64,000 nt of DNA from Neckera pumila. Its lineage: Eukaryota > Streptophyta > Bryopsida > Hypnales > Neckeraceae. The stretch lies in the NCBI GenBank assembly GCA_963969595.1, contig OZ018415.1:15562001-15626000 (forward strand), in the 5' to 3' direction. Within the stretch, counting starts at the first letter, position 1. Every line of letters begins with the position of its first letter. The notes below the pieces were generated by a model. It saw nothing but the letters and a program-made list of their open reading frames with translations, was not told where the DNA came from and did no database searches. Below, piece by piece: positions 1 to 64,000 of the stretch. The position numbers were made by a program, and so were the translations under genes.

Positions 1-574
1 AATTTGCTAACTTCAAATAGAATACAATAAGGAATCATCCAAAAAAATTGCCATTAATTGATTATAGTTGTTAATTTGATTCCTATAGCCATTCAAGACT
101 TTGTCACAATGTTAAGAATAAAAAAAGAATATAAATATTTAGTAGAGTGTGTTTTTCAAATCACTTTGCTGGTTTATGATGTTTTATTAACCAATTGTAG
201 TAATTTATAACTTGATATGGGATATTTAACTATTTGTAATTATATTTCAAATCATCTTAAATATCCCCAGAAGGGGCTACATTTAAAAATAATTCAAAAT
301 TGAAGATTCTTTTGGATTTTGTAATTGAAACATGAAAAGTGAGTTGTAAAATAGTGAGTAGGCAAAAATTCATGGTAAAATTCTTGTAATTATAGATATA
401 TTTTCTATTGACATGATATCAACTGCTAAGTCTTAATAAATATGAAAATTAAAAATTAAAGATTCAATCAATTTTGATTCATGAAAATGATTTGACTATA
501 TGTGCTCTAACAATAAGCAATGTTTTTAAAAAACTACTTTCATTTTTATTTGTAAAACAGGCTAACTGAAAATT
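1..574. other. AT-rich spacer
   Basis: No open frame, RNA gene or repeat structure that I can support. The composition is strongly A/T with many short homopolymer runs, as in most of the spacer in this window. Confidence 0.6.
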
Positions 575-716
575 CTCTACAAGAGAGCAGTGTCAATTTG
601 GACATTTTTTTGTCAATTTTTTTTATCAATTTGGACATTTTTGAGACATAATTCTATCAATTAGGACATTTTAGTCAAATAAGACGTGTCAATTTAGACA
701 CTGTTTTCTTATAGTG
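575..716. mobile_element. CACTA-type MITE, 142 bp
   Basis: The left end reads CTCTACAAGAGAGCAGTGTC and the right end, reverse-complemented, reads CACTATAAGAAAACAGTGTC, so the two ends are imperfect inverted repeats of about 20 bp. ATT lies directly outside both ends (572-574 and 717-719), a 3-bp duplication as expected for CACTA (EnSpm) elements. The interior repeats a short motif, TCAATTTGGACA, in several degenerate copies. It has no coding capacity, so it would depend on a transposase supplied elsewhere. The left end has one change from the canonical CACTA start. Confidence 0.7.
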
Positions 717-1542
717 ATTATTTCACTCATGTTCCTTGGTTCCTGTAGTCAGACAAATTATTTTTGGACTTAGTTCCTCGTTTAAGTGTAAATAGGAAAT
801 CAATATAAATCTTATAGCTTGTTGAATATAAAAAAGGAGTGAATGACAACTAGACTTTGAAAAAGAACCTTATTAGGATAGAAAATGGCCTAGATGTAAA
901 TTACTACTAGTAACTTTTAGAGATTTTAGGAGGTGTGACAAATCGTCCTAGAAAGATAAATAGTCTTCTTCCTTCATTTTTACAATTAGCACATAATATG
1001 AACTTCAAGTTGAGTAGGAAATTGTGTGACTCAACTTGTAATAATTATAGCTTTCAATATAAAATCAATTGTAAAAAAAAATAGTTTAAAAAAAATTGTC
1101 TGTTTACATTTCTTTGTTCTTGTGCCACCGGGTAGGTGTGCACTTAGATGTGATATGTGGGTGATCATTGTAATGTGAGTTGCTTAGATAGACACTTGAT
1201 CTTGAAGTTGAAAGCAACTGATTATTAAATTGAAGATGAATGTTCTTAATATGAAGAACTAGAAGTATCATCATATATGAATTTGGAAGATGTGAATTAG
1301 ATAGTGAATCCAAAAGTTGGTTTGTATTGCATTGTTGGATAGCAAATGCTTAGATTTTAGATACCATTTACAATTTCAATTATCTATTTAAGTCTTTTTG
1401 ACCTTCATGTGACCTTAGTTGCTTCAACAAAAGTCTTACTTGACCTTCCTTCTAAAAAGAACCTCCACTAGGAGAGTTGCCATGGTCTTTTGGCCTTGGT
1501 AGCTTCTTCCCTTCTACAGTTCCTAACTAGTGTACCTCAAGT
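717..1542. other. Spacer without recognisable gene
   Basis: AT-rich sequence with scattered stop codons in all frames. I see no RNA gene or ordered repeat. Confidence 0.5.
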
Positions 1543-1824
1543 ATGCTATACAAGACCTAAAAGAACATAAGACAATCATTGAAGAGAAGATGCAACAGCT
1601 GCAACAAGGCATGGACAAGAATGTTCAACAACAGCTTGTGGAAAAACCTATTCTTGGAGGATCAGATACGAGACTTGAAAGAATATAATACAACCATTGA
1701 ACACCGTATGAAAATGTGCCAGCTTTTTGCGGACTGGTTGGAACTTAAGCATGTTACAACGTATTTGAAGAAGGTTGCGGTTGAGGCTAACATGATCTTT
1801 CATGAGAGGAACATGAAGCACTAG
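1543..1824 (+). pseudogene. Short decayed coding-like fragment with an internal duplication
   Basis: Reading from 1548, a frame encodes IQDLKEHKTIIEEKMQQL and ends at a stop near 1690. A second frame, starting near 1666, encodes the related IRDLKEYNTTIEHRMKM and runs to 1824. The two segments are about 118 bp apart and in different frames, so this looks like a duplicated charged, helix-forming (possibly coiled-coil) segment that has since been frameshifted. I do not recognise the family. It could be a transposon gag-like relic or a chance open frame. Confidence 0.25.
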
Positions 1825-2541
1825 TGCTTTGATAAATCTATAAAACGTGAGATTTCTTTAGTATACCCATGTACACAATATTTGTAATGGTGAGTCCTCG
1901 TATAGGGCAAGTGGAACAAAGCTCTTTGTACCTTATTGGAAACAAAAAGATTTGTCCAACTCGAGTAACATATACGGGATTCTTGACAAGGAAAGCTTGT
2001 CAGTGCCATTTTGCATCGTTTTGAAAGAATGAAGGAATGAGAGGGAGCTATGGCAATGATTATAGAAAAATGTTGCAATCCTACAACATGATCAGCTTGT
2101 TAAGATAAGATTAAGGAAAAAAAACATTATTATCACATCATGCAAGTTACAATAACCGAATGGACAGACAGGCGGACACAGCGGATGGATAATGTAACCA
2201 CTTTAAAGTAGTCACGTCGGGCGGGTTAGGGTCATTGATGTCTCGGATGGGCGGACAAATCAGATAATAGCAAGTGATACTTGATGGGGTAGAGGTCCAA
2301 TCTCAGTCCTCGATATATTGAGCAGCTACATTCTAAATCCTAAACTAAAATCTCCTACTCTCCAACACTATTCTTTACAATCTTTACATTTACAATGCTT
2401 ACATCACTATTATTTACAATCTCTACTTTTATAATGTCCATTTTGAGGATGTTGGATTGGTCGTTGGTTGGGGCGTTGCTTGCGGTAGAGCTTGGGGCGG
2501 TGCTGATTGCAAATGGAGTCGGTTAGATTTAATCTTCGATA
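1825..2541. other. Spacer, with a possible hAT-related fragment near 2155-2275
   Basis: The block around 2160-2275 is rich in GGACAGACAGG and GCGGACAAAT type motifs. These resemble the G/C-rich interior of the hAT-type element at 56814-57262. I found no inverted ends or target duplication here, so the link is weak. No gene is visible. Confidence 0.3.
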
Positions 2542-3420
2542 CAAAACCTTTGCACTTCTTTGTGTACAAAGCTTTCTATTTGTGCCAATTTTGTGGCTTT
2601 GAATCCATGGTGTGAAAGTTATAGATTTTTTTAATTAAAAAATTGAATAAATTATCTTTTATTTTGGTATAGGATAACTTTCACATCATATGTTCAGATG
2701 CCACAAAACAAAACCTTTGCATTCCTTTGTGCATAGAGCTTTCTATTTGTACCAAGAACACAACTTCTCACTCCGCAACAAAGCCCTTCCATTCCTTTGT
2801 GCACAAAAGATATTGAGTTTAAAAGTTTTATAAATGATAAAATTAAAAAAAATAAAATTATTTTGATTGTGGCAACAACATAGGGCACATTAGTTTATAC
2901 TTTAAATTGGTTGTTTGTTTATTTTAATTGTTTTGTTTGATACACTAAAAGCCTCAAATCTAAGAAACCATGAGGCATCTTGCAGTATTCTTAGTACCGT
3001 TGAAAAGTTCTCTGCAAGAAGGATGCACGAACTTTGTTTTTCATGATGTTTGGACCTATGGTGTAAAAGTTATGGATTTTCTAAGTCTTATGAATTCAAA
3101 AAATAATATAAATTATCTTTCATTTTGGAAAATCTGTAACTTTTATGTTGCATATCCAAACGCCATGTAACAAATCCTTTGCTCTCCTTTGTACATACAA
3201 CTTTTTATTTTTGTCAATTTCATAGCATTTGGACCTATGGTGTAATAGTTATGGATTTTTTTAATGAAAAAATCCAATTTAATTATCTTTAATTTTGGAA
3301 AATCCTTAATTTTCACATTGCATGTCCAAATACCATAAAACTAGCCCTTTTTTGTGCATAAATCTTTCTATTTGTAAAAAAATGCAATATTTCACACTAT
3401 AGTGTAAAAGTTATTGAATT
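2542..3420. repeat. Array of about three diverged repeats, each with an imperfect hairpin
   Basis: Phrases such as CCTTTGCATTCCTTTGTGCA and CTTTCTATTTGT recur near 2542, 2700, 3175 and 3340. Between them are imperfect inverted repeats. In the clearest one, TTTGGACCTATGGTGTAAAA near 3050 pairs with the complement of a segment ending ATATCCAAA near 3163, with arms of about 32 bp. Similar folds lie near 2593-2700 and 3219-3335. No protein is supported; the open frames here are short. Confidence 0.5.
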
Positions 3421-4903
3421 TCAAAGTGTTAATGAATTAAAATATATTAAGATATTATTTTTATTTTATTTAATTATAGTGTGGCAACAACACAGGGTAC
3501 ATTAGTTTATAGTGAAAACAAATATTTTTTTTTCTACTTTACTTGTATATTCTTTGTCATCAAAATTTAAATCCTCTTAACTTCAAACAATAGCATTGTA
3601 GGTTTTGAATTTAAATTGTTTTATATATGACTTTTGAATTAAAGATTTAAGAAATAAATTTCAAGTTCATATTGTATTTTTGTTTTTAAAAATGATTGTC
3701 GAATAAAAGTATATACAATATAAAAGAAAAAATTTAATCATCAATAGATCTATAATAAAATAGAAACATATCAATCCTAAAGGTGAGATTGTCGTTTAAG
3801 CAATCTAGATCCTATATGGTTCATTTTTTTATTGAAAAATTGAAAATTTTGAATTTAAAAACAAAATTCAATAAAGTTATATTCTAGATAAATGAATGAT
3901 GCCTGCAAAAAAAGGACCATTTATAACTTTCTCATCACTAATCCATTCCATTTGGAATCATCAAAGCTTTAGATATAGCCACATTTTATGAAAACATATA
4001 TTTAAATTAAATTATTTCAATTTTATTTTCGAAATTTGAAGTTAAACACAGCTTGTTCTAAGCAACATTATTTGGCTATCAAGTACCAAGTACCAAAAGG
4101 CTAATATCCTTAGTAAGCTAATAGAAATATTCTCTAACCCCTAAATCAAGGACGATTTGGAACAATTTTTAGAAGTCTGTAACTCTGGATACATTCATGT
4201 AAAGTCAATTCTGAGTAGATTTTCCCTAAAATTTCCATGCAAAGCGTGGACATTGCCCCTTTGGCAAAAATATAATTTTTTTCTATCAAATGCCTCCATC
4301 AATAATTATATATGTTTCCCAAAGTTTTTTGGGGCAACATAGCAACTCTAAGTAGATTAAATAGAACTCCTTTCCTACTTCTAAAATTTAAAAAACAAGT
4401 CACTAAGATAATGTAAGACGAGGTGAAAGTATCCACACAAAAACTATAAGCAATGCAAAATCTCACCTTAGGAAGAGATAAAGTCTGTGATCCTATGAGG
4501 CAAGGTCTAGAAAATAAATCAACTAACATGAAGTGCTCTAATCTTTCAATTCATACTGTCAAACTTTTCAACATTTTTTCTACAAATTCCTCACTTGTAG
4601 TACTAATTAATTTGTATAGTTTTCTATTTAAATCACATTTATTTCATTTATATTTTAGAGTTCTAAAAATTATTATTTTGTAATTTGTGAACAAAATGTA
4701 CTATTTTATACAAACACTAGGATTCAATTACTCTAAAAACTCAAGTTCAATTCTAATATTTATTTTGAGTTTTTCTTTTAGTAGATGCCTCCTATAAAAT
4801 TTGAACTTTAAAAACCCAAAGAATGTTGTTTTCTAGGTTATATTTGCTTTCCTTATTATAAAGGCACTTCTAAAATGATTATATTCCATCTTATGCTTAT
4901 CCT
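3421..4903. other. AT-rich spacer
   Basis: I see no gene or RNA. The open frames at 4157-4342 and 4453-4683 have no recognisable content. Confidence 0.5.
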
Positions 4904-4907
4904 TTAA

Positions 4908-5115
4908 CCCCTAAAGGATCAGCCTGCTGATTTTGGCAATATAACTTTTTTGGGCAGGTACATGTGAGCAGAGATTTGAATCTTTTAGGTTGAAACTTTT
5001 TCACAAGGTGTGGTCTAGGAATATTGTGCATGTGCACAAATTTTCATTGAATTTGGGTATACAAGTAAAAAGTTATGATGTAAAATGTGATTTATTTTTC
5101 AACTAGGGCAATAGA
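4908..5115 (+). repeat. Left terminal region of the piggyBac element
   Basis: CCCCTAAAGG is followed by the palindrome ATCAGC-CT-GCTGAT and then the block TTTTTTGGGCAGGTAC. The sequence from here to about 5115 aligns, with gaps and substitutions, to the reverse complement of 22700-22490. Shared blocks include TTTTGGGCAG, AGAGATTT and AAAAGTTAT. Confidence 0.65.
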
Positions 5116-5895
5116 GGCAGGAGTCTTTACACTACACTTACAATTTCCAGGCAATGCCCACAGTTGTAAGGGCAGTTTAGGAGGCAAGGTATCCAACATT
5201 TGCAAGTTGGGTCCAAAAACGGGTTTTCACTGACATGCTAGAACACAAATAAATGCATGCACTGTCAGATTTGGGGAATGAGATCTTGGCAGTTGGCTCA
5301 GCTGAAGTTAGATGCCATGGACAATGTAATTGCCTTATCTAGATTCAAAGGCTTACTCACAAGACAGTTTTGGAGCCGCCATCTGCAAATTCTTGAGTAA
5401 TGAAATGACAACAAAAATCTCCATGGCATGACACAAATACAAAACTCTTGAATGCAAATCACCTTTTTTTATTAGATTGCAAGTTCATCATAATGTTTCT
5501 AGATCATTGTTGAAATTTTGATTCTAGTTCCACAATATACCAAAATTTATTTCACTTCCAATTTTCAAATGTATTCTATTGCTGACATGAAGAAGCGACA
5601 TTTTTCAAAAAAATTCAAGGCAGCCATCAATTGCCATATCTAATTCAAAAAATCAGAAACTCAAGATAGCCACCATTGTTGTAATGCATTGAATGACCAT
5701 AACGTTCAAGCTTTCTTCACAGAGCCAAAACTACAGAGCATAGCAGCAACTTTGAATTACCAAAGAGCATGGATGGAGCAAGCATGGTGAAGAGTGACTC
5801 CAGTGTCCCAAAAAATCAGCAGTTTAGGAAAAAGTAATTCAGCATCTAGTCTTGAGAGCTGCAACTTGATCATTGAGTCCACATAGTCAGGAGGG
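5116..5895. other. Interior of the piggyBac element, no gene seen
   Basis: This is non-coding sequence between the left terminus and the first open frame. I find no promoter motif that I would defend. Confidence 0.4.
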
Positions 5896-6354
5896 ATGAG
5901 GGGTATCCCATCGCAGCAGGTCGGAGCTGCTTCAAACACAGGCGCAGCTCAATCGCAGGAGGTCAGCGCTGTTGAAGGAGGCGCAGTTCAATCGGACGAA
6001 GTTGGAGCCGCTGAAAGGGGTGCAGCTGGATCAAAGGAAGTCAGAGCCGATGAAGGTCCAGGAGTTGAATCGAAGGACTGTGGAGCTGCTAAAGGAGGCG
6101 CACTTGAATCAAAGTTGGCAGTACTGGAGGAAATTCTTGTGGTGAAAGAACGGCCCATGCAACCTCTACATATCCTACAAGAAGAGCTGCAATTCTTACT
6201 CACCAATTGTGCAGGAGCTAGTTCATTGCAAGTTGCAAGAATGGTTGTGCTCCTTGACATCAACCACCTGAGATCTCTACTTCTTCAAAAAGGGACATTG
6301 AAGTGGCCACGTGATCCAAAAGTAGCTAACTACAGGCATCATTTCTACAGGTAG
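5896..6354 (+). CDS. Hypothetical 152-aa open frame with 13-residue repeats
   Basis: The frame opens with ATG at 5896 and ends with TAG. Residues 6-71 are five consecutive units of about 13 residues, each beginning with Ser and rich in Glu, Gly, Ala and Val (for example SDEVGAAERGAAG and SKDCGAAKGGALE). The DNA period is 39 bp, after a first unit of 42 bp, so the frame is kept. The remaining ~80 residues include a Leu/Glu-rich helix-like segment around ILQEELQFLLTN. I recognise no family. It sits inside the piggyBac element upstream of the transposase, so it may be a second element-encoded frame, an early exon, or captured sequence. Frame preservation is the only sign that it was coding. Confidence 0.3.
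   Translation: MRGIPSQQVGAASNTGAAQSQEVSAVEGGAVQSDEVGAAERGAAGSKEVRADEGPGVESKDCGAAKGGALESKLAVLEEILVVKERPMQPLHILQEELQFLLTNCAGASSLQVARMVVLLDINHLRSLLLQKGTLKWPRDPKVANYRHHFYR
5911..6114 (+). repeat. 39-bp in-frame tandem repeat, five units
   Basis: Units start at 5911, 5953, 5992, 6031 and 6070, each beginning TCG or TCA. The first unit is 42 bp and the others 39 bp. Units differ by several substitutions, many at third codon positions. Confidence 0.7.
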
Positions 6355-7725
6355 GTGGCCCATGCATTAGGATGGTGAGAAAGGCTCCAATTTCACAAGG
6401 ACGTCCATTTTTTTCATTAAGGATCACGTGTGGCCAGATTTACCTTCAGTATCAACTATACAAGGAGAGAAACGGAATGCCAAGACTTCCGCAATTCCTA
6501 AAGGGAAAATGGGTACGTCATATACTGTGCTAGTACATTTTTCAAGTTCTGTGCTTGCTGTATTTCCTTGAACAATTGGCACACTAGCGGTACTATTCAG
6601 GACCCGAGCAACAAGAAAGTTCAAAAACTAGTTTTGGGATTACAATTGCTTACCTATGGTCCTCGCAATTTGCACGCGATGATGTACCTCCGCGCCGGAG
6701 TGCTTGGGTCCTTGAGAGCAGGGCTAGCGTTGTCGATCTGGAGAGCGCGGCTGCGAACTAGACAGAGGGCGGCACTGACGTTCAGCTCCTCCTTGCCGAA
6801 GCCTGCTTGAGCGACAGCTCCAACGTAGGTGATGAGCCGTTGCTGCCACGGAGTCTGATCGGACCGTCAGCGCTACCCGGAGACCTACATGATCATGACT
6901 TCAAGGCCTTGAATGAAGTTGCAGATGTCCGCATGCAGTTCGGCTGAGGGACCTCCAGAAATCAGATGGCGAGTTGGGGTCGCAACTGCACCTGGGAGTT
7001 GCACACGCTACAGTTGGCGACCGTCGATGTAGCTCCACATCGAACCCCGTCCAGAGGCCACTTCTCCGAGAGTTGCAGGCGGACGAAGACCTACAAGATC
7101 CTGAACATGACCAACACAAAGATCATGAGATTGCGGAAATGGAAATTGGCGAAGCAATAGACGAGTTCAACATCTCCTAAGAAAGTGAGTTACCTCATGG
7201 TAGGCGAGAATCTAGTTGTGAAGAACTATTTTATTCCGATGCAAAGACCTCAGACGACTCCGACCTTGGCTCAAAGATTTCTGCTAGCCGCCCGAAATGA
7301 CGCACTCATCAATATCCTTGCACCGCTCAAGATCACGAAACAATCCAAAATGCAAGACAAGAAGAAGTGGCGCTTGGAAAAAATTGTGTGGCAGTGCTGG
7401 GAGAGAGAGGGCGGGGGAGGAGCTCGTAACAGATGACTTCAAAGGCAGGGACAAGCGCTCTGATGGTCGCGGAAGACCTGGTAGCTGGCAAGCAGGCGAG
7501 CTTGATGCGGGCAGGGACTAGTGGCCCGACCCCAACCCTGACCCTGACGGTGCAAGCATGTCTCCATTGGCCGCCCAACGCGTGGCACTACGCGAGCTGT
7601 TGGGCCAGCTGCTAGTTGTTCCCCCCTTGGAGCCGCATTTGAATTTCGACCCAGTAATTCCGTTGGAGGGAAATGGGCCAAGGGTCCCCCTGCCTAACTT
7701 AGGCTGTAACATTCATGCATTTTAG
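6355..7725. other. GC-richer interior of the piggyBac element, no clear gene
   Basis: From about 6650 to 7690 the sequence is clearly richer in G+C than its surroundings, and several overlapping short frames are open. None has recognisable content. A frame ending near 7180 is acidic (HDQHKDHEIAEMEIGEAIDE) and could be a remnant of the acidic N-terminus that piggyBac transposases often have. A possible acceptor (GCATTTTAG at 7717-7725) precedes the transposase frame. Confidence 0.3.
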
Positions 7726-9403
7726 GGTTATGAGGGTTTGGATTCTTTGGATGAGGGATACTATTCAAATGTAGAGAAGCTAGAGAATGAAAATGAAGAT
7801 ATAGATGAGGAAAATGAACTTGCGTATGAAAGAGGTCATAGTAGTGATGATGGAGATCTGGATAACCCCAGCGGTGTGAAACATCTTTTCAAAGAATCAA
7901 CATGGGCAAGAGCCAATTTTACATACTCCCCAGAACGTCGTGCATTTGTTGGAATGTCTCGCCCTACATCACATTTCCGTAGGATGCCAACATTTATGGC
8001 ATTGTTCTCTTTATTTTGGCCATATGCTCTTTTGAGGAAAATTAAATGCATGGCAACTTTGAAGGCATATTTGGTGGTATAAATATTTTTGGGATTGAAG
8101 AGACAACCTAACTTGAAGACGGATTGGACAAAAAAAGGTTCTTTCTTCCATTGTCCTCAAATTTCTCAAGTTTTTACTCGTGCTCGCTTCCAAGCAATTA
8201 CAAAATGTCTTCATATTACCAACCCGGCTATCTATGTGAGGGAGAGAGCATTACCGGGCTATGACAAAATGGAGCAGGTTCGTTGGCTAGTAAATGACAT
8301 CAAGGATAGTTTCAAACGCAATTGGACACTAAAAAAATACATCACAATGGACGAGATGATGATTAGGTACAAGGGTTCTTATTGTCCAGCTAGACAATAA
8401 ATGCCTAAGAAACCCCAGAAATGGGGCATCAAGGTGTGGTGCCTTGCAGACTCTTTGTCAAGATATGTATACACCTTCGACATTTACTATGGAGCCAATC
8501 CGAATTTAGCATTGGATGAAGTGCCCATCGTCATTCGTGGAGAGCCTCGATTAGCCCACAATGTGGTCATGGACTTAGTACAAGGTCTTGGAGACAAGGG
8601 GCATGTTCTTGTCACGGATAATTTTTTTCTCAAGCGTAGGCTTATTCATGGAGTTGTCCACTATCCACATTTATGCCATTGGCACTATATGATGCAATCG
8701 TATAGGTTTACCTTTGGAATTGAAGACATTGAAGGATTGGAAGAATTCTACGCAAGGGACATTGCAATGGAAAATGCATGAGAATAGGGGAATTAGTTGT
8801 GTTCTTTGGAAAGACAAGCGGCCCGTGCTCCTAATTTCTACCCATGCTTGGCCTATAGTTCCTCCTTGTGTCCCCATTCCTACCGTGCCTCGTAGAAATG
8901 GAGCAGTGAGGAATTCCATTCCTACATCTCCCGTACATTTGGAGTATACCACATACATGAGGGGGGTAGATGTCGTGGACCAATTGCGGGCATTGTATTC
9001 ATGCCAAAGTCAATCGCACAAGTGGTGGCACCGGGTCTTTGCATTTCTCCTAGACACGATGGTGGTGAATATGTACATTTTGTACAAAGGCATTTTGCTA
9101 ATAAATGACTGGGCAAAGAAACCAATGACACACCTACAATTCAAGTCTAATTTGTGTGTGGCTCTACTACAAAATTGGAAGGGGCGTGAAACGGATGTTG
9201 AAGAAAAAGATCCAAGGAGACATTTGCCAACATGGAGCCACATACGACGTACTTGTGTAGTTTGTGGTTTCCAATCTTGCCACCACTATTGTCGTGCACA
9301 CCATTGGGCATACATGTGTCTAAACCGTGGTTACTTTGCGGAGTTCCACTATGGGCCCCTAAACCGTGGAGGTGCTCGACATCAACGCCACCTAGTACCT
9401 TGA
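7726..9403 (+). pseudogene. Broken piggyBac-type transposase (DDE_Tnp_1_7 family)
   Basis: The translated stretch follows the piggyBac plan: an acidic N-terminus, a DDD nuclease core, and a C-terminal Cys/His-rich segment (CVVCGFQSC...HHWAYMC near 9255-9320). Catalytic Asp codons are visible at 8350-8352 (TMDEMM), 8617-8619 (VTDNFF) and 8969-8971 (GVDVVDQ). WKDKRPVLL and HKWWHRVFAFLLD are also typical family blocks. It is not translatable: TAA at 8080 and 8398 interrupt one frame, the frame shifts between about 8625 and 8642, and a TGA stands at 8690 in the new frame. No in-frame start is visible upstream, so an upstream exon or a lost 5' end is likely. The final stop is TGA at 9401. The enzyme would cut and paste DNA at TTAA, which matches the flanks of the host element. 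Family assignment is strong; activity is excluded. Confidence 0.85.
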
Positions 9404-9410
9404 GGGTATG

Positions 9411-9720
9411 TTTCATTTTCCTTCTTGAGTTTTTTCTCATTTCCAATTTTTTTTCTTTCTCACAAGGCATTTTTCCACCCTAAAGATATATTTCTTTTCC
9501 TTCTTGAGTTTTTTCTCATTTCCAATTTTTTTTTCTTTCTCACAAGGCATTTTTCTACTCTAAATATATATTTCTTTCCCATCTTGAGTTTTTTCTCACT
9601 TCCAATTTTTTTTTCTTTCTCACAAGGCATTTTTCTACTCTAAACATATATTTCTTTCCCATCTTGAGTTTTTTCTCACTTCCAATTTTTTTTTTTCTCA
9701 CAAGGCCATTTTCTACTCTA
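9411..9720. repeat. ~80-bp tandem repeat, first block (four units)
   Basis: The phrase CTTGAGTTTTTTCTCA recurs at 9424, 9503, 9583 and 9663, giving a period of 79-80 bp. Each unit also carries TTTCTTTCTCACAAGGC. It begins just after the transposase stop codon. Confidence 0.85.
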
Positions 9721-9747
9721 AATGCACTACCTCCCCCCAAAAAAAAA

Positions 9748-10430
9748 TACGTGTTAGTACACTTAGTGACATATGATTTTTTTTTCTAAGATCATATGTC
9801 ACTAAGTACATTAATCCCCCAACATATGTGTTAGTGCACATAGTGACATATGATTTTTTTTTTCTCTCTAATATCATATGTCACTAAGTGCACTACCCCC
9901 CTAAAATACGTGTTAGTACACTTAGTGACATATGATTTTTTTCTAAGATCATATGTCACTAAGTACATTAATCCCCCAAAATATGTGTTAGTGCACATAG
10001 TGACATACGATTTTTTTTCCCTCTAAGATCTTATGTCACTAAGTGCACTAACCCCTCAAAATACGGGTTAGTGCACATAGTGACATATAATTTTTTTTTC
10101 CTCTACGATCTTATGTCACTAAGTGCACTAACCCCCCAAAATACGGGTTAGTGCACATAGTGACATACATTTTTTTTTCTCTAAGATCATATGCCACTAA
10201 ATGTACTACCCCCCACCCCACCTTACCCCAAATATGTATTAGTACACTTCGTGAAATATGAGTTTTTCTTTCTAAGATCATATGTCACTAAGTGCACTAA
10301 TCCCCCAAAATACGTATTAGTGCATATAGCGACATACAATTTTTTTTTTCTCTAAGATCGTACGTCACTAAATGCTCTACCCCCCAAAAATACGTGTTAG
10401 TAAAATACGTGTTAGTATTAGTGAAATATA
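9748..10430. repeat. Array of eight ~80-bp units, each with a hairpin
   Basis: Units start near 9748, 9826, 9908, 9982, 10061, 10141, 10231 and 10311, with a partial ninth at 10391. Each contains an inverted repeat. In the best units, ACTTAGTGACATATGAT (17 nt) pairs perfectly with ATCATATGTCACTAAGT across a T-rich loop of about 10-14 nt. Later units carry substitutions in the arms. The array splits the other ~80-bp array into two blocks. Confidence 0.85.
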
Positions 10431-10620
10431 TTTCTTTCCCATCTTGAGTTTTTTCTCACTTCCAATTTTTTTTCTTTCTCACAAGGCCATTTTCCACTCT
10501 AAACATATATTTCTTTCCATCTTGAGTTTTTTCTCACTTCCAATTTTAATTCTTTCTCACAAGGCATTTTTCCACTCAACATATATTTCTTTTCTTTCTT
10601 GACCTTTTTCTCACTTGTTT
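10430..10620. repeat. ~80-bp tandem repeat, second block (about two and a half units)
   Basis: The CTTGAGTTTTTTCTCACTTC phrase of the first block reappears at 10443 and 10521 with a 78-bp spacing. A degenerate partial unit follows near 10599. Confidence 0.8.
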
Positions 10621-11384
10621 CTTGTTTCATTTTTTATTTTTCATTTTTGGGTCTTCATTGTTTTTTTAGGCTATCCTATTTTATATTTTTCACTTCCTTC
10701 ACACCATTTTTCCCCGGTAATTTCTCATGAAAGTGATGTCTAATTTTTTTTTTGCAGATTACACTCTGGATAGAGTCTGGAACACTCTAAAACCATTCCC
10801 ACACATCTCAGCCTTTCCCCAATCCATAGAACTGCCGTCTCCTTCCCCCAGTTTCATCCAACCGCCCTCTCTTCCCCACAATTTCATTCCTTGGCCTTCT
10901 CCTCCCCAGTCTCATCCACCTGCCTCTCTTCTTGTTGCCCCTTCCTCTCTTTCCCAATCTGCCCTCCCTTTCTCTCCTTCCTCCCTCCTTTTGCTCTGGT
11001 CTCCCCTTCCTCTACCCAACTTCTGTCCGCCTCTCTTCCTACAGTCTGATACCCACTAGCTAGCAAGGAATTCGGTGGAGGACACAGAAAACCTATCACA
11101 CTCCATCTTTTGGGCAGTCCTCGAAGGTGGAGGGAGAAGTCAGTACCCGGCATTTTTAGATTTTTAACCCTGCTTCCAACCTGCCCTAGGCTGTAGATCT
11201 CAATCTCCTTGATAAGTTGGTGAAATTTTAGCTATTCACTTTGGGATTTTTTTATATGATGGACAAGATGATAATCTAGGTGATGACCGTTCATTTTTAG
11301 GAAAAACATCTGTACAAAGAAGCAATGAATTTCTAAAGATTTCCAAGTGCTGGGCTTTTTTGTGAAACCTCTTTGCACATTTCA
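10621..11384. other. Interior of the piggyBac element, pyrimidine-rich stretch
   Basis: The section 10790-11060 is C/T-rich and gives a Pro/Ser/Leu-rich open frame that I regard as compositional. TTAACCC occurs at 11164 but does not match the termini of the other TTAA elements. No gene is seen. Confidence 0.4.
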
Positions 11385-11754
11385 TTTTTTCCTATATGTT
11401 GCACAATTCTAAACGATTTGAAATTTTTGGAGCATGCACATTACTGACCATGAAGAATGAGTTCAAAGAAGCACAAGTGAAACAGACTTTTTTTGGAGTG
11501 AATTAGCCCTTGTGAAGTGCAGCTGCCCACAATTTTCAAGCACTAAAAATAGTGATTTTGGCACTTTAAACACTATTTTCTTGCAATCCGCACAGTCAAA
11601 AGTTCCAAAAAAATACCATGTATTCCTAGCCCACCCTACTACAAGATCCTACTATATATAGCAAAACTACTCCAAAAAAATAAATTAGTCCTTGCAATAG
11701 AAATGGCAATTTTGGAGACTTTTTGGTGAAAACATAGTCAAAGAACTTTAGGGG
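11385..11754 (+). repeat. Right terminal region of the piggyBac element
   Basis: The stretch from TTTTTTCCTATATGTTGCAC to CTTTAGGGG matches the right part of the element at 43705-44551 in the same orientation (44190-44547). It also matches 21796-22160 in reverse complement. Shared blocks include AAGTGCAGCTGCCC and GACTATG or its variants next to the terminus. Confidence 0.75.
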
Positions 11755-11758
11755 TTAA

Positions 11759-12231
11759 TTCATACATTCCACCTCTCATCTATCTTTTAACATACTTATA
11801 AATACAATACAATACAATAAATTTGGTATATAAGACAATAAGCTTATAATAAAAATAATTCTATGACAAATTGTATGTCAATTATAAAAAAGATGCTTTA
11901 GCCTTAGGTAGAAACAAGTAATTGATAGACAATCATTCTTCTTCCTTTCAACCATAGGGTATAACGTGGTTGTATCCTCGCGCTGTGGAACTTGACTTGG
12001 ATCTGAGTTTGTGGTGGAAACAGCTATGTCAAGTAGGGTTGACTCCAGTTGGGTGCCTAGTGTTGGGCGAGAGGATTAATACTAGTGGTAGGAGGGCTTG
12101 TGCCGCGGTGGCGGTGCAAAGGGAGGCGTCACCATGTGAAGTGTGGTGTCGTGGTAAAACACACCCGGGACTTGAAGTAAGAAGTTGCAGGGATCCGGGG
12201 GTGAGACATGGAAAGACCCCAAGAGTTGGAC
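11759..12231. other. Spacer, GC-richer toward 12000-12230
   Basis: A 125-codon frame (11970-12347) runs out of this stretch into the CACTA element, but it has no family signature. It is probably chance or the edge of an older repeat. Confidence 0.4.
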
Positions 12232-13355
12232 CACTACAAGAGAAAAAAAGTGTATTAAGTGAGTTTTTTACCTCTAAAAGACCATTGTCCCTTCGAGGGA
12301 CAAATGAGATTTCAGCAGGTATCTATGGGGCTGAAATTTTGTCTTGATTTTTTTTTTTTTTTTTTTAAAGATAGAAAAAATGATACGCTTTGTGGGAATA
12401 TAAATTTCTTTCCAATTGGTGCCCAGAAATAAAAGTTATGCCCAAATAAGCTCAAAACCGGAAAGAGGGGGCAGTATTTTTTTTTTTTTCAAAATTTAAA
12501 AAAAAAATTGAATTTTTGTTCTCTATAGATTTGATTCTTTCCTATAGATTTGATTCTTCCCTATATATTTGCCTATCTAGAAAGTTTTGATTCATTTCAT
12601 TTGGATTTGTTATGAGAAAGTTATGGACAATCTTAGTTTTCGGGCACTTAGAGCATCTTCCTGAAAAAAATAACTTGTAGGATTCATTTCCGAATGCAAT
12701 TTTTACAATTTCTAAAAAGAAAAGTTCTATGTGGTTTAGTTTTTTTGCTAGAACAATCTCACCATTGGAATTAGTACATTTTAATTCCATCTAAAATATA
12801 TGAGTATTTCAGAATTTCCTTCTATCTCATATCTACTTCTACCTAACAATTTTTTAAAGAATGGTAATTAATTTTTTTTTATTTTTAATTTTTTCGCTAC
12901 ACTCTCAACTCAATTCTCCACTATAAAATTTAAAGCTCAAAACTCATTAGTGCAAAAAATTTAAGTTAAAAATGTTCAAAGTCAAAAAATCTAATCCAAC
13001 AATGTGCTGAAAAACTTATTTTTTTCACTTTGAACACAGATATCTTGCAATTTGTGCAGTCAAAAATTCTGAATTTTTTTTCCCACATTTTCATGTTAGT
13101 TAGGTGTAAGATCTTATGGTTGGACTTGCAAAGGTAACAATTTTCAAATTTTTTTACTCTTTGCTATAAAAATGGAACTTTTGAGTGTTTTTTTGCAAAA
13201 AAAAAAGGCCTTGAGCCTTTAGGGATTAAGTATAGTCCTAGACACATGATTTTAGGTAATGACCTTAAAGGCAATGCTGAAATGTCATTCCTTAAAATCA
13301 TGTGTCTAGGACTACATTTAAAAACTCACTTAAAACACCCCTTTCTCTTGTAGTG
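12232..13355. mobile_element. CACTA-type MITE carrying a nested TTAA element, 1124 bp overall
   Basis: Both ends begin CACTACAAGAGAAA when read inward and continue as matching inverted repeats to about 38 bp (AAGTGAGTTTTT is shared). GAC flanks both ends (12229-12231 and 13356-13358), a 3-bp duplication as in CACTA elements. Near the right end is a long inverted repeat, with AGTCCTAGACACATGATTTT at 13234 pairing with its complement ending near 13314. The middle (12271-13225) is a decayed TTAA element of the kind at 47818-48744. Without that insertion the CACTA part would be about 170 bp. Confidence 0.8.
12267..13229 (+). mobile_element. Decayed TTAA element (family I) nested in the CACTA MITE
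   Basis: The left end reads TTTA then CCTCTAAAAGACC; the right end, reverse-complemented, reads TTAA then TCCCTAAAGGCTC. Ten bases inside the left terminus is the palindrome GTCCC-TTCGA-GGGAC, followed by ATTTCAGCAGGTA. The interior matches 47822-48740 in the same orientation. The left TTAA has decayed to TTTA. Confidence 0.65.
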
Positions 13356-14832
13356 GACTAACCGTGTGTGACTAGTTTTAGTTGTCCTCACTATAAAGTC
13401 CAGAAATACTAATTTGTGTGTAAAATCATTCTTCTTTTCAACCATCCTATAATAAAAAAACATTCATTTCAATTTGATTGACCTTATTTCTTGTAACATT
13501 TTTTAAAGTTAGCATTTAACCTCTAGTTTTAAAGAGACCTCTTTGTCAGCTCTTTGAAAACTTGGGCAGGATCTTCTAATTTTAAATTTTCAAATTTTTG
13601 TATGAATTTTTTAGGACAGCTTTTAATCATCATAGTCTACATGTGAGTTTTGTTTCATGTCTCATGTCATTCCAATACACATTGCCAAAATTAATATAAG
13701 GACTTACATGATTTCAATGTCGGAACGAGCAATTTAAAATATATCTTTTTATAAAATTATAAATGTATATTTGATTGGATTGACTTATACGTGCACCAAA
13801 AAAATTATATCATCTTATTTTGACTAATGAAATAAAAAAATTATGAGGACTTTTATTTTATAAGCAATGAAGGAGAAAATTATAATTTTATTTTACAAGT
13901 CATTTTTTGGACTCAATTAGAAGAATTTTCAAATAAATTAATAAAATACCAGATATATATTGCTTAAACATTATCAGAACATTTTCACCATTGGAATTGA
14001 TCAGTTTTAATTTCATTCCAAAGTTCTTAGTGATTTAGGTTTTTCTTTTATCATATACCACCTTTTATTTAGTAATTTATTTTAAGATGAAGATGAGATT
14101 GTTGTCTATTAAAGAAATTTCATGTATCCTCAATCCAATTTCCAACATATAGACTAAAGCTCAGAAGTTATGGGATACATATGTGTTTTTCTAAAAATAT
14201 TGAAAGACAAAACTTCATTTTTTGCAAGTATTAGAAAATATTAGTTTATGGAGTAGGCAATATAATCTTGCAATCAATAGCGGTTTATACTCTAAATTTT
14301 GACAAGATATAGTACTTGAACAAGTTAAACAAATACAGCATGCAATTGGACTCAAAATAGAATAGAAAAGAAAGAAGCCTTTAGCCTTTATTTGCCAAAA
14401 AATATTTTGAAGCTTGTTGTGGCTTCTAAACATTAAAGACCTTTAGAAGTTAAAAATTATACCTTCTTTAACTCTTATTTGTTATAATCCTATAAATATT
14501 ATAACATAACATTTGATAAAAGGCCAAGTGTATGCAAAATCAATGACTTGAATAATAGAAACAATATTCAACATCAAAAGTGGTGAATTTGGTTGTCTCC
14601 ACCTTAGACAAACCTTGCCTACAATATGCTCTCAAAATCTCATAATTTCATCTAAACCTCTTTAGATTTTGAATTACACACCTTAATATAAGCATTTGGA
14701 GAGTTGTCTAATTCTACGCAAGGAACGTCTCCGTTGCGCATAAGGCAAACTAGCCTATTATTGCTTTCATCTCAACTATGATCCTATAGACTCTTGGTGT
14801 ATTTTTTCTAAACACTACTATACACTACAAAT
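13356..14832. other. AT-rich spacer
   Basis: I see no gene or RNA. The open frame at 14215-14433 on the minus strand has no recognisable content. Confidence 0.5.
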
Positions 14833-15047
14833 CACTATAAGAAATCCGCGTTTTCTTTTACAAGCCTGGATTTTTTGTGACGGATTTTGTTAGACATCTA
14901 TATTGACATCTAGCTGTTTTTATGTTTTCATGATGTTACATTGGATATTATTGTTGACATAAAAATCACTAGATGTCAACTTATGTCTAGCAAAATCCGT
15001 CACAAAAAAGTTGGACTTGTCAAAAAAAACGTGGGTTTTTTATAGTG
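14833..15047. mobile_element. CACTA-type MITE, 215 bp
   Basis: The ends read CACTATAAGAAATCCGCG and, from the right, CACTATAAAAAACCCACG. The inverted similarity continues through TTTTTTGTGACGGATTTTG into the centre, so most of the element can fold on itself. AAT flanks both ends (14830-14832 and 15048-15050). There is no coding capacity. Confidence 0.8.
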
Positions 15048-16651
15048 AATATATAATGATGAAATTGAATGAGCATGGTAAGAGACAATTTTTCCTTTGT
15101 TGGTCAATTTTGCTAATGCTAGCAAAAAAAACATGCATTATAATGCCCCTCCAAATATTCTTCTAGCTAGACCATTAGGACAACAAAAAATTGTTGTTCT
15201 CAATCCATAGGTCCCAAGGCATTTTTTCCCTCAAAAACCACCCAAAACTACCATTTCTACTCCTTTGAGCCATGAAAACAAAAACACAATTTATTGTAGA
15301 ATTTAACTACAAGATCTTGCACTTAACTTGTGTATAAACATGCAGTAAATTTTTTGTAACATTTGACAATACAAATTGGAAGAAATTAGCATTTGAAGTA
15401 AAGTGAGAAGTTTTTTTCAACTTTACTAAAGAATTTCAAATGACTTTGACCACCGTTTATGACAAATTTTTGCACAAAAAATTTTGAATTTAAAAATCTA
15501 GTATATTTTAAACCATGTTAGGAACACTTCCACTAATTTTCAAAGGTTTTGGCGGGTTTTTTGGAGACTTAGAACATTTCCAACAAAATCTTATAATGCA
15601 ACTAAAGTAGAACCACCCACAGTCAACTACTTAAGCAATTTTGTCCATGTTTTGGAGCAGTAGAAGGCAATATAAATTCATTGCCTTGTAGAAAGATAGA
15701 AATGACATGCATTGCCAATTTTTTTGTGATTTTTTTCCTTAAATTCAAATTACTATGAATTTTGAAAGCCAACAAACGGCCTTTATCCATACCCAATATA
15801 TAGAGTCTTTCAATTCCAATCATTCCATAAGTATTTTTTCCACTTCCTACTTCCTACTTTCTTGCTCACTAAGGTAGAAGCACCAGTTGTCGACCACGCC
15901 TAGTACCCAACCTGTCGGGTGCGCTATTTAGGTTGGAAATTAGGCTTGGAGTGTGTTTTCAAGGTTGGGGCTAATATGGTTCTGACACATGTCCCAAAGT
16001 AGTGAGCATCCTTGACAATCGGAATTGGAAGACTCTAGACATAGTCTACTAGTGAAATGCACTTTTTGGCTCCCAAAATTCACTGTAATTTCAGTTTTGG
16101 GAATTAAATTCTGAAAATTCTACAATCTCCATATTTCCTATCTTCCTACATGGGAAAAAATTCCAACACCTCATACTACGCACAATCTGCTCCAAAACTC
16201 CTTAAATGATCAACTACTAGTGCTTCTACCTTATAGCAAGACATGTATCATGACTTTATAGTCCCAACCTTGCAAAGGAGAAAAAATTGCATTCGAAACC
16301 TTGGTTGCAAACTTGTTTCAGCTTTGGTTGGAAATAGTTGCACCCTACAAGTTGGGTATTGATGCCTGGTTGGAAATGGGTGGTTCTACCATATGTTGTG
16401 AGAAATAGTAATATACTGCAGTTTTTTGCAATCAGTTTCTTTGCCCATTTTTTTTCAAATCTCAAAAACGTCAACATTAGATTGAAAGATTCAATCATTT
16501 TTTACAAGACAATTTTTTTTTTTTTTAATTCTCTAATTTCTATACAAAATCAAAAAGCCAATGCTATTACAATATTGTTGAATAACATTGGACAACTTTA
16601 AGAGATGGGAGGCATCATGTTCCCATTGAAATCCAACTTGTTCTTGATATT
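15048..16651. other. Spacer without recognisable gene
   Basis: AT-rich, with short random frames only. Confidence 0.5.
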
Positions 16652-17155
16652 CACTACAAGAGAATGGGGTGTTTTAAGTGAGTCTTTAAGTATATTACTA
16701 GACAGCCTCTCTTTCTTGGTTTTTGAAAAATTGTCAGGATGGCGATCATTTAAAATTTGGTGAAGCATTTTATTTCTTTGTACATCCATCTTTTGTACCA
16801 TTAAACACTTTTTAATCGAATTCATACACTTTTTCATCCAAATTTGACAATTTCATCCATATTTTAAATTGGATTGAAACTTTTCTGGCGAAAAAAGATT
16901 ACTTTTTCTGGCGAAAAAAAGATTTTCACTATGAAATGGTGCTTTCTGGCTCCATTTTGCCCAAGAAAAAAGGCTAGTCCTAGACATAAGAATTTAAGTA
17001 ATGACCTTTAATGCAATTTTCAAAGAAATTTTACTAGAAAAATATATGTTTTTAATAAAATTTTGCTAAAAATTGCCTCAAGGACTGTGTACTTAAAACC
17101 TTATGTCTAGGACTATACTTAAAACTCACTGAAAACACCCCATTATCTTGTAGTG
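16652..17155. mobile_element. CACTA-type MITE, 504 bp
   Basis: The ends read CACTACAAGAGAATGGGGTG and, from the right, CACTACAAGATAATGGGGTG; the similarity extends through TTAAGTATA and CTAGAC. ATT flanks both ends (16649-16651 and 17156-17158). Its terminal sequence is a close relative of the CACTA MITE at 12232. It carries a single TTAA at the position where that relative has its nested insertion. Confidence 0.85.
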
Positions 17156-17158
17156 ATT

Positions 17159-18119
17159 ATTTCCAACATTGCAAATCTTGAAGCACCCTTTGTTCCTAAA
17201 AATTGCAGATTTGCCATCTATGTACTTTGGAGATCTTCACTATCCACGAAGTATAGATGAGGTATGGATGGACTGTGTGCTTGGCCGTGCTCCATCTTCT
17301 TCCTTGGCTTGCACTTGCTAAAGACTAGCACCACTATTTACTTTCTACAATGACCCTTGTTCATTTCAACGAAATGTGAAAGTCAATGAGATTTAGTATG
17401 CCCATGCTCCTCCTCCTCCATTTTCTAAAAAGATGGTCATAACTTGTCAACTAAGAGTCAAATTTAAAAATAAATTATATACCTGTAAAGCTCTTGAGAC
17501 ATCCAATCTCTAAAAAATTTTAAAAAAAATCACATCATACATTGAGATCATAGGTACTTGCCCAAACCTTCAAAAGTTCCTTGAGGGGATTCTTAGGAAT
17601 TTAGGAATAAAAGGCATACAGGTAATAAGCTGGAACAAGTACCTTTATCAAGTGCTACACTAAGAATGAAATTAGTATAAACCATAGTTAAAGATTTAAT
17701 CATAGTTAACTAATTAATTTGCAAATGCAATAAGTTTTCTATAGTTAAAGAGATTCCCTTCTTTGAATAATACAAATATTTGTGCTCTTGGTAAAAATCT
17801 TCATCAAAAATGAAATTTTATAGCATTTCCAAATCAATTAGTTTGGTTCAGCTATATTTCACTATTAGTGTGCCTAAAAATAGATCAAAAAATTTACATT
17901 TCATTCTAGTAGTCTTTTATATGGCCAAACAATTCCAATCCAAGTACAACCATTTTCATCACCCCCACTCTTCCACTCTTAAAGTTAATTACATGCAAAA
18001 TTAAACTTTATGATTTATAAAAAAACAGGTTGGAACTTCAAAAATGAGAATAAATAAGGTGGATTGTCTAATTTCCACCCTACGTAAAAAGCGCCATCAT
18101 TGGTCCGCAATGACCTTAA
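17159..18119. other. Spacer without recognisable gene
   Basis: No coding or RNA feature is supported. Confidence 0.5.
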
Positions 18120-18380
18120 ACTACCCTGGTTGATGGCCAAGTGATAGGGACTTCTGATGGAATCCATGAGGTTCCTGGTTCAACTTCCCATATTGACATT
18201 GCTTCCATGGGGCTCTTTGTGCTAGCGCATGAGGATTTTTTTTTTTGTCCCTTAGTCCATTTGGTGTTCTTGACAAAGATACCCAAGGTGTGTAATTCCC
18301 GGGCTTTGCGCCAGGTTGCCTTGGTTGTGCTGTGTCAATCCAGCTGCGGCCCTTGAAGGTCATATGTTTCAAAAAAAAAA
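18120..18380 (+). mobile_element. tRNA-derived SINE
   Basis: The first 70 bp carry an A-box-like TGGCCAAGTGATAGGG near 18134 and a B-box-like GGTTCAACTTC near 18177, at the spacing of an internal RNA polymerase III promoter. A body of about 190 bp follows, ending in a run of 13 A at about 18369-18381. SINEs have this order: tRNA-like head, unrelated body, A tail. I could not identify a target duplication. An internal T run (18238-18247) may be a later change. Confidence 0.6.
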
Positions 18381-18381
18381 A

Positions 18382-20464
18382 AACCCAGAAAACACCATTA
18401 TCACTCTAGGATACATCTCCAAAATCAGTATGTACCTATGTGGAAGAACCTATGTGGAAGTAACAATTTCAGAACCTCTACCAAATTTTTTTGATCCTTC
18501 ATAACTTTTGCATACATTATCCAAATGTCATGTTCTTTCATGCGTTGGAACCTCCACTTTCACTTCTCAACTAGAAAATATAAAAATTTGACCAGTCTAA
18601 TAATAGTAACTAGGCACAATACCAAAAAGTGGCGGTCTGGGTGACTTTAAGCACTTGACAAATTTGGTGCCCTGCCAACCGTGGCTCACATAGTCTCCCC
18701 TCTGTCTGTGTAGACAATTTCTTGGGCACTGATGGCTGCTCTCAAAAATCATGACCGTCAATTTCGTTAAATTTGTGACTTTCCATTAAAACGACCCGGT
18801 TGACCCAAGCTATGAAGGAAACGTAACGATTTAGGGATCCAGGAGGCGTGGAAATCCTGGCTTAGCAGTGTACGATGTTGTGAATGAAATCCAGAAATCG
18901 TGATAAAATTTGAGAAATTTCATGGTTTACGTACCTGTCCATGTCAAGAAAAAGCAAAAAGCACCGCTAATTCCAGAGAATTGACGCTGACATTCTAGAT
19001 TTAAGAATACAACTTAACAGTAGATATGTCCGATCGATAACCCTTCTCAAGTCTTCTCACTCTCGAAGGTTATCTAGGCCATTACTAAAACTTTATTACG
19101 AAGCACATTTTGAAACAATCTCATGTCTAAAATGAAAGTAAAATAGCAAGCAATGGAATGCATCGCCTGAGAAAGACCAAAATATTAGGAAGCATGAAGC
19201 AGGACCACTCTGTCTCCCAATACTTCGGCGAACGATCGAAGCACAAGATAAGAAACTAATTGCTGCATCAAGTGCAAGAAAAAGGGTTAATTTTACTTCT
19301 TGTGATTGTCATGAATGGTAGCCCTCATTCTGAAAATGGAAATGATGTAAAAGAATTCTCTTCACATTGAATTCGAGCCAAGAAATCATTAAGGCACGTA
19401 CCTTCTGATCGGCACATGCATGCATCTGCTGTCCGGAATGTGAAAGAAAGAAAGGGAGTTCAATTCAACGAAATGAGCGGTTGGCTCTTCCATGCTTGCC
19501 AGAATCAACCGAACATCTAATTAAGATCGTCATCACTTAGGAATGAATTGAAGTGAAGTTGCTTCACACTGCAGCTAGCTTGAATACTCTAGAATTAAAG
19601 ATTACTTACATCTATTCTGAACATTACGAAACAAACATTCTAGCTGCACCCAAGACTGGTGTACATCAGTTGTTGCCACATGACTGAAGCACAGGTAGAT
19701 TAATATCAATCTGGTTTCCCCGATTGCCGACAGCAGAAATAGAAGTTGTGCCACTGATTTTAACTAATTAATGGCCGCCTCTAGTTCCGAGGGCAAAATT
19801 CTAAACCCTGCCAGGAAACTTTTGATGTTGGACTAGAGAAACAAGGATAATCTCCCTCACCTGGGATTTAATTTGCACTTATATACGCCAAGTCAGGTAA
19901 GTAGTGTTGGAGAAAGACAGAAAGCACCCAAGGCCGTCGATTTCGTTCTCTATACTATTGGCACGATTCAGAGTGCTGCCTTCTATTGTGACTTGCAATT
20001 GCATGCCCGAAGCTCTAGAAACAACAACTGCTATAGATTTCGTTTTCAAGATGCCCGCATTTATAATTAATTGCCTAAGTCGTGAATATCTGCCAATAGC
20101 GACATTGACGTACGTCGGTGATAGGTGAGGGAATTAATATATTGGGACGTGACTTCGAACATGTTGGACCGGAAAGCTGCCAAGGTTACCTACTACTGAA
20201 GTACTCTTTGTAAATAATGTCGTTTCGACGCATTTATTTATTCTAATATACTACTCCGTAACAGGTGCTTACGTACAATGACAGGATTTAATATTTCGAA
20301 TATGTATTCCAAACTGTTGCTCAGATTCATGCGCCACAGTGCGGGTCTGATCAAGAGTCGGAGATCTATCAAGAGCCAATGCAAATTAAAGAGGAAACTC
20401 AAATCCTGAACTCAAGGACAGGGATCACAACCCTTCTCCACTTCGAGGGACAATTTTCCTTGAT
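18382..20464. other. Mixed-composition spacer; possible spliced non-coding transcript on the minus strand
   Basis: This stretch is less AT-biased than its neighbours. On the minus strand it contains several strong donor-like sites: CAG/GTACGTAAAC near 18934, AAG/GTACGTGCC near 19400, GTAAGTAATC near 19608 and CAG/GTGAGG near 19860. There is also a good acceptor, CATTTCCATTTTCAG, near 19331. No convincing protein frame accompanies them, so a transcript is only a possibility. Confidence 0.2.
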
Positions 20465-20618
20465 GAGATGCTAACTACAGATAAGTTTAAACATATCTTG
20501 CGGTTACTTTAATTTCCAGCCAGTATTGGTAACTTGAGATGCTAACTACAGATAAGTTTAAACATATCTTGCGGTTACTTTAATTTCCAGCCAGTATTGG
20601 TAACTTGAGATGCTAACT
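20465..20618. repeat. Perfect 71-bp tandem duplication
   Basis: The unit starting GAGATGCTAACTACAG occupies 20465-20535 and recurs at 20536-20606 with no difference that I can find; its first 12 bases start a third time at 20607. The lack of divergence suggests a recent event. Confidence 0.9.
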
Positions 20619-20879
20619 TATGATCGAGAACCCCAACTGAAGCACAGGAATTTGGCTGGTCTTAAGCAAAATTGGCTGGAGTCTCGTCTTCCATGATATG
20701 TTCCTCGTACAATCAAGTGTAAAATTGAGTCTCGTATGATTGAGTGTGCAGGGAATTCCTCTGATTTGATTGCTCAATTATTTGAAGGAACAATACTGCG
20801 CATGCACTTCGTGGAACACATGATTTTCCTGCAATGAAATGGCACTTGAGAATATAAAAAAAACTCTGCTCTCGATCGA

Positions 20880-21145
20880 GTGGCAGAAAAATAGATTGTC
20901 GAGCACTTCGTAATAAATTTTTGCTGTCTTAGAGTGGCAGTGAAATAGATGGTCAAAACTACTTCATCATAAATTTTTACAGCGCATTGGTGGCAGTGGA
21001 ATAGATGGTCAAAACCACTTAATAAATTTTTACTGCCCTAGAGTGGCAGTGAATTAGATGGTCGAAGCACTTTCATCACAATATTTCACTGCACCGGAAG
21101 TGGTAGTACAATAGACTGTCAATCCAGCCCCTTCATCATAAACGG
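20880..21145. repeat. ~55-bp tandem repeat, five units
   Basis: GTGGCAG (GTGGTAG in the last unit) followed by an ATAGATGGTC-type block recurs at 20880, 20934, 20990, 21043 and 21100. AAATTTTTACTGC-like sequence follows in most units. Spacing is 53-57 bp and the units are diverged. Confidence 0.85.
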
Positions 21146-21791
21146 TAAGTTGACAGAGATGGTCAATTCAGACACGGGCAGTGCCTCTGTTGCATTCTAT
21201 GTAGCCGCTTTAACCCAACTATCAATTTTCAATTATAATAGCCAAGTAGTCTGGTATTTGAGGCAAACTGTCATTGGGAAGTTAAACAAGGGTTGTCAGG
21301 CTAGGGTGGGTACCCCCAAACCCGCCACTTTTTTACTTCTGTGCCTAGTTGTTATTGTTATTATTATTAGACTGATCAAATTTTCACAATTTTTTTGATG
21401 ACAAGTGAAAGGAGGTTCCAACGCATCAAAGAACGTGACATTTGGATATTCAAAGAATGAAGGATCAAAGTCTTTTTTGGTAGACTTGGTTCTAAAATCG
21501 TTTCTTCAACCTAGTACACATATTGATTTTGGAGATGTACAAAGAGTGATGATAACGGTTTTAGACAGGTACAATTTAGGATGTACCTATCTTAATTCAT
21601 AACCTTTCTATTCTATTTGAATACTTAGATCAATCTATAAAGTATAGTATGTGCACCAACAATTGCTGGCTTATAGCAATTTTACAAATCCTTATTTTTT
21701 TTGGTGTGTATTTCAGCAATTATTTCTTCCTTCTCATAATACTAGCCTTCTTCTATTGTAATGAAAGTATTAAAGATTAGATAACAATTTT
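21146..21791. other. Spacer without recognisable gene
   Basis: Two short open frames (21150-21398, 21405-21602) lack any family feature. Confidence 0.45.
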
Positions 21792-22704
21792 TTAACCTTT
21801 AAAGTTCCATGACTATGTTTTCACCAAAAATGTCCAAAATTGCCATTTTTAGTACAAATATCCAATTTTTGAAAAAAAATAAAATTTGACACATGTAACC
21901 GTAGGATGTTGTATTATGCTAACTTAAGAACATGTGGTAAAAATTTCAAATATTTCCACAACGTGGATTGCAGGATATAAGCATTCAAATTCACGAAAAT
22001 CATTTTTGGGCCTTGCAAAAAATAGCTGCACTTTACAAGCTCACTTTTCTATAAAAAAAACTGTCCAAAATGGTGGTGCTTCTTAGATTCTTTTTCCTAG
22101 ACAAGTTGGCTACATGCTTGAGAATTTTTAGATTATTTGAAATTGTACAACGTATAAGAAAAAAATTGTAAGTAGATATATAGTAGTAGAAACTGATTCA
22201 AAATACTAAATTTAATCATGGAATCAAAAAATGCTAATCTCAATGGTTGCAATATTGTAATAAACAATCTACATCCTGTAATTTTATTTTTTTCAAAAAA
22301 TATTGAAAATTGAGTAAGATAAAGGACTTCAAAGTTTATTTTAGAGTAGAGAATCCATAATTGCCTGCAATCTAAAAATCTTCATAATTTTTTACTCATT
22401 AATCAAAATAGGATGTTTCAAAGCTTTTCATATATAAATAACTCTTGGAAAACCAATTTCAAGTTTATGAAAAAAGTGATGTTTTTATTTGCCCAGACTG
22501 CCCAATTGCAAAAAAGGTAACATATTAGGTTATAACTTTTGACTCACATTTCCAAATGTCATGAAATTTAGTGCATGAGAAAGACATTCCTTGTTCCCAC
22601 CTTCTGTTAAAATTTGGGCCAAAAATATGGAAATCTCTAGTCAAACGTATCTGCCCAAAATTTCAATGTAGCCAGAAAACACATGTTGGTCCTTTAGAGG
22701 TTAA
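21792..22704 (-). mobile_element. TTAA-bounded element (family II), 905 bp inside the TTAA pair
   Basis: TTAA stands at 21792-21795 and 22701-22704. The ends read CCTTTAAAGTTCC and, from the right, CCTCTAAAGGACC. Its two ends match, in reverse orientation, the right and left ends of the transposase-bearing element at 4904-11758. It also matches the element at 43705-44551 over most of its length. No transposase frame remains, so I read it as a non-autonomous relative. Confidence 0.75.
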
Positions 22705-22846
22705 TACATATTATGATTCAATGATTCTATAGTGAATGTAGAATGTGTCCTCTCAAGTGCATAACAAGTAGAAGAATGCTTATTAATAGCAATTAATATA
22801 AGATAAAAAAGTACAAGGTTGTATTAGATACAAATTGTTACACATA

Positions 22847-23240
22847 CATTAGAGAAAAAAGCAGCCTTCTGGAGGGTTGCCCCATGACCCCCTTTAGTAC
22901 CTTGAAATTTTGTTTATCGAGTCCGAAAATTTATTTTTTCCCCTATTTCCGCACAGCTGAAACTGTAGTGACAATGACGAAAGAACCTAGATTTAAAAGC
23001 AAAAAATTAGTATAAATAAATAAATAAATTTTAATCTTTAAAAAGATCTTTAAAGATCTTTAAGAAAATCTTTAAAAATAAATAAAAAATAAAAAATTGT
23101 GAAGTCTTCCTACTTCGGCAAGCAATCATACACTCTGACTGCTCACCGGAGATACTTTTCCAAGTTGACAAGCCAAGCTTGAAATAGCTTGGCATGTCAA
23201 CTTGGAGCGGCCCTCCGGAGGGTTGATTCTTTCTCTAATG
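22847..23240. mobile_element. CATTAG-ended MITE, 394 bp
   Basis: The left end reads CATTAGAGAAAAAAGCAGCC and the right end, reverse-complemented, CATTAGAGAAAGAATCAACC. Each is followed by a GGAGGG-type block (CTTCTGGAGGG; CCCTCCGGAGGG). Near the right end, CCAAGTTGACAAGCCAAGCT pairs with AGCTTGGCATGTCAACTTGG, a 20-bp hairpin with one mismatch (23160-23205). The copy at 45763-46079 is inverted relative to this one. I could not find a target duplication, so the superfamily is unassigned. Confidence 0.65.
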
Positions 23241-24073
23241 AATAAAGATAGGCTTCATAGAGAAGGAAGACTTTCTTTGCAACTACCTTGTCCTTTCAAA
23301 TTTGGACAGGATTGGCTAGGAATTCAATAGATTAACCCTATAATCATTGGTAGAAGAACATTGCTAAAATAAATAGATAATTTGGAAAAATGGAAAACAA
23401 AACAAAAGGGACTAGCATTATAGGATGGAGGGAGTACAAGAGGAGTTATAAAGTGAAAGTCATGATCTTCAATTTAAAAACAAAGATACTCACTTCTAGA
23501 CTTCATCTGAGTAGAGTACCAATAATTGATAGTAGAATAAATTCATAAATCAAGCAAGGGTATGTCTAATTAATGATCAGTCCTTTACATAAATATCTAA
23601 CTTCCAATTTTGTTTTTCTTCTTTTAGGGGGGAAGGAAGGTGACCATTAAAAAAAACCTAGAGGGGAGAAAAGGAACATTAGTTGGGCTCTCTAACTTCC
23701 ACAAGATTTTCTAAGCAAACGCACTAATGACTTCCCATGAGTTTAAAATCTCTATAATGCAAAGACAAATTTTGGACATTTTTGGACCATTAGGGGAGAT
23801 TTGGGGCCTCTAGAAGGCTGTTTCAGGCCCGTTCCCCAATCTGGCCAGACCCTATGAATAGTGATACAGGTTGTCAGATTTTTTTTTTTCAAATTATCAT
23901 TTTGAGCAATTTTTATTTATTTTTTTAATTTTTTGAAAATGACATGGTACTGTCTCAACCACATTAGCCAGCAGTTATCCTGCGTTCCCACAATCTGGGA
24001 ACACAGGATAACTTGCAGTCTTCCAATGGCCCCAAATCTCTTCTAATGCCACAATTAATATATTGGACACTTC
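23241..24073. other. Spacer with one hairpin
   Basis: GTTATCCTGCGTTCCCA (23974-23990) pairs with TGGGAACACAGGATAAC (23996-24012) across a 5-nt loop with one mismatch. GGATGGAGGGAGTA near 23432 resembles one end of a Stowaway-type MITE, but the other end is missing. No gene is visible. Confidence 0.5.
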
Positions 24074-24075
24074 TA

Positions 24076-24408
24076 AGGTAGGAGGTTCTTAAACCGCTCG
24101 GGCTCTAAAATTGCCCACCTCATCAATGTTCACTGCTTGTACATGTTGCTTTTTGCAATGTACAAGCTATGAGCATTTGAGGAGGTGGGCGATTTTAGAG
24201 CCCTCCGAAGCGTCAAAAATTTGAACTTCAAAAATTCATAACTAATTCCACAAAGCTCCAAAAAATATGAAACAACTTGGGTTGGCTGCCAATTTCATTT
24301 GTCTTTGAAGAAAAATTTACTGAAAAATATTTCAAGAAGTTTCACCTCCCCCAAATTCCCAAAATTCAGTTCTAGTTCTTAAGTGAGCGCTTTATGGACC
24401 TCCTACCT
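24076..24408. mobile_element. TA-flanked MITE with a long internal hairpin, 333 bp
   Basis: The ends read AGGTAGGAGGTTCTTAAACC and, from the right, AGGTAGGAGGTCCATAAAGC; about 21 of the first 24 bases agree. TA lies outside both ends, as in Tc1/mariner-type MITEs. Inside, GGGCTCTAAAATTGCCCACC (24100) pairs with its near-complement ending at 24203, with further pairing of GCTTGTACAT and ATGTACAAGC. This gives an arm of roughly 50 bp. Related copies lie at 30110-30286 and, inverted, at 60531-60700. Confidence 0.65.
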
Positions 24409-24410
24409 TA

Positions 24411-26904
24411 ATTCCTCCCCGCCACTAATCCCTTCCCACAGTAATCGTACGATACTAATGACAGACTAATGACAAAAGTTAACTGCTGTACAGTACAGTA
24501 TCCGCAGATCGAATGAGAATATCTATAGAAACAGAATAACACTATCCACCTATCGATAGATAGTGTTATTCTGTTTCTTGACATCCACGAGAGGATCGAT
24601 CGATTGTTAGCTAGTCAAGCATTACGCTTGATCGATCGTTGCTTCCAGGCTGAACGATAAAAATTTATTGCGCAGGGATTGGTTTTGAAGACGAAGTACG
24701 TCTGATAACAAATTTGTATTCTACAGCGACGACAGCTAGAAATTCAATCAAGATATAGAGTTTCGCAAACTGAAACTAGGAGTAACTTGCTTGATGTTGG
24801 CGGCGTTTTCTCTTGTAATTGTGTATTTGATCAGAACTAAAACTTCGAATTTTGAAGAGTATACCATCAATCTGCTGAAAAGGCCATCAAGCTTTACATG
24901 CGAGCTATGACTCGGGTATTTTGCTAGTGACTTTGCAATCAAGTGGAATTTGTTAGTACGTTCTGGAATGTCCGAATCGCATCTAGGTAATGGAGAAGGC
25001 TTCGTCTTTGAACGTGCACCGTAGTGAAAATCTGCAGATTGATGATGTTATTCGATCCATGCCATTTCGAATTGGTTGCTTCAGGATTCGGTAGGACGAA
25101 TTTCAGTTTTTGTTTTACGTCTCTGCTCTGATCTAGTGAATGTTAGAATTCCAAATGCTTTGCAAGCGCAGGATTTGGCATTGAGAACAATGTTTCGATA
25201 ATAATTGTCAGTATTGTGCAGCAACAGAGGAATCAGGACATGGAGTTTCGCGAACCCTAATCTAGAGAGGAACTTGCTTCCAATCTTGTAAGTTTGGATT
25301 TCTTAACGAAAACTTTTGAATACGATCGAGAAGTTACATTGAAAAGTGGAACTCAAGTCAACTCTTTGTAATTCATAAATTGAGCGATTTACATTTGCAT
25401 TGATTGAAGTTAGTGTCAATGCTCTTTTATTGTGGAGCCACTTGTTTTATTGTGTTGTGGAGACTTGTCTGAGACGCTCCTTGATATAGCATAATTGTGG
25501 TGTACCTTCTCCAATTTACTTGTTTGTTGAAATTTCAATTAGTGGCATCTATTGAAGATTTTTTCATTTGTTTTCTTAATTAATAATAGGATCTTTGTAC
25601 CTTGTTGAATAATGTTAGGATGTCATTGAAGTTACGCAAATTGTTTCACTCAACAAATGGATGAAAAGCATTTTAATAGCATATTGCTTGAAGCAACTCT
25701 TCATATATATAGCCCCTCAATTCATCTTCTAATGATTAAGTTTAGGTGAAATCTTGCTTCTAATTTTAATTACACTTGTAATGAAATTTTGATCTACATT
25801 CTAAATAAGATAGTGCATAAACGGTTCATAAACTATTTGTCGATCAATCTTATATACTATAGACAATGTGATCAAGTCCCTTGAAATTGAAGTTTTTGAT
25901 GAAACTATAATTAGAAGTATAAGTGTAGAGGTTCACATTGAGAATTCTTTTATGTATATAACTCTATCTTCCTATGTGTTCTATTAAAATATAATTTTTA
26001 CGTCACCAATTACTTCAACTAATGTTTGGCTAACTCAATGGCGAAGATCATAAAATTATTCAATGTATATAGTTGAATGCATCCCTTCAATAAAAGCAAT
26101 AATCAAAATGAGTTACTATACCCTTATAGATACATATTAAATCAACCTACACATTTATTAGGATTAGTGGGGAGATAAGAATAATTTAAATGATTCAAAA
26201 TGAATCATGATGATCCCATCTTTTGAAGTTAACTAATCCTATAATGTCAACAAGTTCTCATTTATCCATCATGTATGATTGTACAATGGTGTGCAATGGT
26301 TCAAAAGTTAAGAAGCCAAATGAAAATAAAACATATACTAAAAATAATAGAGTCATGTTAGAGCACATATATTATTAAAACAATACTTCTTAGATTGACA
26401 ATAGTAGAGTTGTAAAGTTGTGAAATAAAAGTCAAAAGATTAGAGGGCAAAATTGCAACATGGATTAATAATCAATAGAAGCATGTAGGGGTAATAGCAA
26501 GTAACACTTATATTATTTGTTGCATTTTGGATTTTTCTTTAGTTTGTATTATAGGTAATATAAGTATTGTGAATACTACTAAACTGAGCATGGAATAAGA
26601 AATGTAGACTATTGATGTGATTGTGGATCTTTTGCTACAAACACATGTGTATATTTATCATTGGATGACATGGATGGATGACAAAGTCTATTTGTTGAAT
26701 ACTGATGGAGGGGTGTCATTTGCCTTTGTGTTTTGTCTACAAGTACTATTCAATGCTATAGAATACCTTGACTTATTATTTTAAGATAGAGGCTGCTATT
26801 TTTTATTAAAACAAAGATTTTATATCTTCATTTTTTTAAATTATAAAATTCACTAACAATAAAGTGGCCATTGTTGCCAACTCAATAGAGAGAAATAAGC
26901 CCTA
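24411..26904. other. Spacer; hairpin and a diverged duplication at its start
   Basis: A perfect 19-bp hairpin lies at 24528-24577. The stretch near 24740-24800 (AGAGTTTCGCAAAC, AACTTGCTT) resembles that near 25230-25285 (GGAGTTTCGCGAACC, AACTTGCTT), which suggests an old ~490-bp duplication. No coding frame is supported. Confidence 0.35.
24528..24577. repeat. Perfect 19-bp hairpin
   Basis: GAAACAGAATAACACTATC at 24528-24546 pairs with GATAGTGTTATTCTGTTTC at 24559-24577, without mismatch, across a 12-nt loop. Confidence 0.85.
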
Positions 26905-27156
26905 CATTAGAGAAAATCTAGATTTTTTAGATGGCCGTTTGACTCTAGCTAGTAGTGCAAATACAATAAAAAATAAAATTGGAAATATTTATTTATTTAT
27001 TTAGAAAACAATAATTTAAAAATCATATATCACGTGATTGCCTCAAGTGCCATATTAAATTTAAATTTTATAACTTATAACTTTTTTTTTTTTTTTTTCT
27101 TTGCACTACCATTTAAAGTCAAATGGACTTTTGGAGAGTCCAAGTTTTCTCTAATT
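26905..27156. mobile_element. CATTAG-ended MITE, 252 bp
   Basis: The ends read CATTAGAGAAAATCTAGA and, from the right, AATTAGAGAAAACTTGGA. The inverted similarity continues to GTAGTGCAAA on both sides. It shares its terminal motif with the elements at 22847 and 45763, but its interior differs. Confidence 0.55.
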
Positions 27157-30109
27157 AAAAAAACATAAAATTACAATTTTTGATTATTCTAAAAATCATA
27201 TTGATAGAAACACATTTTAGGATATTCCACAAGAAACTTGAAGTACTCTTTTCAAAATCCTTCTTATGAAGAGGCTTACGTTGCTTATAGAAGGAGGCTT
27301 ACCAAATTTGAGTTCTAAATTCTTCACAATGGGTACGCAATAGTACTAAATCTCGTCCAAATTGCATGTGTGCTATATTTGAAATTCACTCTGATCTACT
27401 AATTTAATTTTGAAAAATAGAAAAAATTCAAGTGCATTGACAATTGCTATATATAAAACTAAGTTATGAATTTTATATTTATTGGATCATTTTTGCAATA
27501 CCTATGCTAGAAAACTTCTTCTACATTCAATGTAGGATGGAGAAATAGTACAAGGTTTCTTGCAATCACCCAAGTAGGCTCATTATTCCTAAGAAATGAT
27601 TTCTTATATTTAATATATGACATTTTTATGTATGAAAAATTGTTAAGAGAAAAGTAAGATTTTGAGATTGTTAGAGAGGATTTTAAATATTTCAATGAGC
27701 AAAGATTATGTAATGGATTGCATTGAAGATTGAATGAAAAAAGACAACAACTTGTTATTGTAGCATAATTTGCTAATTTATTCTTGTATGAATGAATAAA
27801 AGATTTTTTTATACTATTGAATCATGTTAAAATAGAAGTATCTGTAGAATAGTTTTCCTCAATTTTTCCCACCCTATACATTTTGTTTTTTAAGCTGTAC
27901 TAAGGCAACTTTAAATTGTCATCATAGAATGTCTTCAACTTCTTGAATTTTACAACATGCCTATGAGGTAATAGAGACTTTAGCAAATGGTTTTGAATGT
28001 TAATTTAGATGGTTTAAACATGCATTGTCACAAAAAATTTAAATTTCTTCTAATGCTAATTTTGAATAGTTTGTATAAATTATGAAGAATCTCCAAAATA
28101 CATAAAATAAAATAAATTAAAGATTTCCATTTTTGTACAAGTAAATACTAACCTCTTAGTTGTATTTATTTAAGTACATTTAGCTTAAATGAGTAGTTTT
28201 AGATATATCTACATAAATATATTTGTATAACATTATTTTGAAACAATGTATATGGATTTGTGGAATACTATTGAAGATTGAAGACTATAGATTCAAACAA
28301 GAATCAAATCATATTTTATATGAACTAAAGAAGAAAAACATTGGTTTGTAGACAATTGAACTTTCTTTAACTAAGTAGCTATCCCTCTACAATTGGCAAA
28401 TAATGTTGTGTGGGTAGCAAGAACCGATCCAAATACTCTTCTCTTGATAAAAATACTAGAATTTATAGTTTACCATGGACAAAAAATATTGAATTCATGT
28501 AGAATGAGAGACACCCAACTAACTAGAAGGAAGTTAAAAAGTATTAAATTAACCAACTACAAATTAGGGAGTACTTCTTTTTTACTTGGAAGATCAAGAG
28601 TGTCTTCAAAACCAACATATAGGTCAATTTATACAAGTCATGTTATGCAACATTTTAAATAAAAATTTCCAACCAAAGACAACTTGTCCTTTGAAGGTGG
28701 AGGCCTAGGTGATAGCTATAGGTAATCAACTAAAAATTATCAAGATTCTTAGAAGAATAGGTACATCCTTTGTTTTACAATAACAATCGGTACGTGATAT
28801 CCTTCATCGGATACTTTTTGTGGTCTACAATGTTTCAAAATTCTAAGAGACTATGTCACTGTAGAATGTCAATACATGTATGATACCATTCAACATCTTT
28901 CATTAGGGCTCACTCCAACAATAAAATATCTTAAATATTTCAGGCACCTATGACCTTGGTTCAATAGCTTTGGCCTTGGCACATTAGTGAGGCAATAATG
29001 AGTCACTCAAATGCAGGCGTCTGTGGGGTACTTACCACCATAGTCCATCCAACTGTAGTGGGGGGCCAAATGACCTTGTCGTCAAACGGGGGCTTGAGAA
29101 TTTCTTGGAGAATAGAACATGTTGGTTCTTTAAAAAGTCTACCTCCTAACGGAGCCATCAAAGATGGAGTTCGCAAGGGGAAGGAACATGTTGGTTCTTT
29201 ATAGAGCCTAATTCCTAATAAAGATCAAAGATGGAATTTGCCATCTAATTCTATGAGGCTTAGATAGTTCAACCATTTCTAATAGGCACTTCAAATACAT
29301 TAGTCTTTCAGACAAGAATTTCCCTTCCTTCTTCTCAAACATTCTTAGATTGCATTCTATATTATATGCATTGAAAAATGTTTTGGTGAAATTGGATCAT
29401 GAATGGTTTTACAACGACTTACCTTACCTGACTAGTGGTAAATCCCATGAATAAGGTAGTCTGCTTTAAAAGTGAGCAGTGAGCGGCCTATTCAAATCAA
29501 CCCTATAAAAAGCTACTGAATAGCATTAGAAGAGAATTGAGGCTTCAAAAGGATTGCAAGTTATTTACAAGTTATCAAACTTGGGACTTCAATGAACTAA
29601 AAAAAAAAGACACACATGGGCACCTGAGGTGGTGGGAAAACTGCCAAGTCACTTGAAGAATAAATGAAATCTTAAGAAAATAAAAATAAAAATAAAAAAA
29701 ATTGAAAAGAACCAACCAGGTTTGGCCGCTTGGCCTATGCAAGCAGGTTGCCTGCTCGCCTGGCCTCTTGGCCTATACACGCAGGTTGGCTGGCTGTTGG
29801 CCGCCAAGCCGGGCCGTGTTTTTTGTTTTTATAATCTTTTATAATTTTTTTATAATTATTTATAATTTTTTAAGTTTTTTGTTCCCAATAATGGGAAACA
29901 GGCTTGAAGCAACCCCTTCGAAGGCTGAAATTTTTCCTAATGATATGAAGTGGTCCTCAAATGGACCACTTTAAGCATTGATTAAATGGATAAAAATTAA
30001 ATATTCTTTATTGCAAGGGCCAATCGTTGGCCTTAATTTCCTCAAATCACTTTCAAAGTTGTAAGTGGATGCATTTTGGAAGACCTAGGATCACAAATAG
30101 GTACCTATA
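27157..30109. other. AT-rich spacer
   Basis: No gene is supported. A short direct repeat (GGAACATGTTGGTTCTTTA type) lies near 29115 and 29187. GGCCTATGCAAGCAGGTTG at 29731 recurs in altered form at 29770. Confidence 0.4.
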
Positions 30110-30286
30110 GCCAAAATCTTAGAAAATTTGTAACTAATTCAAAAATGTTTCAAAGAATATGAAACCACTTGTGTTACGTTTGGCATCCATTTTCCTTTCT
30201 CTGAAAGTGAAAAATATTTTTATTCATGCAAACCTACGAAAAAGGCGGAGCAGCCCTTAAATGGTCGCTTTTAGAGCATCCTACCT
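30110..30286. repeat. Partial copy of the AGGTAGGAGG MITE
   Basis: The sequence parallels 24230-24408 in the same orientation (ATATGAAACCACTTG, AAGTGAAAAATATTT) and ends at CATCCTACCTT. The left end was not found. Confidence 0.45.
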
Positions 30287-31273
30287 TGGACCTCTTTCAC
30301 AAATCACTCCCAAACCGACCCCACTGGACAGAACGCCAAAAAATCCACTGCCAACGTTCTGTTGGCCTTCTGTCCAAAATAATGAACGCACATGCCCAGG
30401 GAACCCCATTCACACGACCACCATTTGCCACCTGGCACCCAATTCAAATTTCCCCCTGACACGCCCCCTCTGCCCGGGTCCGCCCTGCCCGGGGCGGGGC
30501 GACCCACCCACCCGGCCCGCGCCAAACCCCCTCCCCAAGACGACCGCCGATCCGCCATATCCACCCGCGATTTCCATTGCCCAGCCCCGTGAATCCCGAT
30601 TCTTCACCAATTGGTCGTGCAATTTGCCGAGATTCAAATAAACATTTCAGATTTTCAGGGCATAGATTTCAGCTTTAATTGAAGAAAAAACAAAAAACGG
30701 CGACCCCCACCGGTGCATTTGGAGTTCCTCTTTTTTCTTTTTTTTCAACGGTCACAAGTCTGCGGATCGAAGAGGCTCAGAGGCAGAGAGAGAGAGAGAC
30801 AGACGGAGGCAGCATTGGCAGAGGCAGCGATGAGCTTTGGTTTCATGATGATGGTGATGATGCAGCTGTTGTGAGGACTGAGGAGAGGGGGAGCTTCATT
30901 AGGTTGGGTGGCAGTCAGATTGGGAGTTGTCTGTCTGTCTCTCTGTTTTTTTCCTTTTTCCTTTTCTTCTTTTTTAGTGTTGGAGTGGTTTTCTTGGAGC
31001 GGTGAGTGAGTGGGTTTGGCTGACAGATCAATAGTGACTTGCTGGCTATGGTGGCAGAGCTTCATATGGAGTAGAATGCAGGTTTCTTCTTGTGAGTGCA
31101 AGTGGTGGGGTTGCTTTTTCGAGTTCGAGATCGAGGGGTAGAGTGAGGACGGTGGGTTTGCTTTCTTCTTTGTTGTTGTTGTGTTGGGTAGTTTTGGGTT
31201 GTTGGTTGTGGGATTGTGTTTGTTGTTGTTGTTGTTGGTTTTGGATCGGGTGTTGGTGTTGGATCGGGCGACC
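30287..31273 (+). promoter_or_regulatory. GC-rich promoter and 5' leader region of the EB1 gene
   Basis: The stretch 30450-30560 is extremely G+C-rich in an AT-rich setting, and a GA microsatellite lies at about 30785-30800. The last ~200 bases before the start codon are G/T-rich (TTGTTGTTGT). No TATA box stands out. A transcript start cannot be fixed from sequence alone. Short frames here on both strands are compositional. Confidence 0.45.
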
Positions 31274-32420
31274 ATGGGGGCGACCACGATAGGGATGATG
31301 GACGCCGCTTACTTTGTGGGGCGGAACGAGATTCTTTCTTGGGTGAATAGCACATTGGAGCTTTCCTTGAGCAAAGTGGAGGAGGCGGCGTCCGGAGCAG
31401 TCTACTGCCAGTTGATGGATGTAGTTCACCCGGGGATGGTGAGCATGCACAAGGTTAGCTTCGATGCCAAGTCTGAGTATGAGATGATCCAGAACTACAA
31501 GGTGCTCCAGGATGTGTTCAACAAGTTAAAGATCGGGAGGCACATCGAAGTAAGCAAGCTGGTGAAGGGGCGGCCGCTCGATAATCTGGAGTTTCTGCAA
31601 TGGATGAAGCGCTACTGCGACTGTATAAACAACAATCACGTGAATCCGAGCTACAATGCCACCGAGAGGCGGGAGTCGTGCAAGGGAGGGAAAGAGACCA
31701 ACAGGCGCGTGTTGGGGAGTACGCAGGGTAACCAGTGCAGTAGCAAGCCTATTACGAATGGGGGTAGCGCGAAGGCCAGCAATGGCGGTCATGCTCGACG
31801 GGTCACGGAGAATACGCACCCTAACATGAATGGTCGCGCTCCCATCACGGCTGCGTCCCCTGGTGTGAAGCAAATGCAGGACGGTGTGCAGGTAACAGAA
31901 CTCCTCAACTCATCGTGTGCCACGCTTTTGAGAAAAGAATGTGTTGACCTTAGGAATGTGCTATGCAAATCAGATCTGATTTTGTGTACTTCACTGCAGG
32001 CTTCTGGCTCGAACGAAGATAAGACACAGATTACTAATTTGAAGCTTTCGGTTGAGAGTCTGGAGAAGGAACGTGATTTCTACTTCACCAAGCTTCGTGA
32101 CATCGAGATTCTCTGTCAAGCCCCGGAGCTCAGCCATCTTGCGGTTTGTGTCTCCACCTCCACAGTCTTGATGATCTCATACGGTCTTTCTTACAATGTA
32201 GGGGACTGAGTACGGACTGTTGAGCTTATTTTGACATTCCTTGCTGTTTGATCAACAGGTTGTGAAGGCCGTGCAGAAGATTTTGTATGCTGCTGAGGAC
32301 AGTCCGTCAGTGATCGCGGAGGCCAAGGCTATGGTGGAGGATGATGAATCTCACCAGAGCCAGGAAATTCTTTCACCAGGATCGCAATATATGGACGACA
32401 ATCAAGAGCTTGTAGGTTAG
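31274..32420 (+). CDS. EB1: EB1-type microtubule plus-end-binding protein, three exons
   Basis: EB1 proteins track growing microtubule plus ends and recruit other factors. Exons are 31274-31891, 32000-32143 and 32259-32420; the introns of 108 and 115 bp are GT-AG and keep phase 0. The product is 307 aa, close to plant EB1 length. Residues 8-118 form the calponin-homology domain (MMDAAYFVGRNEILSWVN, KVLQDVFNKLKI, KGRPLDNLEFLQWMKRYCD). A Ser/Asn/Gly-rich linker follows to about 206. Residues 216-275 carry the coiled coil and EB1 core (SLEKERDFYFTKLRDIEILC; VQKILYAAED). The tail is acidic and ends QELVG, with no EEY-type terminus. The start has a strong context (ACCATGGGG) and is the first in-frame ATG. 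The first intron has no in-frame stop, so unspliced RNA would add 36 codons. Confidence 0.95.
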
Positions 32421-35400
32421 TGCTGGCAATCCACCAACTCTAATCTCTTGGAAAACAGAGGTGCTGCCTACTTTGAGGGATGGTTGTATTAACAGCATTG
32501 CACTCATGGGTGCAGACGAAGCGTCCCAGATGTTCATCTCGTCTTCATCTCGCCTAGCCTAGGGGTGGTTCTCCCAGGTCATCATCAACAGGCGTATCTG
32601 ATTTTTCAGAAACGAAACCTCCATTGGAACATGGTCCAGTACGATGCGACCTGTATAGCTGCTGGGAAACCAACAACAGGCTAGACCAAAACTCTGTATA
32701 GGATCTGTGCGGTAGAACTAGTAATTTTTCACATTTACGTCCTTGATTATAGTTATAGTCAAGGCTCGGGGTTCAAGAGCCGGCTTGAAGATCCTCCTCA
32801 AGTTCGTATACTCACTGAGACTTTTAAAACTTATTTCTTCTTCGACAACTGTGCTCACTTGTTGGATGATTGTCCAGAATTATTGTCTGCTTTTGCTGGC
32901 TCGAAATTATTGTGATTAGATGTAGGATGGTGTTCTGTACTGTCAAGTTTTCCTGAGTGTCTGTCAACTTGATATAATACTGTCGTCAGGTTGAGAATGG
33001 TTTACCCTCTCATGGTGTACTACCACCGCTAGTGGTTCCCACCGTGCATGGGTATGACACTGTTTCTCCCTCACGTAGAAATGTAATCCATGTGACATTC
33101 TGATACTGCTTCAGACGGTGCTTCTGCATCCTATGGAATGAATTCGATTTTCAATTCCTGAACGTTAACAAAGCTCTCATCATCTTTGGCTAAGTGAACG
33201 TTAAATAGCTGCGAATCCTGCGATAATACGGTTTCTCAGTCTGACTATGTTGTCGGAACAGATAATATGCCTTCTTCGTTTGCCTCTTTGACAGTATTAA
33301 AGTATGTTCCATTTCCAGTATCTAACGAGTTTCCAGTGTACATGTCCGTAACAATAAACGCACCATCTAAACGGCAAATTATTTACCTCGTCTTCTTCAG
33401 TCATCTGTTGACTTGCCGTTCCTGGCACACACCGATTCCATTACTCCTAAGATTTTGGTCCGAGGTCACAAATTGTACCATGAATGCAATTTTGATTTCC
33501 TTCAGGCAGTGAATAATGCAAGAGCAGCAGACTGGAAGATCTGTACAGTAGTTAGTGATGGAAAGCCTCTCCTGTCTCCAGCAGTGGGACAATGTACACT
33601 GTTGCTTGCATGCATACGATAAAGAGAAGCAACAATTGTATGATTGTGTGAGAATTGAATGTGAAAACAGTTTGCATTGGGAATTTGTGCATATAAGTAT
33701 AGCAATCGAATTTCTTGAGAAAGAAAGGTGAGTGTCATGTGGAAACGGATCAACTGCCTGCATGGGACCACATGTGTGCCTGACATGGGCCAACACTGTT
33801 CTCTCAGGCCACGCCTTTGGCGAGGAGAATCTCCTGTTTGTAAATTTGGGACCGGTGGGGTGGGGTCAAGGATGGTTCTCTCACCAAGGTGAAAACAGGC
33901 AAAACAGTCGAATAAGCAAATTCAGCATAGTTGGAGGCACCTATTCCTAGAGAAAAAACATTTTTTAAAATTTTGGTGTTAGGCAATTTAAAATCATGAA
34001 TTTTTCTAAAAAATAAATTATAATTTTTGGATAAGACATGTAATTATTATTAATTTACCAAAGTGGAACTCCCTAGGTCACTGGAGCTGTCACAAAGGTT
34101 GAGTATGCCAAAATCTTGAAAATGAGCAAGTCAACCAGACACTTTCAATAGAAGTCTACTTGTTAGGAGTGGAGTATACAGATAGTTTTGGCTATTTTCA
34201 CCATAGTACTTGCTAAATTGCTGATACACATAGCATTTTCAGTGAGAGCCTCTACATTTCAAATTACAGTATCATCCAAACCGAAACTTCAATTTCAAAG
34301 ACACAAAAACAAGCTCTAAATGTGTCTTGGTAAAGAGTCAATGAATCAATTCCAAATCATTTTATTTAAAATGTAGAGCAAATTCCATTACAAGTGTTAG
34401 TCTATTAAATATAAGAATCTATACTAAAAGTATTGTATTCTAATCTATCGTGTGATTGAATGAGGAATACCAAACAATATAAAATACAAAACTCAACATT
34501 CAAATCAATTGAAGCAATATTGAGCTTCATGCTTCATTTTATTTGATCTTCTTATTTTGGTCACTAATGAATTAGAAAAGCTTCCAACACCACTAGAGGG
34601 CTTTGAAATTGAATTTAGAAGGTTGCAACTAGTCTAATAGAATATGTTCTACTTTGATTCTTAGGCAACTTTCAAAGTTAGATGAACTCACCACCAACTT
34701 CCAATCAATTTACAGCATGTGAATCTCTTACTTATTCTATACGTCCAATGTATGAATCAATTAGTTTGAAATTATAAAAATGCACTCCATTAATTATTTG
34801 ACTATATTGACATTGACTTAAAAGAAGGCAAAAGGAAAATACAACATGAATCTTCAAATTGAACTTGAAGAATATTTCCAATTTTGTCATATAACTTAGT
34901 TGGATTTGACATAGAGAAGGAAGTACTACATCACAACGGCAATGCAATGATTTTAATTGCGGCTTATCTAGTATTTATAGAGAGAGTATATATAGGTAGA
35001 ATATAGAACACTTAAATGGGCGAGTGCAAGAAACACTTGTACTATTTTTGATCACACCTTACATGTTGACATGGTAATTTAGGCATAACTTTTGCATATT
35101 GGATCCAAATGACTTAGGATCTATAGGAAAGGTGCTCATGAACATTATACACCTTGCCTGATCTTTTTGCAATTTTCAAAAATCTTTTATTGTATAAAAA
35201 TAGACCCCAATTTTATGTCACAAATTCCAAATTGGAGGTTTTTAGTACTATTTAGTTCTCAAAAAATTGAATTTGGAGCTGAAATTTGGAGAAAATGGTC
35301 TTTTAGTAGACTTGTAGCTATACCAAGAAGAAATTCTAAAAATAGTTAATTTTATATTGTGTGGAAGTCCACAAAGAGAGCTTCTTACATTTTAGATTAT

Positions 35401-35989
35401 ATAAAATATTATTTTGGTGGTTCTTTTGGTGAATGACTATCTCCATAGAGTTATTACAAATGGTCTATTTTTATTTTATTTATTTTCTTATTTTTACCTA
35501 ATTAAAGCATCGCAGTGTCTATTTTCTTGAGATTTGGTACTTTTCTGATTCTCCCACTTAGAGAATTTTTCTACGCTTTTCCTTCCCTGGGTTCCTTCAT
35601 CTTAAAGGTATATACATTGGCCATATATATATTTTTAAATTAAAAATTAATTTTCTAATTTTAAAGTACTCTAGAATAAAAAGCATGAGTCCTGTGAAAA
35701 TGCAACAAATAGTACAGGTGTTTCTTGCATTCACCCAAATGCTTCTTAGAAGCTCAATCAACTTCAATTCTTTGGTGCATCAAAAAAGTTGGGAGTTGTT
35801 CTATAAAATCCCTTTGTACCTATGGAATATTAAGAGGGGAGAGCATACTATTTGGAAATGCTAATATTTGTAAGTATTGATAAACAATTGTAATTTCACA
35901 AATGCAATGTATAATACAACAAACACACCACCCCATTTGACATTTTTGTATGTACTAGCCGTTCACAATGTAAGTGCACACACCTCATC
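32421..35989. other. EB1 3' region, then spacer
   Basis: The first several hundred bases are of mixed composition, consistent with a 3' UTR. I see no certain poly(A) signal. Beyond about 33900 the sequence is AT-rich spacer with no recognisable gene. Confidence 0.4.
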
Positions 35990-36149
35990 AACCAAGACTT
36001 TCTGATCGAATAATTGAAGAGGCAAATGTTTCACTACTCATTGGATGGGTCAACAAGACCTCAAACAATCCACTGAAGATAACCAAATAAAAGCCGTGTA
36101 CGAATCCACAACAATACTTTGGCACGCCATAGAGACGTCCATCAAGTAC
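35990..36149. repeat. Dispersed repeat shared with 56434-56590
   Basis: The two segments align in the same orientation over about 160 bp (for example CCACTGAAGATAACCAAATA against CCATTGAAGATAACCAAATA). Both encode a short stretch resembling NNPLKITK in an open frame, so this may be a relic of an unidentified coding repeat. Confidence 0.6.
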
Positions 36150-36152
36150 TAA

Positions 36153-36538
36153 GAGCATCGCCACCCATTTACGGGGGAGCTCCCGGCCCGGGGCTCGGGC
36201 GGGGCCGATCAAGAAAAAGTGCGCCACCGCAAGCAAGAGGAAGGATAGAAAGTTGCCGGTCACGGCACAAATGGCTCCAATAACGGTAGTGTCCTGTCCC
36301 CGGCTCCTTGCCCTGGTTGTTGACTATGTACATAGATTCTCTTGAGATACAGCTTGTTGGGTTTCTTTTCAAATTTGGTCCACTTGTAGGTGCAATGATA
36401 ATGCATAGAATAATGCTAGCATGAGACTTTGGCTGTGAACAAGTGGGGACCTCCCCGGCCAAATGAAACCCGGGAGAAACCGGGCCCTGGCCAACCCATG
36501 CCCCGAGCCGCGTCCCCCGTGAATGGTTGGCGATGCTC
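36153..36538. mobile_element. PIF/Harbinger-like MITE, 386 bp
   Basis: The ends read GAGCATCGCCACCCATTTAC and, from the right, GAGCATCGCCAACCATTCAC, followed by GGGGGA on both sides. TAA flanks both ends (36150-36152 and 36539-36541), the usual 3-bp duplication of this superfamily. Its subterminal parts are extremely G+C-rich, in contrast to the surroundings. A single similar end (GAGCATCGCCACC) is present at 46340. Confidence 0.75.
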
Positions 36539-36541
36539 TAA

Positions 36542-37134
36542 TGCGAGTTTGAAGGGAGCTTTCCATTTTCCATCGATCGATCAAAGTGAGTTTCATAGGA
36601 AGCTTAGTGTAGAGATCCATTTTCCATCTTTCGACCAAGTCCCCAAAACCAACATCAGGAAATGCCAAGGTCCAAAAAAGCTGCTCCGAATTACAAAAAG
36701 CCAGTGGCCACGGACACCAGTCGGGAGTTTGGTGCAGAATTGCAGAGTTGAAACTTTGGTGCAGAGTTTGCATACTTCACGGCTATCTCTATATCATCCA
36801 CACAATCCACAATAGTTGTGAGCAGCAGCATGAGCTAATCAATCAATGGTCCAGCCCGGAAACTCTAGCACCAAATTATCCTACACAATCTTGAACCAAA
36901 GGACTTTGGTCGGTGACTCAGGGTGCAGCTCACTTGCCAATCCGCATCCAGAATCTCGCAAAGTCCGCACTCCAAATTTCAAATTTACAGAGACCATAAG
37001 CACGTCAAAACTGGTGCTCATTTCCCAGGTCAACAGGTTTAACCCTGGAAACACCAAGCCTATCATCGAGGCACTAGCCCACCAACAATTATCAAATTTA
37101 CTGTATGGACAAACGAGTGCAATCTTTGTTTCTC
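36542..37134. other. Spacer downstream of the receptor kinase
   Basis: Two overlapping frames (36429-36815, 36846-37217) have no family features, and the first runs out of the MITE. Nothing is supported. Confidence 0.4.
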
Positions 37135-37259
37135 ATAACCATGTAAGGATGACTTCACTGTTAATTGTAGAAATGAAAAATGCACCCACTGGTTCAATAA
37201 TTAGAGTATTTCGGTGATTACCTTGGTGGTCATGGGGGGCCGCGTCCTTACAGGGTTAA
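37135..37259 (-). mobile_element. Small TTAA-type MITE (family IV), 117 bp inside
   Basis: The right boundary is TTAA (37256-37259), with CCCTGTAAGGACGC reading inward. The left boundary has decayed to ATAA and reads CCATGTAAGGATG. The core is the reverse complement of the element at 40492-40640. Confidence 0.5.
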
Positions 37260-37392
37260 TGTCATTCAGCAACCACTTTTTGGCGGATCAAGCCATAACA
37301 TTCATGAATGTAAAGGCAATGGACCCTTTGCTTCCTGTGAATCAATGCTTCTTTCACTATAGACATAGCTGAATGAATGCAAGCTTGCCTAT

Positions 37393-37492
37393 GAATTGTG
37401 GACCACAGTACCAAGAATTATTTGTGTTACAATGACACTGCAGAATTGTGGACCACAGTACCCAGAATTATTTGTGTTACAATGATACTGCA
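37393..37492. repeat. 50-bp tandem duplication
   Basis: The unit beginning GAATTGTGGACCACAGTACC occurs at 37393 and 37443 with two differences. It lies about 170 bp beyond the receptor kinase stop codon, probably in or near its 3' UTR. Confidence 0.85.
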
Positions 37493-37661
37493 GAAGGCCC
37501 CCCATTTTCCCTATTCAAGAATGTCATGGCGTTTCATAGTTAAAATCTCAGCAAGGAGTGGGGGGAGCGTGCAGTACCTCGCAGTGACCAAGCCCAATCC
37601 TGTTTCGCATGGAAACAGTAATAATGCGACGTTGAACGCTCCTTGCAAAAATCACGAAGTT

Positions 37662-40600
37662 TCATGAACCGAGCTGGAAGTTGTGGTGGATGGCGGCTAT
37701 GGCGTCGAGATGCAAGAATTGATTGGAATTCGGGAGGTTCGGGATGGCGGTCACATCGCCCGTCAATATTTGGTGCACCAAGCGTATGGAAGGTCGTGCG
37801 CTTGGATTCGGCAAGCAGCACAAGAGCCCCAGTTTCAGCGCTCGCGTCTGCTCGTCGTGCTCACGCGCCAACTCCGCCTCGACTCTTCGCGTGAGCGTCC
37901 CTGCAAACTCCACAAACTCGACCCCACATTCTTCTTTTGCAAGAATTTGAGCTTGACTCGAATCACCGGAAGCCCAGAACGTGGCGTGGTTGTTGTGGGT
38001 TGTGATTCGGAGACGCGAATCGAGAGCAGTCAAGAGATCGCCGGCATCGTGTGCGCGCCACACGCGGTGAAGGAGGAGGACGTCATGGGATTCGTGGTCG
38101 CAGGAGGAGTCCACGGGCTTCTTCCCGCAGACGACTTCGAGCATGAGTACGCCGAAGCTGTACACGTCGGTTTCTTTCGTGGCTTTCCCCGTGAACAGCA
38201 TCTCCGGGGCCATGTAGCCCAATGTCCCTGCCATCAAGGTCGTCTTCTCCATCTTCTCGTGGTCGATGAGGCGCGCCAGGCCGAAGTCGCCAAGATGCGC
38301 GTTGAACTCCGCGTCGAGCAAGACGTTGCTGGACTTGATGTCGCGGTGGAGGACGCATTGCTGCCAATCCTCGTGCAAGTACTCGAGCGCGGCCGCGACA
38401 CCCGTGAGAATGGAGAATCGCAAACTCCACGCGAGCTCTTTCCTGTCTTTCCGTCGGCCGTCGTACAACCACTGATCGAGGCTGCCGTTCGGCATGTAAT
38501 CATATACAAGCAGAGAGCTCCTGTTGTCAATACACCACCCTTTCAATTGCATCAAGTTCCGGTGCCGGATTTGGCCTATACTCGAGGCCTCCGCGAGAAA
38601 CCCTTCTTCCCCTCCAGACGACTCGTGAAGAATGCGCTTCACCGCGACGACCTCCCCCGCGGAGCGCAGCACGCCCTTGTACACAGACCCCATTCCCCCG
38701 CGCCCGATGAGCTCACTGAAATTCTTCGTCGCCGCGCTCAACTCCCGCAACGAGTACTTCCGTGGACCAAACTTCGCAAACAGAGGCTCACAGTAATGCA
38801 ATCGCCGTCGTCGTCTCCCCCAACACCACCACACAATCGCCGCTAACCCTAAAAATACCACCGACACCGTGACGCCCAGAATCAAGTGCACCACTCTGTT
38901 CCGATGAGTCTCTGTAAACAGGGGCGACACCAAAACCTTCAAATACGCCGAGTGATTCCCGACGTCTTGCGGGAGCCCCCCATTGAACAACGGCCCAGAT
39001 TTAATGTAACACCGCGGTTCCCTTCTCCAGAACACCGCCCCCTCGCACTTACAGTCCTTCTTACACAATTCCATGCACTCCGCCTCGGTCGAATTGACAT
39101 ACGGATACAAACGATTCGCATACGGGAAATCGGTGTCCCCCACTTTCCGAAGCTCAATCTTGGAGCTATTCAAGTCGCAACTCGGCAGCTCAAGTATCCG
39201 CTTACACCCCTTCGTCTTGTCGTCGGGATCCACATAAGCAAACCCTTCCGGACACGAGCATTGTCCCAGATACGCCGGCGACTCGGGATCCGGGCTACAA
39301 ATAGCGTAAGGTCCGCATTCAGCAAAAACTCCGCACGGTTGCGCCGCCCAGTTGCTCTCTATTGACCAAGAAATCGAGGTGCCCATCGTCCACGAGTACA
39401 ACCTGAATCCGCCGTCGCGATCAAGCGTCGCCCGTCGGAGAGGACCCACATTGGATGACATCGAGCTCATCACCAAATGCTCCGAGGATGCGTTCCCGGC
39501 GTAGAAGCTGCCGTTGAAGAGGATGTAATCTGAGACTGAGTAGTCGATCAAGTAAGGGTAGTAGACTGTGTTGGGACTGATTGTGACGCTTATGTTGGAC
39601 CAGGAGCTCGTGTTCCATGAGGGGATGCTCTTGCCGTTCCAGCTGAGGGTTAGGGCTGAGGAGCCGTTGATGGGAAGCCAGGTGCAGAAGTAGTAGCCCT
39701 CGCTCCAGTCGCCGGCTTCGCGCCAGGAAATGAGAGAGCGGCTTTGGGATGCGCGAAGGTATTGGCCGGGGAGCAGCGTGTCGGTGGGCGTGTCGAAGCT
39801 TTGCCAGAGGATGTTTGTGGAAGTGGAGTCCAGGAGGACCAGGTTGCCGGTGTCTTGCAACTGTAAGGAAGTCGCTTGCATCTGCGAACGCAACGAACAC
39901 AAGGATCAGGGTGCGAGGCTTGAGAAGATGAAGAGCTCTGGTCACATTTGATCTGTGGCCGTAGCGAATGCAGGGTCGTTGGTTCAAGGCTCCATACAAA
40001 AGTTCATAGGACAATGGGAGAGAGAACAGAAACGACATCACAATTGTAGGATTCTACAATGGGCTAAGAATTGCACAATGGTGGAATTGAGAAACCAAAA
40101 ACAGGACAGTGGGAGAGAGAACAGATGCTACAGCAGAGTTTTAAAATTCTACAAAGGGCTCAGAATTACACAATGGTGGAATTGGAGTGGGAGAGAGAAC
40201 AGGATCTCCAGCAGAATTTTAAGGTTCTTAAAAGGGCTCAGAATTGCACAAACATGGTGGAATTGGAGTGGGAGGGAGAACAGGTCGGACCTACATCACA
40301 ATTTTAAGATTCTACAATAGGGTTGGAATTGCACACAATGGTGGAATTGAGTACAAGGAAGAGCTTGATCTTTGACACCCTTAAAATGAAAAATTAGTGA
40401 TTGATAGAACTTATTATGTGGATTGAGAATAGCACAATTGTTAAATTGTTAAATTGGAAATAAATAAAAGCAAGGACCTTTGACACCCCTATTAAACTTT
40501 AGAAGATGCACCCTTGATGACCAAGGTAGTCACCAAAACATCTCCGATTATTAGACCAATAGGTGCATTCTTTGTTTCTATAGTGAACAATGAAGTCATC

Positions 40601-42022
40601 CATCAACCACTTTTAAGCCTTAGCGTCCTTCTAGGGTTAAAATGAAAAGTTCTTTGGATTGTTAGTGGGTTTCAAAGTAGGCACTTGGAGGTTCTCATTA
40701 ATTGACATAACTTGTTATATGGTGCACTTGCATTCTTCCAAACCTTGTAAGGCTAGAAGTTGCCATCCATGTGGGTAATGGTTTTTTAGTGGTGAAAATT
40801 TGTTGTCAGTTGTGTTTTGTAAACAATGACTCATGTTTGTGCTTCAATTCATCTTCTTCTTCTAATCAAAATAATTGGGGATTCAAGTGCTCCACGTTTT
40901 TGCCTCTTCATATTGATTATCACAATTCAAAGTTAGCAATACTCACAGTTGAGCATCTTGTCTCCTATACTCCTCTAAAACCACTAATGGATACCAACTG
41001 AAGTCAAATTCATTAGCGGATGTGTAGACATGAAGATGGCTTGGTGAAAGAAATCATTATATCTTTCAAAGGTGGAAAAAGAATTTTACAAGTGACGGAG
41101 ATGAAACCACATCCTGTCCACCATAAGCCACCTACCTACTGAACCCCTTGACTATGGAATTCTCTGATTGTTAAGTTAATCTCGCAACGTATCGGTTCTT
41201 TCTATGCATCCATCCACCACTGACTCATTCAATGTGACCCACACTATTAAAAACAGCAGGTTTTCCAAGTACTCAAACTGCAATGCTCAAGCAATTATAG
41301 CGCAAAACCCCCACAACCGAAGGAACATGACAAAGGGCACCGTGCAGTAACCTCTGCCATGTGCAGCGTTAGTTGCTGCGGTTCCAGCGCAAGTCACCCA
41401 CAACAACGCTTCACAACAAGAACTTGCAACAGTGTTTCCTTAGAAAACGGCAATAGTACTGTTTCGTTAAGAAACTGTGACAATGGTTCCTAAGCTAACA
41501 CTGGCAGGTCTGAACATGAGATTGTTACAGTTGCAAAAGTCTTTCCCCGAAACCACTGAAAATTGCCACTTTCATGAGAACAACGACGCAGCTAGAGAGT
41601 GTTTGTGATCGGCGACTTACGGGTGTGTTGCCAGACGTCCACACAGGCTGCCACGTACTCCACCCCGGATCGAAAAGCGCCAGCGTCCCGTCCCCTCCAA
41701 ATTCCAGGTACGAGTTTCTCCCGAGCTTGAGATCCCGTCGCGGCATCCACACCACCGTGGGAAATTCCAGCTGCGACACCAGCTGCTGGTACCAGATCCC
41801 GAACCCAAACTCCCCGCCCGACGTCGACGAGGGGAAGAATACCAGTGCGAAGACCCCGGTCGGAGAAACCAAGCTTTCCGTGCGGGACAGCGTCGCCGCT
41901 AACGGCAAGCTGGTCGTCGTCGTCGTCGCGAGTGCCACTTCGGGCACCGCTGTCACGACGAGCAGAACAATCAGCCAGGCGAGCACGTCGACATGACTCT
42001 TTTTCACCCTTGGCCGAGTCAT
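37662..42022 (-). CDS. Lectin receptor-like Ser/Thr kinase: S-domain (G-type) ectodomain on an L-type-lectin-RLK-like kinase
   Basis: A membrane receptor kinase of 873 aa. Exon 1 is 42022-41621 (donor CCC/GTAAGT), exon 2 is 39881-37662 (acceptor TTCGCAG/ATG), phase 0; the intron is 1739 bp. Residues 1-33 are a signal peptide. About 35-180 form the B-lectin domain (TGNLVLLDSTSTNILWQSFD), 280-360 the S-locus/EGF-like Cys-rich part, and 368-452 a PAN-like domain (CMELCKKDCKCEGAVFW). A transmembrane helix spans 464-486. The kinase runs from about 521 to 845: GRGGMGSVYKG at 527, Lys549, catalytic Asp648 in HRDIKSSN, DFG at 666 and APE at 692. All catalytic residues are present. Kinase phrases such as LLVYDYMPNGSLDQWLY, DAEFNAHLGDFGLARLIDH, GTLGYMAPE and LEVVCGKKPV are those of L-type lectin RLKs, not of usual S-domain kinases. 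About 50 extra residues (759-811) interrupt the C-lobe. Confidence 0.92.
40016..40350. repeat. ~80-95-bp tandem repeat in the receptor kinase intron, four units
   Basis: GGGAGAGAGAACAG (GGGAGGGAGAACAG in the last unit) recurs at 40016, 40111, 40189 and 40270. Each is followed by an ATTTTAAGATTCTACAA-type block and CACAATGGTGGAATTG. This creates a misleading open frame on the plus strand. Confidence 0.85.
40492..40640 (+). mobile_element. Small TTAA-type MITE (family IV), 141 bp, in the receptor kinase intron
   Basis: TTAA stands at 40492-40495 and 40637-40640. The ends read ACTTTAGAAGATGC and, from the right, CCCTAGAAGGACGC. The core matches 37139-37255 in reverse complement. Confidence 0.55.
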
Positions 42023-43704
42023 AATCCTCGCACACCGGATTCTAATACCCCCAAACGCATCATCGATTAAAGCCACGAGTGCAATTGCGACATTTCTAGC
42101 ATACCCACATAAAAAAGATCGCTGATTCTTGGAAGGTATCGACCGGTGCGAGTGGCGATTCCCACAGCCTGCTATCACTACAATCGCGACATCGCTCGTA
42201 AACCCACAGAAAAGAATCGCTCGATTCGACCGACGTGTGTGGCGATTCCCAGGTGCCTAGGAAGATTTGGCTGGGAGATGGAGGAAGGATTCATAGTGAA
42301 TAATGTGACCGTACCGACTTTTAGTTGCTGCGATTACGATGAGCGTCCATTCCAGCTCATCGCCCAAGCGGGCACCAGACGCGAAGCCCCTCGCAACCTG
42401 CAATTTCAATGCTTGAGTAAATGATCGTCAAGGTTTGACACTAATGGTGCGATGGATCTCGATTGCATCGATCATTTTGTGACTGTCTTAAAACAGAAAG
42501 TTTGTGTGTAGGGGTTTCAAGTTGCACATCTGTTTTCGTACCCGGGGGGGTAACATGACACCTCCCCGGTTTCCCAGTGGCGCATGCGACGGATCTCGAG
42601 TTCTGGCGTTGAAAATTGGGGAAACGAGTGTTGAGTGTTGAAAAAAGAGGTGCTGGGACTCCCGACGAAGATGCGCGACGCCTTATGTTGACCTGGTCAT
42701 TCTTGCTCCCTACTCATGCATGATCAAAACCTTTGGGAAAGAAATAGTTTGAAATTCAGTGCAGAAGGTGCTGTTGCTGGACCAACACCGTTCTGCCGTC
42801 TGATCTAATCGTAAATAACTTGGCGAACCTTCCGTAAACCTTAAACAAAGGAGCGAAATGAAACTAAAATAATGTGGGAATCTTTCTGTTCTTAGGGAGC
42901 TTGCGAAAGCCTTGTCAAGCTCCAGCATCGATGGGCTTTTGGAAAAGGGAACAACAGGAGCGTTGACACTTGACAGGCGCGGTTTGCCGCGGTAATAATG
43001 AATTGGCAAAAATGGGAACTGTCAACATCCACTCCTATTTGGAAGCTTCTGCACTTCATCTCCCACCTCTTGTAGTCGTGTCTACCTGCCTCTCTATCGA
43101 TCAGGAAAACTATAAACTATGCGTCGCACCACAAGTCTCGTGAAGTCAGGCGTGTTGTATAAGTTTATTCAAATGCATAATGCTCAGTCTCACACTGATT
43201 TGATTAGAAGGTGGCGGCGCTAGAGAAGTTGGATCTCCGACATCAACGCAAGCCATGCACAGATCGAGAGCACTGCTGCAACGTGACAATGCGTTGGCGC
43301 CAGAAGCGACGCGATGATCAGACACCGACGTTATCGAACCGTGCATCGAACCACGGTTGGATCAATAGGGTTATTAGGGTTATTAGGGTTATTAGGGCTT
43401 AATTCAATAAGGACATCACCTAATAAAAGTGTTCAATGAATGACTTTCAGGAAAGTGTAGTAACAAGAAGTCACATCTTTGTTTACAAATTTGATGAATT
43501 TCACATGATTTTTTTTGTGATAGAGTCACATCCTTCCAATATTAAGCCTTAATTCCTTAAAATCCATTACTTGAATGATGAACAAAGCGCTCCTAAGCAA
43601 TTTATTTTACAAAAAAAAATCCTCTATTACCATTTGATGAATTTGTGGTAAATAGTTTGTTTGTACAAAGATTTAAGATAACTATTTATAATTTGAAAAA
43701 GAAC
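42023..43704. other. Receptor kinase upstream region and spacer
   Basis: Directly upstream of the start codon a ~99-bp segment is duplicated in diverged form: GCGACATTTCTAGCATACCC at 42087 and GCGACATCGCTCGTAAACCC at 42186, both ending GTGGCGATTCCCA. A 9-bp repeat (GGGTTATTA, about four units) lies at 43366-43400. No gene is seen beyond. Confidence 0.5.
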
Positions 43705-44551
43705 TGAACTCTAAAGGCTGGCTAGGATTCTCTAAAGTCTGTATCTATTTGATGAACTGAGCTCATTAGGCAAATAGTATTTTGTTTGAAAAAATCTTCA
43801 TTCATCTAAAATAATATTTGAATCTTTATGATCTATTTGATGAAATTGATATGAATATCATATATGTTCAACATTATAAACTAAAGTGAGCTAAAATCCT
43901 ACAAAAGATTTGAGTCATTCCATTTCAATCAATGAGTCAAAAGTTATGAGGGTTTTTAGTTTGCGGGCAGTTATAGATTGTCTACTCTAAAAAAACCCTT
44001 TAAAGTCGTTTATTTAACTCAATTTTCAATATTTTTGGAAAAAAGTAAAATCCTAAGGTGTAGACTGATTATTACAACATTACAACCGTTGGGATTGGCA
44101 TTTTAAAATTCTATAATTAAATTTTTAACAATTTAGTAATTTAAATCATTTTTTACTTCTTTCTACTTACTATTTTTTCCTATATGTTGTACAATTCCAA
44201 ATGATGTGAAATTTTTCAAGCATATAGACAACTTGTTTAGGAAACTGAATTCAAAGAAGCACCACCTTTATCGGCATTTTTTCATTGAAAAGTGAGCTTG
44301 CAAAGTGCAGCTGCCCGGTTTTTCGCAGAATTGAAAAAATGGTTTTCAAGACTTTGAATACTTATATCTTATGATCCACACGGCGGAATTTTCTGAAACT
44401 TTTACCACATGTTTTCAAAATATTATACTACAAGATGCTACTGTTACATGTGTCAAAAATTGTTTTTTTCCAAAAATTTGGTAGTTGTATTAGAAATGTC
44501 ATTTTTGGAGCATTTTTGGTGGTTACATAGTCATGAAACTTTAGGGGTTAA
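43705..44551 (+). mobile_element. TTAA-type element (family II), left end decayed
   Basis: The right end is intact: CTTTAGGGG followed by TTAA at 44548-44551. From about 43900 to the right end it matches the element at 21792-22704 in reverse complement. Its right ~370 bp matches 11385-11754. A candidate left end, TGAA followed by CTCTAAAGGC, lies at 43705, but TTAA has changed there and the assignment is tentative. Confidence 0.6.
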
Positions 44552-44977
44552 AAAAGGTATAGACACAAAATGTTTTTTGTCAATGGAAGACAAGAAATTG
44601 ATTGTACTTATGATCGACTAAATATAATCTCTCTAGTATTTAGAAAACATGATTTAAGATGTTTATAATTGAAAACCAATTAATTTGAATTTAAATGAAA
44701 AATTTGATTATATAAATTGAATATACGGCTATTCTTTATACAACACTGGATCAGAAGCTGTTACTTGTGTTGTACAAGCTCTTTATTTTCAAATTGCTTG
44801 CTTGTGCCAATATGGCTTGGCCTTCAACAATAGTTGCACTTAATTCCAAACTGCTGGATGATTCCTATCCAAAATTAAACCTTTTTTTCTTCTCTGTTTT
44901 TTTCTTCACTAGTCATTGTCTTGGGTCACCTTTTTTTACCTTTGGATAATGAATTTTTTTATCATTTATATTTTGTA

Positions 44978-46330
44978 TGTTTCATCAATGCCCATGAATG
45001 TTAATATACACCTTCATCACTACAATGAATATCACTTTGTGCATTGTCTAAAATAAATGGGATAAATGGGAATTCCATGAGACAAGACTTGCGGAAAATA
45101 GAGACCATGCCATCATGCAATCACTTGCAGTGTTTTTTTCATGCACATTTTTTCACATTTGCCTATCGCCAAAAATATGGACTATTTTTAGTAAAAAAAA
45201 ATTCATTTGTTGAGGTCAAAATAGCTAGATAATTAATGTATTTTTAAGACCAATAGCCAAATTTAACCTGAATATCACCTAATTTTAATATAGATATCAC
45301 CAGATATCATCCAAATACCACATGAGTCTTGAAGAAATACCTAATTGCTAACCAGAATTTTGTTAAAATGGCAAGATTCCATTAAAATAATGTAGAAGAA
45401 AAAAAGGTGAAAATGGACAATTTCATTAATTGATTAGCACGATTTAAGATGCTAGAAATTATGATTCATTTGCACAAAGCTCTAAAGTCTAGGATTGATA
45501 TAGATTTTAGAACACATGGTCTATAAGTAAACTAATGTAAAAGTGCCAAGTTTGTGGAAACATGCTAATTTAACAAAATTGACTTTGAAAGAAGGAAATG
45601 AACGGAATACTGCCATTTTAAATTTTTAACTAAATTTCACATTACTTCTCCAAATGGAATACCGCCATTTCAACAAAATTTTCCATTACTTCTTCAAAAT
45701 GATACTCTGTAAAAACAAAAATTAATCACATGTTCTGCATACTTAGGTGGGTTCAATTTGGCCATTAGTGAAAAATGCAACCCTTCGGAGGGCTGCTCTA
45801 GATTGACAGGCCAAGCTATTTCAAGCTTGGCCTATCAATCTTGAAATGGCCCCAATTGTGCAGTCAGCTTTCGTACTTTTTTTCTTTTCTATTTAAAATT
45901 TTAAACTTTTTTTTTTAAGATTAAAAAAATATATATATTTAATTTTTTATTTGCAAAATTGACTTCTTGTGCCACTATCACTGTAGAATTTATTGCGCAA
46001 AAATAGGGGAAAAAAACAATTTTCAGCCCCGTTAAACCAAATTTTAGGATCCTTCGTAAGGCTGATTTTTTCTCTAATGCTTGCTTTGGAATTGATTATG
46101 GGCAATGAATTCCTGTTCCTATTGAATTTGCGGCAAAAGCATAAATTAAGTAAAATGAACAAGAAAACAAAAGCCAAATATTAAACTCAACAAGTACACA
46201 ATAAAATTGTGGTTCAAATTCCTCTGTTTGCTTGTGGTGGTGAGTCACATTGTGATCAAGTGGGTATATATTCCAAGTTGGAATGAGCTTTGGCCCCAAA
46301 ATTCTAAGCTGAAAGGCTGAATATTAGCTA
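44978..46330 (+). repeat. Copy 1 of a large direct repeat (other copy 53761-55745)
   Basis: Both copies begin TGTTTCATCAATGCCCATGA and share, in order: AAAATAAATGGGA, the block ending ACCACATGAGTCTTGAAGAA, a CATTAG-MITE-related stretch, and GGTGAGTCACATTGTGATC followed by CTTTGGCCCC. Here the TTAA at 45001-45004 is single; in the other copy it is split by an element. Unit identity is not recognised and no protein is encoded. Confidence 0.8.
45763..46079. mobile_element. CATTAG-ended MITE, 317 bp
   Basis: The ends read CATTAGTGAAAAATGCAACC and, from the right, CATTAGAGAAAAAATCAGCC; these are followed by CCTTCGGAGGG and CTTACGAAGG. GCCAAGCTATTTCAAGCTTGGC near 45802 is a hairpin shared with the copy at 22847-23240. 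Confidence 0.65.
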
Positions 46331-46616
46331 CTATAAGAGCATCGCCACCAGGCCTTGCCAATGGCCTCAGTAACACCATTTCAGGCTTGTAGCACTTGCC
46401 CATTGAAAAACAACCCCACAAACACTAGTATCCTTTCTTAGTACAAGCTGTGCTATTCTTCTTTGTTACTTCTACATTTGCTCAGCAACAGAGGCCTTTA
46501 CAGCGTGCAATTTTATATTCATGTCAACTTAGTCAACTTTGATTATGATCATAGTGGAAGACATGGAGACAGTAATTAGAGGGGTGAGAAAAAAGGAAAA
46601 GACTTGAGCGAGGACT

Positions 46617-47368
46617 TTAACCCCTAATTGCTTGAGCGACCAAATATGGTCGCTCCAAATTTCAGGCAAATAAATTCCTTTGACTGGTTAAATTTTTTTA
46701 CTAGCAGTATTGAAGGTTAACTATTGGAAACTTTTATTTTTCAGTAAAAAAGATTAATATTTGATTTTTGAGAGGTCCTCAAAGGCATATATGTATCATT
46801 AGTGTGCCAATTTCACTTGATTTGAGATCTAAAAAGTTGTACTTATCCATTTGTTTTGAAAACGGTCCCAGTGGAAGGAATAAAGTGTTTTCATGATTTT
46901 CATTGTTGAAAATTTAAACATGCAAGTGTTGATTTGGAGTTATTTACAATTTCTACTTATCAAATAAAATTGCATTTCAACAACTACAAGGTGGATTGTG
47001 TAATGAGAGTGATAGCTCTTTATTTGAACTTAAGTTTCTTAGAAGTGCATTTTAGTGTGCTAACGCAATTTCAAATTGTTCATGTCACATCCAACTCCAA
47101 AAAACTCTTATATGCAAATTTCTCAAACATTGTAGGGAGGAGCAGCATACTAAAAATAGGATACTTACATTTCTCTTGTTATAATATCACAACTCCTATG
47201 CAATTTTACACTCAAAATTGGTAAGTACACTAATAAACAACCTTTCTAAACATCTACATGGTTAGATTTTGAAAAACAAACAATTTGCTTCATTGGAGAT
47301 AACTGTAAGCTCATGTTTTTATTTAAAGGAAAAACACACTTGGAAAGGCTTAGGCACTTAGGGGTTAA
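46617..47368. mobile_element. TTAA-bounded element (family III), 744 bp inside
   Basis: TTAA stands at 46617-46620 and 47365-47368. The ends read CCCCTAATTGCTTGAGC and, from the right, CCCCTAAGTGCCTAAGC. Just inside the left end is the perfect palindrome GAGCGACC-AAATAT-GGTCGCTC, then ATTTCAGGCAAAT. The interior is not similar to the other TTAA families and encodes nothing recognisable. Confidence 0.75.
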
Positions 47369-47733
47369 GGGATGGTTGGTGCTTTGCTACATCTCACGAG
47401 GTAGTAAATGCCTTGCCACTTGGGTCATTGCAAGAAATGGTGACCGTTTTTGTAGCACTTTTCAAAATTGGTCTAATGCTATAACTTGTGAATTATGAAC
47501 CCAATGCCAAAACTAAATAATCTATTTCAAGAGTTTTTTTATTGCAATTGTATCCCTTATTTTTCAAAAAAATTAAAAAATCATTTTATGTTTAAAAATC
47601 AATTTTGTTACTTTGTCACAATATTGGATTTAAGGATTTAATGGCCAACTTTTAGTTTTGTAAAAAATGATTTTCCCTATTTTTACAAATTAAAACGTCC
47701 AAGGATGTATATTCTTCACTAAATTGTTTGACA
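47369..47733. other. AT-rich spacer
   Basis: Nothing is supported here. Confidence 0.5.
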
Positions 47734-48819
47734 CACAGGAAGAACGGGGAGGCGTTACCCTCCCCGGTATTCTTTCCTAGGGTGTTTCTTCCCCCCCCCC
47801 CCCTTTGACTTTCAGTTTTAACCCCTAAAGGACCATTGTCCCTTTGGGGGACAAATGCATTTTCAGGCAGGTACCTACAGGTTGAAATTTTCTTCTGATT
47901 TTTTGAAACTTTTTTGGAGGTAGAAAAGCTTATTAGCTCTATGGACATATAATTTTTTTCACAATCCGTGCTTGGGAACAAAAATTATGACCAAATAAGC
48001 TCAAAACAGGGGACGGCGAGCAGCAAAAAAAATTTGCAATTTCTTTTTTTTTTTTGAGTATTTTTTTCTCATAGATTATATTTTTGTCTATCTAGAAAGC
48101 TTTGATTCATTTCATGTGGATTTTGTATGAGAAAGTTATGGACATTCTTGTTTTTTTGGGTAGTTAGAGCATCTTTTTGAAAAAATAACTTGTAGATTCA
48201 TTTCTGAATGAAATTTTTTAAGTTAAAAATTTTTTTTTTTGCATGGTTTAGTTTACTTGCTAGAACAATCTCACCATTGGGATTAGTGCATTTCAATCCC
48301 GCCTAAAATATATAAATATTTTAGATTTTCCTTCTATCTTGTACCTACTTCTACTTAACAATTTTTTTAATAATGAAGATTAAGTTTTTTTGAACTTTTT
48401 TTTTTTTGGCTAGATTTTTCAACTCAATTCTCTAGTATAAACATTAAAAGCTCAAAACTCTGTAGTGCAAAAAAATAAAGTTAAAAATGTTCAAAGTCAA
48501 AAAATCTAGTCCCACAATGTGCTGAAAAACTTGTTTTTTTCACTTTAATCGCAGATATCTTGCAATCTGTGCGGTCAAAAATTTTGAAGTTTTTTCTACA
48601 CATTCTCATACTAGTTAGGTGTAAGACCCTACGGTGTTAGATGTACACAAAAAACATTTTTCAAATTTTTTTACTTTTTGTTATAGAAATGACAATTTTG
48701 AGTGTTTTTTGGCAGAGAAAGGGCCTCGGTCCTTTAGGGGTTAAGAAAGTCAAGGGGGGGTGAAGAAACACCCTAGGAAAGAATACCGGGGAGGATAACG
48801 CCTCCCCGTTCTTCCTGTG
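47734..48819. mobile_element. Foldback MITE with a TTAA element in its loop, 1086 bp overall
   Basis: The ends begin CACAGGAAGAACGGGGAGGC in both directions. The inverted match extends about 80 bp, through a GGTATTCTTTCCTAGGGTG block and a C/G homopolymer to CTTTGACTTTC. GACA flanks both ends (47730-47733 and 48820-48823), a 4-bp duplication. Removing the TTAA element at 47818-48744 leaves a nearly complete hairpin of about 165 bp with TTAA at its apex. The superfamily of the outer element is not clear to me. Confidence 0.75.
47818..48744 (+). mobile_element. TTAA-bounded element (family I), 919 bp inside
   Basis: TTAA stands at 47818-47821 and 48741-48744. Both ends begin CCCCTAAAGGACC. Inside the left end lies TTGTCCC-TTTGG-GGGACAA and then TTTTCAGGCAGGTAC. 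The right end carries the imperfect palindrome AAAGGACC-GAG-GCCCTTT. It matches the nested element at 12267-13229 in the same orientation and 53784-54715 in reverse. Confidence 0.85.
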
Positions 48820-48879
48820 GACATAGACTTTTTGATGCCGTGGTCAAATTGAGTGCAACCAGTGACAAACTCTAAACTT

Positions 48880-49660
48880 TTTGGATTGTAGATTGCAGAC
48901 TTGGAGTGGCTTTTCATGTTCAATCCCTAGTTTCACAAGTTCAGGACGTACGTACAAGTTGCAAGAAACCGACACTCAGGGATCGATCGAGGCGATTCTC
49001 CTGCTCAGTGATCGATCCAAGTGGGTGTACGTTCCAAGTTGGAATCTGCTTTGGCACCCAACTTCTAAGCTAAAACTGAAAGGCCGAGTTCTAGCTACTG
49101 CTGTAAGTTAGCTTTTCGATTGTTGAGTGCAGACTTGGAGTGGCTTTTCATGTTCAATCCCTAGTTTCACAAGTTCAGGACGTACGTAAAGTTGCAAGAA
49201 ACGATACTCAGGGATCGAGGCAGTTTTCCTGCTCAGTGATCGATCCAATGTGGGTGTACGTTGCAAGTTGGAATCTGCTTGGCACCCAACTTCTAAGCTA
49301 AAACTGAAAGGCCGAATTCTAGCTACTGCTGTAAGTTAGCTTTTGGATTGTTGAGTGCAGACTTGGAGTGACTTTTCATGTTCAATCCCTAGTTTCACAA
49401 GTTCAGGAAGTACGTAAAGGTGCAAGAAAAGATACTCAGGGATCGAGGCAGTTTTCCTGCTCAGTGATCGATCCAAGTGGGTATACGTTCCAAGTTGGAA
49501 TCTGCTTTGGTCCCAAATTCTAAGCTGAAAAGCCGAGTTCTAGCTACTGTCAGTTAGCTTTTTGATTGTTGATTTGCAGACTTGGAGTGACTTTTCATGT
49601 TGAATCCCTAATTTCACAAGTTCAGGACGTAGGTACGAGTTGCAAGAAACCGACACTCGC
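48880..49660. repeat. ~228-bp tandem repeat, four units (last partial)
   Basis: GCAGACTTGGAGTG recurs at 48895, 49129, 49357 and 49576 (spacings 234, 228 and 219). Each full unit includes CAAGTTGGAATCTGCTT and a GAATTCTAGCTACTG-like end followed by a donor-like GTAAGTTAG in the first two. Part of the unit also occurs at 46240-46330 and 55630-55745, at the end of each large direct repeat. Confidence 0.85.
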
Positions 49661-52639
49661 ATGGAGAACAGTTTGGCGGGCCACTCGCAGGCAGGCAGGA
49701 TGATAGCGTAGGAGAAAACAGACGGCGTAAGTTTTCCAAAAGTTCAGTGTCTTGAAACCACTTCACGGCACTCACCTCCTCCTCTCACTGAGCCCTGGAA
49801 GGACGAACAAGTCACCTCGGAAATCATCCTTTCTGGTTCACGAGTCTGTATCATTAGTTTAAAAAAACAAAAAAATAGTCATGATTGGAAGTCAAACTAG
49901 TGACTGCAAAGACTTTCTCTTTCTGCACAAAATTTCAAGGATGAAGTCAAACTAGTGTGCAAACTTTCCCTTTCTGTGCAAAATTTCAAGGATGCACTTA
50001 ACTAGCTCTGATTGATTGTGTGCATTTGTCTGTGCGACGTGTTTCATCCAAGAGCAGGACAATTTGATTATAACCACAAGATATTCATCCACAAAGGCAA
50101 CAATTACATGAGTTTTCATCCGGGAACAGAGTTGGTTACACCCTGTAACTCACTTGCCACTTCCCGGCGGCTCAAAGGTTAGCATATATATACACTTCCA
50201 TATATATACACTTCTTGTCTTACATAGAAGGATTCTTTGTCATCTATCGGATCACTTGGGTCTCAGCAATGTACTCACAAGATTAATGAAGGTTGATAAG
50301 GGAGTAAATCTTAGTAAATGAATTTTTCACTACCTCCAATATGTAAATTTTTTTGAACATGCAATTGATATGGGAATATGGGATCAAGAACCGTATCTTG
50401 TATCCCATATAAGAAACTTGTATGTTACGGAGTATATCATACCAATATTCCATCTAATACATTCATATTTCATATATCATATCTATGTATATTGCATATA
50501 TATTCTATATATTATACCGTATAAAAAATTGGTTTTGGTTTTGGGACGGAAAGAAAATTAGGTGTTTTATTTATTTATTTATTTATTATTTGCAGGGACA
50601 GTTAATTAATTGATAAGATTTGTGTATGTCCATTTTCAAGGGATAGTGAACCTCCAACATTGGTTTGGGAAGATGGGGTTCAATAAGACATCTGCCTACA
50701 AGAAGTTATTTTCCATTGATAATGTTTTCATAGTCCTTGTATTTTTCTTTTTAATGCGTCTCTTTTGTCACTTGTTGTTTGTTGAAACACAAAACTACAA
50801 AAGATTACACCAATCTTGAGCCCTATTTCTTCATCCAAAACCAACTTTTTCATGATGCAGTTTAAGTGAAGTTCACTCTAACAATATTTTTCACCAAGTT
50901 GGCAAAAAAAATCATAGAAGAATCCAGTGGGGAGATAGTGACGAGATAGTGTGTATTGCTTAGCCTTCTAAGCAATGGATATTTTCCTCTGTTTGTATCA
51001 TAGTTTATTATTTTTAGAAATTGCCCCTTGCTCACTCAATTTCCATTTTGATGCTTCCCAAGAATTTGCAAATACTCCTGCAACCATTCATCAAACGTGC
51101 ATTTTATAAGGAATGGCTTTTATTCCAATTGTCCAATTTACTCTCACATGCAAGTTTATCGTTCAACCATTAATGAAGCCATTTCATGTAAGTTACAATG
51201 GTTCCTAAGTGATGGTGAAGACAAGTCCTTTTGTGAAACATGTGAAGTAATTAGTTCACTTAATTTGTATCTGGTGACATGGATATACAAGCTAGTCCAA
51301 TTAACTCCCAATTTGAAACTGGAATTCTCTAAGTGAGACCTCTATGTTCTGGCTCAATCCTTGAATGATGTGTCAAAGATTTCCTCTCTAACTTAAATAG
51401 GTTGTGCTCCAATTTCCTATTGCTCTATCTACTACTAGCAACATCAAAAAAGTTGGGCCATTCCAGTTTGATGCCATTTTGACAATAAAGGTCATTTCAT
51501 GTCATTTTTCCAATCACTTTGATACTGACTTGGCATGGAGGTTGACACCAAATTATCTTGATAGCGTTTCAATGCACCATATTGACAAACCTTCAAGTTC
51601 TTAATGAAGCAGAGTATAGAATGCTCCTGACACCATCAATTCTCACGATGAATTTTGAGCATTACTAGAAGAATTCACACAGCAAATTAAAACGCATGAG
51701 AGAAAATCAAGACTCTCTTGAAGACTGTTAAGAAACGCCAAAAGGGACCCCATCATTACTTTCTTTTTACCTTTGCAAGAATTTTTTCCCTATTTCTGCT
51801 AATAATTGTACTACCAATTGTCAGAGAATTGGTATACTAGCATTGGTACACAAGTAGTTTAATGGAGGAAGGTCATGACAATTACAATTTTATATTCTAA
51901 AGAAAATAGGAAGTTGAGATATACTCCCTTTCATTCTTGATATTCACATAAAGTGAATCTTTATTTTTATTAGAGGTTTGAAACTTTCACTAGCTCCTTG
52001 AGGCTTTGGAAATAGCTATGCTTGTCTTGTCAAACTAAACTGACGGCCCTATGGAGAGTCCAAAATTTTTCTAATGAAAACAAACCAGCAACACACAACC
52101 TGGTCATCGCTAGCTGCCTTGGACCCGCGTTGCTTGCAGAGCTGCTCCAGTGAAAGAAGAGGCTGGGCCAATGTCCGGGAAGAACCAACGGCTAATACAA
52201 AGTTAGTCGGTTGAAATGGTAAAAAAAACGGTTGAGCTTTGAAAGTGAAGGATGGAAAACCGGAGGAAAAATTGATAAGATATGCAATCAACCGGTGTAC
52301 ATAAAAATTTGGGGGATAATTCCTCGGATAATTCACCCGCCTCAATTTATAATAGGGTGGATTTTAACCGGTTTGTTTTGTAAAAAGGAGGATTTTAGCT
52401 GCTATACATGTACCGTAAGTGGCACATATCCAGGGTTAAGATAAGTCGGGTATTGGGATAAAGAGGCCGAGTACTGCATAAGGGGGTCAGTGGGACCAGC
52501 TGAGGACAGGGCCAGCTGGCCGTGGGGGAGCACCCGAGGAAGAGGGGCGGGAGGGCCGTTTGAAGAAGGTGAAAATTCTGAACCCTAAACTTTGATTTCT
52601 GCAACCTTTTCAATGAACATCCTTAACTCCATATTGCAT
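49661..52639. other. Spacer without recognisable gene
   Basis: A 51-bp stretch is partly duplicated at 49880-49990 (AAGTCAAACTAGTG, CTGCACAAAATTTCAAGGATG). A single CATTAG-type end (CTAATG at 52071-52076) occurs without a partner. No protein or RNA is supported. Confidence 0.4.
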
Positions 52640-52720
52640 GCGTTGGGAGGATTCTTGTCTTTTAGTTGGTGAAAGGTTATACCAGGTTCAATTCCTGCCA
52701 AGAATGTAATGTCTTTTTTA
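52640..52720 (+). mobile_element. Possible tRNA-derived SINE head or tRNA relic
   Basis: GGTTCAATTCC at about 52686 is a perfect pol III B-box. TTAGTTGGTGAAAGG lies about 26 bp upstream, where an A-box would be expected, and a T6 run follows at 52712. No complete cloverleaf can be drawn and no A-tail follows. Confidence 0.3.
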
Positions 52721-53760
52721 GATTGTAAACCTTCAATTTTTTGACATTAGAGGATTTTCACTTTTCAAATTTTCACTTGGAAGGAAATAGGCCGGTTACA
52801 AACTAATATGGGGGGCAAAAAACCGGAAAATTTCAGAGTTAAAAGGATGAAACCGGTGCCCTCTACAACAAACCGGACCATTATTGTAGAAGGAGGATAT
52901 CTACTGGTAGAGTTCCAAAATCTTCCCGAACGCTGGGCTGGGCTGCTTGATCGTGCCTTGCGGTCGGTCGATTGTTGGGCTGATTTGCTTCCGTACTGGT
53001 GTTTTGGCTGCTCTGGTCTCTTGTCGATCTTCGGGTCCCTTAATTTCTTTGCATGGTTGCTCGTGCGCGCCCCTCCACCTCGGATCCTCGTCACCAAGGT
53101 ACTAGGGCGCGCGGGCTGCCATCGTGCTTCTGATTCTCCTGCAGGACCTGCTCGTGATCGTTTTCGTTCTCCTTCGCCTTGATTTTTGGTATGTGATGGA
53201 GCGCACCAACTTTGTTTCGATCGGATTTTGGGGTTCCGCCGTTGGGCTGACGATCGGTCGGGTCGTCCTCGTGCCTGTTCGATTCGTCTCTGCTCCAGCT
53301 CGTGGTCGCAGCTGCTGCCGTCGCCTTCACTTCTTCCTCGTGGAGGAATCTCTCTGTGGCCTCACTCCGTGGTTAAGTTTTGCAGCACTGCTGCCGTGTT
53401 TTCTGGTTCTTGACTGCTTTATTGGAGCTCCGGCCTCTCCCCTGCTAACAGCGGGCTTACATGCTGGCCTGGCGGGCAGAAAAAGCAACTAGAAGACAAA
53501 CACACTAGCATCGATTGATCGGCAAGCATGGAAGGAGGAGGAGAGTTCTACCAATCCCGGTGTATCAAACATTGTAGAAGGAACATAAAAGTGCCTTCTA
53601 TATTTTGACATTGTTGACCACACCCACCCACCGATACATGTAAGGAGGCCCTAAGTTATGCACTCCCTACCCGTCTTCTTGCTAGCTCGACCTTCCTTGT
53701 TTTCTAGTCACAGATTCGCCCAGTCCTCAGGTCGTTCACTCCACGCCATGCTCTTTTGTG
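52721..53760. other. GC-rich, pyrimidine-rich island, no identified gene
   Basis: From about 52920 to 53480 the sequence is much richer in G+C than its surroundings. Two overlapping frames (52808-53182, 53124-53492) contain TRP/LEU/CYS-rich sequence without family features. It resembles the 5' end of a plant gene in composition, but no coding exon follows. It could be a gene relic or a non-coding transcript. Confidence 0.3.
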
Positions 53761-53783
53761 TGTTTCATCAATGCCCATGAATG

Positions 53784-54715
53784 TTAACCCCTAAAGGCCC
53801 AAGGCCTTTTTTCTACCAAAAAATACCCAAAACTGCCAATTTTTTAGCAAAGAGTAAAAAAAATTAAAAATGTTTTTTTTTGCACATCTAACCGTAGGAT
53901 CTTGCACCTAACTAGTATAAGAATGTGTGGAAAAATTTTCAGAATTTTTGACCGCATAGATTACAAGATATCTACGTTCAAAGTGAAAAAAACAAATTTT
54001 TCAGCACATTGTGGGACTGGATTTTCTGACTTTGAACATTTTTAACCTAAATTTTTTGCACTTCAAAGTTTTGAGCTTTAAATTTTTATAGTGGAATTTG
54101 AGTTGAGAATCTACCAAAAAAAAAAGAGTTCAAAAAAACTTAATTTTTGTTATTAAAAAAATCGTTAAGTAGAAGTAGGTACGAGATAGAAGGAAAATCT
54201 AAAATATTCATATATTTTAGATGGAATTAAAATGCACTAATCCCAAGGATGAGATTATTCTAGCAAGTAAACTAAACCATGCCAAAAAAATTAATTTGAA
54301 AAATTTGGAAAATTACATTCAGAAATGAGTCCTAAATTTATTTTTTTTCAAAAAGATGCTCTAACTGCCCAAAAAACAAGAATGTCTATAACTTTCTCAT
54401 AACAAATCCAAATGAAATGAATCAAAGTTTTTAACATAGAAAAAAATATAATCTATGAGAAAAAAAATACTAAAAAATAAAAAATAAAAAAAATGCAATT
54501 TTTTTTTGTTGCTTGCCATCCCCTGTTTTGAGCTCATTTGGTCATAACTTTTGTTCCCGAGCACCGGTTGTGAAAAAAACTATATTCCCACGAAGCTAAT
54601 CAGCTTTTCTACCTCCAGAAAAAGTTTCAAAAAATCAAGAGGAAATTTTAGCCTGTAAGTACCTGCCTGAAAACACATTTGTCCCTTGAAGGGACAACGG
54701 GCTTTTACGGGTTAA
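53784..54715 (-). mobile_element. TTAA-bounded element (family I), 924 bp inside
   Basis: TTAA stands at 53784-53787 and 54712-54715. The ends read CCCCTAAAGGCCCAAGGCC and, from the right, CCCGTAAAAGCCCGTTGTCC. The subterminal palindrome TTGTCCC-TTGAA-GGGACAA lies near the right end. It is the reverse complement of the element at 47818-48744. The unoccupied site is seen at 45001-45004. There is no coding frame. Confidence 0.9.
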
Positions 54716-55468
54716 TATACACGTTCATCATTGCAATGAGTTTTGTTTTGTGTATTGTCCAAAATAAATGGGACAAGTAGGAAGTCCTTAAGATGGGACT
54801 TTTGGGCAATGGGGACCGTGTATCGGCAAGCATGTAATCACATGCAGTTTTTTTTTATGCACGCAATTTTGCCATTTAGCTACAACTAAAAAATGAAAAT
54901 AGTAGTTGATTATCTTTAGTAAAGGAAATGTTATTTTTCTTGGTCAGAATAGCCAAACTACTATTGTATTTTAAGACCAATAGTCAAACTTAACCTAAAT
55001 GTCACCTAGTTTTGATATAGATATCACCAAATATCATCCAAATACCACATGAGTCTTGAAGAAATACTTGGCTATTGGAACCAAAAATTCATTGAAATGG
55101 TGGTATTCCATAAAAATGATGCAAAAGGGGAAGGGTGAAAATGGACAATTTTGATAAATTGGCACAATTCAAGTTGCCAAAAATTGTGATTCATCTCTAC
55201 AACTAAAGCCTAAGACTAGTACTGTTTTTAAAACGCATGGGCTCAACATACAAGTGCCTAGTTTGTGGAAATACATTTAGAGGAAATTTCAGCCTTTTGG
55301 AGGGTCATTCAAAGTTGACATGCCATGCTATTTCTTGCATGGGTTGTCAACTTCAAAAATGCTCTTGGTGAGCAGTCAAAGTTTATGACTGCTCGTCGGA
55401 GCAGTCAAGTTTCACAAAAAAAAATTTATTTTTTTATTTTTAATTTAAAAAAAAAATATTTTTTGAAG

Positions 55469-55540
<72 letters not shown>

Positions 55541-55541
55541 T
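55469..55541. repeat. ATT microsatellite, about 24 units
   Basis: An uninterrupted ATT run. It yields poly-Ile open frames on both strands, which are not genes. Confidence 0.98.
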
Positions 55542-55745
55542 TTAATGAATTTTTATTCAAAATTCTGGGTTCCTGCACCACTGCTACTGCAGTTTCAGCT
55601 GGGTGGAAATAGGGAAAAAACAATCTGTGCTGGTGAGTCACATTGTGATCGATCCAAGTGGGTGTACTTACGTTCTAAGTTTGAATCTGCTTTGGCCCCC
55701 AAATTCTAAACTGAAACTGAAAGGCCAAATTCTAGCTACTGTACA

Positions 55746-56433
55746 CCACTCGCGGGACTTCTCCCGTTCACTCTGCGGGGAAGTTTCTGCGTTGTAATGC
55801 CCGATTACATGGGCAAACCCGTGTAATCGGGAATTACGGATTTTTCATCTGGCTTCAATTTATCATCTGGATTTTCATTGAATTTTGCTTGTGCTTTACG
55901 TCGGGCAATACCCTTATTGTCGGGCATTGCGCCAAATAATCGGCCCTCCTCGTTGGGCTCCGTCCTCCTCGTTGGCCAATTATTTGGCGCAGTGCCCTCC
56001 TCTGCGGGCATTGCCCTATACGTAAGCCTTTTTGATTGCTGAGTGCATTACTAGTCATTCACGTTGCAAGTGCAATCTCGCCCCCGAAGTTCAGAGATCC
56101 AACATTCAATGTTGTAAACATCATGATCAGGTGAGAAAAAAAAATAGGCAAATTTTTTCATAGGGGTCTTGTTCTTTCATCTTGTTAAATTTATCCTTTG
56201 AAATACAATTCATACTTTGGACTAGATCACAATCCATATTTGAAAATTTAGTTGGCCCTAGAATCAAGACAACCTGATACTACAACCTCTTGTTTGGTCC
56301 TTTCTGTGGACCATCATCACAATTCCGAACAAGGCAAAGTAGGTTAAAGAAGTTACATGAGAATCTTGATTTTAGTGAACATAGTGAAAATTGTAGGCAA
56401 AGTGTTGATCAATTCAAAAAAAACCCCTCGTCA
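55746..56433. other. Spacer with two G+C-rich hairpins
   Basis: CCCGATTACATGGG (55800) pairs with CCCGTGTAATCGGG (55818) with one mismatch. The 24-nt arms at 55922-55945 and 55974-55997 (GGGCATTGCGCCAAATAAT and its near-complement) pair with two mismatches. No gene is seen. Confidence 0.6.
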
Positions 56434-56590
56434 AGCAAGTTTATTTCATCAATAATTGAAGAGACCAATATTTCATTGCTAGTTGGTGTCAAGACCTCAA
56501 ATAATCCATTGAAGATAACCAAATAAAAACCATGTACACAATCCACAACAATACTCTAGCACACCATAGAAACAACCATTAAATACCACT
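56434..56590. repeat. Dispersed repeat shared with 35990-36149
   Basis: Same orientation as the other copy; shared GAAGATAACCAAATAAAA and CACAACAATACT. The other copy is followed at once by the Harbinger-like MITE; this one is not. Confidence 0.6.
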
Positions 56591-56813
56591 ATAGATTCAA
56601 GTTTGATTTGGCACCTTGGTACCAAAATAATTTAATTTTAGAGTTTGGCCAATCTGGCCAGATCGGTAGCTTGATTAGGATTTCGTGGCTTCTTATTTTT
56701 TGTCACTCCTCATTTTGGATTGATTTCTTCTATTTATGTCTAAATGTGTTCCTTTTTCTAAATTTTTTCAAGGATAAATTTTGGATATTCAGAATTAGAA
56801 ACAATCCCAATTC

Positions 56814-57262
56814 CAGGGTTGTCATACTGGACGGACGTCTAGTTCGTCCATCCGTCCGCCTGTCCCGTCCGATAAAGGTCCCGCCCATTCGATGTAGTCA
56901 ACACATAGTTGACTTTTTAGTAAAGAAAAAAAGGGCGACGTGGCTGCCACGTCAAAGCCACCTAGCTGTCAAGCGAGACCTTGGGCACAAATGGAATCGG
57001 TAGGGGCGCGGATGTAAGGATAGGACGCGGACGTAAGGTCAAGGCATGGACAGATGGGCGCGGATGTAACGTCAGGGCGCAAACGGACTCCAACTCCATA
57101 ACCGGATTCAATTTATAATCGGGCCAGCATGGAATGATGACATGTCATTTACAATCAACCTTTTCTATCTTGAAAAAATTCTAAGATCTACAAATTGAAA
57201 GCCGCCCGAACCGTCTGCCTGTTCAGTCCGATGACCTTGACTTGCCCGTTATGACAACCCTG
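56814..57262. mobile_element. hAT-type non-autonomous element, 449 bp
   Basis: Both ends begin CAGGGTTGTCATA when read inward. The 8-bp sequence CCCAATTC flanks both ends (56806-56813 and 57263-57270), which is the target duplication length of the hAT superfamily. The interior holds repeated GTCCGCC/GGACGG motifs and is G+C-rich near the ends. No transposase frame is present. Confidence 0.88.
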
Positions 57263-57270
57263 CCCAATTC

Positions 57271-58389
57271 TTAATTTATAGGTTTTACAAACTCAAAATG
57301 GACTAGAAGAGGGCATCTATGGTAGACATGAAGATCTTTAGGGTTGAAATCACACCAGAAATTCAACAGCAAATTGGTTTGCCAAGACTCCTTTCAATAT
57401 AAAAAATTCTTTGATCACTATTAATTAAAGGAGATAGTGAAATTTTAATCCTTTTTTTCATGTGTGTAGAGTGAAAATATGAGCTTTTACATCTTTTATG
57501 GGATTCTATGGGAATTTTTTAAATATTCCTAGGTAGTGATAAATCTCACAAAATAGTATATTTTCATTTATGCTAGTAATGTGCTTTAGCAATTTTCAAG
57601 GCATTTTTACATTCAAAAGTATCCAACCAGTAAGATTCTCTAATTTTGGCAAAATTGAAGATTAGTCGTGGTTGACTAGCGTTCTGGAAGCATACAAAAT
57701 TACAATGAGGCATAAGCGGGGGTTTTATTTATTCCTTTACACCTTCCAAAGAGCCTAAGCTAGTTGATTTTTTCAAGAAAGGTAAACTTCAATAGTTGTT
57801 TTTTTACCATATTTTTGTTTAAAGCTGTGTGGGTGCTTTATTCCCACCCTTGGAATAAAGTGTGCACAATCGGGCTCTAGTTTTTGTCATGGATAAATAT
57901 CTATTGGGTGTTAGCATGTATAATTCAAATACGCTTTCCAAGCAATGGATCTTTGATGTTGTTCCTATTCTTAACTTTGTCCACTTCTAATTGCTATAAA
58001 AATCCAAAAGTATTTAGTATTGTTTGGCTGGTTTTTACTATGACTAATTAACAATCAAACTATGATTTGGTATTGGTTTACAAACAAATAAAAAGAATGG
58101 TATAATGTGTAGGATTCGTTTTATCCTTTCCAAAATGGTGAAGAAAACTGAAATTGACCTAAATTCCTAACGGATAATGGTAGATGAAGTTATGACTAAG
58201 TAATCTCTTAAAACTTTATCACTTCTTCTATTTTTTCCTTTTGGGATAAATTTTGATAAGTTCTTACTGTTACTAAATAGAAGATAAATTCAACTTACTT
58301 CTAGAGTTAAATAGTTTTACATTAGAGATGTTATTTCTATACTTGTTATGGACAAACAGAATTACTTTTGATTTCTTGGATAATTGTTA
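57271..58389. other. AT-rich spacer
   Basis: Nothing is supported. Confidence 0.5.
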
Positions 58390-58800
58390 ATTACTTGTGA
58401 ATTTTGACCGTGTCGGTTCATCAAAATTCTTATGTAATTCTTTTTTATCCTAAAGTTTTTGATTTTTGACTTTTTGGATAATTGTTAATTACTGATAAAT
58501 TTTGACCGATTGGTTCATCAAAATTCTTATATAATTTTTTAAAATTTTACTCTAAAGTTCTTGATTTTTGACTTATTGGGTAATTTTTAATTACTGATGA
58601 ATTTTGACCGTGTTAGTTCATCAAAATTCTTACATGAGTTTTTTTTAAGATTAAATAATTTTACTACCAAGATTTGATTTTTACCTTAAAAGTAAATAAA
58701 AGTACTTTTGACTTCTTTGATAAAGGTTGTTTTATGGCTGAATTTTGACCATTATCTGGTTCATCAAAATTCTTCCATAATTTCTTTTTTACTTTGGAAA
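58390..58800. repeat. ~100-bp tandem repeat, four diverged units with a hairpin each
   Basis: A GAATTTTGACC block recurs at 58399, about 58497, 58599 and 58739. Each is followed 5-7 nt later by GGTTCATCAAAATTC or a close variant (TAGTTCATC in the third unit). The two blocks can pair (GAATTTTGA with TCAAAATTC). GGATAATTGTTAATTACT precedes the first two. Confidence 0.75.
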
Positions 58801-60530
58801 TTCAAAACTATTTCTAATTCTATCTTTTTGTTATTACCTTTACTACTATTTTCTATTCAAGACAAATTGTGGTAATTTTTTGGTATGGTGAAATATTTTA
58901 AGATTACGTTAAATTCTTAGTAACTTGGGTTATTTTTCTATTGTAAATTTTAAAGCTCCTTGATAGATTGTTTTTGGATGATTCTTTCTAAATTGTTCTT
59001 GGTTTCTATTCTAACTTTAATTTCTTGTAACTTTTGGAGTTTTTATCCTATTTTTAATTGCAAATACTTTCTAGAAAGATATTCAAATTTTCTTATCTAA
59101 TTCTAAGTTCCGATTCTTATTTCTTGTAGTTCCTTATGCTCTAAATTGCATTCCAACTTCCTAATTCTACAACGTTAATCCTACTTAGCAATCCTAATTT
59201 AATTCCCTAATTTTTGCGTTAAATACTAAAATAAAAGAAAGGTTTTTAGAAACTCAACTCAAAAATTGCAGATTTGATGATTCCATCCTTGTTCATCGTC
59301 ATTGTGATCTTGTTGTAGTCAAATGTAGCGTCCATGTCATCTTTTCTTTTCTTCAAGATGGGAAAAACCAATTTCTTTTGTATTTTCTTTCTTTTCTTTT
59401 TTCTTTATAATTTTTTCTTCTTTGGGGGATATTTTGAAAATAAGTCTAATCCTATCAAATCTAATTTTATCAAATCTAATCCTATCAAATCTAATCCTAT
59501 CAAATCTAATCTAGTCTCAGGGAGGTGCAGTAAGTGGTAAAAGTAGCAAACTACATGCAAACAAATGATAGAGTGTCAAAAAAACAGTAGAGCTAAAAAT
59601 TATAAACTGGTTGATTATACTATAGCGTATGTAAAATGTCATTGGGTGTATTGTAAATACTATAGGGTGTAGAATAATGGAATACATCAGGAAAATTTAG
59701 ACTTAAAAGATCCCCTTTTTATTAGTTTAAAGGGTTGAAAGTCTTAATTATGGATTTAGAGTTGGCATTTCATTCCACATTTATATTACATTGTCTTTTT
59801 ATTTTAGATTCTTTAAGCTATGATGATCTATTATATTTTACCTACCACTTGTAGTGTCAGAGTTAAATGAGGTTATCATCCTACCATATACAGGTTGTAG
59901 TTATAACTCCATGTGAGGAATAAATTGTGAACTCATAAGTTATGGGAGTGCATTCAAAACTGCATTTCTCCAAAAGCAGCATCATCAAAAATTCAGAATG
60001 GATTGTACTAAGCTTATCCAGATAGCCTAATGTCTTTTCTCTTCCCTAGTCTTACTTGGTCTGGTCATGTACGTTTTGTTTCTCTTTTGGGCAAGCCACC
60101 TGTAAAGCGTGGGTGAACTACTCCCCCACTTGCTCCCAATGGAAAATGTTGATTTTTTAAATTTGCAATGCATGATAAAATTTGAAAATTTTGAATTTAT
60201 ATTTGCAATCAAAAGCCCCAAAATTAGCAAGGAGGGTTGTACAAATTAAATTAATCAAGTACAAAAGTAGGAGGCTTTTATTACATATACCTCTAGAATG
60301 ACTTGATGAAACAAGCGATGGGGGCAATTCACCTTGGCCACTTGTGGTTAGCTGGCTTGTAAGTTACTTTTTACCAATGAAAATATGTTTCATTTGTTCC
60401 AAAAATAAAACAAAATCTAGATAATGACAAAGCCTACAATTGGATTATGATTTTTGAAGCTACAAATATCTGCACTTTACATGAATATCAAAAATATGTC
60501 AATGAGAAATTGATTAAAAATCGAGCTTAA
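58801..60530. other. Spacer with a short 15-bp tandem repeat
   Basis: CTATCAAATCTAATC (15 bp) occurs four to five times at 59444-59512. No gene is supported. Confidence 0.5.
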
Positions 60531-60700
60531 AAGGTAAGAGGTTCATAAAGTGCTCATTTAAGAGCTGAAATTGAATTTTGAGGAGGTGAACTTCTCCTTG
60601 AAAGACAAGTAGAATTGGCATCTAATCCAAGTTGTTTTATAATTTTGGAGCTTTGTAGAATTAGATATGATTTTTTGGACTTCAAAGCACAAAATGATTA
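60531..60700. repeat. Partial inverted copy of the AGGTAGGAGG MITE
   Basis: AAGGTAAGAGGTTCATAAAG at 60531, then GAAATTGGC-like, CAAGTTGTTT and GGAGCTTTGTAGAATTAG blocks, follow the reverse complement of 24408-24230. Confidence 0.5.
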
Positions 60701-61334
60701 AGAAGCCCCCTAATTGTGAACTCTAAACCCTACACCAAATTTTGTAATTGCAAGTAGTGCAAAAAAATTGAACCAATATAGCATATGACGTATTAATGTC
60801 AATACAAATTATAATTAATGTAAACCCCTTCTTAATGGTTCAAATTAGAAAATCACATAATGATAGACCTCAGAATAATCAATGAACAAAAAGTAATACT
60901 CCCCATTTAAATACCTGGTGTTCGCACTTATATCCTTATTTTTTTCAAGGAGTGCACCCCTCGAGAATCTAATAGGCTTTATGCTAATGGTCCAAAGTCA
61001 AAATTAAACTTGTCAAGATTTTCCTATTAATACTAATTTGAGAACTTCTTCCAAAGTCAAACTATTTTTTATTTCGTTTTTTACTCCTTCCTATTCTGTC
61101 AGTTCAAAAGCAAAGTTGGGTGTTCAATTTTTCATAAAAAATCAAAATGGGTCTTATCAAGCATCATCCTAGTGTGATTTGGTTTTCACAGCATGTATGT
61201 GAAATTTGGTCTAAGACCTGGTAATCAAGAGATTGATCCCGGCCAGCAACCAGCCAGCTCCCTCCTCTAGCAGTTGCTCGCCAATTTGGATCTCCTTTAA
61301 GGGACCCCTTTAATAAAAAAGAAATTGAAAAATA

Positions 61335-61670
61335 GTTGTTAGTATAAGCAAAGCTTTGCTGTATGGGGGGTAGCTCCAAATTGTAAGATAAGAATGCTTT
61401 TCAAAAGTGTTTGTTTTAAAAGACTTGACAGAGGCAAAGCTTCGCCGTATCAAAAGATTAACTCCAAAATTCTAATACTATAAAAAATATTTAGTTTAAA
61501 ATCCGAAATTTTGGTGATAGCTTCGCCGTATTAGAGGGGTTAACTTCAAATTCTAGACAATTTCAACAAAAAAAATTTAATAGTCTACTAAATCTAAACC
61601 CAAGGCGATAGCTTCGTCGTATTAGAGGGATTAACCTCGAATTTTGGGCAAATTCAAACAAAGGAATGTT
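61335..61670. repeat. ~85-95-bp tandem repeat, four units
   Basis: An AGCTTCGCCGTAT-type block recurs near 61341, 61438, 61524 and 61609. Each is followed by a short A/G stretch, then TTAACT or similar and CAAATT. Confidence 0.75.
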
Positions 61671-64000
61671 TAGTACTTAACGGCAAGAGCTTGGTTCCAA
61701 CCTAAGCTTCTCCAAAACAGAAATGACACTCCTAAGGACCATGTTTTCAAACGTCAAGGCTCTAGGGGAATGTTCTATGACATAAAGTCAAGATATCCCT
61801 CTCAAGGAGCTTGGTTTGAAGGGGTTAGAAACCACAATCTTTTAAAACACTAACAAAACACACAACGAATGAGTATTTCAAATCAATGCACCTTAAGCAA
61901 GCGTTTCAAGTGACCCCAACGGTCTTGAAAGATACTTTAAAAACACAAGAATTGTTGACAGTACGCAAGCAAGAGATCATATTGCAAAGGAACAAGAAAA
62001 TTTGGAAAAGATATCAAATTTCAATAATGTGGTCTCGTTTTGGCCGGAGTTTAACAAAATGAAAAATGGGTGAAAAGAGAGTGGAGGAGAGGGCCTTATA
62101 TACTTGCTCAAGGCCCTCAACTTCCCTCCAATTACCTACTTGTGCTCCTAGGTAAATTCAAATTAACTTCATTAAAATTCTACATTACTGATGTGATCGC
62201 TCTAACTTTTGGAGAAATGCTCCAAACTCTAAACCGATTGCGCCATTGTCTTTAAAAGACCCAAATTAGTCTCGGGATCCCCAACCCTCTTTCCAGGCCG
62301 TTTTGTACGTCAAACCCAACGTTTAACGTAGTGATAAAAAAGGTAAAAAAATCCAATTGTTGGAGATGATTTACTTTCAAGTTTTGACTAGCCAAGGTTG
62401 TTGATAAGGTCCAAGATAGTAAGAAAAGAGTCCAATTGACTCCAATCAGACATTGTGGGCTCTTGGTGCGGTGGTCAATGCAAAGAATGTTTTTAAATCC
62501 GTTAAAAATCCGTTAACACCACTGGTTCTAGTACTTGCCGGGGTCGGAATGTAATGGAATTTGGTCGGGCGCTTTATTAGCACTAAAAGTTCATTCCAAA
62601 TTTTTAGTGAGATTTTACCGCCACTTTGGAATTTTCTAGGAATTTTTCAATGCGTAAAAATACGGTTGACTTCCCAGGGAGTCATTTCTGCAATTTGGAA
62701 AATTACAAAAAATTTTGGGCAACCTCTAGGAAATTTCCACGTGCCATGTGCAAGCTTACATCTTACTTTGCACTAATCAGCAAAGTGTCTAGTTCAATAC
62801 CTTCCAATTTAATTCCCACCTAGGGGGGAATCATTTTGGATATATGATTAATTCTCTCACGGGGGGGGGGGGAATCATTCTTCATCGTTACGCTCTTGGC
62901 ATGTTTCTTAGTTAGAACCGTCGTTCTTTGCTCGTGGATTATTCGTAATCACGGTCTACGGTGTTATTTGCATTGTCACATAATTGCTTTCCTATCTTCT
63001 ATTCTTTATCCTAAGTATTTCACATGCCACTCAAAAGTCTATTCCTAGGTGGTTCTACAGTTTGGCCATTAAAGCTTAATACTATTTGAACCTTCAAATG
63101 TTCTCTCAAATGCCTAAGTATACTTAATATTAGCTCATAGAAGTATTTAGAGTGGTTCTAGGCTTTTTGGTCAAATTATATCGCATTCATAGAAATTTCT
63201 TCCAAATGTCATGTGAATATACTTATACTATCTTTTTAATCCTCATTAACTGTAAATGTGAGCAAAAAGCAAAAAAAATAAAATTCTGAGGTTCAAGTGC
63301 TAACTTGAGGGCTCACAAGTTGGCGCTAGCTTTCCGTGACTTTGTCGCAATAGAAAAGGAGGAAGAAGATACTTGAGACTAAAAATGGCCATTTGAAGCC
63401 AATAGCACAATTCATTTGTGATTTAGAATTTTTTCCAAAAGTTAAAATTTTAGACCAATGTAGAAATAAAAAATCCTAAAATTTGGATGAATCTTAAGTC
63501 CTTTCATTTAGATAAGAGATAAATTGCTTTTAGGATTGGGACTGGTTTGATATTCATCTAACTAGTGATTAGGCTATCTAAGTAGTGACTGAGACAAATT
63601 GTTGTGGTAACATAATCACAATAATTAAGGAACCTGTGTACAAAATATATCTAAACTTATATAATATTTTCATTGGTCTAGGATTAGGTCATGCATGATA
63701 AATTGCGGTCTACCCTAACAAATTGTTTATAAATTTTCTTAGAAATAATAGGAAGGACAAGGACAATATTCATGCTTCCATAGCATTAATAAAGACTAGT
63801 CACCAAATTTCAACCTCATGAATAAGAGTGTATAAGAATTCCCTAGTGTTTGTGATAAACTGTAATAAATTCCATTCAAATCTAAATTACATGTGACTTT
63901 AGCCACAATATGTTCAACTATTTGAATATTCCCTAGATTTTGGACCCCTATACTATAGCTCTATTTTTTCTAAGTTGGCAAAACTTAGATTACAGAAATC
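61671..64000. other. AT-rich spacer to the window end
   Basis: A run of 12 G lies at about 62862-62873. Open frames at 62070-62255 and 62561-62823 have no recognisable content. No RNA gene is seen. Confidence 0.45.

Follow-up and report, generated by a model that had tools for sequence, protein, structure and literature searches.

The element described here is a dead, full-length transposon of the piggyBac superfamily, of the cut-and-paste type, at positions 4904-11758 of the window (the whole 64,000-nucleotide stretch of Neckera pumila DNA that was analysed), and it comes from a clade with many copies in this moss genome. piggyBac is a transposon type well known in animals and widely used as a tool. 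The host, taken for a plant in the initial annotation, is indeed a moss, with an EB1 gene 78% identical to that of Ceratodon. Overall, we consider it highly probable that this is a dead piggyBac copy from a many-copy moss clade, moved by the mechanism proposed below and with its upstream domain (ORF-X) as an exon. The features of the element are:

4904-11758, + strand: dead full-length piggyBac element, 6855 bp including both TTAA copies, with paired ends and two other full-length copies
4904-4916, + strand: left-hand TTAA target duplication followed by the 9-bp terminal inverted repeat CCCCTAAAG
4904-5119, + strand: left terminal region, common to the small element 21792-22704
6217-6512, + strand: relic of ORF-X, a conserved upstream domain that may be the transposase gene's first exon; interrupted by stops in frame and by a frame change near 6413
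6513-6600, + strand: predicted 88-bp intron (donor AAAATGG/GTACGT, acceptor TATTCAG/GACC; second acceptor candidate at 6588)
7726-9403, + strand: transposase relic (DDE_Tnp_1_7 and C-terminal Cys/His stretch)
9407-10616, + strand: two interleaved tandem repeat arrays of about 80 bp, within the element and 3' of the transposase
11385-11758, + strand: right terminal region
11746-11758, - strand: right terminal inverted repeat and TTAA

The element has short terminal inverted repeats with a CCC start, CCCCTAAAG standing at both ends, and together with TTAA they make up TTAACCCCTAAAG, present at 4904-4916 (+) and 11746-11758 (-). Allowing for one mismatch, this 13-mer occurs eight times in the window against 0.21 expected, a count reached in none of 100 shuffles. 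TTAA flanks the window element on both sides, and likewise nine copies from families A, B and C and the two on contigs C1 and C4, although the motif itself was used to seek element boundaries. Two other genomic copies, 6658 and 7926 bp in length, are bounded by the same ends, showing that both ends belong to one element. A genome search for copies with paired ends, as suggested in the initial annotation, found them on C1 and C4, where both ends are carried at 93% and 71-72% identity, and the claim of a full-length element with these boundaries is thereby upheld. The element's first 400 bp find matches on C1, C4 and C10 at 93, 71 and 77%, the tandem repeat arrays are matched in the C1 copy as well, and the right terminal region has 40 scored genome matches, itself included, among 2701 unconfirmed first-look candidates.

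The interior had been read as a piggyBac transposase relic, and the Pfam search agrees: 7726-9403 matches DDE_Tnp_1_7 at 7.1e-35 in a single frame and at 9.5e-57 on reading through a frame change near 8641. This frame change, together with in-frame stops at 8080, 8398 and 8690 before the final stop, confirms that the copy is dead; about 25 codons are also missing near 8047. The three catalytic Asp codons are intact, as first noticed, at 8350, 8617 and 8969, and line up with D268, D346 and D447 in the solved piggyBac transposase (residues counted in the alignment). Nevertheless, the relic keeps 39 of the 44 columns that are invariant in 14 alignment partners, and the kept Asp codons are therefore not remarkable in themselves. 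Towards the C-terminus, the alignment of the family profile runs on through the Cys-rich part of both solved structures, and the relic has a Cys/His stretch there; in Pfam, however, the relic matches only DDE_Tnp_1_7.

The 339.5-Mb genome holds at least 116 transposase matches, all above the family cut-off, these being the scored ones among 873 candidates. In 35 of them there is no stop inside the match, a status that applies to the Pfam match only, since over a longer match two of four family B copies have a stop. Three fetched family A copies of 5.63 kb share 98.8-99.2% identity; they have TTAA and matching ends and sit at unrelated sites, which suggests that this family moved recently. The flanks of copies are not colinear within families. 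Some copies elsewhere in the genome are nearly identical and, judged from their reading frames, apparently intact.

For the mechanism, we draw on what is known of the superfamily. A DDD transposase would have attached to the ends, excised the element by cuts at TTAA and placed it in another TTAA, after which the donor site would have closed without a scar; related transposases probably mobilized the small elements in trans. What is observed directly is TTAA on both sides, ends that match in three copies, a broken frame in which the three catalytic codons survive, and near-identical relatives with open frames.

Upstream of the transposase lies ORF-X, a conserved domain predicted to be all-helical, which has no match in Pfam or NCBIfam and no clear match in the PDB. 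Among its 111 genome matches, 30 form pairs with the 116 transposases in which ORF-X lies 1.2-3.1 kb upstream on the same strand, the other three arrangements giving none and 500 random shifts a mean of 0.11 pairs and never more than 1; a second transposase list gave 17 pairs against 0. For the remaining 81, the 116-row list (116 of 873 candidates) shows no transposase closer than 6 kb. Of 20 loci that were fetched, 10 yielded no ORF-X (families A and B, and L012, L020 and L025), so the domain is not common to all members. Its dN/dS is 0.24 between L014 and L023; between three family C copies there are 6-7 non-synonymous and 0-1 synonymous changes, which shows no constraint in that family. The domain would likely serve in end binding or regulation.

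We regard ORF-X as probably an extra first exon of the transposase gene in many members, spliced to the part leading into the catalytic core. Splice motifs were deliberately searched for in six related copies, and the donor motif follows ORF-X in all six. The predicted intron measures 88 bp in the window copy and 113 bp in L037. Acceptor candidates occur in three of them (the window, L036 and L037), several per copy and weak in L036, and none was found in L029, L030 and L031. In L036 the frame stays open all through the predicted intron, which therefore need not be one in that copy. In families A and B, the next conserved motif, PxRRSxRL, lies in the open frame that leads on to the transposase.

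The main rival to the exon reading is a separate accessory gene, like ORF1 of PIF/Harbinger elements, which we consider possible but doubtful. In 10 loci ORF-X has an open frame of its own, of 75-273 aa, in 9 of them in a frame other than that of the transposase, and none of 120 listed transposase relatives carries the domain, although the missing fusion says little, as it would depend on how their exons were predicted. Against this stand the donor motif and the position of PxRRSxRL. The splice motifs lean towards a single gene. Two-ORF PIF elements, as treated in part of PMC2528002, likewise carry another conserved coding stretch next to the transposase; however, they belong to another superfamily with mostly TAA/TTA targets, whereas the moss stretch may be a transposase exon.

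A recent horizontal transfer into mosses, from an animal or another source, is unlikely. piggyBac is missing from the plant-described superfamilies in the list given by a 2008 paper (PMC2528002, in part), and in a quick tree the moss sequences are spread among metagenomic ones. Nevertheless, the 21 moss and 31 metagenomic transposases form a group separate from two insect ones, a long branch splitting them from these and others, and the moss label requires seven changes inside this group, which suggests long residence; several transfers would be possible. On balance, we somewhat favour the following joint reading: mosses host a deep piggyBac clade that has recently moved; its transposase would often begin with an undescribed helical domain on its own exon; one sub-lineage would have replaced or lost this exon; and within it one family would have its gene reversed relative to the ends.

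That ORF-X is a piece of a host gene captured by these transposons is very unlikely. Its lack of database matches, with a single similar protein among the 84 candidates to which the search was limited, would fit a capture; however, its abundance in the genome, its link to transposases of several lineages and its presence, which requires one change on the transposase tree, show that any capture was old.

The transposase of the solved piggyBac structures (PDB 6x67/6x68), whose host is Trichoplusia ni, shares with the window element the DDE_Tnp_1_7 core, the three aligned Asp and the TTAA target, and the family profile aligns through its C-terminal Cys stretch. In contrast, the window element has a 9-bp shared terminal repeat and an extra upstream domain, and is 6.9 kb long against about 2.5 kb in the account of part of PMC10813416. 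piggyBat of Myotis lucifugus (PDB 9c0f) is the top PDB match of the family profile (2.3e-65, profile 17-552), and differs from the longer window element in the same repeat and domain and in its animal host (PMC11707139, in part). The piggyBac elements of small animal genomes, as characterized in part of PMC10813416, measure 1.23-9.51 kb, with terminal repeats mostly under 20 bp, TTAA and CCC starts; the window element fits all these traits, although those elements are described there with single ORFs and from animals only.

The natural piggyBac members met in the open-access literature are animal, and searches of that literature brought up neither a described moss piggyBac clade nor the ORF-X domain. 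The initial remark on the rarity of piggyBac in plants holds in that it is seldom described from them; it is not unreported in plants, and with 116 scored matches it is no rarity in its own genome. Young plant members whose transposases are open would offer a piggyBac adapted to plants for testing, such a genome would show how a plant lives with piggyBac, and moss members would permit a direct test of the function of the extra front domain. The finding also bears on the richness of some moss genomes in DNA transposons, which make up 23.7% in Pohlia nutans (PMC9247546, in part), terminal-inverted-repeat transposons reaching 29.1% in Ptychostomum knowltonii (PMC11704416, in part).

Several transposase-less elements lie near the full element:

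12267-13229, + strand: 963-bp element, left TTTA in place of TTAA
21792-22704, - strand: 913-bp element, both ends related to the full element
43903-44551, + strand: right-end fragment
46617-47368, + strand: 752-bp TTAACCCCTAA-bounded element whose interior matches others weakly
47818-48744, + strand: 927-bp element inserted into a fold-back element, at a TTAA within its loop
53784-54715, - strand: 932-bp element, 86% identical to 47818-48744

It is extremely unlikely that the full element is composite or nested, with ends from different elements and a transposase between them by chance, because, long as it is and with its GC-rich and tandem-repeat stretches, the order of left end, ORF-X, transposase and right end is the same in two other genomic copies and these two ends are also paired in the 913-bp element. 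As initially observed, the ends recur nearby: 4904-5119 matches 22704-22490 (69% over 217, 3e-27), 11385-11758 matches 22164-21792 (66% over 385, 1e-35), and the right end also matches 44155-44551 (66%). The small elements had further been taken for derivatives of the window copy, and here the comparison disagrees: with ends about 59-69% alike (BLAST), they appear by sequence similarity to be relatives in the family rather than deletions of that copy. For those at 47818, 53784 and 12267, the matches to family A, with its open transposases, are longer and have lower E-values than the matches to the window element. No left end matching the fragment 43903-44551 was found within the window, and the flanks of 47818-48744 plus one TTAA fold as a single hairpin.

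The 13-mer TTAACCCCTAAAG lies at 4904-4916 on the forward strand and at 11746-11758 on the reverse strand of the window, where it occurs, allowing at most one mismatch, eight times against 0.21 expected. The initial annotation had read these paired TTAA-type termini as the two ends of a single full-length, dead piggyBac transposon of a plant, and the genome search gave the same paired ends at two other places in this genome, confirming that the ends at 4904 and 11758 belong to one element:

C1:3938277-3944934, full-length copy of 6658 bp, ends 93-94% identical and first 5 kb 88% identical to the window element
C4:4079402-4087327, full-length copy of 7926 bp, both ends 71-72% identical

Both copies carry TTAACCCCTAAAG at start and end and, in the order seen in the window, a conserved predicted domain (ORF-X; window relic at 6217-6512) followed by the transposase, which is also broken, with matches spread over several frames. 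They represent two of the three places fetched to test end pairing; at the third, on C10, the left end and ORF-X were present, and neither a transposase match in its first 7 kb nor a right-end match in 10.5 kb was found.

The translated relic at 7726-9403 matched the Pfam family DDE_Tnp_1_7, and a profile of this relic and 14 relatives retrieved two distinct sequences of solved structure at E ≤ 0.001, piggyBat (2.3e-65) and then piggyBac (8.7e-59). The three catalytic Asp residues are indeed intact, Asp 209, 298 and 415 of the relic falling in the columns of piggyBac D268, D346 and D447 (residues counted in the alignment). The transposase is dead, as had been proposed: stops at 8080, 8398 and 8690 break its frame, which also changes near 8641, and some 25 codons are absent near 8047, a deletion that takes out the N, Y and A of the otherwise invariant ETNRYA stretch. 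Within the transposon, ~80-bp tandem repeats of two kinds occupy 9407-10616, one array nested in the other, the second kind being near-palindromic in appearance.

In the whole genome (18 contigs, 339,505,838 bases), at least 116 transposase matches were found, all above the family cut-off (116 scored of 873 first-look candidates, which are not to be equated with confirmed copies). Counted from the listing, 35 of these 116 are stop-free inside the match, two of them spanning only ~280 of 349 positions. Searching with the closest relative yielded at least 71 matches (68 scored; 1181 first-look candidates). The 20 loci fetched (list ranks 1-7, 9, 11, 13-22 and 76) are a non-random sample, since 18 are stop-free in the match; boundaries were set by paired ends at 12. 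Three families of related copies were recognized:

Family A: L009, L010 and L011, 5630-5634 bp, identity 98.8-99.2% over the full length
Family B: L016, L018, L024 and L026, 7.2-7.3 kb, 93-96% identical over summed pieces, internal repeats being counted more than once
Family C: L015 and L017, 5371 bp, 98.9% identical

Both ends of the family A copies show the same 16 terminal bases, which include the TTAA. Within a family, the flanks have in common only repeats, reversed or out of register, and the copies therefore look like separate insertions rather than segmental copies. The longer match of the closest-relative search contains stops in none of the three family A copies and in two of the four family B copies. 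We infer that the families are recent and mobile. Judged by the strand of the end matches, the transposase gene of family B is reversed relative to the end types, in contrast to family A and the window element. In the left flanks of L015, L017 and L013, an apparent terminus of another element abuts the TTAA (flank ends TTTTAGGGG, CTTTAGGGG or TTTAAGGG), as though one element's leftover TTAA had become the target for the next.

Together with the large element, the paired TTAA-bounded elements number six and make up 17.7% of the window. The suggestion that the transposase-less ones share the ends of the window element holds for the 913-bp element at 21792-22704, which matched both (69% along 217 bp, 66% along 385 bp). 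For those at 12267, 47818 and 53784, the matches to both family A ends extend further than the matches to the ends of the window element (for 47818, 65% along 211 bp and 61% along 561 bp). The element at 47818-48744 (927 bp) interrupts the loop of a fold-back element (47734-47817 / 48745-48819) with arms of 66 nt, 97% complementary. Since its flanks, joined by a single TTAA, fold as one long hairpin, we take this as empty-site proof of insertion at TTAA. By eye, GACA flanks the fold-back element on either side.

In the piggyBac superfamily, the transposase binds the ends and nicks beside TTAA, hairpins form on the TTAA overhangs, the element is joined to a new TTAA and the donor TTAA closes without loss. 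By analogy, the window copy would have moved by these steps of end binding, nicking, hairpin formation and joining. It has decayed through stops, frame change and deletion, its ends remaining recognizable. Small elements that share these ends could be mobilized in trans.

A quick tree of 72 rows (the relic, the 20 loci and 51 of 120 listed relatives, of at least 470 aa; support by SH-aLRT only) united 21 moss and 31 metagenomic rows in one group (SH-aLRT 99, branch 0.83), outside which were the insect rows P0106 and P0109 and 18 others. The moss label needs seven changes on this tree, and therefore several lineages coexist. The row nearest to the relic is P0001, an assembly protein 60% identical to it; the positions of L019, L028 and family C are unsure owing to long branches. 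The list of plant superfamilies in a 2008 paper does not itself include piggyBac (PMC2528002), while lists in later broad surveys do (PMC4438587, PMC10004981, PMC6890710). Neither a described moss piggyBac clade nor a comparable upstream domain was found in searches of open-access papers.

P0241 was the one protein matched by the open stretch 5887-6354 (69% over 45 aa), and tblastn lengthened this match to 6217-6544 in two frames. With P0241, tblastn recovered ORF-X in 8 of the 20 loci, L013 being added by eye; a profile built from nine stretches found it in 10 of the 20 and in the window, always upstream of the transposase and on its strand. This profile recovered L019, left out of its building; in L021 the domain, ~4 kb upstream, is possibly part of another element, and a further match in L023 (score 0.7) was disregarded. 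Genome-wide, P0241 gave at least 111 matches (of 196 candidates, 150 were scored); in some cases, the window included, two of these are parts of a single place. For 30 of the 116 transposases, ORF-X lies on the same strand no more than 6 kb upstream (30 pairs, 1238-3079 bp apart), and no pair within 6 kb has it downstream, or upstream in reverse orientation; across 500 random shifts the mean was 0.11 pairs and the maximum one. The list of 71 transposase matches yielded 17 pairs, which may overlap the 30, and none in other arrangements. At two of three fetched ORF-X places, chosen from unlinked ones, a transposase lies directly downstream. For the 21 moss rows, presence or absence of ORF-X requires one change on their tree, the domain being absent from families A and B and from L012, L020 and L025. 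Comparing L014 with L023 gave a dN/dS of 0.24 in the domain and of 0.09 in a part of the transposase; within family C, where changes are few, constraint on ORF-X was not evident. The domain is predicted to be all-helical (mean pLDDT 77.5), and no reliable structural match to the prediction was found.

The transposase gene probably has ORF-X as its first exon, the main rival reading being that ORF-X is a separate gene. A splice donor motif, AAAATGG/GTAC or GTAAGC, comes after the domain in six related copies. Ahead of the next conserved motif, acceptor candidates are found in the window (6601 and 6588) and in L037 (2699 and two others), a weak one in L036, and none by pattern in L029, L030 and L031. 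L036 has an uninterrupted frame running from the domain across the predicted intron into the motif. In families A and B, an acceptor candidate with a pyrimidine-rich stretch precedes the motif. This motif, PxRRSxRL, is one that the two families share with these copies, and in the families it lies inside the open frame leading to the transposase (894 aa for L009 and 844 aa for L018).

The window is from a moss, judging by the first of two neighbouring genes:

31277-32209, EB1 gene, product 78% identical across the query to a Ceratodon purpureus protein (a moss, class Bryopsida), 68-70% to Physcomitrium, 59-61% to Sphagnum, and up to 92% over 72% of the query to assembly proteins
37662-39905, reverse strand, receptor kinase in a single open frame with lectin and S-locus domains

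In the receptor kinase frame, a PAN domain scored slightly below its cut-off. The stretch 20464-20605 is a 71-bp exact tandem duplication; by the searches it is no piece of a transposase. Four tandem copies of ~228 bp each occupy 48877-49658, with a related stretch at 55626-55741.
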